From positions 62,001 to 126,000 of the forward strand of contig NZ_MCHY01000008.1 of NCBI RefSeq assembly GCF_003609605.1: a DNA stretch of 64,000 nucleotides, written 5' to 3'. The stretch comes from Ammoniphilus oxalaticus (lineage in GTDB: Bacteria; Bacillota; Bacilli; Aneurinibacillales; RAOX-1). The notes beneath the pieces were generated by a model. That model worked only from the letters and a program-made list of their open reading frames with translations. It was not told the origin of the DNA and ran no database searches. Position numbers and translations under genes: made by a program. This document shows, one piece after another, positions 1 through 64,000 of this stretch; position 1 is the stretch's first letter; each line of letters opens with the position of its first letter.

Positions 1-1
1 G

Positions 2-91
2 GTTGCATTTAGATTGCCTCCCGACATAAATGTGATCATTTTATCGTTTGCATGCTTCCTCGTTTTCATCCCGTTAGGAATTGGTAATTAG
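2..91 (+). CDS. C-terminal end of a membrane protein (partial)
   Basis: An open frame runs in from the left window edge and stops at a TAG at 89-91. The 29 visible residues include a strongly hydrophobic stretch (around NVIILSFACFLVFIPLG), as expected for a last transmembrane segment. It lies just upstream of the ktrA promoter. The family cannot be recognised from so little sequence, and a chance open frame this short is possible. Confidence 0.4.
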   Translation, partial: VAFRLPPDINVIILSFACFLVFIPLGIGN

Positions 92-94
92 CTG

Positions 95-103
95 TGCTAT
101 AAT
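95..103 (+). promoter_or_regulatory. extended -10 promoter for ktrA
   Basis: TGC directly precedes a perfect TATAAT (98-103), an extended -10 element of the SigA type. No good -35 box sits 17 bases upstream. It lies about 37 bases before the chosen ktrA start. Confidence 0.5.
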
Positions 104-139
104 ATTTTTTACAAAAAAATCATGTTAGGAATGAGGGCC

Positions 140-799
140 ATGGCGGATCGAGCATTCGCGGTAGTTGGAATGGGACGTTTTGGTTCAAGTGTAGCAAAGA
201 CATTGTATGAGATGGGTTATGATGTAATGGCAATTGATACGGATGAAGAGAAAATTCAAGATCATATCCAGTCGGTTACTTACGCTGTACAGGCTGATTC
301 GACTGATGAACAAGCTTTAAAAGAATTGGGGATGCGTAATTTCGACGTGGTTGTCGTTGCAATTGGCGAAGATATTCAGGCAAGCATCTTGTCTACGCTA
401 ATTTTAAAAGAACTAGGGGTTAAGAAAGTTGTTGTAAAAGCGCAAAGTGAACGGCACGGTAAGGTCCTTTATAAAATTGGAGCGGATCGGGTTGTATTCC
501 CAGAAAGGGATATGGGGGCAAGGGTTGCCAACAATTTAGTTTCACCCGGTATTTTAGATTTTATTGAACTTGCCGAAGATTATAGTGTTGCTGAGATTGC
601 GGCAACTACAGGGATGATTGGAAAAGATTTGGTCACCTTGGATATTCGCGCTCGCTTTGGGGTGAACGTGATGGCGATTAAAAGCGGTGAAAACATAAAC
701 ATTGCTCCGAATGCGGAAGATGTAATTCAGGAGGACGATGTGCTCGTTGTGATCGGACATAATAGTGACTTGAAGCGACTAGAGGAGAAGAGTAAGTAG
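140..799 (+). CDS. ktrA: Ktr/Trk potassium channel regulatory subunit
   Basis: Cytoplasmic gating ring subunit of a Ktr-type K+ uptake channel; it binds nucleotides and controls the membrane pore (KtrB/KtrD, not in the window). The 219-residue protein has an N-terminal RCK/TrkA-N Rossmann domain with the dinucleotide motif VVGMGRFG near residue 10, an acidic residue closing the second beta strand (AIDTDEE), and a C-terminal TrkA-C domain from about residue 140. The length is normal for KtrA/KtrC. The ATG at 140 is preferred because AGGA lies about 9 bases upstream; in-frame ATGs at 122 and 131 have poorer ribosome sites. KtrA versus KtrC cannot be decided from sequence alone. Confidence 0.9.
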   Translation: MADRAFAVVGMGRFGSSVAKTLYEMGYDVMAIDTDEEKIQDHIQSVTYAVQADSTDEQALKELGMRNFDVVVVAIGEDIQASILSTLILKELGVKKVVVKAQSERHGKVLYKIGADRVVFPERDMGARVANNLVSPGILDFIELAEDYSVAEIAATTGMIGKDLVTLDIRARFGVNVMAIKSGENINIAPNAEDVIQEDDVLVVIGHNSDLKRLEEKSK

Positions 800-810
800 A
801 GGTGGATGAT

Positions 811-1623
811 ATGGAAAGAATCGAATCGGTACAGAATGCAAGGGTGAAAGAATGGGCTAAGCTAGGCAAAAGGAAAGGAAGAGAACAGGCGGGATCGTTT
901 ATTGTTGAAGGGGAACACGTAGTCGAGGAGGCGATAAAGCAGGAAGCGCCAATCGAAGCCTTGTTAATGACGGAGGCATTCCCCGCAACGGAGATCATTA
1001 GCCAATTTGCTCAGACGAACCCTTCAATTTGCTTTCAAGTGTCTGATACTATTATGAGGCGATTGTCTGAAACAGAAACGCCGCAAGGAATTATGGCGAT
1101 TACGAAAATCCAAAAGGACGAATTGGAATCCTTTATACATAAAAAGTATTTGCTGTTATTAGACGCGATTCAGGATCCAGGTAATCTTGGAACGATCATT
1201 CGCGCAGCTGACGCGGCGGGGGTCGATGGAATCATCCTTGGCAACGGCACAGTCGATCCGCATAACTCCAAAGTGGTCCGTTCAACAATGGGTTCTATTT
1301 TTCATATTCCGATTATTCAAGCGAACTTAGCGGAAATTATTGGGCAGCTGCAACAACATGAATACACATTCATTGCCGCAAGTTTGGAAGGGGCGGTCGC
1401 CTATGATGAGCAAGACTACACAGGATCTATTGGAATCGTCATCGGCAATGAAGCGAATGGCGTCTCTGAGGAAATTTTGCGCGCTTGCTCTTCAAGGATT
1501 AAGATCCCACTCTACGGCCGCGCTGAATCGTTGAATGCCGCGATCGCCGCGGGAATTATTATGTATGAAGCGACCCGTCAAAGAAAGCAAGTTGCGCCGA
1601 AAGCGCCGATTGACTATAATTAA
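811..1623 (+). CDS. TrmH/SpoU-family RNA 2'-O-methyltransferase (YsgA-like)
   Basis: SPOUT-class enzyme that uses S-adenosylmethionine to methylate a ribose 2'-OH, most likely in rRNA. The 270-residue protein has an N-terminal substrate-binding domain (to about residue 95), then the knotted SpoU domain with its three motifs: DAIQDPGNLGTIIRAADA (motif 1), IVIGNEANGVSEE (motif 2) and IPLYGRAESLNAAIAAGI (motif 3). It lies directly before the pheST T-box, the position of ysgA in B. subtilis. AGGTGG lies six bases before the ATG at 811; an in-frame GTG at 802 has no spacing for a ribosome site. The exact RNA target is unknown. Confidence 0.9.
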   Translation: MERIESVQNARVKEWAKLGKRKGREQAGSFIVEGEHVVEEAIKQEAPIEALLMTEAFPATEIISQFAQTNPSICFQVSDTIMRRLSETETPQGIMAITKIQKDELESFIHKKYLLLLDAIQDPGNLGTIIRAADAAGVDGIILGNGTVDPHNSKVVRSTMGSIFHIPIIQANLAEIIGQLQQHEYTFIAASLEGAVAYDEQDYTGSIGIVIGNEANGVSEEILRACSSRIKIPLYGRAESLNAAIAAGIIMYEATRQRKQVAPKAPIDYN

Positions 1624-1635
1624 CGTGAATTGAAG

Positions 1636-1920
1636 ATGATTATAAAGTGAAGATGGAGACAAGTAAGTAGGATCGAGCTATGAACGAACGATGGCTACGT
1701 TAATCGTTTTAGGGAGGGGAGCCTAGACTGGAAGTTCCCTCATAGCGTAACCTAGCTGAATTCACTCCGGAGCTGTCCCCTGAAAGGATATCGAATAGGG
1801 GGTACCGGTGAACAACCGTTAAACATTTGTAAAGTGAGAACGATCGACCGTATTTGTAATCGTTCTAATAAGGGTGGTACCGCGACCTCTCGTCCCTTGC
1901 CAGGGATGAGAGGTTTTTTG
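1636..1920 (+). promoter_or_regulatory. T-box riboswitch (tRNA-Phe) controlling pheST
   Basis: This is a tRNA-sensing leader. The diagnostic T-box AGGGTGGTACCGCG is at 1871-1884, followed by a terminator hairpin with a T run (1885-1920). Upstream, the Stem I end shows the usual context GAA-specifier-ACTCCGGAGC with TTC at 1761-1763, a Phe codon that fits the downstream genes. Uncharged tRNA-Phe is expected to favour the antiterminator and turn on pheS and pheT. The leader fills the 319-base gap between the methyltransferase gene and pheS. The 5' boundary is approximate. Confidence 0.95.
1885..1920 (+). terminator. T-box attenuator terminator
   Basis: The stem ACCTCTC...GAGAGGT encloses a second inner pairing (CCCTTGCCAGGG) and is followed by six T residues. 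It starts one base after the T-box core, so the antiterminator pairing would exclude it. It acts as the regulated terminator of the pheST leader. Confidence 0.9.
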
Positions 1921-1942
1921 TTGGATTAAAGGAGGAATTACT

Positions 1943-2977
1943 GTGCAGGAAAAGTTAGTGGAGTTAAAAGAAGCAGCGCTCGCAAGCTTATCGGATGTTA
2001 AAGATCTTGCAGAGCTCAATGATCTTAGAGTCAAGTATTTAGGAAAAAGAGGGGCCCTCACGGAAATAATGAAAGGAATGGGTAAACTCTCGCCTGAGGA
2101 ACGGCCTGTTATGGGGCAACAAGCGAATGAGGTTCGAGCGGTGATTGAATCGCTGCTTAAAGAAAAAACGGAGGCTTTCGAGCAAGCTATATTGCAGGAA
2201 AAATTAGAGAGTCAACGAATTGATGTGACGCTGCCAGGTAGGGTTGTGGCAAGAGGAGCAAAGCACCCGCTCACTTTGATTGTCGAGCAAATTGAAGATT
2301 TGTTCATTGGGCTCGGTTTTGAAATCGCGGAAGGTCCAGAAGTTGAAACCGACTATTATAACTTTGAAGCGTTAAATTTGCCGAAGGATCACCCGGCCCG
2401 CGATATGCAAGATTCGTTTTATATTACGGAAGATATTTTAATGCGTACCCATACATCGCCAAACCAAGCTCGGGTAATGGAAGCGAAGCAAGGGGAGGCG
2501 CCTGTTAAAATCCTGTGCCCTGGACGAGTATATCGACGGGACGATGATGACGCGACTCATTCACACGTATTCACTCAAATCGAGGGGCTTGTGATTGATG
2601 AAAATATTCGAATGAGTGATTTAAAAGGGATCTTGTTGTTTTTTGCGCAAGAGATGTTTGGCAGCGATGTGGAAATTCGATTGCGTCCTAGTTTCTTCCC
2701 GTTTACGGAACCGAGCGCGGAAGTGGATGTTACGTGCGCGGTATGTCATGGGACAGGCTGTCGCGTTTGTAAAGATACAGGCTGGTTAGAAATTTTAGGT
2801 TCGGGTATGGTTCATCCAAAAGTGCTTGAAATGTCTGGATATGACTCCGAAAAATATACAGGTTTTGCGTTTGGAATGGGCGTTGAGCGGATTGCGATGC
2901 TCAAATACGGAATTGAGGACATCCGCCACTTTTACAACAATGACCTTAGATTTTTGAAGCAATTTAATCGTCGGTAA
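1943..2977 (+). CDS. pheS: phenylalanyl-tRNA synthetase alpha subunit
   Basis: Catalytic subunit of the alpha2-beta2 class II enzyme that charges tRNA-Phe. The 344-residue protein has an N-terminal coiled coil (to about residue 90) for tRNA contact, then the class II core with motif 2-like residues ([19 protein letters not shown]) and motif 3 near the end ([17 protein letters not shown]). The [17 protein letters not shown] cysteine cluster is typical of many bacterial PheS proteins. The start is GTG, 7 bases after a strong AAAGGAGG. pheT follows 16 bases downstream under the same T-box control. Confidence 0.98.
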
Positions 2978-2993
2978 GGAGAGAGTGTAGAAA

Positions 2994-5417
2994 ATGAGAT
3001 TATCATTTAATTGGCTCAAGGAGTATGTAGATTTATCAGGAATTACACCTGAAGAGCTGGCTGAAAGATTGACGCGCAGCGGTGTGGAAGTAGAAGCGGT
3101 AGAGCAACGGAATCAGGGCGTTTCTCAAATTGTGGTCGGTCATGTGTTGGAAAAGAGCAAACACCCCGATGCGGACAAGTTGAGTGTTTGTCAGGTAGAT
3201 GTCGGGGATGAGCGGCTGCAAATTGTTTGCGGCGCGGAAAATGTGGACGCTGGTCAGCGCGTTGTGGTCTCTAAAGTTGGAGCTGTGTTGCCTGGCGGTT
3301 TAAAAATTAAAAAGGCGAAACTAAGGGGCGTTGAATCAAAGGGAATGATCTGTTCGGCTAAAGAATTAGGAATCAATGATAAGTTGCTTTCTAAAAGCCA
3401 ACAAGATGGAATCATGGTTTTAGCGAATGATTCTGAGATCGGAGCAGACGCGCTCGCTTACCTTGGTCTCGATGATACCGTGCTTGAATTGGAGTTGACG
3501 CCAAATCGGTCTGATTGCTTAAGTATGATTGGTGTTGCATATGAAGTTGCCGCCATCCTAGGGAGGGAAGTGAACTTGCCTCGCCTTGATCCGCCTGAAA
3601 ATGGACAATCGATTGAAGGACAAGTGGCTGTTTCAATCGCAGCTTCAGAACAGTGCGCGAATTACTCTGCGCGTTTAATTACTGATATTCAACTCGGTCC
3701 CTCCCCGCAATGGATGCAAAATCGATTAATGGCGGCAGGGATTCGACCGATCAATAATATCGTTGACATTACAAACTATGTTATGCTGGAACAAGGGCAG
3801 CCATTGCATGCGTTTGATTATGAAAAAGTACGTAATGGACAAATCGTCGTTCGTCTTGCTGAACAAGGCGAAAAATTTGTAACGTTGGATGAAATTGAGC
3901 ATCAACTGGATGATGAAATGTTGTTGATTACGGACGGCGAGAAGCCGATCGCGCTAGCGGGTGTGATGGGCGGCGCAAATTCAGAGGTATCGGAGCAGAC
4001 GACGACCATATTGCTTGAATCCGCGCTTTTTTCTGGTGTTTCTGTGCGTAAAACTTCTAAAAAGTTAAACATGCGGTCTGAGGCAAGCTTACGCTTCGAG
4101 AAAGAAGTGGATCCCGAAGGCGCGCATAAGGCGTTGGACCGAGCGGCCCTTTTAATGGCGGAACTTGCCCAAGGTGTTGTTGCAAAAGGTATCGCCAAAG
4201 ATGAAACGAAGCCACATCACAGGATCACAGTCACTCTTCGACAAGATCGCTTGAATGCGGCGCTGGGCACGAGCCTAACGTTGTCGGAAACAGAAGCTAT
4301 TTTACATCGTTTGAAATTCGCGTTTGAAATGAACAAGGGTGTATTTGAAGTCGAAATTCCATCTCGACGCCAAGACATTACGCGTGAGGTTGATTTAGTG
4401 GAAGAGGTGGCTCGTCTACACGGCTATGATCACATTCCAACTAGCTTGCCGACAGGTCCGACTACTCGGGGGAGATTAACGGATTATCAGGCTTGGTTGC
4501 GTGATGCGAGAAACGTGTTGGTCGGCGCTGGTTTGTATGAAGTTTCCACTTATTCGTTTACAAATGAACAGATCATGTACGATTTTGCGCCTTTGCATGA
4601 GGATACAGAAGGAATCTTGCTGAATATGCCGATGAGTGAGGAGCGCGGTCGCCTCAGGGTGAACTTATTGCCGCACTTACTTGAGACGACGGCTTACAAT
4701 AAAAATCGGCAGACTCACGATGTGGCGATCTTTGAAATCGGTCGTGTGTTTATTAGCAATGAGGCTCAACTAACCCGGTTACCGCAGGAAAGTCTCGTTG
4801 TTGCGGGGCTAATGACTGGCGATTACCCGACAGAACATTGGACTCAGCAAGCTCAACCCGTTGATTTTTATACGATAAAAGGGACGGTAGAAGTGTTGTT
4901 GGAACAGCTAGGTGTTACGGGGGCTGCTTATGAGGGGACGAGCGATCTCATAGGAATGCATCCTGGCCGTACAGCGTCTATTGCGGTTGGGGATGTTTCG
5001 GTCGGTTACGTTGGACAAGTTCATCCAGCGTTACAAAAGAAATATGATATCGATGAAAGTTACGTTTTTTACCTTGATTTAGAGAAGTTATATACGTTGC
5101 GAGCAAGGCTAGGTCAGTATCAACTGTTGCCAAGATACCCGGCAAATACGCGTGATATGAGTATCCTAGTTGATGAGTCAATCCCTGCTAGCCATATCAA
5201 GCAGCTGATTCGAGCGCAAGGCGGTTCGATTCTGGAAAACGTGGAATTATTTGATGTTTATACAGGGGATAAAATTGCGAAGGACAAGAAGAGTTTAGCT
5301 TTCGCTCTTATTTATCGCAAACCAGAAGGAACCCTTACGGATGAAGAAGTAAATGAAGCTCACGAGCGAATCGTAGCGGCTTTGGCGACGACGTATCAGG
5401 CAGAATTACGTTCATAA
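2994..5417 (+). CDS. pheT: phenylalanyl-tRNA synthetase beta subunit
   Basis: Non-catalytic partner of PheS; it supports tRNA recognition and hydrolyses mischarged Tyr-tRNA-Phe. At 807 residues it has full bacterial length. Domains seen in order: N-terminal EMAP/tRNA-binding fold (about 40-150, IVVGHVLEKSKHPDADKLSVC), B3/B4 editing module (about 210-400), B5 domain, a class II-like core and the C-terminal anticodon-binding FDX domain (from about 710, RYPANTRDMSILVD). It starts with ATG after GGAGAG and is co-transcribed with pheS. In B. subtilis rnhC follows; here it is absent. Confidence 0.98.
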   Translation: MRLSFNWLKEYVDLSGITPEELAERLTRSGVEVEAVEQRNQGVSQIVVGHVLEKSKHPDADKLSVCQVDVGDERLQIVCGAENVDAGQRVVVSKVGAVLPGGLKIKKAKLRGVESKGMICSAKELGINDKLLSKSQQDGIMVLANDSEIGADALAYLGLDDTVLELELTPNRSDCLSMIGVAYEVAAILGREVNLPRLDPPENGQSIEGQVAVSIAASEQCANYSARLITDIQLGPSPQWMQNRLMAAGIRPINNIVDITNYVMLEQGQPLHAFDYEKVRNGQIVVRLAEQGEKFVTLDEIEHQLDDEMLLITDGEKPIALAGVMGGANSEVSEQTTTILLESALFSGVSVRKTSKKLNMRSEASLRFEKEVDPEGAHKALDRAALLMAELAQGVVAKGIAKDETKPHHRITVTLRQDRLNAALGTSLTLSETEAILHRLKFAFEMNKGVFEVEIPSRRQDITREVDLVEEVARLHGYDHIPTSLPTGPTTRGRLTDYQAWLRDARNVLVGAGLYEVSTYSFTNEQIMYDFAPLHEDTEGILLNMPMSEERGRLRVNLLPHLLETTAYNKNRQTHDVAIFEIGRVFISNEAQLTRLPQESLVVAGLMTGDYPTEHWTQQAQPVDFYTIKGTVEVLLEQLGVTGAAYEGTSDLIGMHPGRTASIAVGDVSVGYVGQVHPALQKKYDIDESYVFYLDLEKLYTLRARLGQYQLLPRYPANTRDMSILVDESIPASHIKQLIRAQGGSILENVELFDVYTGDKIAKDKKSLAFALIYRKPEGTLTDEEVNEAHERIVAALATTYQAELRS

Positions 5418-5424
5418 ACTAGGT

Positions 5425-5490
5425 GGAGACCCTATAATTAGGGAAAGAGGGTCTCCTTTCCTGTTAAAAGGGAAGGACCCTCCTTTTTTT
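5425..5490 (+). terminator. overlapping hairpins and terminator after pheT
   Basis: GGAGACCCT (5425-5433) pairs perfectly with AGGGTCTCC (5448-5456). The same 3' arm can instead start a second, longer hairpin (AGGGTC-TCCTTTCC with GGGAAGGA-CCCT, ending about 5482) that runs into nine T residues. Only the second structure looks like an intrinsic terminator, so the two folds are mutually exclusive. It most simply ends the pheST transcript. Confidence 0.75.
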
Positions 5491-5506
5491 TTATTCCAAG
5501 TGAATG

Positions 5507-5512
5507 TATAAT
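5507..5512 (+). promoter_or_regulatory. -10 element for zapA-cvpA
   Basis: A perfect TATAAT lies 46 bases before the zapA start, downstream of the pheT terminator. No clear -35 box is visible at 17 bases (a T-rich stretch only), so the strength is uncertain. Confidence 0.45.
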
Positions 5513-5558
5513 AATACTTACCTAAGGAAATGTTGGAAGGATGGAGGATGAATAACGC

Positions 5559-5825
5559 GTGAGTGATGAAAGAAACAAAATAACAGTGGACATTTATGGT
5601 CAACAATATCGGATGGTTGGAAAAGCAAGCGCCTCGCATCTCCGATCAGTCGCAAATTTTGTAGATGCAAAAATGCGTGAGGTCGCGGATGGCAATACGC
5701 GTTTAGATACGGCTAAAATTGCTGTACTATCCGCTTTAAATATCGCGGATGAATTGCATCAATTGAAGGAAGAGTATGATGAGTTGATTCGTATTCTTGA
5801 GGAGGAACAACAACGGGGGGAATAA
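5559..5825 (+). CDS. zapA: cell division protein ZapA
   Basis: Small cytoplasmic protein that binds FtsZ and bundles protofilaments at the division ring. The 88 residues match the ZapA fold: an N-terminal beta unit (ITVDIYGQQYRMVG) followed by the long C-terminal helix ending in a coiled coil (NIADELHQLKEEYDELIRILEEE). The start is GTG with GGAGG 11 bases upstream. It sits one base before cvpA, the same pairing as yshA-yshB in B. subtilis. Confidence 0.93.
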   Translation: MSDERNKITVDIYGQQYRMVGKASASHLRSVANFVDAKMREVADGNTRLDTAKIAVLSALNIADELHQLKEEYDELIRILEEEQQRGE

Positions 5826-5826
5826 G

Positions 5827-6372
5827 ATGGTCGATCTAGCTATAATAGGCCTCTTTCTATTGGCGATAAGGTCGGGTTATCGCAAAGGATTTATCGGGCA
5901 AGCGATCGGTTTGGTCGGGATTGTTCTCTCTCTTCTGATCGCCTATTCTTTTTCGCAGGATACAGCTGTGTTTCTTCAAAAACAATTTCCTCTCCCTCAC
6001 ACGAGCAGTTATCCCCCATTTCAAACGTTTTTAGGAATGCCAGCGATCCATAAATGGTTTTATCTTGCTGTTTCGTTTTTTCTTGTTTTCATTTTTGCGA
6101 GAATACTATGCAGGGTGACAGGCTCATTCCTTCAATCTTTAGCGGAATTACCATTAATTTCAATTATGAATAGCTGTCTTGGCGGATGTGTCGGCGTGTT
6201 AAAGGTAGTTGCGCTCGTCTTGATTGTCGTTCAGTTGACTCCGCTGATGCCTGACAATTGGCAGGGGAAATTTGATCAATCGGTCATTGCCCAATACGCC
6301 CACGATCACTCTTCTCGTTTTACAAAACAGTTGCCAGAGTGGCCGAAACGAGCGGCGTTGCGCGAGATCTGA
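5827..6372 (+). CDS. CvpA-family membrane protein
   Basis: Integral membrane protein of the CvpA/YshB family (colicin V production in E. coli; the biochemical role in Bacilli is unknown). The 181 residues show four hydrophobic segments: about 1-35 with the family signature RSGYRKGFIGQAIGL between the first two, then about 65-90 and 115-140. The ATG at 5827 follows GGGGGG and lies one base after the zapA stop; an upstream in-frame ATG at 5797 lies inside zapA and is less likely. It is probably co-transcribed with zapA. B. subtilis has polX next; it is missing here. Confidence 0.88.
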   Translation: MVDLAIIGLFLLAIRSGYRKGFIGQAIGLVGIVLSLLIAYSFSQDTAVFLQKQFPLPHTSSYPPFQTFLGMPAIHKWFYLAVSFFLVFIFARILCRVTGSFLQSLAELPLISIMNSCLGGCVGVLKVVALVLIVVQLTPLMPDNWQGKFDQSVIAQYAHDHSSRFTKQLPEWPKRAALREI

Positions 6373-6458
6373 CGGAATGAATTTAACTGCTGGATCGGGT
6401 CTGATTCATTTCGTCTTCCCTTTAATTTCAAGGAATGCAGAGAGGATTTTCTGCGGAA

Positions 6459-6467
6459 CATAAGGTA
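6459..6467 (+). promoter_or_regulatory. possible sporulation-type -10 box before the SASP gene
   Basis: CATAAGGTA lies 25 bases before the SASP start and fits the CATA-rich -10 boxes used by the late sporulation sigma factors SigG and SigK. SASP genes of this family are normally SigG-dependent. I do not see a convincing -35 at the correct spacing, so this is tentative. Confidence 0.3.
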
Positions 6468-6491
6468 CACCTTAATAAAGGGGGAATTTAT

Positions 6492-6701
6492 ATGCCGACG
6501 AATCAAAACCAAAACAAGTTAGTTGTTCCTCAATCCGCATCATTAATCGATGAACTTAAGTATGAGATCGCAAACGAATTTGGGATCTATGATTTCGGAG
6601 CGTATGCGACATCGCGAAGCAATGGTTCTGTAGGCGGAGAAATTACGAAGCGTTTAGTGAAAATGGCAGAGAGCGCGCTTGCTGGACAACAAATTAAATA
6701 A
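6492..6701 (+). CDS. alpha/beta-type small acid-soluble spore protein
   Basis: DNA-binding spore core protein that coats the chromosome, protects it from UV and heat, and supplies amino acids at germination. The 69 residues carry both family signatures: the GPR protease site region (DELKYEIANEFGI, cleaved within the acidic E-hydrophobic-A stretch) and the C-terminal DNA-binding block (GSVGGEITKRLVKMAESAL). The N-terminus is Gln/Asn-rich as usual. The ATG at 6492 has AAAGGGGG 7 bases upstream. It is a single gene with its own terminator, inserted where polX stands in B. subtilis. Confidence 0.95.
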   Translation: MPTNQNQNKLVVPQSASLIDELKYEIANEFGIYDFGAYATSRSNGSVGGEITKRLVKMAESALAGQQIK

Positions 6702-6711
6702 AATGGATTTG

Positions 6712-6760
6712 GGTTGTCCCGAAAGTTGGTCTTAAGCTAACTTATCGGGACAACCTTCTT
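6712..6760 (+). terminator. terminator of the SASP gene
   Basis: A perfect ten-base stem, GGTTGTCCCG (6712-6721) with CGGGACAACC (6746-6755), encloses a 24-base loop and is followed by a T-rich stretch. Confidence 0.85.
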
Positions 6761-6810
6761 ATTTTTGGAGGTATGGTGGTCGGGGTCCCCCGTTTTGCCA
6801 TGGCGGTCAA

Positions 6811-6988
6811 TAGTTGTCGGAATTCCACTTATTGATGGTAATTCCCGCGTGAGTACGAGTGTTAGTTGTCAAAAATCCACTTACATACACTGTATCCCCC
6901 TTTTTCGAAGCTATAAAGTGGGGTTAGTTGTCAAATGTCCATCTATTTTATCCCTTTTTTTGACGGATAGTTGGACTTTTGTCCATTA
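6811..6988. repeat. four spaced 21-bp degenerate direct repeats
   Basis: Copies at 6811-6831, 6863-6883, 6925-6945 and 6968-6988. The first three share TAGTTGTC at the left and TCCA with a TTA/CTA end at the right; copy 4 keeps TAGTTG and TCCATTA but its middle is changed and makes a TGGAC...GTCCA hairpin. Start-to-start spacing is 52, 62 and 43 bases. Copies 3 and 4 reach into the 3' end of the minus-strand membrane protein gene. The function is unknown; it could be a dispersed intergenic repeat or a protein-binding array. Confidence 0.7.
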
Positions 6989-7350
6989 TTCTTAAGACCG
7001 TTTAAAAGGTCTCCTCTTGAAATTAAGGGGAGCAACATTGTTAATAACATGGATGCTACGAGGGAGGCAATCAGTGTAATACGAACGCCATGGATGATAA
7101 ACTGACTAATATAGAGGATTAAAGCAGTCACTAACAGTCCAATAAAATTGGGAGTATATAAAGAAATGGGTTTGTTTAAAAGAGATTCGGTAAGCGCCGC
7201 GAGAGCTGCCATAACCGATACGGTGAGCAATGCCGCGGTGTAGCTCCGAATTGAAAAGCCTGGGACGAGAAACGCGACCAACATAAGCGCGAAGGAAATG
7301 AATAAAAAGCGCATGAGATAACGGAGTAAAGTTGTAGTCAAAACAATCAT
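6943..7350 (-). CDS. YvlD-like / phage holin family 4 membrane protein
   Basis: 135-residue integral membrane protein with four hydrophobic segments (about 10-30, 37-55, 65-88 and 92-112), resembling the YvlD/Phage_holin_4_2 family. Despite the name these are usually chromosomal envelope proteins and not lysis genes; no phage gene is nearby. The ATG start at 7350 has AGGATGATTG upstream on the minus strand. It stands alone, convergent with the SASP gene and divergent from mutS2. The last 15 or so residues are polar and encoded over repeat copies 3 and 4, so the C-terminus may have been altered by the repeat. Confidence 0.75.
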   Translation of the reverse strand: MIVLTTTLLRYLMRFLFISFALMLVAFLVPGFSIRSYTAALLTVSVMAALAALTESLLNKPISLYTPNFIGLLVTALILYISQFIIHGVRITLIASLVASMLLTMLLPLISRGDLLNGLKNNGQKSNYPSKKGIK

Positions 7351-7415
7351 CCTTTTTGATAGATAGTAAACTAGGCTACCCCGGCGCTGCTTTTTTTATA
7401 CATTCTTTTACGTGT

Positions 7416-7421
7416 TATAAT
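7416..7421 (+). promoter_or_regulatory. -10 element for mutS2
   Basis: A perfect TATAAT lies 34 bases before the mutS2 start. The region 17 bases upstream is T-rich without a clear TTGACA. Confidence 0.45.
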
Positions 7422-7454
7422 AAAAAGACATTGGAGTAAGAAAGGGGATTTTTG

Positions 7455-9818
7455 GTGCAAGATCGGCTGTTTCGAACATTGGAATTTGATAAAGTAATTT
7501 TACAACTTTTAGATCATTGCTCTTCTACATTGGGAAGGGAAAAAATAGAGAGCCTACAACCGACAACGGAGCTTAGCGAGGCTGTGACCAGACAAGAAAT
7601 CACATTTGAAGCTTATACGGTGATTCGGCTGAAAGGCAGCGTCCCTTTTGCGGGCGTTCGCAATATTCGAGCGGCCATCGGCAGGGCCAAGCTTGGCGGA
7701 ACATTAAGCACATCCGAACTGCTAGATATTAGCGGTGTGATTCGCGGCGGATGGAGATTGAGAAAAGCGATTGAAGCGGTCATCGAAGAAGAACAATCGC
7801 TGCCTTTACTTGAACAGTTCACCTCTCAGATTGAACGTTTGGCGGAGCTAGAACGCGAGATCGAGGCGGCGATTGATGAACACGGACAAGTGGTGGATCG
7901 GGCAAGCGCCGCCCTCGCTCAGATTCGTTCTCAAATTCGTACTGCGGAATCACGTATTAAAGAAAGATTGGATTCGATTATTCGTTCCTCATCTTACCAG
8001 AAGATGTTGCAAGAGAGCATTGTGACTGTGCGTGGAGAGCGGTATGTGATACCTGTTAAACAAGAGTATCGTCACGTTTTTGGCGGCATGATTCACGATC
8101 AGTCGGCTTCTGGAGCGACTTTGTTTATCGAACCCGACGCGGTCGTACAGGCAAATAATCAATTGCGAGAGTATCGCTTAAAAGAGGAACGAGAAGTTGA
8201 GCGTATTTTGCGACAGATGACAGAGCTTGTGGCCGCGCAGGCTGAGATGCTTACGCATAACGTGGAAATGCTGGCGGAACTTGATTTCGCATTCGCAAAA
8301 GCGCGCTATGCCCACCAAATAAGGGCCACACAGCCAAAGCTCAACGACAATGGTTATTTTAAACTAAACAAAGGTCGACACCCGTTAATTCCGTTAGACG
8401 AAGTCGTGCCGATCGATGTTGAATTGGGTGATGACTATTCAGCGCTGATTGTGACTGGACCGAATACGGGCGGTAAGACGGTAACATTAAAAACGATCGG
8501 TTTACACGCTTTAATGGCCGCGAGCGGATTGCATGTTCCTGCCCTTGATGATAGTGAGATGGCTATCTTTTCAGGTGTTTTCGCGGATATCGGGGATGAG
8601 CAAAGTATAGAGCAAAACTTAAGCACATTTTCAGGACATATGACGAATATCATTCAAATCCTCGGACAGATTGACGCCAATAGTCTCGTTCTTATGGATG
8701 AACTTGGCGCGGGCACAGACCCAACAGAGGGCGCTGCATTGGCGATGGCGATTCTCGATCATATGTATGGGATCGGAGCCAAAGTTGTGGCGACGACCCA
8801 CTATAGCGAATTGAAAGCTTTTGCGTACAATCGACCGCAGGCGCTTAATGCGAGTGTGGAATTTGACGTTGAAACATTAAGTCCGACGTATCGCTTATTA
8901 GTCGGGGTGCCTGGTCGAAGTAACGCATTTGCAATTGCTAGACGCTTGGGCTTGTCGTCTGGGATCATCGAAGAGGCAAAAGCTCATATTAGCGTCGATG
9001 ATTCCCGCGTTGAGAAGATGATCGCCACCTTGGAAGAAAACCGTTTAGCCGCTGAACAAAATCGTTTGCGGACGGATCAGCTTCGCAAGCAAATGGAGCA
9101 ACAACGTGAAGAGCTTGAAAGGGAACAGGCCGAATTTGCCCGCGCAAAGAACCAGTTGCTTCAACAAGCGGAAGAGGAAGCGGCGCAATCTGTGGCCAAA
9201 GCGAGAAGAGAAGCGGATGAAATTATCGCGGATCTGAGAAGGTTAGCTCAAGAAGAGCAGCATGGGATTAAAGAACATAAGTTAATTGAAGCAAAGAAAA
9301 GGCTTGAGGGAGCCATACCTGAATTTGAACGAGAGACAGAGAGAAAGCAACAAGCGAAACGAAGAAAACTGGAAACATTAGAAATCGGTGATGAAGTCGA
9401 AGTCACTTCCCTTGGACAGAAAGGGGAAATCATTGCTAATCTCAGTAACAATGAATTCCAAGTTCAGTTAGGGATTTTGAAAATGACAATTAAGGCGAAA
9501 GACCTTGTTAAACTTGGTTCCAAAAAGAAGCAAGAGCCGAGCGCGTATACGAAAATTAAAATGTCACGTGAGACGGCCCGCCCGGAAATTGATTTGCGCG
9601 GTTATACTGTTCATGATGCGTTACCAGTCATTGATAAGTACTTGGATGACGCGCTCATCTCGAACTTGAATCGTGTCTCTTTGATTCACGGAAGCGGTAC
9701 AGGCGCGTTACGGACGGGTGTTCACAATTATTTAAAGAATCATCGAAACGTAAAATCGTACCGCTTTGGCGGTCAAGGCGAAGGCGGGGTTGGGGCGACG
9801 ATCGTAGAACTGAAGTGA
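7455..9818 (+). CDS. mutS2: MutS2 DNA/ribosome-associated ATPase with Smr nuclease domain
   Basis: MutS-family protein outside mismatch repair; known roles are suppression of homologous recombination and rescue of collided ribosomes. The 787-residue protein has MutS core and clamp helices, the ABC-type ATPase with Walker A GPNTGGKT (about residue 336) and Walker B LMDELGAGTDPTEG, a long Glu/Gln/Arg-rich coiled coil (about 515-640), a KOW-like segment, and a C-terminal Smr domain (about 709-787) with LRGYTVHDAL and HGSGTGALR. The GTG at 7455 lies six bases after GGGGAT and gives the usual N-terminus; a TTG at 7452 is too close. It is monocistronic with its own terminator. Confidence 0.96.
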   Translation: MQDRLFRTLEFDKVILQLLDHCSSTLGREKIESLQPTTELSEAVTRQEITFEAYTVIRLKGSVPFAGVRNIRAAIGRAKLGGTLSTSELLDISGVIRGGWRLRKAIEAVIEEEQSLPLLEQFTSQIERLAELEREIEAAIDEHGQVVDRASAALAQIRSQIRTAESRIKERLDSIIRSSSYQKMLQESIVTVRGERYVIPVKQEYRHVFGGMIHDQSASGATLFIEPDAVVQANNQLREYRLKEEREVERILRQMTELVAAQAEMLTHNVEMLAELDFAFAKARYAHQIRATQPKLNDNGYFKLNKGRHPLIPLDEVVPIDVELGDDYSALIVTGPNTGGKTVTLKTIGLHALMAASGLHVPALDDSEMAIFSGVFADIGDEQSIEQNLSTFSGHMTNIIQILGQIDANSLVLMDELGAGTDPTEGAALAMAILDHMYGIGAKVVATTHYSELKAFAYNRPQALNASVEFDVETLSPTYRLLVGVPGRSNAFAIARRLGLSSGIIEEAKAHISVDDSRVEKMIATLEENRLAAEQNRLRTDQLRKQMEQQREELEREQAEFARAKNQLLQQAEEEAAQSVAKARREADEIIADLRRLAQEEQHGIKEHKLIEAKKRLEGAIPEFERETERKQQAKRRKLETLEIGDEVEVTSLGQKGEIIANLSNNEFQVQLGILKMTIKAKDLVKLGSKKKQEPSAYTKIKMSRETARPEIDLRGYTVHDALPVIDKYLDDALISNLNRVSLIHGSGTGALRTGVHNYLKNHRNVKSYRFGGQGEGGVGATIVELK

Positions 9819-9911
9819 AAAAATGAGTCATGGAAATATTTCAATCTTTACGAGAATCGCAAAGATAGGTATGATGTGTGTATCAACCTAATTAGTAGGT
9901 TGGGAGTTCTT

Positions 9912-9940
9912 GCGGCCACTTGAAGGTCGCTTTTTTTTTT
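9912..9940 (+). terminator. terminator after mutS2
   Basis: The stem GCGGCC (9912-9917) with GGTCGC (9925-9930) has one G-T pair and is followed by ten T residues. A second small hairpin (CAACCTA...TAGGTTG) lies just upstream. Confidence 0.85.
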
Positions 9941-9997
9941 GCCTAGCCGCCCGCGTGGAACCGCTTTTTCCTATATCCCTTTTAGGGCATAATAGTG

Positions 9998-10003
9998 TAT
10001 AAT
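9998..10003 (+). promoter_or_regulatory. -10 element before the microprotein and UDP-sugar dehydrogenase genes
   Basis: A perfect TATAAT lies 40 bases before the 29-codon ORF. No clear -35 box is visible. It is the likely start of the polysaccharide cluster transcript. Confidence 0.45.
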
Positions 10004-10042
10004 TCATGGATAGTTAACGGTAATAAACGTTGGAGGAAATGA

Positions 10043-10132
10043 ATGCTTAAACGTTTAACGATCATTTTGATTATTTTTTCAACCATCTTTTTTATAGGCG
10101 GCATAACCTATTGGTTTATAACTACTACATAA
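10043..10132 (+). CDS. 29-residue single-pass membrane microprotein
   Basis: A short ORF, ATG to TAA, with GGAGG at 10032-10036 at ideal spacing. The peptide has a positively charged N-terminus (MLKR) followed by about 22 hydrophobic residues (Ile/Phe-rich, with a GG in the middle), the pattern of a single transmembrane helix. It ends 31 bases before the dehydrogenase gene, whose own ribosome site has the same TTGGAGGAAAT context, so the two are probably co-transcribed. No family recognised. It could be a regulatory or scaffold peptide for the polysaccharide machinery, or a leader peptide. Confidence 0.55.
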   Translation: MLKRLTIILIIFSTIFFIGGITYWFITTT

Positions 10133-10163
10133 AATGTATTTTCAAAAACTTGGAGGAAATAGT

Positions 10164-11465
10164 ATGGAATTCAATGCGCAACCTAGAGTTGCTGTCATCG
10201 GTTTAGGATTTATCGGGCTCCCACTAGCGTTAACTTATGCAATGAAAGGGGCCAAAGTGGTCGGCGTGGATGTACTTGAACAACATATTGAAAATATCAA
10301 TCGCGGCGTATCCCACCATCTCGAATTTTACGAGGGGAAGTCATTAGAAGAAATATTAAGGGAACAATTAAAAGAGCAGCGTTTTACAGGGACAACGAGC
10401 TATAAAACAGCTGCATCCCAAGTTGATACTTATATTATTACGGTCGGGATTCCGGTTGAGAACGGTGACGCGAATCTTACCTATTTAAGAAGCGCTTGCG
10501 AAGAACTAGCAACCGTATTGAAGCAGGGGGACACGGTCATTGTTAGAAGCACCGTCATTCCTGGGTCGACGGAGGAGTTCATCGCTCCAATCCTGGAACA
10601 GAGCGGTTTAAAAGCGGGGGAAGATTTTTATTTAGCTTATTCTTCCGAGCGAATCGCCGAAGGGAAAGCATTTGAGGAATTTATCCATATGCCTCTTGCG
10701 CTAGGCGGGGTCAATGAGGAGAGCGCGCAACGGGCGCAATCGATCTTAGGGTTCGTGACAGAGGCGGAAATTACCGTTTCAGAAATTAAAGTTGTGGAAA
10801 CGGCGAAAGTGATTGAAAATATTCAGCGCGATGTAAACATTGCGATGGTACAGCAATTTGCTCGTTTTTCCGAAAAGTTAGGAATCGATACGTTCGAGTT
10901 AATTAAAGTGGCGAATACCCATAAACGAGTGAATTTATTGACGCCTGGACCGGGTGTGGGCGGATATTGTTTGCCAAATGCATTGTATTATTTATTGCCG
11001 AAAGCAAAGGAACTGGGCGTAGATATTGGTCTGTTGGAGTTGGCTCGAAAAATCAATGACGCCGTGCCGCAAGAACTGGTGGATATGGTCGATAACGAGT
11101 TAAAAAAACGAGGAGATTCACTGCTTAATAAAAAAGTGGCGGTGATTGGCTTGGCGATGAAAGACTTTTCTAATGATGATCGGATTAGTCCGCCGCATCA
11201 CGTGGTAGAACTTCTCTTGGAGCGTGGCGCCATCGTCAAGGCCTATGATCCAGCGGTGCCAAGTGTCTATTCGTACAAAGTGGACGACATTCAAGCAGCG
11301 ATCGATGATGCGGACGTTCTTATTTATTTAACCGTCCAGGAAGAGTTTTTAGACTTAGATTGGAAGGCTCTCATTAAGCGAATGGCCGAGGATCCGATTC
11401 TGCTTGACACGAAGCATCGTATTCCTAAAACGGCTTCAAACGGGGCAACATTGTTGAGAATATAG
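10164..11465 (+). CDS. nucleotide-sugar (UDP-hexose/UDP-HexNAc) 6-dehydrogenase
   Basis: NAD-dependent four-electron oxidation of a UDP-sugar to its uronic acid. The 433-residue protein has the N-terminal Rossmann motif VIGLGFIGLP, a central dimerisation helix, the catalytic Cys in GPGVGGYCLP, and a C-terminal UDP-binding domain. The pattern is closer to WecC/WbpA-like UDP-N-acetylhexosamine dehydrogenases than to Ugd/TuaD, but the exact substrate cannot be fixed. The ATG at 10164 follows GGAGG; an in-frame ATG at 10134 would place that ribosome site inside the gene. It probably supplies the acidic sugar of the wall polymer made by the downstream genes. Confidence 0.9.
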   Translation: MEFNAQPRVAVIGLGFIGLPLALTYAMKGAKVVGVDVLEQHIENINRGVSHHLEFYEGKSLEEILREQLKEQRFTGTTSYKTAASQVDTYIITVGIPVENGDANLTYLRSACEELATVLKQGDTVIVRSTVIPGSTEEFIAPILEQSGLKAGEDFYLAYSSERIAEGKAFEEFIHMPLALGGVNEESAQRAQSILGFVTEAEITVSEIKVVETAKVIENIQRDVNIAMVQQFARFSEKLGIDTFELIKVANTHKRVNLLTPGPGVGGYCLPNALYYLLPKAKELGVDIGLLELARKINDAVPQELVDMVDNELKKRGDSLLNKKVAVIGLAMKDFSNDDRISPPHHVVELLLERGAIVKAYDPAVPSVYSYKVDDIQAAIDDADVLIYLTVQEEFLDLDWKALIKRMAEDPILLDTKHRIPKTASNGATLLRI

Positions 11466-11485
11466 TAAAAAGAAGTTGAGATAAA

Positions 11486-12826
11486 ATGAATCAATCCAAA
11501 AAGGTTTTAATTATCGCTTACTTGTTTCCGCCAATCGGCGGAGGCGGTGTGCAAAGAGCGTTAAAAATGGCGAAATATCTAAATCAATATGGCTGGCAAG
11601 TTCACGTGTTGACCGTCGAACCGATCTACCATGTTTCCTTAGACGAATCGTTGCTCAACCAATTACCCGAGACGGTGATCATTCATCGAACACAGGAGTT
11701 TTCATTCGGGGCCCCGCCAGCTGTTGCGGTTTCAGCTGATTCGTCAGAGACGGACAACTCGAATCAGAAGAAAAATGTGAAGAGCGCAGTGAAAGCGGCT
11801 CTCTTTCCGACACTCAAAAAGATGAAGAAATATGCGCTTATTCCCGATGACCAAATTCTTTGGTTCCCATCTGCAACGAAGAAAGGTCTTGAGATTATTA
11901 GGGAACATCAAATTGACGCGATCTTTTCCACTTCTGGTCCGTACACGAATCATCTCGTCGGTTTGCGTTTAAAGAAGAAGACGCGTCTTCCTTGGATTGT
12001 AGACTTTCGCGATCCTTGGACTCAAAACATGCATCGTCCAGGCGTGGCGTGGCGGGAGAAAGTTGAAGAGAAGATGGAACGAAACGTTTTGCGTGAAGCG
12101 GATATTTTGCTTACGGTTACTCGTTCATTCGCGAACGACTTTCAGCGTAAATTTGGCAATGTCATTAAACGGACGGAAGTCATTCATAACGGTTTTGATC
12201 CCGAAGACTATCAGCAATTAGCCACGATTGCATCCGATCGACAACGCTGCTCTTTTATTTATACAGGGATATTTTATCAGGAGAGAAATCCGCGCTTATT
12301 TTTACAGGCGATTCATGAACTGTTGGCTGAAGGGAAATTAAAGCGCGACTTAATTGAATTAAAATTTGCGGGTGTTTTTGACTATCCAGGCTATACAGAA
12401 AACATGGACTGCGCTCAGGCGTTAGGTTTGGAAGATATTGTGAAGGTGTTAGGGCATTTGCCGCACCAGGAAGCGCTAATTGAATTGAAAAGCTCAGATG
12501 TTTTGCTGTTAATTGCGGATACGGCGCCAGGGTCAGGACGCTATATTCCGGGCAAGCTATTTGAATATATGGCGATTGGCAAGCCAATCTTAGCGCTAAG
12601 TTTGCCTGGGGAATCGACGGCGATCATCGAACAATACGGACTTGGGCAAGTTGTGAATCCAACATCAAAAGAAGAGATTAAGGCGGGCATTATGATTTTG
12701 TATGAGCAATGGTTGAATCAGGATGGGACGGAGCGATCGACAGTCATTGAACCATCAACGAGCATGTATCAAAGAAAAACACAAGCTGGGATGTTAGCTA
12801 AGCTTCTTGATCAAATCACGACCTAA
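11486..12826 (+). CDS. GT4-type glycosyltransferase
   Basis: Probable cytoplasmic GT-B glycosyltransferase of 446 residues. The N-terminal acceptor domain begins with IIAYLFPPIGGGGVQRA, a glycine-rich loop common in GT4 enzymes that build surface polysaccharide. The C-terminal donor domain has the SGRYIPGKLFEYMAIGKPIL segment, with the Glu that contacts the sugar-nucleotide. A Ser/Asp/Lys-rich linker lies around residues 80-100. It follows the dehydrogenase by 20 bases, so it is likely in the same operon. Donor and acceptor are unknown. Confidence 0.85.
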   Translation: MNQSKKVLIIAYLFPPIGGGGVQRALKMAKYLNQYGWQVHVLTVEPIYHVSLDESLLNQLPETVIIHRTQEFSFGAPPAVAVSADSSETDNSNQKKNVKSAVKAALFPTLKKMKKYALIPDDQILWFPSATKKGLEIIREHQIDAIFSTSGPYTNHLVGLRLKKKTRLPWIVDFRDPWTQNMHRPGVAWREKVEEKMERNVLREADILLTVTRSFANDFQRKFGNVIKRTEVIHNGFDPEDYQQLATIASDRQRCSFIYTGIFYQERNPRLFLQAIHELLAEGKLKRDLIELKFAGVFDYPGYTENMDCAQALGLEDIVKVLGHLPHQEALIELKSSDVLLLIADTAPGSGRYIPGKLFEYMAIGKPILALSLPGESTAIIEQYGLGQVVNPTSKEEIKAGIMILYEQWLNQDGTERSTVIEPSTSMYQRKTQAGMLAKLLDQITT

Positions 12827-12882
12827 CGATACAATAGAAAGATAGATTCATTTTTGAGTTAGCATCGGAAAGGGATTGTACC

Positions 12883-14013
12883 ATGAACCACTACAGAAGG
12901 GCGCTACATGTAATTGGCGGAGGAGAATTTGGCGGAGCGGAACAACACATCATCCAGCTTTTATCCTTACTACCTCGCTACGGCTACATTGGGAGGGTTG
13001 TTTGCTTTTATGAAGCCGAGTTTTCCGAAAGGTTGCGAAAACAAGGCATAGAAGTAGAGGTTCTTGCGCATGGGCGATTTGATCTTCGATTGCTTACAAG
13101 TTTGAAACAGATTTTTATGAAAGAACAACCGGATATCATTCATACTCACGGGGTTAAAGCCAATTTCTTTAGTCGACTTGCGGCGCGGAAATTGCCTATT
13201 CCGTTAGTGACGACGATACATAGCATACTGAGATATGATTACCAAAATCAGTTAGCGTTCTTTGTAGCCTCTAATATGGAAAAGAGAACGAGAGGGCTGA
13301 ACAATCAGTTCATCGCCATTTCGCGCTCAATCGAAGATACATTGCTGTTCGAAGGAGTTCCCAACGAGAAGATTTCGCTTGTCCATCACGGGATTGATTT
13401 CGACCTTTATGCGTCTGGTCAAGGGGATAAGTTGCGCGAGGAACTTGCCTTGCCGAAGGAGGCCTATCTGATCGGAGTCGTCTCGCGGTTAGTCGAAGCG
13501 AAAGGGATTGAGTATGTGTTGCAAGCCATGCCCACAATTCTTCGTGATCAACCTAGCGCGCATTTAGTGATCGTGGGAGCAGGTCCCTATGAACAAACGT
13601 TGAAAAAAATGAGCGTTGAGTTGTCGATTCAAGACCACGTGCATTTTCTCGGTTTTCGCAAAGATATTCCAGATTGTTTACATAGTTTCCAATGTTTTGT
13701 GAGCGGTTCATTATCCGAAGGTCTGGGCTTAAATGTGTTGGAGGCAATGGCAGCTTCTATTCCTGTTGTCGTAACGGGAGTTGGCGGGATCCTCGATTTT
13801 GTAGAGGATGAAGTCAATGGTTTGCTTGTCCCGCTTCGTTCTAGCACAGATATCGCAATTAAAATCTTAACGCTCATGCAAAATGATCAATTGGCTCAAC
13901 AATTGACTGAACAGGCTGTAAAACGAGTGAAGACAGATTTTTCTCTCGATTCGATGGGAAGAAAAACAGCCGATGTTTACCAAAAGATAATCTCGAAAAA
14001 TAAGCGTAAATAA
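12883..14013 (+). CDS. GT4 glycosyltransferase
   Basis: 376-residue GT-B enzyme with the full GT4 layout: VIGGGEFGGAEQHI loop at the N-terminus, VVSRLVEAKGIEYVLQAMP and LVIVGAGP at the start of the donor domain, and SEGLGLNVLEAMAASIPVV with the ExxxxxxxE-type retaining motif. It likely adds one sugar of the polymer repeat. It begins 56 bases after the previous transferase and ends at a bidirectional terminator facing murJ. Specificity is unknown. Confidence 0.88.
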   Translation: MNHYRRALHVIGGGEFGGAEQHIIQLLSLLPRYGYIGRVVCFYEAEFSERLRKQGIEVEVLAHGRFDLRLLTSLKQIFMKEQPDIIHTHGVKANFFSRLAARKLPIPLVTTIHSILRYDYQNQLAFFVASNMEKRTRGLNNQFIAISRSIEDTLLFEGVPNEKISLVHHGIDFDLYASGQGDKLREELALPKEAYLIGVVSRLVEAKGIEYVLQAMPTILRDQPSAHLVIVGAGPYEQTLKKMSVELSIQDHVHFLGFRKDIPDCLHSFQCFVSGSLSEGLGLNVLEAMAASIPVVVTGVGGILDFVEDEVNGLLVPLRSSTDIAIKILTLMQNDQLAQQLTEQAVKRVKTDFSLDSMGRKTADVYQKIISKNKRK

Positions 14014-14053
14014 GTCCTCGAACATGTGTTAAAACCACAGTGTCGAGGACTTA
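14011..14053. terminator. bidirectional terminator between glycosyltransferase and flippase genes
   Basis: An 11-base perfect stem TAAGTCCTCGA / TCGAGGACTTA (14011-14021 with 14043-14053) has a T-rich tail on the plus strand. It overlaps the TAA of the glycosyltransferase and lies just beyond the end of the convergent flippase gene. Confidence 0.85.
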
Positions 14054-14065
14054 TTGTTTTTGCGA

Positions 14066-15613
14066 CTATCTTCTTAGTAGACGCTTCGATATATTTTGCA
14101 AGAGGTGTAAGACCAACGATTCTCGCAAGATGATCATGGCGATTAGGAAGCTGAGGGCGCCGAGTCCAATCAAGCCGAGTGTGGATAGTTTAGCCTTTAT
14201 GAGCGTGTCCTGAGGAAGTGTAGACCTAGCAAGCATCAAGCTTAGACTCATGACCGCCGAACTAAGCAATGTTTTTACCATCGTAATCCAGAATGAGGGC
14301 AGAATAAACCTCCCTATTTGCTTCCTTAGCAAAATGCCAAGGAATAACGTATGGAATAAAGCGCCGATCGCCGTGCCTAGCGCAATGCCGCCGTGATCGA
14401 GATAAGGAATCAGCAGCATACTCGCTCCCGTAAAAACACCGATGCTTAGCACAGCGGCAATGACGGGAGTCCGTGTGTTTTCCATCGCGTAAAAGGCGCG
14501 TGTAAGCAGGTCTTTTAAAGCGACGAAGAAGAGCCCCAGACCATAAAAAATAAGGGCGATGCTTGTCCATTGCACATCTCGAGCATCGAATTTACTGTTC
14601 CCGCCCCACTGATAGAGGAAGGAAATCAGCTCTTTGGGAATCATCACAAAGGCAAATATCGTTGGCAATAACAGCAAAAACAAATACCGCATCCCTTCCG
14701 TGATTGATGCCTTCATTTGATCCCATTTTTTGTTCGTAAAATGTTCTACTAAATGCGGGAAAATCGGTAAAATAAAGGCCCCGACAAAAATAGCGATCGG
14801 TAGCTGATAGACGGTAAACGCTCTTTTCAGTGAGCTTAGCTTTCCTTCCCCTAAGCCAACAGCCAAGTATAGTTCAATGAAAACCGTCATTTGCGTGACA
14901 ATAGAACCGAGCATGATTGGAAAGAAACGTTCGCCTATTTTTCTCATTTCAAGCGTGTTCCAATAAAAATCCGGTTTCAAGTTGTATCCCGCTTTTGCCA
15001 CAGAAGGCAGCATTGTAAACGCGGCAAAAGCAAAACCGATTGTCGTTCCAATTGCGACTCCATAAATTCCAAAATGGGGGACGAGCAGCGGATAGGCGGC
15101 GATAATGACGAGTGAATTAACGACCGCGCTCAATGTAGGGAAAAAATATTGCTGATGGGCATTGAGCGTGCTTTGAAACATCCCGAGCAAACCAATGAAT
15201 AGAGCGGAAGGCCACATGATTTGCATCAAATGCGTGGCGATGACAAGCTCTTTTCCTTCGTAAGCGGGAGCTAATAATTGAACGAGATTTTTTGAGTAAA
15301 TAAATCCCAATATGCTAATGACAAGATATAACAGCAGCGTAAACGTAAACATTTTTCTAAACAGGGCGCTTGCTTGATCCTTTTGCTTAAGCGTTATCTG
15401 TTGTTTCAGTGTCGGTAGGAAAATTGCGTTTAACGCGCCAGGCACAAATAAAAATATCGTATAAGGAATCGAGTAGGCGACTCCATATGCGTCGGTTACG
15501 AATGTATTCCCGAATTGGTGGGCAAGCAGCGTATCTCTCAAAAAGCCGATTACTCTGCCGATTAGTGTCATAACCATGATAATCATTGCGGAACGTAAAA
15601 TCGTTTGCGACAT
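14066..15613 (-). CDS. murJ: MurJ-family lipid-linked oligosaccharide flippase
   Basis: MOP-superfamily membrane protein of 515 residues with about 14 hydrophobic segments. The N-terminus (GRVIGFLRDTLLAHQFG) and the SIPYTIFLFVPGALNAIFLPTL segment are typical of MurJ. MurJ moves lipid II outward; in this setting it may also or instead move a lipid-linked repeat unit of the wall polymer. The gene faces its neighbours on the opposite strand, with ATG at 15613 after AAAAAGGTG. Several Bacillales carry extra MurJ-like proteins, so a housekeeping role is not assured. Confidence 0.88.
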   Translation of the reverse strand: MSQTILRSAMIIMVMTLIGRVIGFLRDTLLAHQFGNTFVTDAYGVAYSIPYTIFLFVPGALNAIFLPTLKQQITLKQKDQASALFRKMFTFTLLLYLVISILGFIYSKNLVQLLAPAYEGKELVIATHLMQIMWPSALFIGLLGMFQSTLNAHQQYFFPTLSAVVNSLVIIAAYPLLVPHFGIYGVAIGTTIGFAFAAFTMLPSVAKAGYNLKPDFYWNTLEMRKIGERFFPIMLGSIVTQMTVFIELYLAVGLGEGKLSSLKRAFTVYQLPIAIFVGAFILPIFPHLVEHFTNKKWDQMKASITEGMRYLFLLLLPTIFAFVMIPKELISFLYQWGGNSKFDARDVQWTSIALIFYGLGLFFVALKDLLTRAFYAMENTRTPVIAAVLSIGVFTGASMLLIPYLDHGGIALGTAIGALFHTLFLGILLRKQIGRFILPSFWITMVKTLLSSAVMSLSLMLARSTLPQDTLIKAKLSTLGLIGLGALSFLIAMIILRESLVLHLLQNISKRLLRR

Positions 15614-15693
15614 GTTTTACACCTTTTTCTCTTTATTTAAAAAAGACCTAGTTTATTTGTTGCATAGGAGGCTACAAAAATCAAGCGTTTTTG

Positions 15694-15722
15694 TTGAGCT
15701 ATGGGGGATGATAAGATATAAT
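15694..15722 (+). promoter_or_regulatory. SigA promoter for the DUF4330 operon
   Basis: TTGAGC (15694-15699), 17-base spacer, perfect TATAAT (15717-15722). It lies 54 bases before the first DUF4330 gene and probably drives the five genes to 19478. Confidence 0.75.
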
Positions 15723-15776
15723 TACTTCGGTTTGATAACTTGAGTAGCTGTTTACAATGAGGGAGGGCCAATCGAA

Positions 15777-16283
15777 ATGAAAGCGATTGATGAAAGAGGA
15801 AGACTATTTGGTCTTATGAATATCTTGGACTTATTTTTAATTATCATCCTGATCGGCGCGTCTGTTTTTGCCGGATTAAAGTTTTTAAAACCAGGAGACA
15901 TTCAAATTGGAACATCTTCTGGACAACAAGAAGTATCCTATACGTTATTCAATTCCGGAGAGCATCCGTTTGTTGTCGATGAAATTAAAGAGGGGGATAT
16001 GATTAAATTAGTCGATAACAACAGTACGTTGGGAACGGTGGTCGCGGTTGAAAAGAAGCCGGCCATGAACTATGTGAATACAGCCGACGGACGAACGGTG
16101 CTGGCGCCTGTGCCGGAAAAGTATGAAGTTTATATTCATATGAAAGCCAATGCAAGAGTATCAGGGGATTCAGCGGTCGTTGGCGATACCGGTTTGTTAG
16201 TTGGTAACCGCGTGAAGATCAAAGGGCCAGTCTATATGATGGAAGCGCTTGTGCGCGACGTAGAGATTGGTGATCCATCGTGA
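15777..16283 (+). CDS. DUF4330-family membrane-anchored protein
   Basis: 168-residue protein with one N-terminal transmembrane helix (about 16-37, preceded by the family start GRLFGLMNILDLFLI) and an extracytoplasmic beta-rich domain. The domain resembles DUF4330 with its GDxxxVGDTGLLVGNRVKIKGP ending. Function is unknown; its place among glycosyltransferases and a Wzy-like polymerase suggests a role in assembling or exporting the polymer. The stop overlaps the next start by four bases (GTGA), so the two are translationally coupled. Confidence 0.75.
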   Translation: MKAIDERGRLFGLMNILDLFLIIILIGASVFAGLKFLKPGDIQIGTSSGQQEVSYTLFNSGEHPFVVDEIKEGDMIKLVDNNSTLGTVVAVEKKPAMNYVNTADGRTVLAPVPEKYEVYIHMKANARVSGDSAVVGDTGLLVGNRVKIKGPVYMMEALVRDVEIGDPS

Positions 16284-16750
16284 ACCAGCAAGCTGTTCGA
16301 TTTACGTTTAAAGATTTGATTTTTTTGATCTCGTTGCTTGTAGTTGCTTATATTGTATCTCAAAAAGTAATTTTGAGAGAGCAATTGAAAATGCCGACGG
16401 AGAACATGCGTGTTCATATCATTGCCGAAGGCGTGAGGCAACCGCTTGCTGAAGATATTTTGATCGGTGACGCTGTCTATCAAAAAGGGGCGATGTTTCC
16501 ATTTGGAAGGATTGTTGATAAGGAAGTTAGACCAGCTAGGAAAGTAATCGCGGATGAACACGGTCAACATCAAATCGTCTATGCCGAACAAGAAAACGAT
16601 GTGGCTTTGACCATCTCAGCTCCAGGCTTTGTTTCATTGGCAGGTAGCCCGATCATCGACAATACATTCTTTTATTCTAATCAATACTTACCGATCATTA
16701 CCGAGCATGCCATGTTCACTTCACGGGTCATCCAGATCAGGAAGGATTAA
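16280..16750 (+). CDS. second DUF4330-like membrane-anchored protein
   Basis: 156 residues: one N-terminal transmembrane helix (about 8-27, FTFKDLIFLISLLVVAYIVS) and an extracytoplasmic domain with a similar order of elements to the preceding protein (a short strand-rich body, then a region around SAPGFVSLAGSPIIDNTFFYSNQYLPI). Sequence identity to its neighbour is low, so it is a diverged paralogue at best. The GTG start overlaps the upstream TGA. They could form a heteromeric pair in the membrane. Function is unknown. Confidence 0.65.
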   Translation: MNQQAVRFTFKDLIFLISLLVVAYIVSQKVILREQLKMPTENMRVHIIAEGVRQPLAEDILIGDAVYQKGAMFPFGRIVDKEVRPARKVIADEHGQHQIVYAEQENDVALTISAPGFVSLAGSPIIDNTFFYSNQYLPIITEHAMFTSRVIQIRKD

Positions 16751-16752
16751 AA

Positions 16753-17094
16753 ATGAACAAAAAATCTTTTTTTGAATATATCATTGGGGGCGCGTTACAT
16801 CGTTTTTTGAGACTACTTAGTTGGTTTTCGAGTAAAATAGGAAATCATTCGCTGTTGGCGGCGATTAGCAATAAGGGAAATAGAAACGTCGCGTTCGTTA
16901 GTTGGGTAATCTTTATGTTTACTTTTCTGCTTAGTTTTTTGTTTTTATTCAAGCAGCATTTACTCATAACGATCGGCTTTGCGGTAGGGTACGGATGTTT
17001 AGTGATAGCTTACGGATCATCAAGGATACGCGAAGTTATGATGGGTAGCTTCCCAGTGAAATGGATTGTTCGATTGTTGGATCCGAATAAATAG
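16753..17094 (+). CDS. small two-helix membrane protein, unknown
   Basis: 113 residues, not recognised. It has an amphipathic, basic N-terminal region (about 1-45) and two adjacent transmembrane helices (about 46-67 and 70-88), then a short charged tail (SRIREVMMGSFPVKWIVRLL). The ATG at 16753 is two bases after the previous stop, and the polymerase gene follows 15 bases later, so it is firmly inside the operon. It could be an accessory subunit of the polymerase or flippase. Confidence 0.7.
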   Translation: MNKKSFFEYIIGGALHRFLRLLSWFSSKIGNHSLLAAISNKGNRNVAFVSWVIFMFTFLLSFLFLFKQHLLITIGFAVGYGCLVIAYGSSRIREVMMGSFPVKWIVRLLDPNK

Positions 17095-17109
17095 AAATAG
17101 GTGTGTTAC

Positions 17110-18432
17110 ATGAGTAAAAATCGAGTGCTATTTTTCATACTTCCTATCTTCCTATTCGGTTTAGGCTTGGTCCAATTCAAAGCGGCGCTGATCGGGGAAG
17201 TGGCGATGCTAGCGGCCTTCTTGTTGATTACGCTGTATCGAGCGGAATATGGTTTGTATTTATTTGCGTTGACTTTGCCGATTTTAACGTACAGACCATT
17301 ACTTGCCTTTATCTTAATGATTTTGTTGCTCTTTTTTGTGCAACGCCCGAATGTGGAACAATGGAAAGAACGTTTAAGAAACCATCTGAACGTGGCTGTT
17401 TTTTTATTTTTGATCGCTTTATTTATCTCAGCGATTACATCAGCCAATTTAATGTTAAGCATGAAAGACTTTGGTTTATATTTTGCGATTAGTTTCCTTT
17501 TATATCTATTAATCGTGTTGCAAATCGGTCGGCGTGAGACATTGTATCGATTTATGGTGTTGTTGATTTTATCAACGACTCTCGTTTCTGTGTACGGTAT
17601 TTTTCAATATTTCACGCTCGATTTTACTTCTGCTAAATGGGGAACAGACAAACGGGCATTTGCTACTTTTGGTAATCCGAATATTTTTGCCCAATATTTA
17701 ATTATGATTCTGCCGTTTGCGTTTGCGTTTATATTTTACGCAAAAACGTGGGGCAATCGTGTCTTGTTTGCGGGGCAATTTCTCGTTATTTTTTTAGCAT
17801 TGTTGCTAACGTTCTCCCGTGGCGGCTGGGTGGCCATTTTTGTGGCGATCGCCTTGTTAGCGGCGATGATTAGCCGCAGATTGCTTGTTGTCGGGATGAT
17901 TGGCGGGGCAATAGGTGTCAACTTTTTACCTGCCTCGATTATTAACCGGATCAGTACGATTGCTAGCCCGGGTACGGATACATCCGCGTCGTATCGCTTC
18001 GAGATGTGGAAATCGGCGTTAGCGATGATTCGTGATTTTTGGGTAACGGGGATCGGCTTAGATTCTGAAACGTTTTTGAAAGTGTATAGTGATTATATGA
18101 TGCCGGATGTGCGCGTTTTCCACTTTCACAATATTTTTCTCATGAGTCTAGTTACGGGCGGGATCCTCTCATTTTTAACATTGATGTATATGTTTTATCA
18201 GTCGGCGCGGACGACGGTATCGAGTTTATACTTGAATAAAAACTACGCCAAAGATCCTTTGTTATCCATAGTAGCGAAAGCCGCTGTCTGTTCCGTTATC
18301 GCAATTGGAATTGCGGGCTTAACGGAGGATGTGTGGAGGCAGTATCGTGTCGATTTTCTATTTTGGATGGTGTTAGCGATTATTTCAGTCGTCTATAATT
18401 TCGCGCGAAAAGGGAGCGAGCAAGCGCAATGA
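17110..18432 (+). CDS. O-antigen ligase/polymerase (Wzy_C) family protein
   Basis: Polytopic membrane protein of 440 residues with about 11-12 transmembrane helices. The family core is visible: TFGNPNIFAQYLIMILPFAF, then LLLTFSRGGWVAIFVAIALL, then a large external loop with ITGIGLD-like and FHNIFL segments (VFHFHNIFLMSLVTGG) containing the conserved His. Such proteins join or polymerise lipid-linked oligosaccharides outside the membrane. The ATG at 17110 has AGGTGTG upstream; a GTG at 17101 coincides with that site. The next gene overlaps by four bases (ATGA). Confidence 0.85.
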   Translation: MSKNRVLFFILPIFLFGLGLVQFKAALIGEVAMLAAFLLITLYRAEYGLYLFALTLPILTYRPLLAFILMILLLFFVQRPNVEQWKERLRNHLNVAVFLFLIALFISAITSANLMLSMKDFGLYFAISFLLYLLIVLQIGRRETLYRFMVLLILSTTLVSVYGIFQYFTLDFTSAKWGTDKRAFATFGNPNIFAQYLIMILPFAFAFIFYAKTWGNRVLFAGQFLVIFLALLLTFSRGGWVAIFVAIALLAAMISRRLLVVGMIGGAIGVNFLPASIINRISTIASPGTDTSASYRFEMWKSALAMIRDFWVTGIGLDSETFLKVYSDYMMPDVRVFHFHNIFLMSLVTGGILSFLTLMYMFYQSARTTVSSLYLNKNYAKDPLLSIVAKAAVCSVIAIGIAGLTEDVWRQYRVDFLFWMVLAIISVVYNFARKGSEQAQ

Positions 18433-19478
18433 AAAGACAGCCTACGATAGCTGAAGTAGGGGTTTATCCCCCGCCCTATGGGGGGATTTCTGTTCATATT
18501 GAACGCTTATGCGATGTTTTGCATCAGCGTGGGATCGCGTATCAAATTTATGATGAAAACGGCGAGAGCGGACCAAAAAAAAGAACCGTAATTCCGATTG
18601 GACAAGTGGAGTCGTGGTGCCGTAAGTACCTTTTTCAACGCAATGCGGATATTGTTCATAATCACTTTTTAAGATGGCAAGTGCGTTTTCTTCTGTCTTT
18701 ACTTCGTCTCAAGGGGAAAAAAGTGGTCCATACAATCCATAGTATGCGAAATGATGGAGAGGGATTTGACTTCATCCAAAAGCTATTAATTAAGGTAACG
18801 GCGTTATTGTCGGATCATTTTATAGCGGTAAGTGAGGAAGTGGAACAAAAATTGTTGGAGATCGGGATTCCGCAGCAGAAGATATCCGTCATTCCAGCGT
18901 TTATTCCGCCTCCTGAGGGGGAGCCAACGCCTCTCCCGGCTTATGTCGAACAGTTCGTTGCTCGATACGCTACATTGATCGTCGCTAATGGGGGGATCGG
19001 CAATCATTATGAAGGGGTCGATTTATACGGAGCGGATCTTTGTGTCGAGCTGTTTTTAGAGTTAGCCCAACAAAATGAGAACTGTGGTTTTATTTATGCG
19101 ATTACACACATAGTGGATCGGAAGTCGTTAGATGAGTTGAAAGAAAGGTTGGCCGCGTACAATCTCACCGACCGATTTTTATTTTTGGAGGAGAAAATGC
19201 CGTTACACCCGCTCATTCGGGCAGCATCGTTATTCGTAAGACCGACGGCAAGTGACGGAGACGCAATTTCTGTTCGTGAGGCGTTATACGTAGGGACGCC
19301 TGTCGTTACAAGCGATGTGGTCCGAAGACCAGCGGGCGCGCGATTATTTAAGAATAGAGATCTAGCCGATTTTAAACAGGCCTGTCTCGATGAACTTGAA
19401 CAACAGCGGGACCTTTCGGCTTACCGCGAGCAGCAGGGGCAATATGTAGAGCATTTATTAAACGTTTTATTGAAATAA
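18429..19478 (+). CDS. GT4-type glycosyltransferase
   Basis: 349 residues, GT-B fold. The N-terminal glycine-rich loop is PPPYGGISVHIERL and the acceptor domain has TIHSMRN; the donor domain ends with a conserved VRPTASDGDAISVREALYVGTPVV segment that places the catalytic Glu. ATGA overlap with the polymerase gene indicates coupled translation. It is the last plus-strand gene of the operon and is followed by a strong terminator. Sugar specificity is unknown. Confidence 0.85.
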   Translation: MKRQPTIAEVGVYPPPYGGISVHIERLCDVLHQRGIAYQIYDENGESGPKKRTVIPIGQVESWCRKYLFQRNADIVHNHFLRWQVRFLLSLLRLKGKKVVHTIHSMRNDGEGFDFIQKLLIKVTALLSDHFIAVSEEVEQKLLEIGIPQQKISVIPAFIPPPEGEPTPLPAYVEQFVARYATLIVANGGIGNHYEGVDLYGADLCVELFLELAQQNENCGFIYAITHIVDRKSLDELKERLAAYNLTDRFLFLEEKMPLHPLIRAASLFVRPTASDGDAISVREALYVGTPVVTSDVVRRPAGARLFKNRDLADFKQACLDELEQQRDLSAYREQQGQYVEHLLNVLLK

Positions 19479-19480
19479 TA

Positions 19481-19518
19481 AAAAGGGGTAGACCTCGTAA
19501 CAGTGGTCGACCCCTTTT
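19481..19518. terminator. bidirectional terminator between glycosyltransferase and csaB
   Basis: AAAAGGGGT (19481-19489) pairs with ACCCCTTTT (19510-19518), extended by GACC/GGTC inside. T and A runs lie on both sides, so it serves both convergent genes. Confidence 0.85.
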
Positions 19519-20599
19519 ATTTTTTGAGTAATTCGATCGCAAGCAATCCGCTTTGCTCAGCTTGAGCGGTTAAATCGGTTACGCGGGCTTTCAGCCTCTT
19601 CGTAACGAACGGATGCGATCGTAAATTGCGGTTAACAATCTCGCTTAAAACCTCGTATTCTAATGTTTGAATCGAACCGGCTGAATCCATCTGGGCCCGT
19701 TCCACAAACCGATCAATTTTCGGGTCATAGGAAACGCCAACAAACGGAATGCCCATCACAGCGGCAAGAATAATGGAGTGTAATCTCATGCCAATCACAA
19801 AATCCATGTTTCCAATGAAGCTAATGATTTCATGGAAATTCATTTGATCGTTAATTACAATCGCTCCAGGTTGTGTCATATAGTTCATGATGTCCTGCGA
19901 AGGGGAGACGTCCGCTGGATATTGCATTGGCAGAAAGTAAACGTTCCAGTCTTGCTTTATCAATTCATCTGCCATCTTTGCCAATTCCACTTTATAATTT
20001 TCTTCGTTTTTCCACTTTCGAACCGAGATGGCAATCGATTTATTTCCATTATGCGTAAGTCTGCCGCGGCTTAATTCAAGATCAACGTCCTCTGGATGGA
20101 TCATCACGGCAGGATCGGCAGTAATATGAATCGGGCGGGTCACGCCTAGTTGCTTCATATCATCCGCTGAACCTTGATCACGAACCGTAATCACATCCAC
20201 TTTGTTCACGATCCGCTTGATCAACCATTTACTAACGGGATGGGAGATCGGTCCAAATCCTTGGGCGTAAAAGATGACCGGTTTATTCAGTAGTTTGGCC
20301 ATCGTAACGATACTTAAATAGTACATTACGCTACGCGGGCTCGTTGCGTCTTGCAGTAAGCTGCCGCCGCCCATGATTAGTAGATCGGTTTGTCTTAGTT
20401 GATTCATAATCGTTGAAAACCGCCATCGATTATAGGCAGGAATGCCGAATAATGCCGTTGTTTCCTGAGGTTTATTGGAGAGAACGGATATTTGAATCGC
20501 GGGGTTTAGTTTTTGGAGGGAGCTAATGATACCGAATAGAACCGTGTCATCCCCGGCATTATCGAACCCATAGTAACCAGAAATCAATACCTTACTCAT
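19517..20599 (-). CDS. csaB: polysaccharide pyruvyl transferase CsaB
   Basis: Transfers pyruvate from phosphoenolpyruvate as a ketal onto a sugar (ManNAc in studied cases) of the secondary cell wall polymer, making the docking site for S-layer homology domains. The 360-residue protein begins with the family signature SGYYGFDNAGDD, then GGGSLLQDATSPRS and MRLHSIILAAVMGIPFVGVSYDPK, all typical of CsaB. The ATG at 20599 has AAGAAGG 7 bases upstream; the open frame extends 37 codons further, but without a ribosome site. It is transcribed towards the terminator it shares with the glycosyltransferase. Confidence 0.92.
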   Translation of the reverse strand: MSKVLISGYYGFDNAGDDTVLFGIISSLQKLNPAIQISVLSNKPQETTALFGIPAYNRWRFSTIMNQLRQTDLLIMGGGSLLQDATSPRSVMYYLSIVTMAKLLNKPVIFYAQGFGPISHPVSKWLIKRIVNKVDVITVRDQGSADDMKQLGVTRPIHITADPAVMIHPEDVDLELSRGRLTHNGNKSIAISVRKWKNEENYKVELAKMADELIKQDWNVYFLPMQYPADVSPSQDIMNYMTQPGAIVINDQMNFHEIISFIGNMDFVIGMRLHSIILAAVMGIPFVGVSYDPKIDRFVERAQMDSAGSIQTLEYEVLSEIVNRNLRSHPFVTKRLKARVTDLTAQAEQSGLLAIELLKK

Positions 20600-20639
20600 G
20601 GAGCAACCTTCTTTCTTCCTCTCCTGCATCGTACACTTA

Positions 20640-20648
20640 AGTATAGCA
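20640..20648 (-). promoter_or_regulatory. extended -10 promoter for csaB
   Basis: On the minus strand the sequence reads TGCTATACT, an extended -10 (TGC plus TATACT), 41 bases before the csaB start. No clear -35 is seen. Confidence 0.45.
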
Positions 20649-20785
20649 GTTTGACTATTGAAATGGAAGTTTTCCCAATAAACGAAGGTTAGATCTGCTG
20701 TGATTGACAAATACTTAGATTATCTGGGTACTGATACAGTGAAATTGAGCTGTCGAGTCCTGATTGCAGAAGGAGTTTATTAACA

Positions 20786-21781
20786 ATGAAGAGAGCGATT
20801 GTGGTTACGCTTCTCATCGGTTTTTTGATGAGCGTTGGACTGACGGGATACGGCTACTTTAAATACACGCGGATGACAGGGGAATGGTTCGAGCCTTTAC
20901 ATTCGATTCAATCTGATCAGTGGCGGCAAGACGAAGAACCATCCCCGCCGAACGAACAAAAAAAGAAAGAACAGCGACCGCGATTGGATCCGTTTACCAT
21001 TATGATTTTAGGGGTTGATACTCGCGGGGAAAAGAAAGCGCGTTCAGATACGATTATATTGGCTGCTGTGAACCCGACTTCGCAACAGGTTAAGTTGCTT
21101 TCGATTCCGAGGGACACGTTAGTCAAGATTCCGGGGTACGGTCAAGATAAATTTAATCATGCAATGTTTTACGGCGGAGCCCCTTTAGTCAAGCAGACAA
21201 TTGAAGACTTTCTAGGAATTAAAGTGGACCGCTATGCAACGATTGATTTTGAAGGATTCATTAAGCTGGTGGATTCACTGGATGGAGTGAAAGTGGATGT
21301 GAAGCGTCGTATGAAGTATCGCGATCCAAGCGATGGAACAGAAATCGATCTACACCCTGGGTTGCAACAATTGGATGGGAAGCAGGCGTTAGATTATGCT
21401 CGTTTTCGAAAAAGCGAGATTGGTTCTGACGCAAGCGATTTTGACCGAATGGATCGACAACAGGAAGTCATGAAACAATTAGCGGATAAGGCAACTCGCT
21501 TTACCACATTATTTCGTGTTTTTAAATTGATGGATATTTTAGAAGAGCATGTAAAGACAGACTTGACGAGCGATGAAATCGGTCGACTTGCGATATTGTT
21601 TAAAGGCTTTTCTTCTTCAGAAATTGAAACGATGGAGTTGGGGGGAACGAGTCGGCGGATGCCAAAACACGGGTACAATTTATGGTTTCACGTTGTTAGT
21701 GATGAGGAAAAAAAGCGAATTCAACACCTCATACAAAAAACATTAGAGGACGATAAACTGCCTGAAACGGCTGGACCGTAA
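20786..21781 (+). CDS. LytR-CpsA-Psr (LCP) family wall-polymer ligase
   Basis: Attaches lipid-linked anionic polymers to peptidoglycan outside the membrane. The 331-residue protein has an N-terminal transmembrane anchor (about 5-27), a Pro/Glu/Lys-rich linker (about 48-70), and the LCP domain (about 72-220) with the conserved Arg/Asp residues for pyrophosphate binding: GVDTRGEKKARSDTIIL, SIPRDTLVKIPG, DKFNHAMFYGG and DYARFRK. Its place next to csaB suggests that it links the pyruvylated polymer to the wall. It has its own terminator. Confidence 0.92.
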   Translation: MKRAIVVTLLIGFLMSVGLTGYGYFKYTRMTGEWFEPLHSIQSDQWRQDEEPSPPNEQKKKEQRPRLDPFTIMILGVDTRGEKKARSDTIILAAVNPTSQQVKLLSIPRDTLVKIPGYGQDKFNHAMFYGGAPLVKQTIEDFLGIKVDRYATIDFEGFIKLVDSLDGVKVDVKRRMKYRDPSDGTEIDLHPGLQQLDGKQALDYARFRKSEIGSDASDFDRMDRQQEVMKQLADKATRFTTLFRVFKLMDILEEHVKTDLTSDEIGRLAILFKGFSSSEIETMELGGTSRRMPKHGYNLWFHVVSDEEKKRIQHLIQKTLEDDKLPETAGP

Positions 21782-21794
21782 TCACTTTTCCATT

Positions 21795-21860
21795 AAAAAG
21801 CGCGACTTACTGATGGCATGAGAAGGAATTCATGTTCATAAGTATGAGTAGCGCTTTTTT
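21795..21860 (+). terminator. terminator after the LCP gene
   Basis: AAAAAGCGC (21795-21803) pairs with GCGCTTTTT (21851-21859), with partial extension by ACTTA/TGAGT inside and a run of seven T residues at 21855-21861. The loop is long. Confidence 0.7.
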
Positions 21861-21877
21861 TGCTTGGGAGGGATTAC

Positions 21878-23527
21878 ATGAACAGTCAGCCGTGGTTAAC
21901 GAACTATCCCCCAATGATTCCAGCTCAATTAGACTATCCAAAGATTGCTTTAACTGAATTTTTGACGCAAGCGGCAAAGCAATACCCGGATCATCGAGCG
22001 ATTCAATTTTTAGGAAAAATAATCACCTATCGTGAATTGCTGTCTGATGCGCAACATTTTGCGGGCGCCCTTCAGCAAAAGGGGATCCAAAAGGGTGATC
22101 GTGTTGCGATCATGTTGCCGAATTGTCCGCAAGCGGTCATCTCTTACTACGGTATTTTAATGCTAGGAGCCGTTGTCGTTCAAGTCAATCCATTATATAA
22201 GGAACGTGAATTGGCGCATCAATTGGGTGATTCAGGAGCCAAATTTATTGTTTGTCTTGATCTGCTGTATCCGATTGTCAAAAAGACGCAGGTACAGACG
22301 TCACTGCAACATGTCATCGTTACAGGAATACAGGATTATTTACCATTTCCCAAAAGCTGGGTATTCCCAGTCATACAGCGATTAAAGGGGAAGATTAAAA
22401 AAATCGAGCCAGACGACTTTTCTTTCAAGAACTTATTGGTAAGCGCTAGCCCCTGCGTTTCACCCGCCTCTATCGACCCTTCTGAAGACTTGGCGTTGTT
22501 GCAATATACGGGGGGAACGACGGGGGTGGCGAAAGGGGTCATGCTTACTCACCGAAACCTCGTTGCGAATGTGATTCAATGTAGAGCTTGGTTTTATAAG
22601 GCTGAACAAGGAAAGGAAAACTTTTTAGCGGTGATCCCATTTTTTCATGTGTATGGGATGACGGTGGCGATGAATTTATCCATTTGTTTTGCCGGTTGTC
22701 TAATCACATTACCTCGCTTTGAGATTCCTTCCATTTTAAAAACGATTCAAAAACAAAAGCCGACGGTCTTCCCCGGGGCTCCAACGATGTATATCGCGCT
22801 TTTGCAACACCCCGAACTTTCAAATTATGATATATCGTCGATTGAGGCCTGCCTAAGCGGTTCAGCCGCGTTGCCGCTAGAAATTCAAGAAAAGTTCGAA
22901 CAAGTAACAGGCGGTCGACTCGTGGAGGGGTATGGGTTGACGGAGTGTTCGCCAGTCACTCACGCAAATCCGCTTTGGGACCAACGAAAAAACGGTAGCA
23001 TCGGCTTACCATGGCCAGATACGGACGCGAAAGTAGTTGACCTAGAGAGCGGGGAAGCCTTGCCCCCGGGTGGGGTTGGCGAATTAATCGTCAAAGGTCC
23101 GCAAGTCATGAAAGGGTATTGGAATGAGCCTGATGAAACGGAAGCCGTATTACGCGATGGCTGGCTATATACGGGTGACCTAGCCTACATGGATGAAGAT
23201 GGATTTTTCTTCATTGTTGATCGTAAAAAAGATCTGATTATTGCCAGTGGATTTAATATTTACCCGCGTGAAGTGGAGGAAGTGTTGTTTGAACACCCTG
23301 CGATCGCGGAAGCGGCGGTTGTTGGCGTGGCGGATGACTATCGCGGTGAGACGGTAAAAGCTTTTTTGGTGTTGAAAGAAGGGGAAACCGTTTCAGAAGA
23401 ACAACTAGATCAGTTTTGTCGAAAGCGGTTGGCTGCTTTTAAAGTGCCTAAACAGTATGAATTTAGAGCGGAATTGCCCAAATCATCGATTGGAAAAGTG
23501 CTCAAAAAGTTGCTAATAGAAGGATAG
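21878..23527 (+). CDS. lcfA: long-chain fatty-acid-CoA ligase
   Basis: Activates fatty acids with ATP and CoA, feeding the beta-oxidation genes downstream. The 549-residue ANL-superfamily enzyme shows the AMP-binding P-loop YTGGTTGVAKGVMLTH (about 211-226), YGLTECSPVTH, the hinge region GWLYTGDLAYMDEDGFFFI with the conserved DRKKDLIIASGFNIYP, and the C-terminal catalytic Lys in SSIGKVLKK. The ATG at 21878 follows GGGAGGG; a TTG at 21860 lies inside the terminator. In B. subtilis the same gene heads lcfA-fadR-fadB-etfB-etfA; fadR is not present here. Confidence 0.95.
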   Translation: MNSQPWLTNYPPMIPAQLDYPKIALTEFLTQAAKQYPDHRAIQFLGKIITYRELLSDAQHFAGALQQKGIQKGDRVAIMLPNCPQAVISYYGILMLGAVVVQVNPLYKERELAHQLGDSGAKFIVCLDLLYPIVKKTQVQTSLQHVIVTGIQDYLPFPKSWVFPVIQRLKGKIKKIEPDDFSFKNLLVSASPCVSPASIDPSEDLALLQYTGGTTGVAKGVMLTHRNLVANVIQCRAWFYKAEQGKENFLAVIPFFHVYGMTVAMNLSICFAGCLITLPRFEIPSILKTIQKQKPTVFPGAPTMYIALLQHPELSNYDISSIEACLSGSAALPLEIQEKFEQVTGGRLVEGYGLTECSPVTHANPLWDQRKNGSIGLPWPDTDAKVVDLESGEALPPGGVGELIVKGPQVMKGYWNEPDETEAVLRDGWLYTGDLAYMDEDGFFFIVDRKKDLIIASGFNIYPREVEEVLFEHPAIAEAAVVGVADDYRGETVKAFLVLKEGETVSEEQLDQFCRKRLAAFKVPKQYEFRAELPKSSIGKVLKKLLIEG

Positions 23528-23596
23528 GCGGCCAATCAGTCAGCGCGACAAGACTCATGATTGAAGCCTTGTCTTCATATATTGGAGGGAAGCAAG

Positions 23597-24382
23597 ATGA
23601 AGTTTACCCATGTTGATTTACGAGTGGAAAACCGAGTGGGTTATGTGACGATTTATCGCCCCCCGGTAAATGCTCTCAATAGCGAAGTTTTTGTCGGGCT
23701 GTCCGCTTGTCTGGATTATGTGGAGGCAAGTGAACAGATAAAAGTAGTCGCGTTAACAGGGGCGGGTCGTTTTTTTGTGGCGGGGGCCGATGTGAAAGAG
23801 TTAGCGCAAGCTTTTGGCGACGAAAAAAAAGGCGCGCAGTTAGCTACCGTTGGGCAAAAAGTGTTTGATCGGATCGAACGATTTTCAAAACCGGTTATAG
23901 CCGTGATCAATGGGCCTTGCCTTGGAGGAGGACTAGAACTTGCTTTAAGCTGCCATTTACGGCTTGCCACAGAGCAAGCCGCGCTTGGTTTACCTGAATT
24001 AACGCTCGGTTTAATACCCGGCTTTGCTGGCACGCAACGGCTGCCGCGGATGATTGGTAAAGCGAAGGCATTAGAGCTGTTACTCATGGGGCATCACGTA
24101 AACGGTCTTGAAGCCGAGCGGCTTGGGTTAGTTAATCTGGCTGTGCCTAATGAGACTTTGTCGCAAACAGCAAAAAAGTGGTCGGAAAATATCGCCCTAG
24201 AAAAAAGTGGTCGGGCCCTTTCCGCGGCGCTGCAAGCTGTTCATGATGGATTGCGCCTTCCATTGCAAGAAGGTCAGGCTTTAGAAGCGGAATTATTTGG
24301 GCAACTCTTTTGTACGGAAGATGCGAGGGAAGGGGTTAGCGCCTTCCTTGAAAAAAGAAAAGCTGTCTTTAAAGATCGTTAA
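23597..24382 (+). CDS. fadB: enoyl-CoA hydratase/isomerase family protein
   Basis: Crotonase-fold enzyme of 261 residues, most likely hydrating 2-enoyl-CoA in beta-oxidation. Oxyanion-hole segments are visible (ALTGAGRFFVAGADVKEL and NGPCLGGGLELALSC), as is the catalytic Glu region GLPELTLGLIPGFAGTQRL. The ATG at 23597 has TTGGAGGG upstream; an in-frame ATG at 23561 has none. It lies between lcfA and etfB, matching fadB of B. subtilis. Confidence 0.92.
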   Translation: MKFTHVDLRVENRVGYVTIYRPPVNALNSEVFVGLSACLDYVEASEQIKVVALTGAGRFFVAGADVKELAQAFGDEKKGAQLATVGQKVFDRIERFSKPVIAVINGPCLGGGLELALSCHLRLATEQAALGLPELTLGLIPGFAGTQRLPRMIGKAKALELLLMGHHVNGLEAERLGLVNLAVPNETLSQTAKKWSENIALEKSGRALSAALQAVHDGLRLPLQEGQALEAELFGQLFCTEDAREGVSAFLEKRKAVFKDR

Positions 24383-24409
24383 AAACCTCTTTAAAGGAGG
24401 AGTAGCGTA

Positions 24410-25180
24410 ATGAATTTATTAGTCGTAATGAAGCAAACGTTTGATACAGAGGAAAAAATTATTATTGAGCAAGGTCAAATAAAGGATGATGGAGCCGAAT
24501 TTATCATAAATCCTTACGATGAATACGCGGTGGAAGAAGCAATTAAGCTACGCGATGAATGGGGCGGTGAAGTGACCGTGATTACGGTTGGTCCAGCGCG
24601 AGCGGAAAGCGCCTTGCGTACGGCGCTGGCAATGGGGGCTGATCGGGCAGTGATTGTTTCCGATGAGCATATAGTGGATGGAGACGGGCATACGATATCC
24701 AAAGTATTAGCCGCCGTCATTAAAGATCGCGCTTTCGATTTAATTTTAGCCGGTAATATGTCGATCGATCATGGGGCTGCCCAGGTTGGACCGCGCTTGG
24801 CGGAGGAACTTGGGATCGCCCATGTCGCGGCGGTTACAGAAATTAATATCAAGGATTCGGTCGCTACTGTTATTCGGGATGTTGAGGGAGACTCAGAGGC
24901 GATCGAAGTCCCATTGCCGTTATTAGTTACGGCGCAGCAAGGATTAAATGAACCTCGCTATCCTTCATTACCGGGCATTATGAAAGCAAAAAGAAAACCG
25001 ATGGAACGTTTAACTATCGATGACTTAGGATTAAATGCGGATCAAATCGCGGCAAAGACGGTCATCGTGGATCAATTTAACGCGCCGAAAAAGGAGGCGG
25101 GTCGAATGTTAGCCGGCGCCCCGCGGGAACAGGTAAAAGAACTTGCGCAACTCCTTCGTCATGAAGCAAAAGTAGTGTAA
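24410..25180 (+). CDS. etfB: electron transfer flavoprotein beta subunit
   Basis: Soluble electron carrier subunit that accepts electrons from acyl-CoA dehydrogenases; it binds AMP. The 256-residue protein has the ETF-beta signature VVMKQTFDTEEKIII at the start, NPYDEYAVEEAIKL, and the adenine-nucleotide region AGNMSIDHGAAQVGPRLAEELG, followed by the C-terminal arm (about 195-250) that reaches onto EtfA. AAAGGAGGAG lies before the ATG. It is followed by etfA 13 bases on. Confidence 0.96.
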   Translation: MNLLVVMKQTFDTEEKIIIEQGQIKDDGAEFIINPYDEYAVEEAIKLRDEWGGEVTVITVGPARAESALRTALAMGADRAVIVSDEHIVDGDGHTISKVLAAVIKDRAFDLILAGNMSIDHGAAQVGPRLAEELGIAHVAAVTEINIKDSVATVIRDVEGDSEAIEVPLPLLVTAQQGLNEPRYPSLPGIMKAKRKPMERLTIDDLGLNADQIAAKTVIVDQFNAPKKEAGRMLAGAPREQVKELAQLLRHEAKVV

Positions 25181-25193
25181 AGGAGGGATTTAG

Positions 25194-26171
25194 ATGAGAA
25201 ATATCCTGGCGTTAGGTGAAATCCGTGCTGGCGCGTTAAGAAATATTTCTTTTGAAATGCTTAGCGCGGCCCAAGAAATTGCGGAGGGCGGCAAAATCAC
25301 AGCCGTATTAATCGGCTGTGATGACCAAACGTTAGCGCATGAACTTGGAAGGTTTGGGGCGGATCAAGTTTATTTCGTAACGGGCGATCAGCTATCTCAT
25401 TACACAACAGACGGCTATCTGCAAGTATTGCATCAATTAGCGCAGGAAGAAAAGCCCGATATTTTGTTATTTGGTCATACAGCGGTTGGCAGAGATATCG
25501 CGCCCCGTTTAGCGTCTCGTTTAGGGCGCGGGTTAGTCTCTGATGTGACCGATATACAATTGGAAGCTGGGAAAATAACGTTTACGAGACCGATTTATGC
25601 GGGAAAGGCGTTCCAGCAAGTGGAGATGGCAGAAGACCGCTGGTTGGCTACGATACGACCGAATAACATGACAGCAAAACCACTCGACTCAAAAACAGAC
25701 CCAACAATTATCGACTATAAAGTAGAAACCAGCCAGATTCGAACAATCATCAAAGAAATTGTCAAGAAAACAGCGACAGGCGTTGACCTTTCAGAGGCAA
25801 AAGTGGTCGTGGCGGGCGGACGCGGCGTAAAAAGCGCGGCAGGATTTGAACCGTTGCAACAGCTTGCGGATCTATTAGGGGGAGCTGTAGGCGCTTCACG
25901 CGGGGCATGTGACGCGGACTATTGCGATTATTCGTTGCAAATTGGTCAAACAGGCAAAGTGGTTACGCCTGATTTGTATATCGCCTGCGGAATATCAGGG
26001 GCGATTCAGCATTTAGCGGGGATGTCGCAAGCGAAAGTGATTGTTGCCATTAACAAAGATCCTGACGCCCCGATCTTTGAAGTTGCGGATTATGGAATTG
26101 TGGGGGATCTATTCGAGATTGTGCCGCTTCTGACGGAAGAATTAAAAACAGCGCTCTTGTCTGATTCATAA
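25194..26171 (+). CDS. etfA: electron transfer flavoprotein alpha subunit
   Basis: FAD-binding partner of EtfB; it passes electrons from fatty-acid oxidation to the quinone pool. 325 residues with an N-terminal ETF domain (to about 190) and a C-terminal FAD domain (VVVAGGRGVKSAAGF, LQIGQTGKVVTPDLYIACG, SGAIQHLAGM). The FAD segment reads SRGACDADYCDY where many homologues, B. subtilis included as I recall it, read SRAAVDAGW. This adds two cysteines at residues 239 and 244. It is co-transcribed with etfB after AAAGGAGGG. Confidence 0.95.
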   Translation: MRNILALGEIRAGALRNISFEMLSAAQEIAEGGKITAVLIGCDDQTLAHELGRFGADQVYFVTGDQLSHYTTDGYLQVLHQLAQEEKPDILLFGHTAVGRDIAPRLASRLGRGLVSDVTDIQLEAGKITFTRPIYAGKAFQQVEMAEDRWLATIRPNNMTAKPLDSKTDPTIIDYKVETSQIRTIIKEIVKKTATGVDLSEAKVVVAGGRGVKSAAGFEPLQQLADLLGGAVGASRGACDADYCDYSLQIGQTGKVVTPDLYIACGISGAIQHLAGMSQAKVIVAINKDPDAPIFEVADYGIVGDLFEIVPLLTEELKTALLSDS

Positions 26172-26244
26172 TCGCTTAGGGTAGGATAAAGGGGATGCGG
26201 AAAATCAAATGCAGCAGGCAAACTATTTTTTTGTGAAAAGATTA

Positions 26245-26253
26245 TGTTATACT
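26245..26253 (+). promoter_or_regulatory. extended -10 promoter for trxA
   Basis: TGT followed by TATACT (26248-26253) forms an extended -10; the -35 position holds only a T run. It lies 49 bases before the trxA start, giving the gene its own transcript apart from etfBA. Confidence 0.55.
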
Positions 26254-26301
26254 TAGATTTGGAAAGATAAACCTATTTACCCTAAAGGAGGAGCGCTTCG
26301 C

Positions 26302-26619
26302 ATGGCTATTATTGATGTAACGGACTCTGATTTTACGCAACAGGTGGAACAATCTGGAACGGTTTTGGTCGATTTCTGGGCGCCTTGGTGTGGCCCTTGC
26401 AAGATGATTGCCCCAGTATTGGAAGAAGTAGATGCGGAAATCGGAGATAAGGTAAAGATAACTAAATTAAATGTAGATGAAAATCCAGAAACGGCTGGAC
26501 GTTTTGGAGTAATGAGCATTCCGACGTTACTCGTTTTCAAAGACGGGGAAGTCGTAGATAAAATCGTAGGTTTTCAACCGAAAGACGCTCTCGTTGGCAC
26601 GTTGAATAAACACGTTTAA
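26302..26619 (+). CDS. trxA: thioredoxin
   Basis: Cytoplasmic disulfide reductase of 105 residues with the active site WCGPC (Cys30 and Cys33), the preceding DFWAPW strand and the cis-proline region [13 protein letters not shown]. It is full length for TrxA. AAAGGAGGAG lies upstream of the ATG. It has its own promoter and terminator and keeps the conserved position between etfA and uvrC. Confidence 0.97.
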
Positions 26620-26666
26620 GTTCTAGGGACCAAGGCGACTTGGATATGAGTGTAACTTTTAAGGAG

Positions 26667-26698
26667 AGCCCTTAAGACATCCGTCTTAGGGGCTTTTG
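26667..26698 (+). terminator. terminator after trxA
   Basis: AGCCCTTAAGAC (26667-26678) pairs with GTCTTAGGGGCT (26683-26694) with one G-T pair and a four-base loop, followed by TTTT. Confidence 0.85.
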
Positions 26699-26756
26699 CC
26701 ATTCTACATAAGGGTTCGAATTGTGGTAAAATAAAAGGCGGATAGGGAGTGATTAA

Positions 26757-28526
26757 ATGGGCTTGATTAAAGATAAGCTAGCGCTGCTTCCTGAAAAGCC
26801 GGGTTGTTATTTAATGAAGAACGCCGAAAACAAAGTGATCTATGTCGGTAAGGCGAAAGTGCTAAGAAATCGTGTCCGATCTTACTTTACAGGCAGTCAC
26901 GATAGTAAGACGCAACACCTTGTTAGCGAGATTGCCGATTTTGAATATATTGTAACGAGAAGTAACTCTGAGGCGATGTTGCTGGAGTGTAACTTGATCA
27001 AGCAGCATCATCCCCGTTTTAATGTGTTGTTAAAGGACGATAAAACATATCCTTTTATTCGGATTACAAATGATCAACACCCAAGATTGGAAGTTACCCG
27101 TCAAGTTGAACGCGACGGTTCTAAGTATTACGGTCCGTACGCCAATGCCGGGGCAGCGGCGCAAACGAAAAATTTACTAGATAAATTGTATCCCTTACGT
27201 AAATGCAAAAACATACCGAAACAAGTTTGTTTATATTATCATATTGATCAATGTCTCGCTCCCTGTGAATACGAAGTGAGTGATGATGTGAATAAAGAGA
27301 TGGTCGATGAAATTCACCGCTTTTTGAATGGGGGTCACGGAGAAATCCGTGAGCGGTTGGTCTCAAAGATGATGGATGCTTCGGATCGACTCGAGTTTGA
27401 ACAAGCAAAAGAATACCGTGACCAAATCGAAGCGATCGATGCGTTGATGGTCAAGCAGCAGGTTACGTTTACAGATCAAATTGATCGTGATATTTTTGCT
27501 TACGCGGCCGATAAAGGCTGGATGTGTGTGCAAGTCTTCCATGTTCGAGCAGGTAAATTAATCGAGCGCAATGTCGCGATGTTTCCTTACTACGCAGAAG
27601 AAGAAGCCGATTTTATGTCCTATGTCGCTCAGTTTTATTATGATGATCAGGTGGCGCCGAAAGAGATCTTTTTACCGGTAGGGGCTGATGCCGAGACGTT
27701 GGAACAATGGTTGAACGTAAAGGTATTTGTTCCAAGACGAGGGGAAAAGAAAAAACTAGTTGATTTGGCGTACGAGAATGCTCGGATCGCGCTTGAAGAG
27801 AAGTTTCAATTAATCGCCCGAGATCATTCAAGAACGACACAAGCTGTTGTTAATTTGGGGAACTTGCTCGGAATTGGAACGCCGTATCGTATCGAAGCTT
27901 TTGATAATTCTAACATTCAAGGAACAGATCCCGTTTCAGCGATGGTTGTATTTACGGATGGCGAGCCAGATAAAAGGGAATACCGTAAGTATAAAATTAG
28001 GACGGTGATCGGTCCGGATGACTATGAATCGATGCGCGAGGTCGTGCGTAGAAGGTATACGCGAGCGCTTCGCGAGAAATTGCCATTGCCTGATCTGATT
28101 GTGATTGATGGCGGGAAAGGGCAAATATCGGCGGCGGTAGATGTATTGGAAAACGAATTGGGGCTTTATATCCCCGTATGCGGGTTGGCTAAAGATGAGC
28201 GGCATCGGACCGCGGAGTTGTTATTAGGCGATCCCCCGCGCGATGTTGACATTGCGCGGGATAGCCATGAATTTTATTTATTGCAACGTATTCAAGATGA
28301 GGTGCACCGTTTCGCGATTACGTTCCACCGACAAACTCGCGGTAAATCGATGCTCTATTCTCAGCTCGATGATATCAAAGGGATTGGGCCAAAGAGAAAG
28401 CAATTACTGCTCAAGCATTTTGGTTCGATTAAAAAAATGAAAGAAGCAAGCGTTGAGGAATATCGAAAATTGGGAATCGGCGATAAGCTTGCGGCTGAAG
28501 TATTGAAAAAGTTGCGGGCGGAATAA
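26757..28526 (+). CDS. uvrC: excinuclease ABC subunit C
   Basis: Dual-incision nuclease of nucleotide excision repair, acting with UvrA and UvrB. The 589-residue protein has the GIY-YIG nuclease at the N-terminus ([19 protein letters not shown]), a four-Cys segment (about 150-172), the UVR motif that binds UvrB (about 200-235), the RNase H-like second nuclease ([20 protein letters not shown] and IDGGKGQ), and tandem helix-hairpin-helix elements at the end ([18 protein letters not shown]). It is monocistronic with its own terminator. Confidence 0.97.
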
Positions 28527-28544
28527 GATTCTAGTAGATATGAA

Positions 28545-28575
28545 AAGAGAGGACCGTTGGTCCTCTCTTTTTTTC
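28545..28575. terminator. bidirectional terminator between uvrC and yslB
   Basis: The 11-base stem AAGAGAGGACC / GGTCCTCTCTT (28545-28555 with 28559-28569) has a three-base loop and a T run on the plus side. yslB converges from the right. Confidence 0.85.
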
Positions 28576-28579
28576 TATT

Positions 28580-29059
28580 TTAAGTGGCTAAATTTTTTGC
28601 TCGATCAATTGCCACTTCGATCAAGACGTCAACCTGATCTTTATTTTCTTGTAATGTAACATGAGCGGCGCAATAGTAGGATGTTACTTTTTCAAAGGCC
28701 CCCGCAATGAACCCGGCTTCTAAATAACATGTTTTTTCTAAGCGAGAGGGCGGCAACAAATTAAATCGATGGTGCGAGATCCGATATTTCACTAAGTTGG
28801 CTGTTTGTTGTGTGATATGTACTTGTCCAAGATCAAGCTGAAGAAAAATATCTTCAATTTCTTCGGTAACTAAAATATCAAGAGAATTCCCCAGCTCTTT
28901 TCCCACCCAGTACAAAATATGTGTTTCGCTATCTCCTAACACAAGCTCTAGAAGTTTCTCTCTAAAAAATAAATATCCAAGCGATGAGTTCGACACGCTT
29001 TCAGGAGGAAGTAGGATACGTTCTTTAAATAGAGAAGAAACGGCAAAGCTTTGTCTCAT
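28580..29059 (-). CDS. yslB: YslB-like protein (DUF2507)
   Basis: 159-residue cytoplasmic protein of the DUF2507 family, distantly related to V4R small-molecule-binding domains; its exact role is unknown. The LGYLFFREKLLELVLGDSETHILYWVGKELG segment, given here only as a landmark near residues 27-57, and the C-terminal GFIAGAFEKV...Y...C pattern fit the family. The ATG at 29059 has AGGAGAGG upstream. In B. subtilis yslB reads in the same direction as sdhC; here it is inverted and divergent from the sdh operon. Confidence 0.82.
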   Translation of the reverse strand: MRQSFAVSSLFKERILLPPESVSNSSLGYLFFREKLLELVLGDSETHILYWVGKELGNSLDILVTEEIEDIFLQLDLGQVHITQQTANLVKYRISHHRFNLLPPSRLEKTCYLEAGFIAGAFEKVTSYYCAAHVTLQENKDQVDVLIEVAIDRAKNLAT

Positions 29060-29150
29060 AGAAACCTCTCCTTCACGCTTAATATAATGTCAATATATGC
29101 GCAGTAGAAGTAGATTATGAATCACAGTCTGAAATGCTTTTTCTCGTTTC

Positions 29151-29179
29151 TTGACGCTCTTAAAATATACGTGTAAAAT
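29151..29179 (+). promoter_or_regulatory. SigA promoter for sdhCAB
   Basis: TTGACG (29151-29156), 17-base spacer, TAAAAT (29174-29179). The leader to sdhC is about 150 bases, AT-rich, with no terminator that I can see. It may hold post-transcriptional control, since sdh is a target of iron-sparing small RNAs in B. subtilis, but nothing specific is visible. Confidence 0.75.
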
Positions 29180-29335
29180 TAATTAACAATATTTACAAAA
29201 TTGAGATTATATGAATCTTATTGAAAATATGGAGTAATGAAAGAAGGGGGTTTGCTAAAAAAGAAATAAGTGTGACGTTTGACGAATAAAATGAAGTAAG
29301 AGTAATTTTCAACGAACTGAAAGGGGGATCATTGG

Positions 29336-29986
29336 ATGGCGACGAACCGACACTTTTTTAATCGGAAGCTCCATTCGTTACTGGGGGTTATTCCAGTGGG
29401 AGGGTTTTTGATACTCCATTTATACACCAACTTTTTAGCGTCTTACGGAAAAGAACGCTTTACAGCTCAAGTTAAGATAATGGAGAGCATTCCCTTTCTG
29501 ATCATTGTAGAGGTCGTTTTCATTTTTCTTCCCCTACTTTATCACGCTATTTACGGTTTGTATATCGCATTGCAAGCGAAACACAATGTCATGAATTATG
29601 GTTACTTTCGTAACGTATTATTTTTTTTACAGCGGGCTACTGGGATTTTAACTCTAATCTTTATTAGTTGGCATGTCTGGCAAACACGTGTGCAAATTGC
29701 GATTGGAAATGTGCAACCGGAGGGATTTTATGACTTGATGGTTGGTGTATTTCAAATGCCAGGGATGATTGCCGTGTATGTCATCGGTCTGCTTGCTGCC
29801 ACGTTTCACTTTAGTAATGGGTTGTGGTCGTTCCTCGTTTCATGGGGGATTACGGTTGGACCAAGATCGCAAAGGATTTCTACATACGCCTGTCTTGGCT
29901 TTTTCGTCATTTTGTCTTATCTTGGCTTGATGGCGATGTTCGCATTTATTAACCCCGTAGAGATAGCAGCAGTAATCAATGGATAG
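29336..29986 (+). CDS. sdhC: succinate dehydrogenase cytochrome b558 subunit
   Basis: Membrane anchor of complex II; it carries two b-type hemes and the menaquinone site. 216 residues with five transmembrane helices, the single-anchor form typical of Bacillales. His residues suited to heme ligation stand at LHSLLG, LILHLYTNF, LYHAIYG, ISWHVWQT and ATFHFSNG. The ATG at 29336 follows AAAGGGGGAT. sdhA starts 12 bases after the stop. Confidence 0.95.
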   Translation: MATNRHFFNRKLHSLLGVIPVGGFLILHLYTNFLASYGKERFTAQVKIMESIPFLIIVEVVFIFLPLLYHAIYGLYIALQAKHNVMNYGYFRNVLFFLQRATGILTLIFISWHVWQTRVQIAIGNVQPEGFYDLMVGVFQMPGMIAVYVIGLLAATFHFSNGLWSFLVSWGITVGPRSQRISTYACLGFFVILSYLGLMAMFAFINPVEIAAVING

Positions 29987-29998
29987 GAGGAACGTGGA

Positions 29999-31750
29999 AT
30001 GAGCAAAGTCATCATTGTTGGTGGAGGATTGGCCGGGTTAATGGCGGCGATTAAATGCGCGGAAGCAGGGACGCCAGTTGAGTTGTTTTCCATCGTCCCT
30101 GTCAAGCGATCTCACTCCGTGTGCGCCCAAGGCGGAATAAATGGCGCGGTGAATACGAAAGGGGAAGGCGACTCTCCTTGGGAACACTTCGATGATACGA
30201 TTTACGGCGGCGATTTCCTAGCAAATCAGCCGCCGGTAAAGGCGATGACTGAGGCAGCCCCAGGGATTATTTATATGTTCGATCGAATGGGCGTCATGTT
30301 CAATCGGACGCCTGAAGGGTTGATCGACTTCAGACGTTTCGGAGGCACACAACACCACCGAACGGCGTTTTCAGGGGCGACGACAGGACAACAATTGTTG
30401 TATGCGTTGGATGAGCAAGTCCGCCGTTATGAGGTGAAGGGGCTTGTGACAAAGTATGAACATTGGGAGTTTACATCCATTATTCAAGATGATGAAGGAA
30501 CGTGTCGCGGCATTGTCGCTCAAAACTTGCGTTCTATGGAATTTAAAACGTTTCGTTCGGATGCGGTAATACTGGCGACAGGCGGTCCCGGCATCGTCTA
30601 TGGGAAATCAACAAACTCTGTCATTAATACCGGGGCTGCGGCTTCGGCCGCCTATCGGCAAGGCGCTTATTACGCGAACGGCGAATTTATTCAAATTCAT
30701 CCAACGGCGATTCCGGGAGATGATAAACTACGCTTGATGAGCGAATCCGCGCGCGGAGAGGGCGGACGTGTTTGGACATATAAAGATGGAAAGCCGTGGT
30801 ACTTCTTAGAGGAAAAATACCCCGCTTATGGAAATCTTGTGCCGCGCGATATCGCTACGCGAGAAATATTTTCTGTCTGTGTTGACCAAAAAATGGGCAT
30901 TAACGGCGAAAATATGGTTTACCTTGATTTATCTCATATGAATCCGCGTGATCTGGACATTAAGCTTGGTGGAATTATTGATATTTATGAAAAGTTTATG
31001 GGTGAGGATCCGAGGAAAGTGCCGATGAAAATATTCCCCGCCGTGCACTATTCGATGGGCGGTCTATGGGTTGACTATGACCAACAGACGAATATTAAAG
31101 GGTTGTTCGCGGCTGGCGAATGTGATTATTCTCAACATGGGGCAAACCGCTTAGGGGCTAATTCATTGCTTTCGGCTGTTTATGGAGGAATGGTGGCTGG
31201 ACCGAAAGCGATTGAATATATAAATGGTTTAAGTCGATCGGCGGCTGATTTGTCTAGCTCAGTTTTTGATCAACAATTAAAGCGGGATCAGCAGCAATAT
31301 GACGAAATTTTAAAGATGGACGGCAGTGAGAATGCTTATTTGATCCATCAAGAGCTAGGGGAATGGATGACTGATAATGTTACAGTTGTGCGATTTAATG
31401 ACCGTCTTCAAAAAACGGACGATAAGATTTTAGAGTTGATGGAGCGTTATAAGAGGATTAATGTGAGCGATAGCGCCAAATGGAACAACCAATCGGCAAC
31501 ATTTACTCGTCAACTATGGAACATGTTGGAGTTAGCCCGTGTGATTACGATCGGCGCTTTAAAACGTGATGAAAGCCGCGGGGCTCATTATAAACCTGAT
31601 TTTCCAGACAGAAATGATGAACAGTTTCTAAAGACAACGATAGCCGCATGGTCCGCCGAAGGACCGCAAATCCATTATGAAGATATTGATACTTCTTTGC
31701 TGGAGCCTCGTAAGCGGGATTACACGACGAAGAAGGGGGCGGCGCAGTAA
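29999..31750 (+). CDS. sdhA: succinate dehydrogenase flavoprotein subunit
   Basis: Oxidises succinate to fumarate with covalently bound FAD on the inner face of the membrane. 583 residues with the Rossmann FAD motif IVGGGLAGLMAAIKCAE, the flavinylated His in RSHSVCAQGGINGA, the active-site segments HPTAIPG and SESARGEGG, and HYSMGGLWVD. The ATG at 29999 has GGAGG upstream. The TAA overlaps the sdhB ATG by one base. Confidence 0.97.
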   Translation: MSKVIIVGGGLAGLMAAIKCAEAGTPVELFSIVPVKRSHSVCAQGGINGAVNTKGEGDSPWEHFDDTIYGGDFLANQPPVKAMTEAAPGIIYMFDRMGVMFNRTPEGLIDFRRFGGTQHHRTAFSGATTGQQLLYALDEQVRRYEVKGLVTKYEHWEFTSIIQDDEGTCRGIVAQNLRSMEFKTFRSDAVILATGGPGIVYGKSTNSVINTGAAASAAYRQGAYYANGEFIQIHPTAIPGDDKLRLMSESARGEGGRVWTYKDGKPWYFLEEKYPAYGNLVPRDIATREIFSVCVDQKMGINGENMVYLDLSHMNPRDLDIKLGGIIDIYEKFMGEDPRKVPMKIFPAVHYSMGGLWVDYDQQTNIKGLFAAGECDYSQHGANRLGANSLLSAVYGGMVAGPKAIEYINGLSRSAADLSSSVFDQQLKRDQQQYDEILKMDGSENAYLIHQELGEWMTDNVTVVRFNDRLQKTDDKILELMERYKRINVSDSAKWNNQSATFTRQLWNMLELARVITIGALKRDESRGAHYKPDFPDRNDEQFLKTTIAAWSAEGPQIHYEDIDTSLLEPRKRDYTTKKGAAQ

Positions 31751-32499
31751 TGCCAGAAAAAACAGTTACATTGATTATCACGCGTCAAGATGACCCGGAA
31801 AGCGCTCCTTACAAAGAGGAGTTTAAAATTTCAAGTCGACAAAATATGAACGTGATCGGGGCCTTGATGGAAATTCAACGGGCCCCTGTCAATTCTAAAG
31901 GGTCAAAAGTGACACCTGTTATCTGGGATTCCAATTGCCTTGAAGAAGTTTGCGGCGCTTGCTCAATGATCATTAACGGGAAGCCACGGCAGGCTTGCAC
32001 AGCTTTAATTGATCAGTTGGAACAGCCGATTCGTTTAGCGCCGATGAACACGTTCCCAGTGATGCGGGATTTGGTAATCGATCGCGAGTTCATGTTTGAT
32101 TCGCTTAAACGAGTCCAAGCTTGGATTCCGATCGATGGAACACATGATCTTGGTCCTGGACCGCGCATGCCGGAAGCAGATCGCCAATGGGCATACGAAC
32201 TCTCCAAATGCATGACTTGCGGTGTCTGTTTAGAAGCTTGTCCTAATGTAAATACGGGTTCGCCTTTTATTGGTCCTGCCGCGATTTCTCAAGTGCGACT
32301 ATTTAATGAACATCCGACCGGGAAAATGAATGCGCATGAACGCTTAGAAGGGTTAATGGGCAGAGGCGGCATTACCGAATGTGGAAATTCGCAAAACTGT
32401 GTGCAATCTTGCCCGAAAGGTATTCCATTAACGACGTCGATCGCGGCGATGAATCGGGAGACGACGAAGCATAGTATTAAGAAGTTTTTTGGTAACTAG
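31750..32499 (+). CDS. sdhB: succinate dehydrogenase iron-sulfur subunit
   Basis: Passes electrons from SdhA to the anchor. 249 residues with all three cluster sites: CLEEVCGACS...C for [2Fe-2S], CMTCGVCLEACP for [4Fe-4S], and NCVQSCPKG with Cys residues for [3Fe-4S]. The length is usual for the Bacillales type. It is coupled to sdhA by a one-base overlap and closes the operon at a strong terminator. Confidence 0.97.
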   Translation: MPEKTVTLIITRQDDPESAPYKEEFKISSRQNMNVIGALMEIQRAPVNSKGSKVTPVIWDSNCLEEVCGACSMIINGKPRQACTALIDQLEQPIRLAPMNTFPVMRDLVIDREFMFDSLKRVQAWIPIDGTHDLGPGPRMPEADRQWAYELSKCMTCGVCLEACPNVNTGSPFIGPAAISQVRLFNEHPTGKMNAHERLEGLMGRGGITECGNSQNCVQSCPKGIPLTTSIAAMNRETTKHSIKKFFGN

Positions 32500-32519
32500 G
32501 TCTACCCTAAAGTTCCCAG

Positions 32520-32563
32520 AGCGCCTTCGTTTGTTGACAAAGCAACAAACGAAGGCGCTTTTT
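32520..32563 (+). terminator. strong terminator of the sdh operon
   Basis: A perfect 16-base stem (GCGCCTTCGTTTGTTG, 32521-32536, with 32543-32558), extended by an A-T pair, has a six-base loop and TTTTT after it. Confidence 0.95.
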
Positions 32564-32635
32564 AATTGATGTATGAATTTAACCGCGGAAAAACATAATG
32601 AGCAATAGACGATAGTGAAGAAAGGTGAACGTTTA

Positions 32636-33031
32636 ATGTTTTTTCACGGAATAGACTTTAAGTATTTGGAGCAAAAATATCCATTTTTATATCCTGATGC
32701 CTACGTAACTACAAAAAATGAGGAACAATTAGCGGACCGACAGCATTTGATTGAGCAATTTGGATTTGAGCCTGTCCACTTATTGGAATCAGCCCCAGGG
32801 TATTCTGCTAAAACTTGTATTAAGGAATGCTTTCGTTTTGGGGAAATTGTGTTAGTTTTCAAAGAAGTGACGGAGCCCATCATCCAACTAAGTCAACACG
32901 AGATCGGCGCGCGTTACCTAGATATTAGGACGTGTCAGTACATATTTACTCGCTCCGCGAAACAGGCGCAGATCCGCTTGCTTGGTTTAAAGCAGCCGAT
33001 TATAGCTTGCTCGAACGGTCCGCGCCCCTAA
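32636..33031 (+). CDS. hypothetical protein, 131 residues
   Basis: Not recognised. The protein is soluble and mixed in character, with three Cys residues in or near ETCIKECFR-like and RTCQY segments (actual text AKTCIKECFRFGE and DIRTCQYIF) and no signal peptide or transmembrane helix. The ATG at 32636 has AAAGGTG at good spacing; a GTG at 32615 lies before that site. It stands between the sdh terminator and gerE, where B. subtilis has ysmA, a thioesterase, which this does not resemble. Confidence 0.6.
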   Translation: MFFHGIDFKYLEQKYPFLYPDAYVTTKNEEQLADRQHLIEQFGFEPVHLLESAPGYSAKTCIKECFRFGEIVLVFKEVTEPIIQLSQHEIGARYLDIRTCQYIFTRSAKQAQIRLLGLKQPIIACSNGPRP

Positions 33032-33080
33032 ATTCAATAATAATTAATGTGGGCGCCGGCCCAATCGTGTTAGAGTCCGC

Positions 33081-33108
33081 ACCGCTACCCGCGCCCAATC
33101 ATACAATA
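33081..33108 (+). promoter_or_regulatory. predicted SigK promoter of gerE
   Basis: CATACAATA (33100-33108) matches the SigK -10 consensus CATAnnnTA exactly, with ACC at 33081-33083, 16 bases upstream, fitting the short SigK -35. The gerE ribosome site begins 40 bases downstream. The -10 also resembles SigE boxes, but no SigE -35 is visible. B. subtilis gerE is transcribed by SigK. Confidence 0.7.
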
Positions 33109-33163
33109 ATGTGACTGTACCCTTAGCCTTGTTATTGAGCCCGTAGCAAGGAGGGGAGACTTT

Positions 33164-33394
33164 TTGGAGGGAAACGAGCAAAAGTCTAAGCCTTTACTAA
33201 CCAATCGTGAAAGAGAAGTATTTGAATTATTAGTACAAGATAAGACGACGAGAGAAATTGCAAAACAACTGTTTATCAGTGAGAAGACAGTTCGCAACCA
33301 CATCAGCAATGTTATGCAAAAACTTGGCGTTAAAGGTAGGGCGCAAGCAGTTGTCGAATTATTGAAAGTCGGAGAACTTCGTTTTCCTGAATAA
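33164..33394 (+). CDS. gerE: spore coat transcription regulator GerE
   Basis: Small LuxR-type DNA-binding protein that acts late in the mother cell to activate or repress coat and germination genes. The 76 residues are essentially one LuxR helix-turn-helix (LTNREREVFELLVQDKTTREIAK, residues about 12-34, then SEKTVRNHISNVMQKLGV), nearly identical to B. subtilis GerE as I recall it. The start is TTG with AAGGAGGGG seven bases upstream. It has its own terminator. Confidence 0.96.
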   Translation: MEGNEQKSKPLLTNREREVFELLVQDKTTREIAKQLFISEKTVRNHISNVMQKLGVKGRAQAVVELLKVGELRFPE

Positions 33395-33455
33395 TGATTG
33401 AAGTATTAGTGGCATCAAGAAACGTTGTTTGGTTGACAGGTTAGGACCCCGTGTT

Positions 33456-33480
33456 ACCCTCGCGCAAAGCGGGGGTTTTT
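33456..33480 (+). terminator. terminator after gerE
   Basis: ACCCTCGC (33456-33463) pairs with GCGGGGGT (33469-33476) with one G-T pair and a five-base loop, followed by TTTT, C and five further T residues. Confidence 0.85.
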
Positions 33481-33570
33481 CTTTTTCGCCAAATTTGAGC
33501 AACAAGTCTTATACTCACACGTTAGCAATAGTAGTATCATTTATTAAAGATAAAAAAAGGAGGGGAGCGC

Positions 33571-34056
33571 TTGTCACAACAACAGTTGCCGCTTATATAT
33601 CAACATTGGGATGAACAAAATTCTGAACCGATTGAGACGATTAATCGGATGTTGGTGAGCCGAGAAGTTTTATTCATTAGAAAGTTAGTGGATGCTACTG
33701 TGCTTCGCAATAAAATATGGGAACATACATCAAATGAAACAGAAGGGGACTACTCCTGTATTTATATTAAACCGTTTGAAATAAAAGAAACGCCGACAGG
33801 TGAGCAGATTGAACAAGTCGTTTTTGCTAGACATGATTTGGCCGGACGTTACGAAGCTGAGTACTGGGTTGTTTTAGAAAATGAATATCATCTGTTAACG
33901 GTGGCGACATTTGAGCAAACATGGCATGCGGCGCAAGTGTTATTGGACCATTATTTGCGCATAGCCGAAAAGCACTATGAGGTCAACTACGCAATTTTGG
34001 ATCCGAATCGAAAGAAAATTTTATTGTTTATACAAGAGACCTCATTTCGCGATTAA
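33571..34056 (+). CDS. unknown 161-residue protein of the ATP-grasp/DUF350 cassette
   Basis: Soluble alpha/beta protein, no signal peptide or transmembrane helix, not recognised. Landmarks are DYSCIYIKPFEIKE, VVFARHDLAGRYEAEYWVVLE and HYEVNYAILDPNRKKILLFI. The start is TTG with AAGGAGGGG six bases upstream. Its stop lies 17 bases before the lipoprotein start, and the four genes are packed together, so it belongs to the cassette. In E. coli the yjf cluster has a DUF2491 protein (YjfK) at the matching place; this could be a shortened relative, but I cannot show it. Confidence 0.75.
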   Translation: MSQQQLPLIYQHWDEQNSEPIETINRMLVSREVLFIRKLVDATVLRNKIWEHTSNETEGDYSCIYIKPFEIKETPTGEQIEQVVFARHDLAGRYEAEYWVVLENEYHLLTVATFEQTWHAAQVLLDHYLRIAEKHYEVNYAILDPNRKKILLFIQETSFRD

Positions 34057-34073
34057 TGGAGGTGGGAAGATAT

Positions 34074-34427
34074 ATGAAAAAGGAAGTTCAAACATGGTTT
34101 AAAAAAGAAGTTCAAAAATCAGGTTTAACGGAACCGCCTGAGGGGACACCGTTTTTTCAAAAATGGGTCGCTTTTTCTTTATTGTTTAGCGCGCCAATCG
34201 CGTTAAGCGGGTGTGGAAGCCAACAATTAACGGCCGAAGATGAATGCAAGTGGGAGCGAGATCGGAATGGAAAATGGGAGCTGGATTGTGATAATAACAA
34301 TTCTTCTTATTATCGGGGTCATGGCTACGCTTCTAAAGATTCTCCAATCCGCTCCTCTTCACCGATGATTAAGCAAGGGGTAGGCAGTGGCGGCAAGAAA
34401 AGCGGCGGATTTTTTTCTGGAGGATAA
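34074..34427 (+). CDS. YgiB/YjfM-like lipoprotein with Gly-rich C-terminal tail
   Basis: 117-residue predicted lipoprotein. A charged cytoplasmic N-terminus of about 30 residues precedes a hydrophobic stretch and the lipobox ALSGC with Cys47. The mature part is short and acidic, has two Cys residues (ECKWERD and LDCDNNN), and ends in a flexible Ser/Gly/Lys tail, GVGSGGKKSGGFFSGG. The ATG at 34074 follows GGAGGTGG; the in-frame ATG at 34056 comes before it. In E. coli a lipoprotein of this kind pairs with a GSPS-like ATP-grasp enzyme (ygiB-ygiC, yjfM-yjfC), matching the next gene here. The tail may be the enzyme's substrate; that is inference. Confidence 0.75.
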   Translation: MKKEVQTWFKKEVQKSGLTEPPEGTPFFQKWVAFSLLFSAPIALSGCGSQQLTAEDECKWERDRNGKWELDCDNNNSSYYRGHGYASKDSPIRSSSPMIKQGVGSGGKKSGGFFSGG

Positions 34428-34430
34428 ACG

Positions 34431-35762
34431 ATGAGAAAAGTTAAAGCATTGCCGCTCAGTCACAATGAATTGTTTTCGGGTGAACTAGGCGCCAAAATTC
34501 CATATCATCGCATGTATGATCAAGAATATTGTGTGCCTGCGATAACCGTGTTTTCTAAAAAAGAAATAGAATTATTGGAGAACGCATCGAAAAAAGTAGA
34601 TAAAATATTTCAAAAGACGCTCCGGTTTACGCAGCGTTATTTGCCTGATCCCGCGCTCGTTAATCAATTAGGTGTTCATCCCGCCTTAATTGCGAACGCT
34701 CGCATGGAAGTTCCTTATCATGGGGTGTCGAGGCAGGATTGGATTATTCAGCCGGACGGGATAAAGTTAATTGAAAATAATACCGATACGCCAACAGGGA
34801 TTCCAGAAACGGCATACCTTGCGGGAGCCATCGTTGAGCGAGTTGGTGGAATGATCAATCCATCGGAAGCAATGGATGAGCAAATTCGTAAATCGTTCGC
34901 AACGCTAATTCAATATTATCGTCAATGCGGGTTTACGGGACAGATTGTTTTTTCATGTTATGATTGGCATGAAGAGGACGCATGCAATACGACACATTTA
35001 ATGAATTTAGCCCGTCAAGCGGGATATCCCGCTATTTTTGCTCCATTAGACAAATTAGAAGTAGTACCGAATGTTGGGTTGTTTTACGAAGGGGAGCAGG
35101 TTGATATTTGGTATCGACTGTATCCGTTAGAATATTTAGTTCATGACACAGATGAGGATGGCTTTGAAACTGGTCGAGCTATTCTCGATTTGATTGAGCA
35201 AAAAAAGCTGGCAATTATTAATCCAGTCCAAAGCATTATTACCCAATCGAAGGGATTTATGGCCTTAATTTGGTCTTTGTATGAAAAGAATGATCAGCTT
35301 CCTAGCTTATGGAACACTGGCGCTCCTTTTTTTACGGATGAAGAATGCGAGACCATTGCCAATTATTTGTTACCTACTTATTTTGAAGATACTTATTTTC
35401 GTGAAAATAAAGTTGCGTGGGTTTCTAAAGCTTTTTTTGGAAGGGAAGGGAAAGGGACGTTGCTTTTTGATGAACAAGGCGCACCGAGCAAGGTTAGCTG
35501 GGAACATGAGCTAGATGATGAAGAGGCCCTGGCAACGAGGGATTATTACAGCAGTCAACCGCGGATCTATCAAAAACGAATCAAGCAGGAAAGAATGGAA
35601 ATACCGACGGAAGAAGGCCAATTCAACGGGTATTTACTGATCGGATCGTTTGTGATCGGTGGCGTTTTTGCGGGTATTTTGCCGCGTGTCGGGGGAGAAG
35701 TGACAGGTAATTTAGCGTACTTTATTCCAGCTGGGATCGAGGAAAATGGAGGTGCTATATGA
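34431..35762 (+). CDS. glutathionylspermidine-synthase-like ATP-grasp ligase (YgiC/YjfC type)
   Basis: 443-residue ATP-grasp enzyme of the GSP_synth family, forming an amide between a carboxylate and an amine. Conserved blocks: KLIENNTDTPTGIPE (Mg/ATP site), NPVQSIITQSKGFMALIW, the ATP-binding Lys strand AWVSKAFFGREGKGTLL, and the closing GSFVIGGVFAGILPRVGG with TGNLAYFIP. It lacks the amidase domain of E. coli Gss, so it is the YgiC/YjfC type, whose substrates are unproven. The ATG is three bases after the lipoprotein stop and the end overlaps the DUF350 gene by four bases (ATGA). Bacillales generally lack glutathionylspermidine, so a protein or peptide substrate is more likely. Confidence 0.88.
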   Translation: MRKVKALPLSHNELFSGELGAKIPYHRMYDQEYCVPAITVFSKKEIELLENASKKVDKIFQKTLRFTQRYLPDPALVNQLGVHPALIANARMEVPYHGVSRQDWIIQPDGIKLIENNTDTPTGIPETAYLAGAIVERVGGMINPSEAMDEQIRKSFATLIQYYRQCGFTGQIVFSCYDWHEEDACNTTHLMNLARQAGYPAIFAPLDKLEVVPNVGLFYEGEQVDIWYRLYPLEYLVHDTDEDGFETGRAILDLIEQKKLAIINPVQSIITQSKGFMALIWSLYEKNDQLPSLWNTGAPFFTDEECETIANYLLPTYFEDTYFRENKVAWVSKAFFGREGKGTLLFDEQGAPSKVSWEHELDDEEALATRDYYSSQPRIYQKRIKQERMEIPTEEGQFNGYLLIGSFVIGGVFAGILPRVGGEVTGNLAYFIPAGIEENGGAI

Positions 35763-36160
35763 TTGAGTTGTTTGATTTAGTCAACGTAGCGATCGGAGTT
35801 GTGTTAATTATAGCGATTATGTTAGTCGGTGTATTCATATTTGGTAGGCTGACTAAATTTAATGATCTAGAGGAAATTCAGAAAGGGAACGAAGCGGCAG
35901 GGATGTATTTGGGCAGTAAATTGCTTGGATTATCGATTATCGTGGCGATGGTTTCGTATAACAGTCTTTCCTGGCTGTCAATGATTAGCTGGTCCGTGAT
36001 TGGAATGGTTATTTTATCACTTGTTTATTTATTATTTGAATTTTTAACCCCTAAATTTAAAGTGAGCGATGAAATCGCGCAAGGGAATAAAGCAGTGGCT
36101 CGATTGTTAGGGGCTGTTATTATCGGAACATCGGTCGTGCTCGGGACCGTGCTTATGTAA
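35759..36160 (+). CDS. DUF350 membrane protein (YjfL-like)
   Basis: 133-residue membrane protein with four hydrophobic segments arranged as an internal repeat. Each half has the DUF350 signature (FNDLEEIQKGNEAAGMYLG, and FKVSDEIAQGNKAVARLLG) before a transmembrane helix. In proteobacteria DUF350 (YjfL) accompanies YgiC/YjfC-type ATP-grasp genes. ATGA overlap with the ligase gene indicates coupled expression. It may anchor the ligase or lipoprotein at the membrane; no activity is known. Confidence 0.88.
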   Translation: MIELFDLVNVAIGVVLIIAIMLVGVFIFGRLTKFNDLEEIQKGNEAAGMYLGSKLLGLSIIVAMVSYNSLSWLSMISWSVIGMVILSLVYLLFEFLTPKFKVSDEIAQGNKAVARLLGAVIIGTSVVLGTVLM

Positions 36161-36182
36161 AGCGGCCGCATATTAAAAACCA

Positions 36183-36212
36183 AACTCTCTTGGGTGAGTT
36201 CCCAGGAGAGTT
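36183..36212. terminator. terminator between the DUF350 gene and a small convergent gene
   Basis: AACTCTCTTGGG (36183-36194) pairs with CCCAGGAGAGTT (36201-36212) with one mismatch and a six-base loop. The plus-strand tail is only moderately T-rich; it can serve both convergent genes. Confidence 0.7.
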
Positions 36213-36414
36213 ATCTTTTGAAATCTTCATAATTCATTTCTATTTCGGCCCATAGAGAGTGAGTTGACGCTACCTCAATATCCAGTTCTTCATAAATTTC
36301 TAGTAAGTTTTCGCAAAGTAAGTGTTTTTTAGTTGGATTTTTTTCACGTTTAATTTTGGATAGGATTTGATTGGCTTCTTTCTTCATGTATTCTCTAAAT
36401 TCGCTGCCGCTCAC
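36211..36414 (-). CDS. hypothetical protein, 67 residues
   Basis: Small, charged, mostly helical soluble protein (ENLLEIYEELDIEVA, HSLWAEIEMNYEDFKR). Not recognised. The start is GTG at 36414 on the minus strand with GGGAGTGAG about eight bases upstream. It stands alone between the cassette terminator and the CsoR-family gene. Codon use and a clean ribosome site favour a real gene, but short length leaves doubt. Confidence 0.5.
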   Translation of the reverse strand: MSGSEFREYMKKEANQILSKIKREKNPTKKHLLCENLLEIYEELDIEVASTHSLWAEIEMNYEDFKR

Positions 36415-36659
36415 CTATACTCACTCCCAGGTAATTATTTTAATGAAATAAATATAGCTTTAGTTTAGTATACCAGTAAACAAAAAAATATGCCCCATTC
36501 AAATTTAGAATAACGACAAGTGGTTAGGGATAAAACCTTATTTTTAGAAGAAGATTAATCCTATTCTCTTGTTTTCGCCTTTTTAAAACGTAATATTCAC
36601 CTTTCCGCTTATCCCAGATTAAACCATTTTGGAGGCTGTTTAAATCAGTTTGGTTCGCT

Positions 36660-36665
36660 TATAAT
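36660..36665 (+). promoter_or_regulatory. -10 element for the CsoR-family gene
   Basis: A perfect TATAAT lies 42 bases before the start. No clear -35 or inverted-repeat operator is visible. The 293-base gap upstream (36415-36707) otherwise shows only AT-rich sequence. Confidence 0.4.
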
Positions 36666-36707
36666 GGAAGATACGTGTATGTGTATAAGATGGGGTGGTG
36701 AACATTT

Positions 36708-36965
36708 ATGTATACAGATGAAATAAAGAATCGTTTAAAACGGATGGAAGGTCAAGTTCGCGGGATTCTTCGTATGATGGACGAAGGGAAAAATTGCAAA
36801 GATGTGGTAAGTCAACTTTCGGCCGTGCGAAATGCGGCAGATAAGGCGATTGCGACGATTGTAGCTGTTAATCTGGAACAGTGTTTGTTAGATGAAAAAG
36901 AAACAGGCGGCGATACGAGCAAGCTTGTAAAGGAAGCAATTGAACTGCTTGTGAAAAGCAGATAA
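36708..36965 (+). CDS. CsoR/CstR-family (DUF156) transcriptional repressor
   Basis: 85-residue all-helical repressor of the CsoR family (RLKRMEGQVRGILRMMDEG at the start). The sensing positions read Cys30, Asn55 and Cys59. Copper sensors have Cys-His-Cys, whereas CstR, which senses persulfides, has two Cys and no His; S. aureus CstR also has NLIEC where this has NLEQC. A sulfane-sulfur sensor is therefore more likely than a copper sensor. CstR targets usually lie next to the gene (rhodanese, sulfide:quinone reductase); none is seen here. Monocistronic. Confidence 0.85.
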   Translation: MYTDEIKNRLKRMEGQVRGILRMMDEGKNCKDVVSQLSAVRNAADKAIATIVAVNLEQCLLDEKETGGDTSKLVKEAIELLVKSR

Positions 36966-37000
36966 CATTGTTTTGCGATCAATAATTATAACTAAGGCGA

Positions 37001-37032
37001 AAGAGGAGTTGGAGAACTCCTCTTATTTTTTT
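37001..37032 (+). terminator. terminator after the CsoR-family gene
   Basis: AAGAGGAGTT (37001-37010) pairs with AACTCCTCTT (37015-37024) around a four-base loop, followed by ATTTTTTTG. Confidence 0.9.
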
Positions 37033-37147
37033 GTTTGGATTTGTAATTGCATCGATTCTAATTTAAAAGCATAATGTGAGGTAGTTCGCAAAAATCTAGA
37101 CTTTGCGCTTAGGAGTAAGTTGTATTCAGAAAGGAAAAGGGATCATT

Positions 37148-38713
37148 GTGTCAAGGCAGGTGTTTTTAAAAGGAGCGATCGCGCTTAGTGTTGCCGCGTT
37201 TGTCTCAAAATTACTCGGACTATTCTATGTGATCCCGTTGAAGCATTTTGCGGGTAATGAAGGTTTAGCTCTTTATCAGCTCGTTTTCCCGATATATAAT
37301 ACGATCTTAATTTTATCTGTCTCTGGGATTCCAATCGCTATATCTAAGTTAATTTCAAAAAATCTAATGTTAAAACGTGAAGCGGAAATTGCTGTGGTCA
37401 TGAAATCAGCTTTTCGCTTAATGGTGTTTGTTTCTATTGGCGGTTTTTTGTTATTTTTCTTTGGGTCATCAAGGATCGCGGGTTGGATTGGGAATCACGA
37501 TACGAAATTATCGATTCAAGCGCTCGCTTTCGCAATGCTTGTCGTTCCATTTGTCGCTCTTTTACGAGGTTACTTTAACGGCTGCCAACAGATGGTTTTT
37601 TCCGCGTCATCCCAAGTGATTGAACAACTCGTTCGTGTCAGCGCGATGACTTATATCGTTTATTTGTTTATGCGTCAAGGTAAAGGGGTAGCGGTTGCGG
37701 CGGCTGGCGCCGCGTTCGGAAGTTTTTTTGGATTAACGATTGCTCTGCTGTCTTTGCTCTATGCTTATTTTCGATTGAGCCGTAACCAAGGCGATTCATT
37801 AAAGCGAAGCGAGAGACGCGCGCGCTATGGATGGAGAATTCTCGTTGTGTCAATCCCCGTCAGCCTCAGCTCATTAATGATTCCCGTGATCGGGATGATC
37901 GACTCGGTCTCCGTCATCCACTTACTACAAAGCGGCGGTTTGTCAAATTCGTTAGCTACTGAACAATTTGGTATCTATAGCCGCGGTGTTCCGATCGTGC
38001 AATTTTCTTCTTTCTATGCGACAGGACTTGCTCTTGCCGTCGTTCCCGCGCTTGCTTCGGCAGCAACGATGCGGGAAAAGCGAGCGCAAATACGCAAAGC
38101 GTTACAGGTGACAGTATTGATTGGCTTGCCCGCGAGTGTCGGCATGGTCTTAATCGCCCATCCATTAAATATTTTATTTTATGGGGATGCGCATGGCAGC
38201 GCAACGTTGCAAGCTCTCGCTGCGGCAACGTTCTTTCTATCTTTAGCGGTATCGGCATCTGGTGTTTTACAAGGTTTGAGCAAGCAGTTTTATCCCGCCT
38301 TGTTTCTTTTAGCGGGAATGGTTGCGAAGATCTCAGGGAATGTCTTATTGATTAGACAATGGGGGATTCAAGGCGCGGCATACGCTACGCTGCTTGCTTA
38401 TGTGATCATGTCTGTCCTTTGTTTGTGGGCTATTTATGCATCGCTGCAAAAGAACGTTAGGATTGGTTGGGAACTAGTCAAATGGTTTCAGCCAACCGCG
38501 CTAATGAGCGTTGTCTTGATCGCTTTAATTACCTATTTCCCGCATTCAGCCCTCGCTTATCGTTCTCAGGTTTTTGCGTCCGTCATGTGGCTCGTGGCCG
38601 CAGGTGTTACTAGTTATGGCTGCGGGTTAATGTTATTTAAAGTGATCGCTTGGAGCGACGTTAAGCGTTATTTGAAACGGATATGGAGAAAACCGCGTAA
38701 AAGCGGCGTTTGA
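37148..38713 (+). CDS. MOP-family polysaccharide flippase, SpoVB/YtgP-like
   Basis: 521-residue integral membrane protein with about 14 transmembrane helices of the MATE-like polysaccharide transporter group (FLKGAIALSVAAFVSKLLGLFYVIPL at the N-terminus, landmark residues about 5-30). Relatives include SpoVB, needed for spore cortex peptidoglycan, and the lipid II flippase-like YtgP. The GTG at 37148 has AAAGGAAAAGGG upstream; the open frame extends 15 codons further without a ribosome site. It stands between the CsoR-family gene and racE. Which paralogue it is cannot be decided here. Confidence 0.82.
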   Translation: MSRQVFLKGAIALSVAAFVSKLLGLFYVIPLKHFAGNEGLALYQLVFPIYNTILILSVSGIPIAISKLISKNLMLKREAEIAVVMKSAFRLMVFVSIGGFLLFFFGSSRIAGWIGNHDTKLSIQALAFAMLVVPFVALLRGYFNGCQQMVFSASSQVIEQLVRVSAMTYIVYLFMRQGKGVAVAAAGAAFGSFFGLTIALLSLLYAYFRLSRNQGDSLKRSERRARYGWRILVVSIPVSLSSLMIPVIGMIDSVSVIHLLQSGGLSNSLATEQFGIYSRGVPIVQFSSFYATGLALAVVPALASAATMREKRAQIRKALQVTVLIGLPASVGMVLIAHPLNILFYGDAHGSATLQALAAATFFLSLAVSASGVLQGLSKQFYPALFLLAGMVAKISGNVLLIRQWGIQGAAYATLLAYVIMSVLCLWAIYASLQKNVRIGWELVKWFQPTALMSVVLIALITYFPHSALAYRSQVFASVMWLVAAGVTSYGCGLMLFKVIAWSDVKRYLKRIWRKPRKSGV

Positions 38714-38799
38714 TAGCTCCTGATTTTTTGGCGGAGACGCAATGAGGGATAAAAATGAATAAGATATAGAATAATCCAAGCAAAAAGGATGGAGACAAT

Positions 38800-39633
38800 G
38801 TGAGAATAGGTGTAATTGATTCTGGGGTGGGCGGCTTGACGGTTGCGCATGAAATTATGCGGCAATTGCCGCAAGAGCCGTTGATGTACTTTGGAGATAC
38901 AGCAAGGTGTCCCTATGGACCGCGACCAGCTGAAGAGGTAAGAACATTTACGATGCAGATGATTGCCCACTTAGCTCAACAGCGGATGAAGGCGTTAGTG
39001 ATCGCTTGTAATACCGCGACTGCGGTTGTGTTGCGCGAAATTTCGCAAGTGGCTCCAATTCCGATTATCGGTGTGATTGACCCAGGCGCGAGGACGGCAA
39101 TCAAGGAAACGAAGAGCGGCGTGATCGGTGTGATTGGAACGGAGGGGACGATTCGGAGCGGAGCTTATGAACAGGCCTTAAAAAGAATCAATCCGAATGT
39201 AAAGGTCTACAGTTTGGCTTGCCCTGAATTGGCTCCTTTTGTGGAAGCGGGTATTTCAAATGAGCGAGAGGCTTACGAGATTGCGCAAAGATCGTTAAGT
39301 TCGTTTAAAGGGGTACCAATTGATACGTTAATTTTGGGATGCACCCACTATCCGTTGCTATCCAAATATATCCGCGCTGTCATTGGGGAACAAGTGAAGC
39401 TGATTAGCTCGGCAGAAGAAACGGCGCGGGAACTAAGTGTTGTGCTCGATTATAAAGGTTTGCTCGCATCACAAAATCAGCCAGCGGTTCCGCTCCAGCA
39501 TAAGTTTTTCGTGAGCGGAAATTCGACTGTCATGGAGCAAATTGCAAGAACATTTTTGAATGCCCCGCTCGATCTTGAACAGGTCAATCTAGCGAATCAG
39601 ACAGTTTGTACTCTACCTTGGACAAATAGTTAG
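38800..39633 (+). CDS. racE: glutamate racemase
   Basis: Makes D-glutamate for peptidoglycan without cofactor. 277 residues with DSGVGGLTV at the start, first catalytic Cys in VIACNTATAV, second in LILGCTHYPLL, and YFGDTARCPYG. The start is GTG with AAGGATGGAG upstream. Placement before gerM matches B. subtilis racE. D-Glu could also serve poly-gamma-glutamate synthesis, but no pgs genes are present. Confidence 0.96.
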   Translation: MRIGVIDSGVGGLTVAHEIMRQLPQEPLMYFGDTARCPYGPRPAEEVRTFTMQMIAHLAQQRMKALVIACNTATAVVLREISQVAPIPIIGVIDPGARTAIKETKSGVIGVIGTEGTIRSGAYEQALKRINPNVKVYSLACPELAPFVEAGISNEREAYEIAQRSLSSFKGVPIDTLILGCTHYPLLSKYIRAVIGEQVKLISSAEETARELSVVLDYKGLLASQNQPAVPLQHKFFVSGNSTVMEQIARTFLNAPLDLEQVNLANQTVCTLPWTNS

Positions 39634-39692
39634 TATAAATCTCCTTAAGGCTCGTATATATAGAATACAGAAACCTTGAGGAGGGACAAGAA

Positions 39693-40775
39693 ATGTCACG
39701 GAAATTAACTGTACTTATTCCTTTGACTTTGTCGGTGGCTATGCTTTCAGGATGCGGGTTGTTTGGACCCGAACAATCTACAGGCTCAAAGCCGGTTGAT
39801 CCGCCGAGAATGTCAAAAAACAACAAACCGCAAGGACCGAGTGAAGAAGTTACGCTTAGTCTTATTGGCGATCAGGGGAAAGCGGATACCGATGACCCAG
39901 CAAAAGCGATGGTAGAAGATGTTGCTACTCCTGTCTATCTCATGGATCCGGAAGGCTTTGTTGTTCCGATTACCGTACAATTACCGAAAGCGGAAGGGCC
40001 AGCGAAGCAAGTTCTGAATTACATGGTTAAAGGCGGGCCAATTGAGGACGTAAAGCCCGATGGATTCACCGCATTACTCCCAAAAGGCACAGTCGTGCAA
40101 GGTGTTAATATTAAGGACGGTGTAGCGACAGTAGATTTTTCAGATAAATTTGGAAATTATGAAGCGAAAGATGAGCAAAAGATCGTGGACGCGATTACCT
40201 TCGCTCTTACTTCCTTTGAATCCGTAAAGGAAGTGAAAATTTGGATAAATGGACATCCCCAAGAAGTCATGCCGGTAGATGGAACACCCATCTCGTCGCT
40301 TTCACGGGCGGATGGAATCAATAAAGAACTGGCGGCAAATGTGAAAATGGGTGAGACAACACCGATTACTCTTTATTTCCAAGGGGAAATGGCTAATAAA
40401 GAAACCTATTTCGTTCCGGTTACTCGCTTGATTTCGCGTACGGATGACAAAGCGATGGCAACGGTAAATGAATTGATTAGGGGACCGAAGCAAGGCGCGA
40501 ACCTATTCTCCTCTATTCTACCGACAACGAAGGTGCTTGATGTGAAAATTGATAACGGTGTAGCTACCGTTAATTTAGATGAGAAAATTCTAGATTACAA
40601 CGATGGTAAAGCGAACCCGCTAGCAATGGATTCCATTCTCTTGTCGTTGACCGAGAATGCGGATGTTGGGCAGGTTCAATTTATGGTAAATGGCAAAACA
40701 AATGTAACAGCCGGAGATAAAGATTATAGTAAGCCGGTTTCAAGACCGACACAAATGAATCCTGGGAAAATGTAA
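39693..40775 (+). CDS. gerM: spore germination/morphogenesis lipoprotein GerM
   Basis: 360-residue lipoprotein with lipobox LSGC (Cys21) and two GerMN domains (about 85-190 and 215-330), each with VDFS or VNLD strands around the A-T-V core (GVATVDFSDKFGNYE, GVATVNLDEKILDYN). In B. subtilis GerM is required in the sporulation septum/engulfment stage. The ATG has GGAGGG upstream. It is 59 bases after racE and ends at a terminator. No SigE promoter could be confirmed. Confidence 0.93.
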   Translation: MSRKLTVLIPLTLSVAMLSGCGLFGPEQSTGSKPVDPPRMSKNNKPQGPSEEVTLSLIGDQGKADTDDPAKAMVEDVATPVYLMDPEGFVVPITVQLPKAEGPAKQVLNYMVKGGPIEDVKPDGFTALLPKGTVVQGVNIKDGVATVDFSDKFGNYEAKDEQKIVDAITFALTSFESVKEVKIWINGHPQEVMPVDGTPISSLSRADGINKELAANVKMGETTPITLYFQGEMANKETYFVPVTRLISRTDDKAMATVNELIRGPKQGANLFSSILPTTKVLDVKIDNGVATVNLDEKILDYNDGKANPLAMDSILLSLTENADVGQVQFMVNGKTNVTAGDKDYSKPVSRPTQMNPGKM

Positions 40776-40803
40776 GAGGGGAGCAATCCGCCTCTTTTTT
40801 CTT
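40774..40803 (+). terminator. terminator after gerM
   Basis: AAGAGG (40774-40779) pairs with CCTCTT (40791-40796), followed by TTTT, C and seven more T residues. The short stem overlaps the gerM stop codon. Confidence 0.7.
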
Positions 40804-40858
40804 TTTTTATGACACATGCAACCGTATTGAATAGGCAATGATATGAAGGATGGAGTTA

Positions 40859-40867
40859 TGCTATAAT
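40859..40867 (+). promoter_or_regulatory. extended -10 promoter for rph-rdgB
   Basis: TGC plus a perfect TATAAT (40862-40867), 31 bases before the rph start. No clear -35 is seen. Confidence 0.55.
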
Positions 40868-40897
40868 TATCCAGTAATAGATTGGGAGGGATATGTA

Positions 40898-41641
40898 ATG
40901 AGAGTGGATCAAAGAAATTTAGATCAATTAAGACCTATTAAAATAACGAAAGACTACATAAAACATGCTGAAGGTTCCGTTTTAATTGAGGTTGGCGATA
41001 CGAAAGTGATTTGTACTGCCACGATTGATGAAAAGGTTCCCCCGTTTATGCGCGGGCAAGGAAAAGGATGGATTACCGCGGAATATTCGATGTTGCCGCG
41101 CGCGACAGAAACGCGCAATATTCGTGAGGCTAGCAAGGGTAGAATCGGCGGTAGAACAATGGAAATTCAACGTTTGATTGGCAGAGCGCTTCGGTCCGTT
41201 GTCGATTTGGAAGCGTTAGGAGAGCGAACCATTTGGTTGGATTGTGACGTGATTCAAGCGGATGGCGGAACGCGGACGGCGTCAATCACGGGGGCTTTCA
41301 TCGCGATGGCTGACGCATTAGGAAAATTGAGAGAAAAGCGCGAGTGGGCGCAATTGCCATTGCGGGATTATTTGGCGGCGACGAGCGTCGGGATTATCGG
41401 TGAGGAAATGGCTCTAGATTTAGCGTATGTCGAGGACTCAAGCGCCATTGTAGATATGAATATTGTGATGACGGGCAACGGGCAGTTCGTTGAAGTGCAA
41501 GGGACGGGCGAAGAAAAGCCATTTACGTATGACCAGCTGCAAGGCCTTTTGGAATTAGGCCGAAAAGGCGTTCAGGAGTTAGTTGCTCTTCAGAAAGAAG
41601 CGTTAGGCGAAGTGGCGACCTACATTAATCAGGGTGATTAA
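40898..41641 (+). CDS. rph: ribonuclease PH
   Basis: Phosphate-dependent 3' exonuclease that trims tRNA 3' ends. 247 residues with R-rich RNA-binding sites ([20 protein letters not shown]), the catalytic block [24 protein letters not shown], and [15 protein letters not shown] with the metal-binding Asp residues. The ATG at 40898 follows GGGAGGG; an upstream in-frame start at 40850 overlaps the promoter. rdgB begins one base after the stop. Confidence 0.96.
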
Positions 41642-41642
41642 A

Positions 41643-42239
41643 ATGAGCGCAATTATCGTGCTGGCGACGCGAAACAAAGGAAAGATTGAAGAGTTAAACG
41701 GAATGCTTAGCGAACACGGAATTGTAGTCAAAGGATTGGATGACTATCCCGAGTGTCCTGAAATTGAAGAGGATGGCGAAACCTTTGAACAGAATGCGAT
41801 CAAAAAGGCGGAGACGGTTTCGAAGTTACTCGGACTACCTGCTTTGGCTGATGATTCTGGTTTAGAAGTTGACGCGCTAGACGGACAGCCAGGCGTTTAT
41901 TCCGCGCGTTTCGCTGGCTTAAACGCAACCGATCGTGATAATATAGAAAAATTGATTGCATTGATGAGCGCAACTCCCGTCGACGCTAGGCAAGCGCGTT
42001 TTCGTTGCGCGCTTGCCTTTGCCGCCCCGGGGCAAAGAACGTGGACATGCTCTGGCAGCTGCGAAGGAGAAATCGTTTTAGCTCCGCGCGGACATGAAGG
42101 CTTCGGTTACGATCCCATATTTTATCTGCCTGAACGGGATCTGACGATGGCGCAATTGACTGAACGCGAAAAGAATAAAATTAGCCATCGGGGAGAGGCT
42201 GTTAGGAAGTTTGTGACAGAGCTTCCCCGCCTTCTATGA
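41643..42239 (+). CDS. rdgB: XTP/dITP diphosphatase (RdgB/HAM1)
   Basis: Cleans non-canonical purine nucleotides (dITP, XTP) from the pool. 198 residues with LATRNKGKIEEL at the start, the catalytic LADDSGLEVDALDGQPGVYSAR (landmark about 65-86, with acidic residues), FGYDPIF and NKISHRGEAV at the end. The ATG at 41643 has AGGGTG six bases upstream, inside rph; a GTG at 41634 is an alternative. It pairs with rph as in B. subtilis (ysnA). Confidence 0.95.
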   Translation: MSAIIVLATRNKGKIEELNGMLSEHGIVVKGLDDYPECPEIEEDGETFEQNAIKKAETVSKLLGLPALADDSGLEVDALDGQPGVYSARFAGLNATDRDNIEKLIALMSATPVDARQARFRCALAFAAPGQRTWTCSGSCEGEIVLAPRGHEGFGYDPIFYLPERDLTMAQLTEREKNKISHRGEAVRKFVTELPRLL

Positions 42240-42275
42240 TACGGGCTATTTTGCAGAGGGGTGAACCTCGAGCTA

Positions 42276-43328
42276 ATGACAAACAAATCAACCGATAACG
42301 TCATATCGCTTCCGAATCTGTTTGATAGACATGTTATTCTTGCCTTGAAAGCGAAGAATTCACAAGATTATGAGCGCGCCCGAGAACATCTAGAGCAAGC
42401 GTTAGCGCTCGAGCCAGAGCGGGCTGAGATTGCGTTGGAGTTATTGATGATTTATCATGATCTTGAATTGCATCGGGATACAGTAGCGCTGGCCGAAAGG
42501 ATGTTGCAGCAGGAGCAGGGGGAACTCACGGACGTTTTACGGATGTATGTTATATCGCTCATTCATTTAGAGAAGTATGAACGGGTATGTGAAGTCCTTT
42601 CGCGGCTATTTGCCGAACAAGCCTTATCACCGACAGCTTATCAGGATTTTTTTGAAATCTATCTCTCATGCGAAACCCTGTTGGAACAGACAACAGACGA
42701 TAATCAGCCAGAACGTTCGTTAGTGGGGCAACAAGTCCATGATCGGTTGGAAGCGGACGCGGATTATGTTGTAAAGTTAATGAGAGGTTTGGCAAGCGGT
42801 GATTTTGATCGGCAACTGCAAGCGATTGAACAACTAAAATATGTTGAAAGACCAGAAAGTATTGAAGCGTTAAAACATTTGTTAACGAATCGAGCAGCGG
42901 ACCCCATATTAAAGACATTTGCCCTGAATGCTTTGAAAGCGCTTGGAGAATCAGGTGACGTTCATGTCTATAAGTGGGGGGGATTCAGGAAAACAAAGGT
43001 CGCTGATACGCCTGATTTTGAGCAAGGGTTGGGTGAATCAGCGCAATCGGTCATTGATATCGTAACTAATACGACGTATGATAATGATCCGATGTTTTCT
43101 TCATTCGCGTTGCAATTGTGGATTGAATTCCTACTTGCTGCTTATCCTCTTTACACTAAATTTGATCGCGTTGGAACGTGGGCTGGCGCGCTGCATTTAG
43201 CGACGGATCATGCCTTAAACAATCAATCATCCATAAGTGAGGTCGCTGAACAATACGAGGCGCCCGTCGATAAACTTTTGGAGTGTTATCAAGCGCTCGA
43301 ACTTATGTTGAATTTAGAGGGACGTTGA
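42276..43328 (+). CDS. TPR-repeat protein of unknown function
   Basis: 350-residue cytoplasmic protein. The N-terminus holds two or three TPR-like helix pairs (AREHLEQALALEPERAEIA, then DTVALAERMLQQEQGEL), followed by a HEAT-like segment (AIEQLKYVERPESIEALKHLL) and a C-terminal all-helical domain. No enzyme motifs. The ATG at 42276 is chosen with GAGGGG upstream; a GTG at 42261 coincides with that site. It lies between rdgB and tig; TPR proteins at this place are common in Bacillales and may help complex assembly. Confidence 0.75.
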   Translation: MTNKSTDNVISLPNLFDRHVILALKAKNSQDYERAREHLEQALALEPERAEIALELLMIYHDLELHRDTVALAERMLQQEQGELTDVLRMYVISLIHLEKYERVCEVLSRLFAEQALSPTAYQDFFEIYLSCETLLEQTTDDNQPERSLVGQQVHDRLEADADYVVKLMRGLASGDFDRQLQAIEQLKYVERPESIEALKHLLTNRAADPILKTFALNALKALGESGDVHVYKWGGFRKTKVADTPDFEQGLGESAQSVIDIVTNTTYDNDPMFSSFALQLWIEFLLAAYPLYTKFDRVGTWAGALHLATDHALNNQSSISEVAEQYEAPVDKLLECYQALELMLNLEGR

Positions 43329-43361
43329 AATAATTACCTTATAAATGTCTTAGATGATCGG

Positions 43362-43390
43362 TTGATATCGGTCAAGCTTATGAGATATAA
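43362..43390 (+). promoter_or_regulatory. SigA promoter for tig
   Basis: TTGATA (43362-43367), 17-base spacer, perfect TATAAT (43385-43390). The leader is about 100 bases and holds a weak GATCTT...AAGATC hairpin near 43446-43465. Confidence 0.85.
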
Positions 43391-43494
43391 TGAGAGGGTT
43401 ATAATTTTACGAGTATCGACGATGATAAAATTCCGTTCAGATAGGATCTTTACATAGAAGATCGTATTTAATTTTCAGGAGGAGAAAGAATAAA

Positions 43495-44787
43495 ATGAAA
43501 GCCAATTGGGAAAAACTTGAAAATAATCAAGGTGTCTTAACGATTGAAGTTGAACAGGATCAGGTTGAAGGCGCGGTAGATCAAGCGTTTAAAAAAGTGG
43601 TTAAACAAGTTAACCTACCTGGATTTAGAAAAGGGAGAATTCCACGCAATATCTTTGAAGCGCGCTTTGGTGTAGAGTCGCTTTACCAAGAAGCTTTGGA
43701 AATTCTTTTCCCGCAAGTGTATGGACAAGCTGTTCAAGAAACAGGAATTGATCCGATTGATCGCCCAGATGTTGATGTTGACCAAATGGGAAGAAATCAA
43801 AACTGGATTATTAAAGCGACAGTGACTGTGAAACCAGAAGTTGAATTAGGAGAATACAAAGGTCTAGAAATCGAACAGCAAGACTTTTCAGTCACGGATG
43901 AAGCCATTAACAAGGAATTGCAACAAATGCAAGAGCGCGCCGCGCAATTAAATGTCGTTGAAGACCGCCCGGCGGAAGAAGGCGATCAAGCGACGATCGA
44001 TTTTGAAGGTTTTGTCGATGACATTGCTTTTGAAGGCGGAACAGGCGATGATTACGATCTTGAGATCGGATCGGGCACATTCATTCCTGGCTTTGAAGAT
44101 CAAGTGATTGGGATGGAGATCGGACAGGAAAAGGATGTTATCGTTACATTCCCTGAAGATTACCATGTTGACGATCTAGCTGGAAAAGAAGCTACATTCA
44201 AAGTGAAATTGAATAGCATTAAACGAAAAAGTGTGCCGGAATTAGACGATGAGTTAGCGAAAGATGTCAGTGAATTTGACACTTTAGATGAATTGAAAGC
44301 AGACATCAAGAATAAACTTGAAAAAGAAGCTGAGGAAGAAAAAGAAAATTATGAGCGTCAAGCGGTCATCGAGAAAGTATCGGAAAACGCTACAGTTGAT
44401 ATTCCAGAAGTGATGATTGAACACGAAGTGGATCACATGTTCAAAGATCTTGAGCAACGCCTAATGCAACAAGGAATTGACATGGAGCTATACTTAAGGA
44501 TTTCGAATACGGATGAAGATGAAATCAAAGAAAGAATGAAGGAGGACGCGGCTCAACGCGTGCGTAATTCCTTAACGTTAGAAGCGATTTCCAAAGCTGA
44601 AAATGTGGAAGTGACTGAAGAAGATATTACAGAGGAATTGCAAAACTTAGCGGACATGTATCAACAACCAGTTGAAGAAATTCGCGGCTTTTTCGAAATG
44701 CGCGATCAATTTGAAGGGATCAAAAATGACGTGCGCATTCGCAAAACAATTGATTTACTAGTAGAGTGGAATAAGGTGACGGCTTAA
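43495..44787 (+). CDS. tig: trigger factor
   Basis: Ribosome-associated chaperone and prolyl isomerase that meets nascent chains. 430 residues: N-terminal ribosome-binding domain with the GFRKGRIPR signature (about 43-51), FKBP-type PPIase domain (about 155-245, EGDQATIDFEGFVDD and GSGTFIPGFEDQVIGM), and a long helical C-terminal cradle. The ATG has AGGAGG upstream. It has its own SigA promoter and a terminator before clpP. Confidence 0.98.
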   Translation: MKANWEKLENNQGVLTIEVEQDQVEGAVDQAFKKVVKQVNLPGFRKGRIPRNIFEARFGVESLYQEALEILFPQVYGQAVQETGIDPIDRPDVDVDQMGRNQNWIIKATVTVKPEVELGEYKGLEIEQQDFSVTDEAINKELQQMQERAAQLNVVEDRPAEEGDQATIDFEGFVDDIAFEGGTGDDYDLEIGSGTFIPGFEDQVIGMEIGQEKDVIVTFPEDYHVDDLAGKEATFKVKLNSIKRKSVPELDDELAKDVSEFDTLDELKADIKNKLEKEAEEEKENYERQAVIEKVSENATVDIPEVMIEHEVDHMFKDLEQRLMQQGIDMELYLRISNTDEDEIKERMKEDAAQRVRNSLTLEAISKAENVEVTEEDITEELQNLADMYQQPVEEIRGFFEMRDQFEGIKNDVRIRKTIDLLVEWNKVTA

Positions 44788-44800
44788 CGTTTAGGAGATT

Positions 44801-44835
44801 AAAACAAGGCGCGAGAATGTTCGTGCCTTGTTTTT
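44801..44835 (+). terminator. terminator between tig and clpP
   Basis: AAAACAAGGC (44801-44810) pairs with GCCTTGTTTT (44825-44834), extended inside by GCGA/TCGT, with a T run. Confidence 0.9.
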
Positions 44836-44842
44836 ACAAAAG

Positions 44843-44851
44843 TGATACAAT
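44843..44851 (+). promoter_or_regulatory. extended -10 promoter for clpP
   Basis: TGA plus TACAAT (44846-44851), 24 bases before the start, directly downstream of the tig terminator. The heptad repeats of a CtsR operator are not visible. Confidence 0.45.
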
Positions 44852-44875
44852 GATACAAAGGAGGGGAATGGCGAT

Positions 44876-45463
44876 ATGTTTATACCTATGGTTGTAGAAA
44901 CGACCAATCGAGGAGAACGAGCTTATGATATTTATTCCCGTCTACTAAAAGATCGAATCATATTGCTTGGGACAGAGATCGATGATGAGGTGGCTAATGC
45001 TGTTGTTGCCCAACTGTTATTTCTGGCGGCGGATGATCCAGATAAAGACATTCACCTATACATAAATTCACCGGGCGGTTCTGTCACTGCAGGCATGGCT
45101 ATTTATGATACAATGCAATTTATAAAGCCTCATGTTTCTACTATCTGCATTGGACTTGCGGCGAGTATGGGAGCTTTTTTGCTAGCCGCAGGTGAAAAGG
45201 GTAAGCGTTTCTCCCTCCCTAACAGTGAAGTGATGATCCATCAGCCATTAGGCGGGGTGAGGGGTCAGGCTACCGATATCAAGATTCATGCGGAATGGAT
45301 TTTGAAAACAAGGGATCAGTTAAATCGAATTTTGGCGGAAAATACAGGTCAGCCTTTGGAAAAAGTGGAGCTAGATACGGATCGAGATTACTTTATGAGT
45401 TCGTCGGAAGCTGAGGAGTATGGCTTGATTGACGCAGTGATCACTAATAGAGACCAAGCCTAA
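44876..45463 (+). CDS. clpP: ATP-dependent Clp protease proteolytic subunit
   Basis: Serine protease that forms the tetradecameric barrel used with ClpX and ClpC. 195 residues with the catalytic triad Ser97 (AASMGAF), His122 (MIHQPLGG) and Asp171 (TDRDYFM), and the N-terminal [21 protein letters not shown] typical of ClpP1. AAAGGAGGGG precedes the ATG. In B. subtilis clpP is elsewhere and CtsR-controlled; here it sits between tig and clpX, as in many Clostridia and proteobacteria. It could be the only copy or a second copy. Confidence 0.98.
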
Positions 45464-45474
45464 GGGGTGATAGT

Positions 45475-46740
45475 ATGTTTAAGTTTAATGATGAAAAGGG
45501 CCAACTTAAGTGCTCTTTTTGTGGGAAATCACAAGATCAAGTTCGTAAGTTAGTAGCCGGTCCTGGCGTTTATATTTGTGATGAGTGTATCGAACTGTGC
45601 ACAGAAATTGTAGAAGAGGAATTGGGCGCGGAAGAAGAGATTGATATTAAAGAAATTCCGAAGCCGAACGAAATTAGAAAGTTCCTTGATGAATATGTCA
45701 TCGGGCAAGAAGATGCGAAGAAGACAATGGCTGTTGCTGTTTACAACCATTACAAACGTATTAATACAGGGTCTAAAGTTGATGATGTCGAGTTGTCAAA
45801 GAGTAATATTTTGATGCTTGGGCCTACGGGAAGCGGTAAAACGCTCATTGCCCAAACACTTGCAAGAATTCTTAATGTGCCGTTTGCGATTGCGGATGCA
45901 ACTTCTTTAACAGAAGCAGGTTACGTGGGTGAAGATGTTGAAAATATACTGTTAAAGTTGATTCAAGCTGCTGATTATGATGTAGAAAAAGCAGAACGTG
46001 GCATTATTTATATCGATGAAATTGATAAAGTGGCCAGAAAATCGGAAAATCCTTCGATCACTAGAGATGTCTCTGGCGAAGGGGTGCAACAAGCGTTGCT
46101 GAAGATTCTGGAAGGAACCGTGGCCAGCGTTCCTCCACAAGGTGGACGAAAACATCCACATCAAGAGTTTATTCAAATCGATACGTCTAACGTTCTCTTT
46201 ATTTGCGGAGGCGCGTTTGATGGCATTGAGCAAATCGTAAAGCGTCGCGTTGGGAAGAAAGTCATCGGTTTTGGAACAGAAGCTGCGGATGGTCAGCGAG
46301 ATCTGAAACCAGGTGAATATTTGAAGATGGCGTTGCCAGAAGATCTATTAAGATTTGGTTTAATCCCTGAGTTTGTAGGTCGTCTGCCGGTTATGAGTAT
46401 GTTAGAGCCGCTTGATGAAGGCGCTCTGGTTGAGATTCTAACCGCGCCAAAGAATGCTTTGGTAAAGCAATATCAGAAGCTATTAGAGATGGATGAGGTT
46501 GAACTCGAGTTTACAGAAGGCGCTTTAGAAGAGATTTCTAAAGAAGCGATCAAACGAAACACTGGCGCTCGAGGTCTACGCTCTATCATTGAAGGAATCA
46601 TGCTCGATGTGATGTATGATTTGCCTTCGCGCGATGATATTGTGAAGTGTGTGATTACGGAAGAAACGGTAATCGAGAAGAGTGAGCCGTTGATGTACAC
46701 AGAAGAAGGGCTCGTTCAGAAACCAAAGGAAAGCGCATAA
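45475..46740 (+). CDS. clpX: ATP-dependent unfoldase ClpX
   Basis: AAA+ ring ATPase that unfolds substrates and feeds ClpP. 421 residues with the N-terminal four-Cys zinc-binding domain ([14 protein letters not shown]...CDECIELC), Walker A GPTGSGKT (about 119), Walker [10 protein letters not shown], the pore loop GYVGEDVE and the ClpP-binding loop IGFG. It starts 11 bases after clpP and is co-transcribed with it, so the partner genes are made together. Confidence 0.98.
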
Positions 46741-46751
46741 AAATTTGTTAG

Positions 46752-46781
46752 AGGGTGCTGCCGCGAGTAGCGCCCTTTTTT
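46752..46781 (+). terminator. terminator after clpX
   Basis: AGGGTGCT (46752-46759) pairs with AGCGCCCT (46769-46776) with one T-G pair, followed by six T residues (46776-46781). Confidence 0.85.
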
Positions 46782-46875
46782 GTTAAAGATCGCTTGGGCT
46801 GGTAAAAGAAGGTCTAATTTCCTCTCATAAAGGCAATAATATTGCATATAGTAAACTTTATGGGAGGGAATAGAA

Positions 46876-48558
46876 ATGAATTGGTCGATGTTGCTGATGG
46901 TGGTACAAGTTTTCTTTGCAGTGGTGATCGGAATCTATTTTTGGAATTTGCTTCGTAATCAACGGACGAACCGAACGGCTGTAGATCGTGAATCTCGTAA
47001 AGAGATGGAGTCTTTGCGTAAGTTACGAGCGATTTCCTTAACCGAACCGATAGCGGAAAAAACACGACCTTCTCATTTACAAGATATTGTTGGGCAACAA
47101 GATGGAATTCGAACGTTAAAAGCGGCCTTATGTGGGCCAAACCCGCAGCATGTCATCATTTATGGACCTCCGGGTGTCGGAAAAACGGCAGCGGCTCGAG
47201 TTGTTTTAGAAGAGGCAAAGAAAAGTAGGCTATCCCCTTTTACAAATCAATCCGCTTTTGTAGAATTGGATGCAACGACGGCCCGTTTTGATGAAAGAGG
47301 GATTGCGGACCCGCTGATTGGTTCTGTCCATGATCCGATCTATCAAGGAGCGGGCGCGATGGGACAAGCAGGTATTCCACAGCCAAAACCAGGCGCAGTC
47401 ACTAAGGCGCATGGCGGGATGTTGTTCATTGATGAAATTGGTGAGCTTCATCCGATTCAAATGAACAAAATGTTAAAGGTGCTCGAGGATCGAAAAGTAT
47501 TTTTAGAAAGCGCTTATTATAATGAAGAAAACACAACGATTCCCCAACATATTCATGATATTTTTCAGAATGGGTTACCCGCTGATTTTAGGTTGGTTGG
47601 GGCAACGACGCGAACGCCTGATGAAATCCCCCCTGCGATTCGCTCACGTTGTCTAGAAATTTTCTTTCGTCCTTTGTTGGCGGATGAGATTAAAAAGATT
47701 GCGGCAAATGCAGTTAAAAAAATGGGCTTTGTCGCTGATCCAGGCGCGATTGAAGTGGTTGCAAAGTATGCGACAAATGGTCGGGAAGCTGTTAATACCG
47801 TGCAGATTGCGGTCGGTTTAGCGATCACAGATAAGCGTGATAAAGTGACGAAAGCAGATGTGGAATGGGTTGTACATAGCAGTCAAAAATCGCCTCGCGC
47901 AGAACGAAAAGTTCATGATAAGCCTCAAGTGGGTTTGGTGAACGGTTTAGCCGTGTATGGGCCGAATATGGGAATGCTACTTGAAATCGAGGTGACCGCG
48001 CGCCAAACGGAACAACCTGGAACAGGTAAAATTGCCATTACAGGGGTTGTTGAAGAAGAAGAGATGGGCGGCGGTTATCGAACGATTCGTCGAAAATCGA
48101 TGGCCAAAGGTTCGTTGGAAAATGTATTGACTGTGTTGAAGTTGCAAGGGTCGAATATTGAGGATTATGATTTGCATATCAATTTTCCTGGCGGAACCCC
48201 AATCGATGGACCATCTGCTGGTGTGACGATGGCGACAGCTATCTATTCAGCCATTCATAAGCAAGCAGTGGATAATCTAACGGCGATGACAGGTGAAGTA
48301 AGTATTCACGGCAATGTGAAGCCCGTTGGCGGGATTGTCGCAAAAGTTGAGGCTGCGAAGCAGGCCGGTTGTAAGCAAGTGATCATCCCAAGTGATAATT
48401 GGCAAGCAATATTTGACACGGTAGAGGACATTAAGGTCATTCCAGTAAAGCGAGTTGAAGAAGTGTTTCAACATGCTTTAGGGACAGACGTCGCATCTGA
48501 ATCAAAGGTCATTCCAGCGGCGAATGACGTTTTATCGGCATCGTCAATCTCGATTTAA
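46876..48558 (+). CDS. lonB: membrane-linked ATP-dependent protease LonB
   Basis: Lon-family protease of 560 residues. An N-terminal transmembrane helix (about 5-22) is followed by the AAA+ module with Walker A GPPGVGKT (about 95) and LFIDEIGELHP, then the Lon protease domain with the catalytic Ser in DGPSAGVTMATA and Lys in VGGIVAKVEAAKQAG. In B. subtilis LonB is made in the forespore under SigF. Here it lies between clpX and lonA; a SigF promoter was not confirmed. Confidence 0.95.
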   Translation: MNWSMLLMVVQVFFAVVIGIYFWNLLRNQRTNRTAVDRESRKEMESLRKLRAISLTEPIAEKTRPSHLQDIVGQQDGIRTLKAALCGPNPQHVIIYGPPGVGKTAAARVVLEEAKKSRLSPFTNQSAFVELDATTARFDERGIADPLIGSVHDPIYQGAGAMGQAGIPQPKPGAVTKAHGGMLFIDEIGELHPIQMNKMLKVLEDRKVFLESAYYNEENTTIPQHIHDIFQNGLPADFRLVGATTRTPDEIPPAIRSRCLEIFFRPLLADEIKKIAANAVKKMGFVADPGAIEVVAKYATNGREAVNTVQIAVGLAITDKRDKVTKADVEWVVHSSQKSPRAERKVHDKPQVGLVNGLAVYGPNMGMLLEIEVTARQTEQPGTGKIAITGVVEEEEMGGGYRTIRRKSMAKGSLENVLTVLKLQGSNIEDYDLHINFPGGTPIDGPSAGVTMATAIYSAIHKQAVDNLTAMTGEVSIHGNVKPVGGIVAKVEAAKQAGCKQVIIPSDNWQAIFDTVEDIKVIPVKRVEEVFQHALGTDVASESKVIPAANDVLSASSISI

Positions 48559-48579
48559 CCGCTTCAATCGTTGGAAAGG

Positions 48580-48609
48580 TTAGACAATAACATAGAGTTA
48601 CGATAAAAT
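48580..48609 (+). promoter_or_regulatory. possible promoter for lonA
   Basis: TTAGAC (48580-48585), 18-base spacer, TAAAAT (48604-48609), 33 bases before the lonA start. A fair but not strong SigA match. There is no terminator between lonB and lonA. Confidence 0.4.
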
Positions 48610-48642
48610 ATTGTCCATAGAAGAGGCCAGGGAGGTGTCATA

Positions 48643-50982
48643 ATGGGAACAACAGGGAGAGAACGAAAGATACCGTTACTTCCGTTAAGAGGTCTATTAG
48701 TTTTCCCAACGATGGTTCTTCACCTTGATGTGGGTCGCGAGAAATCTGTAAAAGCGTTAGAAAAGGCAATGGTGGATGATAATTTAATTCTTCTGGCAAC
48801 ACAGGAAGAAGTTCACCTTGAAGAGCCGACGAAAGAGCAGATTTTTAAGGTGGGAACGATTGCTAAGATTAAGCAAATGCTAAAGCTTCCAAATGGAACG
48901 ATTCGAGTGCTTGTAGAAGGATTAAAAAGAGCGAGAATCGATCAATTTCTAAACGAAGACGAGTATTTCGAGGTAGCTATTAGCGAGTTAGAAGATGAAA
49001 TGGACGAAATGGCCGAGGTCGAAGCATTAATGCGGTCCGTATTAAGGACGTTTGAGCAATATATTAAGTTGTCAAAGAAAGTGACGCCAGAGACATTAGC
49101 CTCTGTATCAGATATTGATGAACCAGGTCGCTTAGCTGATGTGATTACTTCTCATTTGACATTGAAGATGAAGGATAAACAAAATGTGCTAGAAGCGATA
49201 AATGTCAAAGCTCGCTTAGAAATATTGCTGGAGATTTTGAACAATGAGCGCGAAGTGTTAGAGTTAGAACGAAAAATAGGCCAACGCGTTAAGAAACAGA
49301 TGGAAAAAACGCAGAAGGAATACTATTTGCGCGAACAAATGAAAGCGATCCAGAAAGAGTTAGGCGATAAAGAAGGAAGAGCGGGCGAAGTCGAAGAACT
49401 TCGTAAACAGCTAAGCGAATTTGATGGACCGGATCAAGTAGAAGAAAAAATTGCAAAAGAAATTGACCGACTGGAAAAGACGCCTCCAACCTCTGCTGAA
49501 GGAAACGTGATTCGTAACTATATCGACTGGTTATTCTCCATACCCTGGACAAAAGTAACTGAAGATAACCTAGATATTAACCATGCGAAAGAAGTGTTGG
49601 ATGAAGACCATTATGGTTTAGAAAAGGCGAAAGAGCGAGTGCTCGAATACCTGGCGGTGCAAAAGCTGGTCAAACGATTAAAAGGTCCAATACTCTGTCT
49701 TGTCGGACCTCCAGGTGTTGGAAAAACATCGTTAGCCCGTTCTGTCGCTCGGTCCCTTGGAAGGGAGTTTGTGCGAATTTCCTTGGGGGGCGTTAGGGAT
49801 GAAGCCGAAATTCGGGGGCACCGTCGCACATATGTCGGGGCGATGCCGGGCCGGGTGATCCAAGGAATGAAGACAGCTGGAACGGTTAATCCTGTCTTTT
49901 TATTGGATGAAATCGATAAGATGGCCAATGATTTTCGGGGTGATCCCGCCGCGGCGCTATTGGAAGTGTTAGACCCGAATCAAAACGACACGTTCAGTGA
50001 TCACTACATTGAAGAACCTTATGATTTATCCAAGGTAATGTTTATTACAACAGCGAACACAGTGCATACGATTCCTAGACCATTACTTGATCGGATGGAA
50101 ATGTTGCATATCCCGGGCTACACAGAGATTGAAAAATTAAATATCGCAAAAAAGTATCTGTTGCCTAAACAAATGGAAGAACACGGTTTGGCGGAAGAGC
50201 AACTAACGGTCTCGGAAGAAGGACTGCTAGAAATTATCCGTTTGTATACACGAGAAGCCGGGGTTCGAGATTTAAACCGTATGATGGAAACGATCTGTCG
50301 GAAAGCGGCTAAACAGATTGTCAGCGACGAAGCGCAAGAGCTCAATGTTACCCTTGAAACGCTTGAAGAGTTGATCGGCAAGAGTAAGTTTAGGTATGGT
50401 CTGGCGGAAACAGAAGATCAAGTAGGAGCCTGCACAGGCCTTGCTTGGACTGAAGCGGGCGGTGACACGTTGACGATTGAGGTTGCCGTTTTGCCAGGCA
50501 AAGGGAAGTTGACGTTGACTGGTAAACTAGGCGATGTGATGAAGGAGTCGGCGCAGGCCGCGTTTAGCTACATACGTTCTCGCGCGGAGGAGTTAAAAAT
50601 CGATCCCGATTTTTACGAAAAAAGCGACATCCACATTCACGTTCCTGAGGGCGCCATTCCTAAAGACGGCCCATCGGCTGGAATTACAATCGCAACCGCT
50701 CTTATTTCCGCGTTATGCAGCACACCGGTTTCTAAGGAAGTTGGGATGACAGGTGAAATTACGTTGCGCGGCAGAGTGTTGCCGATTGGCGGTTTGAAAG
50801 AAAAGTCGTTAGCGGCGCATCGCGCTGGTTTAAAAACGATTATCATGCCGAAGGAAAATGAAAAAGATATTGACGAAATACCAGATACGGTAAAACAAGA
50901 CTTGACATTTATCCCGGTCGAACATCTTGATGAAGTGTTAGACAAAGCTTTAGTCATTGATGATGGGAAGGTCACAGTATGA
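48643..50982 (+). CDS. lonA: ATP-dependent protease La
   Basis: Cytoplasmic quality-control protease. 779 residues: N-terminal substrate-binding LAN domain ([12 protein letters not shown] at the start), coiled coil (about 190-270), AAA+ module with [12 protein letters not shown] (about 354) and FLLDEIDKM, and the C-terminal protease with Ser in [13 protein letters not shown] and Lys in [14 protein letters not shown]. Full length. The ATG has GGAGGTG upstream; the stop overlaps the engB start by four bases. Confidence 0.98.
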
Positions 50983-51569
50983 AGGTAAATACGGCAGAAT
51001 TTATTATTAGCGCTGTCGCATCTGCCCAATACCCTCAGGATGCCCTGCCAGAAATTGCTCTGGCTGGGCGTTCGAATGTTGGGAAATCGTCATTTATCAA
51101 CCGCATGTTAAATCGGAAAAACATTGCTCGCACATCATCCAGACCTGGCAAAACACAGACGTTAAATTTTTTTAAGATTAACGAACAATTTTATTTTGTA
51201 GACGTGCCTGGCTATGGGTTTGCTCGTGTCTCCAAAACGGAGAAAGAAAAATGGGGCAAAATGATTGAAGAATATTTTGTTGGAAGAGATCCGTTGCGGG
51301 CTGTCGTTCAACTGGTGGATCTACGTCATCCTCCCACTGCGGATGATAAAGCGATGTATGAATTCTTAAAGTTTTATCACATTCCTGTCGTGATCGTCGC
51401 AACGAAAGCGGATAAAATATCGAAAGGGCAATTGCAAAAACATCAGAAGATCGTGAAGGAAACGCTTGGCTTGCAGTCAGGGGATTCCATTGTTCTGTTT
51501 TCATCTGAAACAGGACAAGGAAAAGACGAAGCTTGGAAACAGTTGCTTGCCCAAATAAAAAGAGACTGA
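50979..51569 (+). CDS. engB: ribosome-biogenesis GTPase EngB/YsxC
   Basis: Essential GTPase for late assembly of the 50S subunit. 196 residues with G1 [12 protein letters not shown] (about 28-39), G2 T in [10 protein letters not shown]3 DVPGYGFA, G4 ATKAD and G5 SSETGQG. ATGA overlap with lonA gives coupling, as in B. subtilis lonA-ysxC. It closes the tig-engB block at a terminator. Confidence 0.97.
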
Positions 51570-51603
51570 ACGGAAGAATTTTTCCGAGACAGTCTCTTGT
51601 TTT
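51560..51603. terminator. bidirectional terminator between engB and the HAD phosphatase gene
   Basis: AAGAGACTG (51560-51568) pairs with CAGTCTCTT (51590-51598), with a shorter inner CGG/CCG stem, and T residues follow. It overlaps the engB stop and lies just before the end of the convergent gene. Confidence 0.85.
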
Positions 51604-52415
51604 TATTTTAAGATAAATTTTTCAATGACGTGTTTAACCCCATCGTCATTATTGCTTCGTGTGATATAGTCAGCAATTGCTTTTAGGGAATCGATTGCAT
51701 TGTCCATTGCCACTCCAAGACCTGCTGCCTCGATCATTTCATGGTCGTTCCAACTATCTCCGATCGCGATCACATCTGACATCGAGCACCCAGATCGTTC
51801 GGCGAGGAAACGGACCGCATGCCCTTTTGTCGCATCTCGGTGCAAAACTTCTAAAAAGAATGGTTTTGATCTTGTGATGTAGACGCGATCACCAAACACT
51901 TTTTTAAAATGTTGTTCGTGTATTTCCAAAACGTCAGGTTCTTCAAAGAACAATAATTTAGTTAGAGGCTTGGCTCGTAAGAACGCCGCATCTTCAATGG
52001 TGTAGGGGACTTTGGCGATCGAAGCGTAGCGTTTAATCTTATCGTTATCTTCCGTTCCATAAAGTCGATCTTGAAAGTAGCCCTGAAGATGCAACTGATG
52101 TTTGTCCGCGTAATCAAATAAAAGTTCGGTAATTTCCTGTGGGACAAAACGTTCATAGAGTGTTTCGCCATCGATCAGGTTTTTAACGAGAGAGCCTTGA
52201 TATGTAATCAATGGAACGTTTAAGCCCATTTGTTGCGCTACCTGTACAGCAGAAGCATACATCCGTCCTGTTGCTAACGTGACTTTGACACCGCGCTCCA
52301 TCGCCTGCATGATCGCTTGTTTTGTTCCTTCTGTTACGATTCCCGCATCATTGAGCAATGTATCGTCGACATCAATCGTGATCATCTTGTACACGGTTTT
52401 ATCTTTCAACTCCAA
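51603..52415 (-). CDS. Cof-type HAD-superfamily phosphatase
   Basis: 270-residue HAD hydrolase of the Cof/type IIB group, dephosphorylating small sugar or cofactor phosphates. Motif I is IDVDDTLL (nucleophile Asp), motif II TLATGR, motif III Lys around AKPLTK and KG, and motif IV IAIGDSWNDHEMIE. The start is uncertain: TTG at 52415 directly follows the upstream stop; GTG at 52394 or ATG at 52385 would also leave motif I intact. It follows the EamA gene without a gap, so they share a transcript. Substrate unknown. Confidence 0.88.
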   Translation of the reverse strand: MELKDKTVYKMITIDVDDTLLNDAGIVTEGTKQAIMQAMERGVKVTLATGRMYASAVQVAQQMGLNVPLITYQGSLVKNLIDGETLYERFVPQEITELLFDYADKHQLHLQGYFQDRLYGTEDNDKIKRYASIAKVPYTIEDAAFLRAKPLTKLLFFEEPDVLEIHEQHFKKVFGDRVYITRSKPFFLEVLHRDATKGHAVRFLAERSGCSMSDVIAIGDSWNDHEMIEAAGLGVAMDNAIDSLKAIADYITRSNNDDGVKHVIEKFILK

Positions 52416-53327
52416 TCATTGCTTGATCGTTTTCTTAACAAACGGTTGTTCGGGCCGTAGTTCCGACAAGATCATTCCGATAAAAATGAGTAGGCATCCG
52501 CCTAATGCTTTGTATCCTAACACATCGTCAGTCCAAAAGAAAGAAGCAAGGGCGGCAAACACGGGTTCCATCGCATAGATGAGGGCAACGCGTGTAGGGG
52601 TCGTAAATTTTTGACAGATTGTTTGGGCTAAAAAAGCAAAGACGGTCGCTGGACCGACTGTAATCAGTAACGCCCAAATAATTTGAGGTTGAAACAAACG
52701 GGTTGGGGTCAAAGCAGCTTGCCAATTTTCAAAGAAAAAGGCGCCTCCCGCGCTTAATAAAGCTACTGTTAAAATCTGAACAAACGCCAAGCTGATCGCT
52801 GGATAATGCGGAGCGTAGATTCCAGTGAAGATAATTTGCAGAGCGAAGCAGATCGCGCACAAAAATACGAGAAAGTCTCCTTTGTTTAGGGACAAAGAAT
52901 CGCCAAGCGTTAGGAAATACAGACCGATTGTTGCCGCAACAACGCCTGCAATCGCGGGCCACTGAAGTTTTTGTTTCAAAAAAAGGAAACTAAACAGTGG
53001 GATGAGGGCGACAGAAAGGGCGGTGATGAATCCAGCTTTCGATGAGGTCGTATGCAGTAAGCCAATTGTTTGCAGAGCATACCCGCCAAATAGCCAGATG
53101 CCAAGAATAAAACCGCTAATGAACATCTTTTTCGAAAACATTCGTAGTTGCTCTTTAAAGAATAGCGCAATAATGATAAACAATAAGACCGCCGCCATAA
53201 AAAAGCGTAGCGCGTTAAACGTGTGAGGAGGCAACGTTTCAATCGCATTTTGCACGATCACAAACGTAATTCCCCATATAAACGCGACAGACAGGAGCGC
53301 GAGGTCAGCGATTATGGTTTTTTTCAA
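52416..53327 (-). CDS. EamA/DMT-family transporter
   Basis: 303-residue drug/metabolite transporter with ten transmembrane helices in two EamA repeats (first ends near residue 140, second begins GDFLVFLCAICFALQIIF). Direction and substrate are unknown; relatives export amino acids or other metabolites. The TTG at 53327 has AGAGGTGAG six bases upstream on the minus strand; the open frame extends 26 codons beyond with no ribosome site. The stop abuts the HAD gene. Confidence 0.85.
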   Translation of the reverse strand: MKKTIIADLALLSVAFIWGITFVIVQNAIETLPPHTFNALRFFMAAVLLFIIIALFFKEQLRMFSKKMFISGFILGIWLFGGYALQTIGLLHTTSSKAGFITALSVALIPLFSFLFLKQKLQWPAIAGVVAATIGLYFLTLGDSLSLNKGDFLVFLCAICFALQIIFTGIYAPHYPAISLAFVQILTVALLSAGGAFFFENWQAALTPTRLFQPQIIWALLITVGPATVFAFLAQTICQKFTTPTRVALIYAMEPVFAALASFFWTDDVLGYKALGGCLLIFIGMILSELRPEQPFVKKTIKQ

Positions 53328-53410
53328 GAAACTCACCTCTATATCAAATAAAAAAACTGTTTCTATTATACATGACGGTATTTGATTGATAAAGTAAAAA
53401 AACAATAAAA

Positions 53411-53445
53411 AGAAGGTCGTTCTTATTGGAGCGGAACAACCTTCT
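53411..53445 (-). terminator. terminator of the ABC transporter operon
   Basis: AGAAGGTCGTTC (53411-53422) pairs with GAACAACCTTCT (53434-53445) with one mismatch. On the minus strand the 3' side reads into TTTTTATTGTTTTTTT, as expected for an intrinsic terminator after the permease. Confidence 0.85.
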
Positions 53446-53461
53446 CTTTTTTCTGTTTAAT

Positions 53462-54289
53462 TTAATTGCGATTTTTTAATAAATGTTTTTCGGTATACTG
53501 AACGAGGTGATACATAATCGTGGCGCAGATGGCGATGATGAAGAGACTCACAAAGACAAGCGTTAGGTTGAATACTTGGAATCCGTAAATGATTAAGTAG
53601 CCTAACCCTTGTTTCGAAACGAGAAATTCACCGACGATGACGCCTACCCAGGCAAGCCCAACGTTGACTTTCAAAGTTGAAATGATCGTTGGAAAGGAAG
53701 CGGGCAACACGATCTTTTTAAATATCTGGCGCTTCCTTCCGCCAAATGTTTGCACGAGCTTAATATAATTAGGATCGACTTCCTTAAAACTGCCATAGAC
53801 AACGATCGTTGTAATAATAACGGAAGTCGCAACGGCCATGGCCACGATCGCTGTGAATCCACCGCCGAAGGCAACGATGAACAGGGGACCTAAGGCGACT
53901 TTTGGCATCCCATTGAGAATCACTAAAAATGGATCTATCACCCGCGATAAAAAACGAGACCACCAAATACAAATGGCAATGGTGGTGCCGATCGCTGTGC
54001 CAGCGAGGAAGCCGACAACCGTTTCCCATACCGTCGCTAAGATATGAGGATGAAGGTCCCCGCGAGCGACCATCTCGATAAAGACACGCCAAATATTCGA
54101 AGGACTACTAAATAGAAGCGGATCGATCCACTTCATGGTCGAAGCCCATTCCCACATTCCGATAAACAAGACCAAGATAGCGAGTTGTGTAAAACCGACA
54201 TAGAGCGTGTATATTCGTTCTTTCTTCAAGAAGTCGCGGTGTTCTTTTGATTTGCCGCCGCGTTCTAACCATGTATTCCAATCCTTCAT
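53462..54289 (-). CDS. ABC transporter permease (SsuC/ThiX type)
   Basis: Inner-membrane permease of the NitT/TauT family of importers. 275 residues with six transmembrane helices, and the ATPase-coupling EAA-like loop (IKLVQTFGGRKRQIFKKIVLP). The ATG at 54289 overlaps the ATPase stop (ATGA) and has GGAAGGAG upstream; a TTG at 54310 is the only other option. It works with the ATPase and lipoprotein of the same operon. Confidence 0.9.
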   Translation of the reverse strand: MKDWNTWLERGGKSKEHRDFLKKERIYTLYVGFTQLAILVLFIGMWEWASTMKWIDPLLFSSPSNIWRVFIEMVARGDLHPHILATVWETVVGFLAGTAIGTTIAICIWWSRFLSRVIDPFLVILNGMPKVALGPLFIVAFGGGFTAIVAMAVATSVIITTIVVYGSFKEVDPNYIKLVQTFGGRKRQIFKKIVLPASFPTIISTLKVNVGLAWVGVIVGEFLVSKQGLGYLIIYGFQVFNLTLVFVSLFIIAICATIMYHLVQYTEKHLLKNRN

Positions 54290-55056
54290 TTCGTATTCAA
54301 CTCCTTCCAAACGAGTTGGAAGTAATGTTGAAAATCAGGAACATCCCGGCTAGCGAATGGGAGCGGTTCACGTAATGAATCTGGGATTTCGATTGTCGTT
54401 GCGATTTTACCCGGACTGGATTTTAACACAAAGATTCGGTCCGACATGGCGACTGCCTCAGAAATATCGTGAGTCACTAGAATGGCGGTTTTCTTTTTTC
54501 TTTTTAATGTATCGGCGACAAGATCTTCTAAACGCAATTTAGTTTGGAAATCTAAAGCTGAAAATGGTTCATCTAGCAATAAAATTTGTGGATTTGTTGC
54601 TAACGTGCGCACGAGCGCGACGCGTTGACGCATTCCGCCAGATAATTGGTGCGGGTAATGGTCTTTGTATGAGAGCAATCCCATTTCGGCAAGTAATCGC
54701 AACGCGTGTCGTTCTGTCTCACTTGTGAGCGCGTTTTGAATTTCAAGACCTAATAATATGTTTTGCCGAATGGTTCTCCAGCTTAACAGGTAATCTTGCT
54801 GTAACATATACCCGATATCTTTACGAGGTTTTGTAACAGACTCGTTGTTGACGAACACCTTTCCTTTGGTTGGTTGAAAAAGACCGGATAACATCGATAA
54901 CAAGGTGCTTTTTCCACAACCGCTTGGACCGAGGATGCTAACGAATTCACCTTCATCCACGGTCAAGGAAATATCATCGACGGCTTGATTTTCGCCATTT
55001 TTGGTCATAAACGTTTTACTGACACGGTCAAAGGCAATGAGATGGTTAGCCCACAT
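54286..55056 (-). CDS. ABC transporter ATP-binding protein (SsuB/ThiZ type)
   Basis: Nucleotide-binding subunit for the import system, 256 residues. Walker A GPSGCGKST (about 40-48), Q-loop YMLQQDYLLSW, signature LSGGMRQRVAL, Walker B ILLLDEPFSAL and switch His in VTHDISEA. The ATG at 55056 has AGGAGGTG; the open frame extends 18 codons further without one. It is coupled by overlap to the permease gene. Confidence 0.93.
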   Translation of the reverse strand: MWANHLIAFDRVSKTFMTKNGENQAVDDISLTVDEGEFVSILGPSGCGKSTLLSMLSGLFQPTKGKVFVNNESVTKPRKDIGYMLQQDYLLSWRTIRQNILLGLEIQNALTSETERHALRLLAEMGLLSYKDHYPHQLSGGMRQRVALVRTLATNPQILLLDEPFSALDFQTKLRLEDLVADTLKRKKKTAILVTHDISEAVAMSDRIFVLKSSPGKIATTIEIPDSLREPLPFASRDVPDFQHYFQLVWKELNTK

Positions 55057-55110
55057 AATCGCCCACCTCCTATTTCTATCGTATTCAGAATAGGAAGATG
55101 GGTGATTCAA

Positions 55111-56361
55111 TTATATTTCTATTTTTATCTGCCTCATGTAATGCCATGTGATCAATTGAGCAAGACTGACGGCAAACAGAATACTGTTGAGCATGAGGGG
55201 TTGATCGTTCCAGCTGATTAGTATGATGAATACAGCGAGCGCCAGTAATCGTCCCACATTGAGCCCGGTTTCCCGAATGATGATGTTTTCTACTTTCCAT
55301 TCAGCGGTTTTATTGTTTTGACCGATCGTATCAAATACGATCGAAACAGCTGGGATCAGAAACAAGGGACTAAACAAGCTGATTCCGATCCCCATCCATA
55401 ACAAAGTTGAATAGTTCGTTACATAAAACAAGGGCAACACAGATATCGACATTAAGATTGAGCCCCAGAACAGCGCTTTATTTCGCCATTCGGGTAACAA
55501 ATACTTACCAGCCGCGTAAAAGGATATGAAAGCGACACCAGACGTAATGCACGTATAAATGCCGACTTTCCACTCATTGTTCGTCGCCACAAAAACTAAG
55601 ATGCCGACTAAAAATGTAAAGACTGATTCATTGATGCCTTGTCCAATCATCGCTAAAAAAAGCAGTCGCCAAGTTTTGTTTGTTTGAATAATGGAAAATG
55701 TTTGTCTGACAGAAAACTTCCCGCCCGCTTTTCGTTTATGCAGAAAAGAACTTAAAATCGCCCCCGTAATATAAACGCCAAGCGAAACGGAGAAAATAAC
55801 ATAATATCCTTTCATCCCTGTCATTTTTGAAATGAAATAACCAGCTCCCAATGGAGCGGCCATTCCGACAAAAGAACTGAAAACACCGGCTAACCCGTTA
55901 TATTTGTCGCGATTTTCCCGACTTGTGATTTCGAAAAGAATAATATTAAAAGAAAGCCAAAAAAAACCGTGGCCGATTCCTTGAATAAATCCAAGCGGCA
56001 AAATGTAATGAATCGCGTTGTCTCCCAGAAATAAGACCAATAAATAAAAAGCGGCGGCGATCGATATGCCCGCTCTTAAACAAGACATCTTATTGTGGAC
56101 TTTGACCCATTTACCAGAAAACATGAAGGTGATCTGAATAGCCAAATAAAAGGCCACATTGTATAAACCAATTAAGGCGTATCCGCCGCCTTCTTTCCAT
56201 AAGTAGACGTTGACGAATGTTCCAGACAAAGCTTCTGCGAGTAAAAACAGCGTGTTTACGATTAAAAGCAGCCGACCCTGCGGACCTAGGTGTTGTTTTA
56301 AGATCGAATCTTCGCTTCGATCCCATCTATAGAAGAGCCCGCGCTTCGTTTTAGCTTCCAT
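55111..56361 (-). CDS. MFS transporter
   Basis: 416-residue Major Facilitator protein with about 12 transmembrane helices; similar in outline to B. subtilis YqgE-type permeases. An N-terminal cytoplasmic stretch (about 1-28) precedes the first helix. The ATG at 56361 has a GGGGGGG ribosome site. It sits between the lipoprotein and ATPase genes of the ABC importer, separated from the lipoprotein gene by a terminator hairpin. An export or related uptake role for the same compound is possible. Confidence 0.82.
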   Translation of the reverse strand: MEAKTKRGLFYRWDRSEDSILKQHLGPQGRLLLIVNTLFLLAEALSGTFVNVYLWKEGGGYALIGLYNVAFYLAIQITFMFSGKWVKVHNKMSCLRAGISIAAAFYLLVLFLGDNAIHYILPLGFIQGIGHGFFWLSFNIILFEITSRENRDKYNGLAGVFSSFVGMAAPLGAGYFISKMTGMKGYYVIFSVSLGVYITGAILSSFLHKRKAGGKFSVRQTFSIIQTNKTWRLLFLAMIGQGINESVFTFLVGILVFVATNNEWKVGIYTCITSGVAFISFYAAGKYLLPEWRNKALFWGSILMSISVLPLFYVTNYSTLLWMGIGISLFSPLFLIPAVSIVFDTIGQNNKTAEWKVENIIIRETGLNVGRLLALAVFIILISWNDQPLMLNSILFAVSLAQLITWHYMRQIKIEI

Positions 56362-56443
56362 AGTTTCCCCCCCTAGAGATGCTATCTGTTAGGTTAAGAA
56401 TACCCAGGGAGGACTCTTTTTATAAGAAAATCGGGTCTGAATT

Positions 56444-56467
56444 GAAAAAAGGGGCTTATAAGGCCCC
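56444..56467 (-). terminator. attenuating terminator after the substrate-binding protein gene
   Basis: GGGGC (56451-56455) pairs with GCCCC (56463-56467), and on the minus strand TTTTTTC follows. It probably lowers expression of the MFS, ATPase and permease genes relative to the binding protein. Confidence 0.7.
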
Positions 56468-56476
56468 GTGGTTCTG

Positions 56477-57478
56477 TTACTCTTGAACAGCATTGCGCGC
56501 GAAATCGGTATTGATAATTGGCCCAAAGTCGACTTTTTGCTTCAATTCCCCGGCGTCTTCCATAATCTTGGCTAGATTTTCAAATTGTTCTACATGTAGA
56601 ATAGGATCGGTTGCAAAAGAATCTTGCGACTTAAAGCGTTCTAGCACAATGATTAATGTTTCGCGATCTAGATCAGGAAATTGTGGAGAGATGACTTCGG
56701 CAATCTCTTCCGTGGAGTGGGCGGCGACCCATTGTTGGGCGCGGTACACAGCGTTTGTAAACTTTTGTACCGTTTCAGGATGTTGATCGATATAACTTTG
56801 TTTTGTAATGAATACAGTATACGGTAGCTTACCGCTTTCTTCTCCAAATGAAGCGACTACATGCCCGATTCCTTCTTGTTCCAATTTAGATGCGACAGGC
56901 TCGAATAAATGGGCGAAATCACCTGTTCCAGAGGCGAAAGCTGTGCCTAAGTTGGCGAAATCAATATTTTGAATGACTTTCACATCTTGGAAGGGAGTCA
57001 CACCGTTTTCTTTCTGCACATACTCACTTACCATTTGCGGCATTCCGCCTTTGCGTTGACCAATCATTGTTTTTCCTTTTAACATATTCCAACTGAAATT
57101 TTCAATCGGTTCCCGCGAAACGAGGAATGATCCATCTGTTTGAGTCAGCTGGGCGAAGTTGACAGCAAGATCAATCGCATCCTGATTTTTAACATAGATC
57201 GTAGCTTCAGCGCCCATCAGAATGACTTCCGCGTTCCCGCTAAGCAAGGCAGTCATCGCTTTATCTCCGCCGTTGGCGTTTGTAAGTTGCACATCCAATC
57301 CTTCGTCTTCAAAAAATCCTTTTTCTAAAGCAACGTATTGCGGGGTGTAAAAAATAGAATGGGTCACTTCAAACAAACGAATTTTTGTTAGATGAGAGGA
57401 CCCGTTGCCGCAAGCTGCTAACAGCGTTAGGATACAACTTAAAAAAAGAAAGCCAGCAGTTCGCCGCCAATTATTCAT
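56477..57478 (-). CDS. NMT1/SsuA-type ABC substrate-binding lipoprotein
   Basis: Extracytoplasmic receptor of 333 residues. Lipobox LLAACG with Cys23; mature protein has the NMT1/periplasmic-binding-protein-2 fold (IFYTPQYVALEKGFFEDEG, LSGNAEVILMGAEATIYV, HLFEPVASKLEQEG). Relatives bind thiamine pyrimidines (ThiY), sulfonates (SsuA) or unknown ligands (YtlA). The ATG at 57478 has AGGAGGTTG at 57486-57494; the open frame runs 17 codons further upstream. There is no TPP riboswitch, so thiamine control is not supported. It is the first gene of the minus-strand transporter operon. Confidence 0.9.
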   Translation of the reverse strand: MNNWRRTAGFLFLSCILTLLAACGNGSSHLTKIRLFEVTHSIFYTPQYVALEKGFFEDEGLDVQLTNANGGDKAMTALLSGNAEVILMGAEATIYVKNQDAIDLAVNFAQLTQTDGSFLVSREPIENFSWNMLKGKTMIGQRKGGMPQMVSEYVQKENGVTPFQDVKVIQNIDFANLGTAFASGTGDFAHLFEPVASKLEQEGIGHVVASFGEESGKLPYTVFITKQSYIDQHPETVQKFTNAVYRAQQWVAAHSTEEIAEVISPQFPDLDRETLIIVLERFKSQDSFATDPILHVEQFENLAKIMEDAGELKQKVDFGPIINTDFARNAVQE

Positions 57479-57525
57479 TCTTTCAACCTCCTGAATTTTA
57501 TCTGGGCTATAATCTATCTGTATGA

Positions 57526-57541
57526 ACAATTAGCTAATTGT
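57526..57541. promoter_or_regulatory. 16-base perfect palindrome, candidate operator for the importer operon
   Basis: ACAATTAGCTAATTGT is fully self-complementary and lies 48 bases before the importer lipoprotein start. AT-rich palindromes with this TTAGCTAA core are like MarR-type operators. No regulator gene is adjacent, so the controlling protein is unknown. Confidence 0.5.
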
Positions 57542-57587
57542 GTGAATAAACGGTATGTTTGGACACAAAGCTATCACAATTTGTCAA

Positions 57588-57615
57588 ACCATGTTGGAAA
57601 AGAACATGGTATAAT
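57588..57615 (+). promoter_or_regulatory. hemA promoter with an overlapping inverted repeat
   Basis: TGG plus a perfect TATAAT (57610-57615) makes an extended -10. A perfect inverted repeat, ACCATGTT (57588-57595) and AACATGGT (57603-57610), fills the spacer and touches the -10, a place where a bound repressor would block polymerase. B. subtilis hemA is under PerR; this sequence is not the PerR box. About 130 bases of leader follow. Confidence 0.6.
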
Positions 57616-57743
57616 AAGTTAACATGCATACAGATAGTTTTTAATATATTGTTACACATTACAATTACGACGTTAATTACGTCTGCTTCTATCGGAATAG
57701 GGGAAACTAAAAAATACGATTAATAAAAAATGGGGTGGTTTGA

Positions 57744-59129
57744 GTGCACATCCTCGTGATTGGATTGAATTACAAGACGGCCCCGGTGGAAATTCGCGAA
57801 CGATTCGCATTTAAGGAGGAACAGAAGCAACAGGCTATTCAGATGTTGCGTTCAACAAGAAGTGTCCAAGAATGTGTGATCGTAGGAACTTGCAATCGGA
57901 CGGAAATTTATGCGGTTGTCGATCAACTTCATACCGGCAGGCACTATATGAGGGGTTTTTTAGCTGATTGGTTTTCGATTGACCGCGAACAATTTAGAGA
58001 TTTTCTATATATTAAGGAAAATGACGATGCCGTTGATCATCTGTTTAGAGTGATCTGCGGGTTGGATTCAATGGTCTTGGGGGAAACACAAATCCTTGGA
58101 CAGGTTCGCAACGCCTTTATTCTGAGTCAAGAGATGAAAGCGACAGGTACGGTTTTTAATAATTTATTCAAACAAGCCATCATGGTTGCGAGGAGAGCCC
58201 ATTCCGAAACGGACATTGGCAAAAATGCGGTTTCGGTTAGCTATGCAGCGGTTGAACTCGGCAAGAAGATTTTTGGATATTTTGATAAAAAGACGGTTGT
58301 GATTCTTGGGGCGGGAAAGATGGGCGAACTGACCGGAAAACATCTTCACGCGAACGGTGTAAAAAAAGTTATCGTTGTAAATCGAACATTAGAAAGAGCG
58401 CAAACGGTGGCGGATCAATTTCGGGGAGAAGCTTGCACATTTGAGCAGTTAAGTTCGGCTTTGATTGAAGCGGACATTGTAATTAGCTCAACTGGGGCGG
58501 AAGGCTATGTCGTCACAAAACAAGATATCCAAGCGATTAGTAGACAAAGGACACATCGTCCCTTATTTATGATTGATATTGCGGTGCCGAGGGATCTTGA
58601 TCCCGCCATGGATGAACTTGAAAATGTGTTTTTGTACGACATTGATGACCTTGAAGGCATTGTTCAGGCAAATATGGAAGAACGAGCGCGCGAGGCGACA
58701 AAGATTGAAATGATGATCGATGAAGAGATCGTTGCTTTTAAGGCGTGGTTAAACACGCTCGGTGTTGTGCCATTGATTACGGCGTTGCGTGAAAAATCAC
58801 TGCGTTTCCATGAAGAAGCGATCCGCAATGTGGAAAATAAATTACCGCATCTCTCAGAAAGAGAGTTGCGCTTGATTCGTAAGTACTCTAGAGTGATTGT
58901 CAATCAGATGTTGCATGATCCGCTGATTCGGATGAAAGAAATGGCGGCGCAAGGTGACGAGGCATTAGATTTGTTTACAAAAATCTTTGCTTTAGAAGAT
59001 GAATTAGCGGAACAAGAGCATAAAAAAATGATCGAACAAAAGAGAATAGAACAAGAAGAAATTCAACAAGGGTCTAATGAAATGCGTTTGCCGACTTTCT
59101 ATGTTAGTGAGGCAGCTGCGCGCTCCTAA
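57744..59129 (+). CDS. hemA: glutamyl-tRNA reductase
   Basis: First committed step of tetrapyrrole synthesis: reduces Glu-tRNA to glutamate-1-semialdehyde with NADPH. 461 residues with the catalytic Cys50 in VGTCNRTEIY, SMVLGETQILGQVR, Rossmann domain VVILGAGKMGELT (about 190) and the C-terminal helical dimerisation domain. The last 40 residues are a charged Glu/Gln extension. The start is GTG with GGGGTGG upstream. It heads hemAXCDBL and its product is taken over by HemL. Confidence 0.97.
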   Translation: MHILVIGLNYKTAPVEIRERFAFKEEQKQQAIQMLRSTRSVQECVIVGTCNRTEIYAVVDQLHTGRHYMRGFLADWFSIDREQFRDFLYIKENDDAVDHLFRVICGLDSMVLGETQILGQVRNAFILSQEMKATGTVFNNLFKQAIMVARRAHSETDIGKNAVSVSYAAVELGKKIFGYFDKKTVVILGAGKMGELTGKHLHANGVKKVIVVNRTLERAQTVADQFRGEACTFEQLSSALIEADIVISSTGAEGYVVTKQDIQAISRQRTHRPLFMIDIAVPRDLDPAMDELENVFLYDIDDLEGIVQANMEERAREATKIEMMIDEEIVAFKAWLNTLGVVPLITALREKSLRFHEEAIRNVENKLPHLSERELRLIRKYSRVIVNQMLHDPLIRMKEMAAQGDEALDLFTKIFALEDELAEQEHKKMIEQKRIEQEEIQQGSNEMRLPTFYVSEAAARS

Positions 59130-59143
59130 AGAAGGGAGTTACG

Positions 59144-59968
59144 TTGGTGAACATTGAAAGTTGGATGTATGATGTTACCATCTATCTTTACGCGATAAGT
59201 GTACTAATGTATTTTTCAGATTTTCTACAAAGCAACCAGAAGGTCAATAAAATGGCCTTCTGGTTGCTTGCGATTGTATGGGTCTTTCAATCCATATTCT
59301 TTGTCCTTCAGTTTATTTCTAAAGACTATTTTCCCGTTTTAACTTTGTTTGAGACGCTCTTTTTTTATTCTTGGATCTTAGTAACCTTATCGTTAGTAAT
59401 CAATCATTTTTTTCGGATGGATCTCCTTATCTTCTTTACAAATGTGCTTGGTTTCAGCGTCATGTCTGTTACGGTATTTACGAATCCGACAGCAACACCG
59501 GCACTTTCGCAGCAGTTGATCTCTGAATTGTTATTTATTCATATCAGTTTGGCGTTACTCAGTTACGCCGCGCTGTCCTTTGCCTTTATCCTTTCTGTCA
59601 TGTATATGATTCAGGTCAAACTGTTAAAAGAAAAGCGGTGGACCCCGTTGTTAAGGAAGATGCCAAGTCTTGGGTTGTTAGATATATATGCGTATCGATT
59701 AACGATGATCGGTGTCCCCTTACTTTTTTTATCCCTTATATTGGGTGGTCTGTGGGCTCATATCGTGGGACAGACAATCTGGTTGGATCCGAAGGTATTC
59801 TTTTCTATTTTGGTTGTTGTGGCATATAGCGTTTATTTATATCGTCGCGTGAATTATGGTTGGCAAGGAAAAAAGCTAGCGATGATGAACGTGCTCGCAT
59901 TTGTGTTTGTATTGCTGAACTTTTTTATTTCCGGGTCGCTTTCATCTTTCCATCAATGGCTAAGATAG
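59144..59968 (+). CDS. hemX: HemX / CcsA-like integral membrane protein
   Basis: 274-residue membrane protein with eight hydrophobic segments of the cytochrome c assembly (CcsA/HemX) family; in B. subtilis HemX lowers the level of HemA. Conserved segments include FETLFFYSWILVTLSL, LLFIHISLALLSYAAL and ILGGLWAHIVGQTIWLDPK (with the tryptophan-rich WAH motif). The start is TTG at 59144 or GTG at 59147; GAAGGGA fits both. It stands in the conserved place between hemA and hemC. Confidence 0.9.
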   Translation: MVNIESWMYDVTIYLYAISVLMYFSDFLQSNQKVNKMAFWLLAIVWVFQSIFFVLQFISKDYFPVLTLFETLFFYSWILVTLSLVINHFFRMDLLIFFTNVLGFSVMSVTVFTNPTATPALSQQLISELLFIHISLALLSYAALSFAFILSVMYMIQVKLLKEKRWTPLLRKMPSLGLLDIYAYRLTMIGVPLLFLSLILGGLWAHIVGQTIWLDPKVFFSILVVVAYSVYLYRRVNYGWQGKKLAMMNVLAFVFVLLNFFISGSLSSFHQWLR

Positions 59969-60032
59969 ACTTTTTTAGGCGACAGGTAACACTAAGACGG
60001 AATTGATTTTTAAAAGTGGAGGGTTGTCAGGC

Positions 60033-60962
60033 ATGAGGAAAATTATCATCGGCACGAGGCAAAGCGAATTGGCGGTCACCCAAACAAAATGGGTGATCAG
60101 TCAATTAAAGTCATTAGGGCTCCCGTATGAATTTGAGATGAAAAAGATCGTAACAAAAGGAGATCGGATCTTAGATGTGACGCTTTCCAAAGTAGGCGGG
60201 AAGGGACTCTTTGTAAAAGAAATTGAGCAAGCGATGATCGATCAAGAAATTGACTTGGCCGTCCACAGCATGAAAGATATGCCGTCTTCGTTGCCAGCAG
60301 GCTTAACGATCGGCTGTGTTCCTGAGCGGGTCGATGTTCGCGATGTATTGATCAGCAAAGAAGGAAAAACGTTAGACGAATTAGCTGCCGGGGCGATCGT
60401 TGGCACGAGCAGTTTGAGAAGAGGGGCCCAAATCTTAGCTTTTCGTCCTGATTTAAAAATTAAGTGGATTCGCGGAAATGTTGGAACCCGTCTACGGAAA
60501 TTGGAAGAAGAAGATTATGATGCGATTATTTTAGCGGCGGCAGGCTTAGAGCGCTTAGAGTGGGACGGGGATATTGCCCAATATATTCCTGTTGAAATCA
60601 GTTTGCCCGCAGTCGGTCAGGGAGCGTTAGGAATCGAGTGCAGGGAAAGCGATCAAGAGGTGTTGGATCTGTTGGCTCGATTGAATCATCGTCAAACATC
60701 GATTTCGGTTCAGGCGGAACGGGCGTTCTTGAGAACATTAGAAGGTGGTTGCCAAGTTCCAATCGGCGCCTACGCCATAACGGAAAATAATCAGGAGATA
60801 ACGATTACCGGATTGGTTGCCTCTCCAGACGGAAAGACTGTGCTCAAAGAGCGTATGCAAGGAACCGATCCGGAACAGTTGGGGACCGCCCTCGGCCAAG
60901 CCTTAATTGATCAAGGGGCTGCTGAGATCTTAGAGCAAGTGCGTGAGGAGAGTCAAGAATGA
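60033..60962 (+). CDS. hemC: hydroxymethylbilane synthase (porphobilinogen deaminase)
   Basis: Joins four porphobilinogens into a linear tetrapyrrole. 309 residues with [12 protein letters not shown], the catalytic Asp in [10 protein letters not shown], Arg-rich phosphate sites ([22 protein letters not shown]) and the cofactor-binding Cys in [10 protein letters not shown]. The ATG at 60033 has GTGGAGGG at 9 bases; the open frame starts 10 codons earlier. The stop overlaps the hemD start by four bases. Confidence 0.96.
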
Positions 60963-61765
60963 CCGAGCGTGAACAGGATAAACAAACGTTAGCCGGTCGA
61001 ATGGCGGTCGTTACGAGAGCGAGGAGTCAGGCGAGTGATCTTGTCGCGCGGCTTGAAGAACTTGGGTCAACCGTCATTGAATTTCCATTAATTGAATTGA
61101 AACCGGCGTCGGATTCGACCGCCTTACAACAGGCAATTCAAGAATTGGCTCGCTTTGATTGGATTGTTTTTACAAGTGTTAATGGAGTAAACTTTTTTGC
61201 GGAAAAAATGGCAGAGAGTGGTCGTTCTTTTCGAGAAATTGAGGCCAAAATTGGAGCGGTTGGACCAAAAACAGCGGAAGCGATTACCAAACATGGTAAA
61301 ACAACCGAGCTGGTCGCCGACGATTATCAAGCGTCAGGGTTGCTCAAAACGTTAAGACCAATTTTAGCGGCTGGTCAGCAGGTGTTGTTACCGCGGGGGA
61401 ATATGGCCAAAGCGGATTTGCCAGACGGTCTTCGCTCTTGGGGAGTCGATGTAACAGAAGCCATTACTTACGAAAACGCGCTATCATCGAAAGGAAAAGA
61501 AACCGTGCTCAAACAATTGAAAGCGGGTCGGGTCGATTTGATTACGTTTACGAGTTCCTCAACGGTGCTCAATTTTCTTCATTTGATGAGCGAAGAACCG
61601 CTGGATCAACTTTTGAAAGATGTAAAAATCGCTTGTATCGGACCTGTGACAGAGACGACGGCGAAAGAACAGGGATTGCAAGTCGATACGGTTGCCAAAC
61701 GCTATACGATCGACGGTTTGATCGAAGTGATTTGCGATCTTTACGAAGGACAGGAGGTAAATTAA
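60959..61765 (+). CDS. hemD: uroporphyrinogen-III synthase
   Basis: Cyclises hydroxymethylbilane with inversion of ring D. 268 residues in the two-domain HemD fold ([59 protein letters not shown]). The family has few invariant residues, and this one matches in length and order. ATGA overlap with hemC; hemB starts two bases after the stop. Confidence 0.95.
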
Positions 61766-61767
61766 GG

Positions 61768-62739
61768 ATGCGCTTTAACAGACACCGCAGATTGCGCGCG
61801 AGCGGGGCTATGCGAAGCCTTGTTCGTGAGACGCATCTGCTAGCCAGTGATTTTATCTACCCTCTTTTTATCGTGGAAGGAACGGACAAAAAGGTTGAGA
61901 TTCCTTCGATGCCAGGCGTTTTTCATTTTTCGTTGGATCGTTTGCAAGAAGAATTACAAGAAATTAGCGCGCTCGGAATCGAGTCTATTATGGTGTTTGG
62001 CGTTCCTGAAGAGAAGGATGAACAAGGAACTCAAGCTTATGCTGAGACAGGTATTGTTCAACAGGCGATCGCTAAGATTAAGGAGTGGGCACCGGAACTT
62101 GTTGTAATTGCTGACACTTGTTTGTGTCAATATACAGATCACGGCCATTGCGGCATAATTAAAGATGGCGTTATTGACAATGATCCGAGTCTGGAATTGT
62201 TGGTGAAAACGGCGATTGCTCAAGCGCAAGCGGGAGCGGACATTATTGCCCCATCCAATATGATGGATGGTTTTGTTGCCGCGATTCGCCAAGGATTGGA
62301 TGAAGCGGGTTATGAGCAGACCCCGATTATGTCCTATTCGGTCAAATACGCATCTTCTTTTTACGGTCCGTTTCGAGATGCGGCGCATTCTACTCCACAG
62401 TTTGGCGACCGAAAAACATACCAAATGGACCCAGCCAATCGCAGGGAGGCGATCCGTGAATCGCTGTCTGATGTGGAAGAAGGCGCGGATTTCTTAATGG
62501 TTAAACCGGCTATGGCTTATATGGATATCATTCGCGACATTCGCGATCATTTTGAATTGCCGCTTGTTGCTTACAATGTGAGCGGTGAGTATTCGATGAT
62601 CAAAGCAGGCGCGGCGAATGGGTGGATTGATGAAAAGCAAGTCGTCCTTGAATTACTGATCGGTTTTAAACGAGCGGGCGCTGATTTGATTTTGACGTAT
62701 TTTGCAAAAGATGTGGCTAGGTGGTTGCAGGAACGATAA
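61768..62739 (+). CDS. hemB: delta-aminolevulinic acid dehydratase (porphobilinogen synthase)
   Basis: Condenses two 5-aminolevulinate molecules to porphobilinogen. 323 residues; the active-site zinc cysteines are in [14 protein letters not shown], one catalytic Lys in [18 protein letters not shown] and the second in [12 protein letters not shown]. The ATG at 61768 has AGGAGGTAA upstream. The same frame stays open back to 61438, but that part overlaps hemD and has no ribosome site. Confidence 0.97.
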
Positions 62740-62776
62740 TTCGAGTAATGGAACGAAACCAAAGGAGGGTATTGTT

Positions 62777-64000
62777 ATGAGTAAAAATCATGAGAAATCC
62801 CGCGCATACTTTGAGGAAGCGCAAAAGTATATGCCGGGAGGTGTAAACAGCCCTGTGCGCGCTTTCCGTTCGGTTGGAATGTCTCCGCTTTATATTGAAT
62901 CGGGCAAAGGATCAAGAGTGATCGATGTCGACGGCAATGAATACATAGACTATGTTTTATCCTGGGGACCGCTCATTCTTGGACATGCTCATCCGACTGT
63001 TGTTCAAGCGATCCAGGCAAGCGCGGAAAAAGGAATGAGCTATGGAGCGCCGACGGAGCTGGAAACTGAAATGGCCAAATTGGTGACTGAACTGCTCCCT
63101 GCTGTTGAAATGGTTCGGATGGTTAATTCGGGTACAGAGGCGACGATGAGCGCTTTGCGTCTTGCGCGCGGCTACACGAAACGAAATAAAATCTTGAAAT
63201 TTGAAGGATGTTATCATGGTCACGCGGATAGTTTGTTGATCAAGGCGGGTTCTGGCGTTGCTACACTCGCTTTGCCTGACAGCCCAGGTGTTCCAAGCGA
63301 TGTCGCAAGTAATACGATTACCGTGCCATACAATGACTTAGAGAGTGTCAAACTTGCCTTTGAACGATATGGTTCGGATTTGGCCGCTGTCATTGTTGAG
63401 CCGGTTGCTGGGAATATGGGGGTTGTTCCGCCGCTGCCTGGATTTTTAGAAGGGTTGCGGGAGGTCACAGAGCAGCATGGAACAGTATTGATCTTTGATG
63501 AAGTCATGACTGGTTTCCGTGTTGATTACCATTGCGCCCAAGGTAGATTCGGCGTGACGCCAGACCTAACCACATTAGGAAAAGTGATTGGCGGCGGGCT
63601 ACCGGTTGGAGCGTATGGCGGAAAGAGAGAAATTATGGAGCAAATCGCTCCGTCGGGACCTGTTTATCAAGCGGGCACGCTATCGGGGAATCCGTTGGCG
63701 ATGACGGCGGGATATACGACGTTGAAAGAGTTAGGTAAACCAGGTGTTTATGAGGAGCTGGAGCACAAGGCAAAGCGTTTAGAAGAAGGGATTGCCGCGA
63801 ACTGTCGAGAAGCGGGGATTCCATTTACGATCAATCGAGTCGGTTCGATGGTCTGTCTGTTTTTCACGGATCAACCCGTTCATAACTATGATGGGGCTAA
63901 GGCAAGTGATTTGGACCGATTTGCCAAATACTTTAGAAACATGGTTGAAGCGGGCGTATCGATTCCGCCATCCCAATTTGAAGGGATGTTTTTATCAACG
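62777..64000 (+). CDS. hemL: glutamate-1-semialdehyde 2,1-aminomutase (partial, cut by window end)
   Basis: PLP enzyme that turns the HemA product into 5-aminolevulinate. The visible 408 residues show [15 protein letters not shown] at the start, [18 protein letters not shown], the cofactor-binding [12 protein letters not shown], the Schiff-base Lys in [18 protein letters not shown], and [24 protein letters not shown] precedes the ATG. The frame is open to the last base; the family is about 430 residues, so only a short C-terminus is missing. Confidence 0.97.

Follow-up and report, generated by a model that had tools for sequence, protein, structure and literature searches.

A lipoprotein with a conserved Gly-Gly tail and its adjacent ATP-grasp ligase in Ammoniphilus oxalaticus: a probable system for C-terminal capping

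What does an ATP-grasp ligase of the GSP_synth family act upon when it lacks an amidase domain and is encoded directly behind a lipoprotein gene? The question is raised by a four-gene cassette of Ammoniphilus oxalaticus, located in the window analysed here, a stretch of 64,000 nucleotides (contig NZ_MCHY01000008.1, positions 62,001 to 126,000). Glutathionylspermidine itself has its amine attached at a C-terminal glycine. An earlier note on this DNA had read the cassette as a system that modifies its own lipoprotein rather than one that makes glutathionylspermidine, and this view is strengthened by the conserved Gly-Gly C-terminus and the lost glutathione-pocket signature described below. In our reading the cassette is probably a C-terminal lipoprotein-capping system, the ligase amidating the C-terminal glycine of the gene 2 product with a small amine, most likely spermidine.

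Organization and location of the cassette

The features are as follows, in window positions.

33456..33476, plus strand: intrinsic terminator-like hairpin after gerE, an 8-pair stem followed by a T-run; upstream boundary
33571..34056, plus strand: gene 1, a 161-aa partner protein; TTG start with a good ribosome-binding site
34074..34427, plus strand: gene 2, the lipoprotein; ATG start, with a further in-frame ATG upstream at 34056
34371..34424, plus strand: C-terminal tail of gene 2, KQGVGSGGKKSGGFFSGG-COOH; putative acid substrate of gene 3
34431..35762, plus strand: gene 3, GSP_synth ATP-grasp ligase of the YgiC/YjfC type, 443 aa, without amidase domain
34731..34796, plus strand: ligase motif R101-x-D103 ... 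E115-x-N117-x-DTPT, with the ATP/Mg residues and the YgiC/YjfC-type DTPT (DSAS in Gss)
35759..36160, plus strand: gene 4, a DUF350/YjfL-type integral membrane protein of 133 aa
36183..36212, no strand assigned: 12-pair terminator-like hairpin; downstream boundary towards a convergent 67-aa gene

The ORF positions agree with the original description: four plus-strand genes, the first three separated by 17 and 3 bases and the last overlapping its predecessor by 4 bases. The two terminator-like hairpins agree with the statement that terminators bound the cassette. A search for sigma-70 promoters gave no promoter-like site above chance expectation. The cassette had also been described as inserted after gerE, and this is upheld by Ammoniphilus sp. 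YIM 78166, whose gerE block (locus L183) runs through gerE, a 71-aa minus-strand gene and a CsoR-like gene with no cassette between, and in which the cassette sits elsewhere in the genome (L029/L031). The host genome is 3.3 Mb in size, and the Ammoniphilus genomes are the closest relatives found. The site after gerE is a lineage-specific location and is therefore uninformative on function. A sporulation-specific role, as adjacency to gerE might suggest, was rejected given the cassette-free site in this close relative and the presence of the system in non-spore-formers such as E. coli.

Other genes of this neighbourhood are conserved in Ammoniphilus. The 67-aa gene (36211-36414, minus strand), which belongs to no family, is kept beside gerE and the CsoR-like gene (L183, 2239-2454). 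Upstream of gerE a 138-aa gene (32615-33031) without a Pfam family is likewise conserved (L183, 176-628); in L183 two membrane genes, which we take to be TauE/SafE-like, separate its homologue from gerE.

The ligase

Gene 3 matches PF03738 (GSP_synth) with an E value of 2e-47 and 162.5 bits (cut-off 29.3), the match covering profile positions 12-370 of 371 (359 of the 371 positions). A PDB sequence search revealed E. coli YjfC and YgiC as its only solved sequence relatives. The AlphaFold (AF2) model has a pLDDT of 94.7 and its top fold match is YjfC (7uk6; E 4e-25, TM 0.73/0.82), followed by GspS and YgiC and then by trypanothione synthetase. These data, together with the DTPT motif, sustain the initial assignment of the protein as a YgiC/YjfC-type GSP_synth without amidase; the features of that type found here are a stand-alone ligase, the DTPT motif, a YjfC-like fold and an adjacent lipoprotein ending in Gly-Gly.

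The ATP-grasp catalytic residues, on which the earlier note had staked its proposal, all align with those of E. coli Gss. The aligned positions (Gss/gene 3) are R316/R101, D318/D103, E330/E115, N332/N117, K498/K274, K533/K333, R538/R338, Q568/Q381 and R598/R419; in GspS these nine are established as its ATP/Mg and catalytic residues. Across 73 aligned ligases D103, E115, N117, K274, K333, R338, Q381 and R419 are invariant, and R101 is kept in at least 90%. The Gss motif DSAS(C) (S335-A-S337-C338), the site where glutathione binds, is DTPT(G) in gene 3 (T120-P121-T122-G123) and DTPT(S) in YgiC/YjfC. The NCBIfam Gss equivalog model scores 12 bits against a cut-off of 882, and the N-terminal amidase domain is absent. 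Since the catalytic residues align and DSASC is replaced by DTPTG, gene 3, to judge from its sequence, is a YgiC/YjfC-type enzyme that looks active, not a glutathionylspermidine synthetase. The fold, the ATP/Mg residues and the proposed amide formation on a C-terminal glycine are what it has in common with Gss, from which it differs in the missing amidase domain and in the exchange of DSAS(C) for DTPT(G).

The likeness to E. coli YgiC/YjfC (PDB 7uk6, 7uk8, 7uka) comprises a GSP_synth domain without amidase, DTPT and all of the catalytic residues, and there too a GG-ending lipoprotein adjoins the ligase, as does a DUF350 protein in the case of yjf. In contrast, gene 3 is only about 22% identical to these proteins and some 55 residues longer, and the order here is lipoprotein-ligase-DUF350 rather than the DUF350-lipoprotein-ligase of yjf, with gene 1 occupying the place of YjfI/J/K.

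The lipoprotein and its tail

Gene 2 specifies a long n-region (about 30 aa ahead of the hydrophobic segment), the lipobox LSGC, two more cysteines in an acidic stretch, and a Gly/Ser-rich tail of the pattern GVG…SGG which ends in SGGFFSGG. No Pfam or NCBIfam match above cut-off was obtained for gene 2, nor any match to DUF1190; a lipobox and the tail signature are the sole features common to it and the DUF1190 lipoproteins (YgiB/YjfM). When gene 2 was aligned with 16 relatives from its own clade, the lipobox, the two cysteines in the acidic stretch, G[FIV]G and the final GG proved to be common and the rest variable, G[FIV]G and the final GG being the only strictly kept features of the tail.

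The usual tail of the partner lipoproteins is bipartite, [KR]xG[FIV]G…GG-COOH. The E. coli proteins end in SRSMGG (YgiB) and RGHWGG (YjfM), the annotated partners of Vibrio, Rhizobium, Sulfitobacter, Pseudomonas and Acinetobacter combine motifs of the GGFG, GGWG or QGFG type with a terminal GG, and in a Deinococcus partner the last residues are SSGG. The lipoproteins that share this tail (Bacilli, E. coli, other Proteobacteria, Deinococcus) are short, variable and otherwise little alike, and none of the partner lipoproteins scanned had a Pfam match.

How common the tail is was counted with a selection rule blind to the C-terminus. An exported ORF lies directly upstream of the ligase in 98 of 112 non-redundant loci; 60 of these 98 proteins end in GG and 87 in G or S, and 75 carry G[IFVLWYM]G within their last 15 residues. 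Among the other ORFs of those loci 21 of 649 end in GG, 18 of which were recognized by inspection as partner proteins that were clipped or lay elsewhere in the locus, so that the background falls to 3 of the 649 ORFs (about 0.5%). The GG counts are lower bounds because our own ORF caller, applied to unannotated loci, overlooked or truncated some of the ligases and partners. A GG end is lacking in about a quarter or more of the partners, and in a minority of clades ending in SSS, SSSG or similar KGGIGSSG alone is kept; since whole clades end in this manner, the last residue of the tail is not fixed. When placed on the ligase tree the tail classes require 13 changes versus 27 in shuffles (0 of 200 shuffles as low), and in the clade of gene 3 each of the 20 rows has the GG end; these tails were chosen with knowledge of the motif, and the tree therefore demonstrates clustering and not frequency.

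A separate ligase clade, mostly of the Paenibacillus type (L050, L057, L089, L100, L117, L132), has exported partners of 224-285 aa without a lipobox, which still end in KSGFGG or KGSFGG. Several genomes of this clade are without a strong spermidine synthase, and L050 also holds a second lipoprotein, DUF350 and an RCK-domain ion channel.

Distribution and the accompanying genes

A contig search with a single ligase sequence gave two loci only, and whole-genome searches were therefore used. The ligase is present in 170 of 400 Bacilli genomes (about 40%), and the lipoprotein/DUF350/ligase trio also occurs in E. coli, Vibrio, Rhizobium and Pseudomonas. Co-occurrence outside close relatives, which had been named in advance as a point on which the proposal could fall, is thus found both across the Bacilli and in four proteobacterial genera. 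Gene 4 matches PF03994 (DUF350; E 1e-29, 103 bits, cut-off 26). Of 76 cases with a DUF350 gene on the strand of the ligase, 59 have it immediately behind the ligase; among 54 well-flanked loci DUF350 was found in 35 and not found in 19.

Gene 1 had been left without an identity, yet it accompanies the ligase almost constantly, and on this point the earlier annotation, right overall, fell short. It matches no Pfam or NCBIfam model at cut-off. The members of its family are about 150 residues long and consist of two tandem beta-alpha-beta repeats; in their alignment R147 (numbered as in gene 1) is invariant, and Y10 and D144 are almost invariant. Its AlphaFold (AF2) model has a pLDDT of 95. Identification by fold failed (no PDB match reached E <= 0.001, and TM was no higher than about 0.33), and a relationship to DUF2491 (YjfK) was rejected by hhalign profile comparison (probability 0.2%). 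The profile of the family, A1, matches 138 of the 400 Bacilli genomes, all of them ligase-positive, that is 138/170 genomes with the ligase and 0/230 without it; 44 genera are involved, and the closely related species among them are not independent. In 117 of 117 genomes for which both coordinates were compared the two genes are on the same contig and within 4 kb. Gene 1 is absent from 32 of the 170 ligase genomes, and because of this and the 19 loci in which DUF350 was not found, neither is strictly required.

Other arrangements were encountered. L062 and L063 (and L023/L025) have open frames of 820-1058 aa with two tandem GSP_synth domains or matches, and on a Roseomonas plasmid (L176) DUF350 and DUF1190 come after a tandem pair of PF03738 ligases. 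On the Bacillus subtilis plasmid NZ_CP106792 (L180) a lipoprotein ending in GFGG and a ligase are followed by a poly-gamma-glutamate hydrolase family protein, which might be a deconjugating enzyme. A distant PF03738-like group of about 440 aa in other Bacillota (L070-L082), with a partial profile match and without a Gly-rich lipoprotein neighbour, probably has a different function.

Operons with a comparable core have been described. The classes of Ravi et al. 2024 (PMC11237479) combine PspA/CesT-Tir with an ATP-grasp ligase, DUF350, a DUF1190 lipoprotein, DUF2491 and a K+ channel. They share with the present cassette the core of ligase, DUF350 and lipoprotein, and a polyamine link is proposed there; PspA, CesT/Tir, DUF2491 and the channel are all absent from ours.

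The amine and the proposed reaction

According to PMC12568646, which cites Pederick 2023, E. coli YgiC and YjfC have peptide-spermidine ligase activity in vitro; the earlier note is to be corrected on this point. The RefSeq product names of both proteins are peptide-spermidine ligases. The literature searched, Pederick 2023 excepted, gave no in-vivo substrate or role for them. The host genome encodes a strong match to spermidine synthase (E 5e-71). Among the Bacilli a strong synthase is present in 152 of 170 ligase-positive versus 159 of 230 ligase-negative genomes, by a hand count uncorrected for phylogeny. The 18 ligase-positive genomes without one (several of the Paenibacillus type, and others) indicate that the amine may vary or be imported, so that spermidine is likely and not certain. 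E182/D183 of gene 3, which are nearly invariant acidic positions aligned with Gss E391/E392, would be compatible with a polyamine site.

In eukaryotes the LGG-COOH end of SUMO is joined to spermidine (PMC12270671), which means that the chemistry has a precedent and that this type of product exists in cells. The ATP-dependent joining of spermidine at a C-terminal Gly-Gly is the likeness to what is proposed for the cassette; E1/E2 chemistry, the ubiquitin-like fold and the eukaryotic setting are the differences, and the proteins are unrelated.

In the reaction that we envisage, the cytoplasmic ligase would recognise the bipartite tail [K/S]G[FIV]G ... GG-COOH of the gene 2 prolipoprotein and turn its C-terminal glycine carboxylate into an acyl-phosphate; an amino group of a polyamine, most likely spermidine, would then attack this to give an amide bond. 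Since the ligase needs ATP, capping would come first and export of the capped lipoprotein second. The mature lipoprotein would display a flexible Gly/Ser tail with a cationic polyamine at its end. Gene 1, a soluble two-repeat protein, and DUF350 probably hold the prolipoprotein or the ligase at the membrane, or control the reaction. We infer the lipoprotein tail as substrate with strong confidence and spermidine as the amine with moderate confidence, while confidence in the timing of capping and in the roles of genes 1 and 4 is weak.

The same tail might instead be linked to an amine belonging to something larger, be it a peptidoglycan precursor, a lysine, an amino sugar or a second protein, in which case the lipoprotein would be tethered and not capped. 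In its favour are the likeness of the GG-COOH end to that of ubiquitin-like modifiers, the length and flexibility of the tail, and the 18 genomes without a strong synthase. We nevertheless judge this unlikely, since a cytoplasmic ligase has cytoplasmic amines alone at its disposal, peptide-spermidine ligation is both the reported activity of its E. coli relatives and the source of their name, and the E182/D183 pair is compatible with a polyamine.

The earlier note had also proposed that the lipoprotein serves as a carrier. Its tail would then be a scaffold for the assembly, by the ligase and other enzymes, of a peptide or metabolite destined for later release or export. ATP-grasp enzymes can act on protein-bound carriers, as LysX does with LysW. 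We give this reading little credence, given that gene 2 is a membrane-anchored exported lipoprotein and that the cassette has one ligase and no other biosynthetic or release enzymes. Slightly less credible still is a small-molecule synthetase making a glutathionylspermidine-like conjugate beside an unrelated passenger lipoprotein, for which the name of PF03738 and the fold match to GspS speak, and against which stand the replaced glutathione-pocket signature, the 12-bit equivalog score and the expectation that in a passenger no specific C-terminal signature would persist from phylum to phylum.

Significance

The ligase type, its activity in E. coli and the existence of DUF350/lipoprotein/ATP-grasp ligase operons (the last from PMC11237479) were already known. 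Neither the gene-1 family nor the conserved bipartite tail with its Gly-Gly end was found mentioned in the literature covered, which included passages of that paper; Pederick 2023, which lay outside that scope, may already discuss the C-termini of YgiB/YjfM.

Capping of the gene 2 lipoprotein may be one case of a wider process. We hold as evenly balanced the combined proposition that bacteria of the Bacillota, Pseudomonadota and Deinococcota, at least, have in common a dedicated modification of the envelope, in which a cytoplasmic ATP-grasp ligase adds a polyamine, ahead of export, to the conserved bipartite tail [KR]xG[FIV]G...GG-COOH of an otherwise fast-evolving lipoprotein, and that in the Bacilli the two-repeat family of gene 1 is the dedicated partner of this system. 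If true, this would be the bacterial equivalent of the joining of spermidine to SUMO. The ligase family has a wide distribution, occurring in the Bacilli as well as in E. coli and other Proteobacteria. The conserved Gly-Gly C-terminus names a specific substrate, for which one mass shift and one required motif are predicted; it links polyamines with the cell envelope and makes a little-understood envelope modification directly testable, while DUF350 and the unnamed gene-1 family gain a first functional context.
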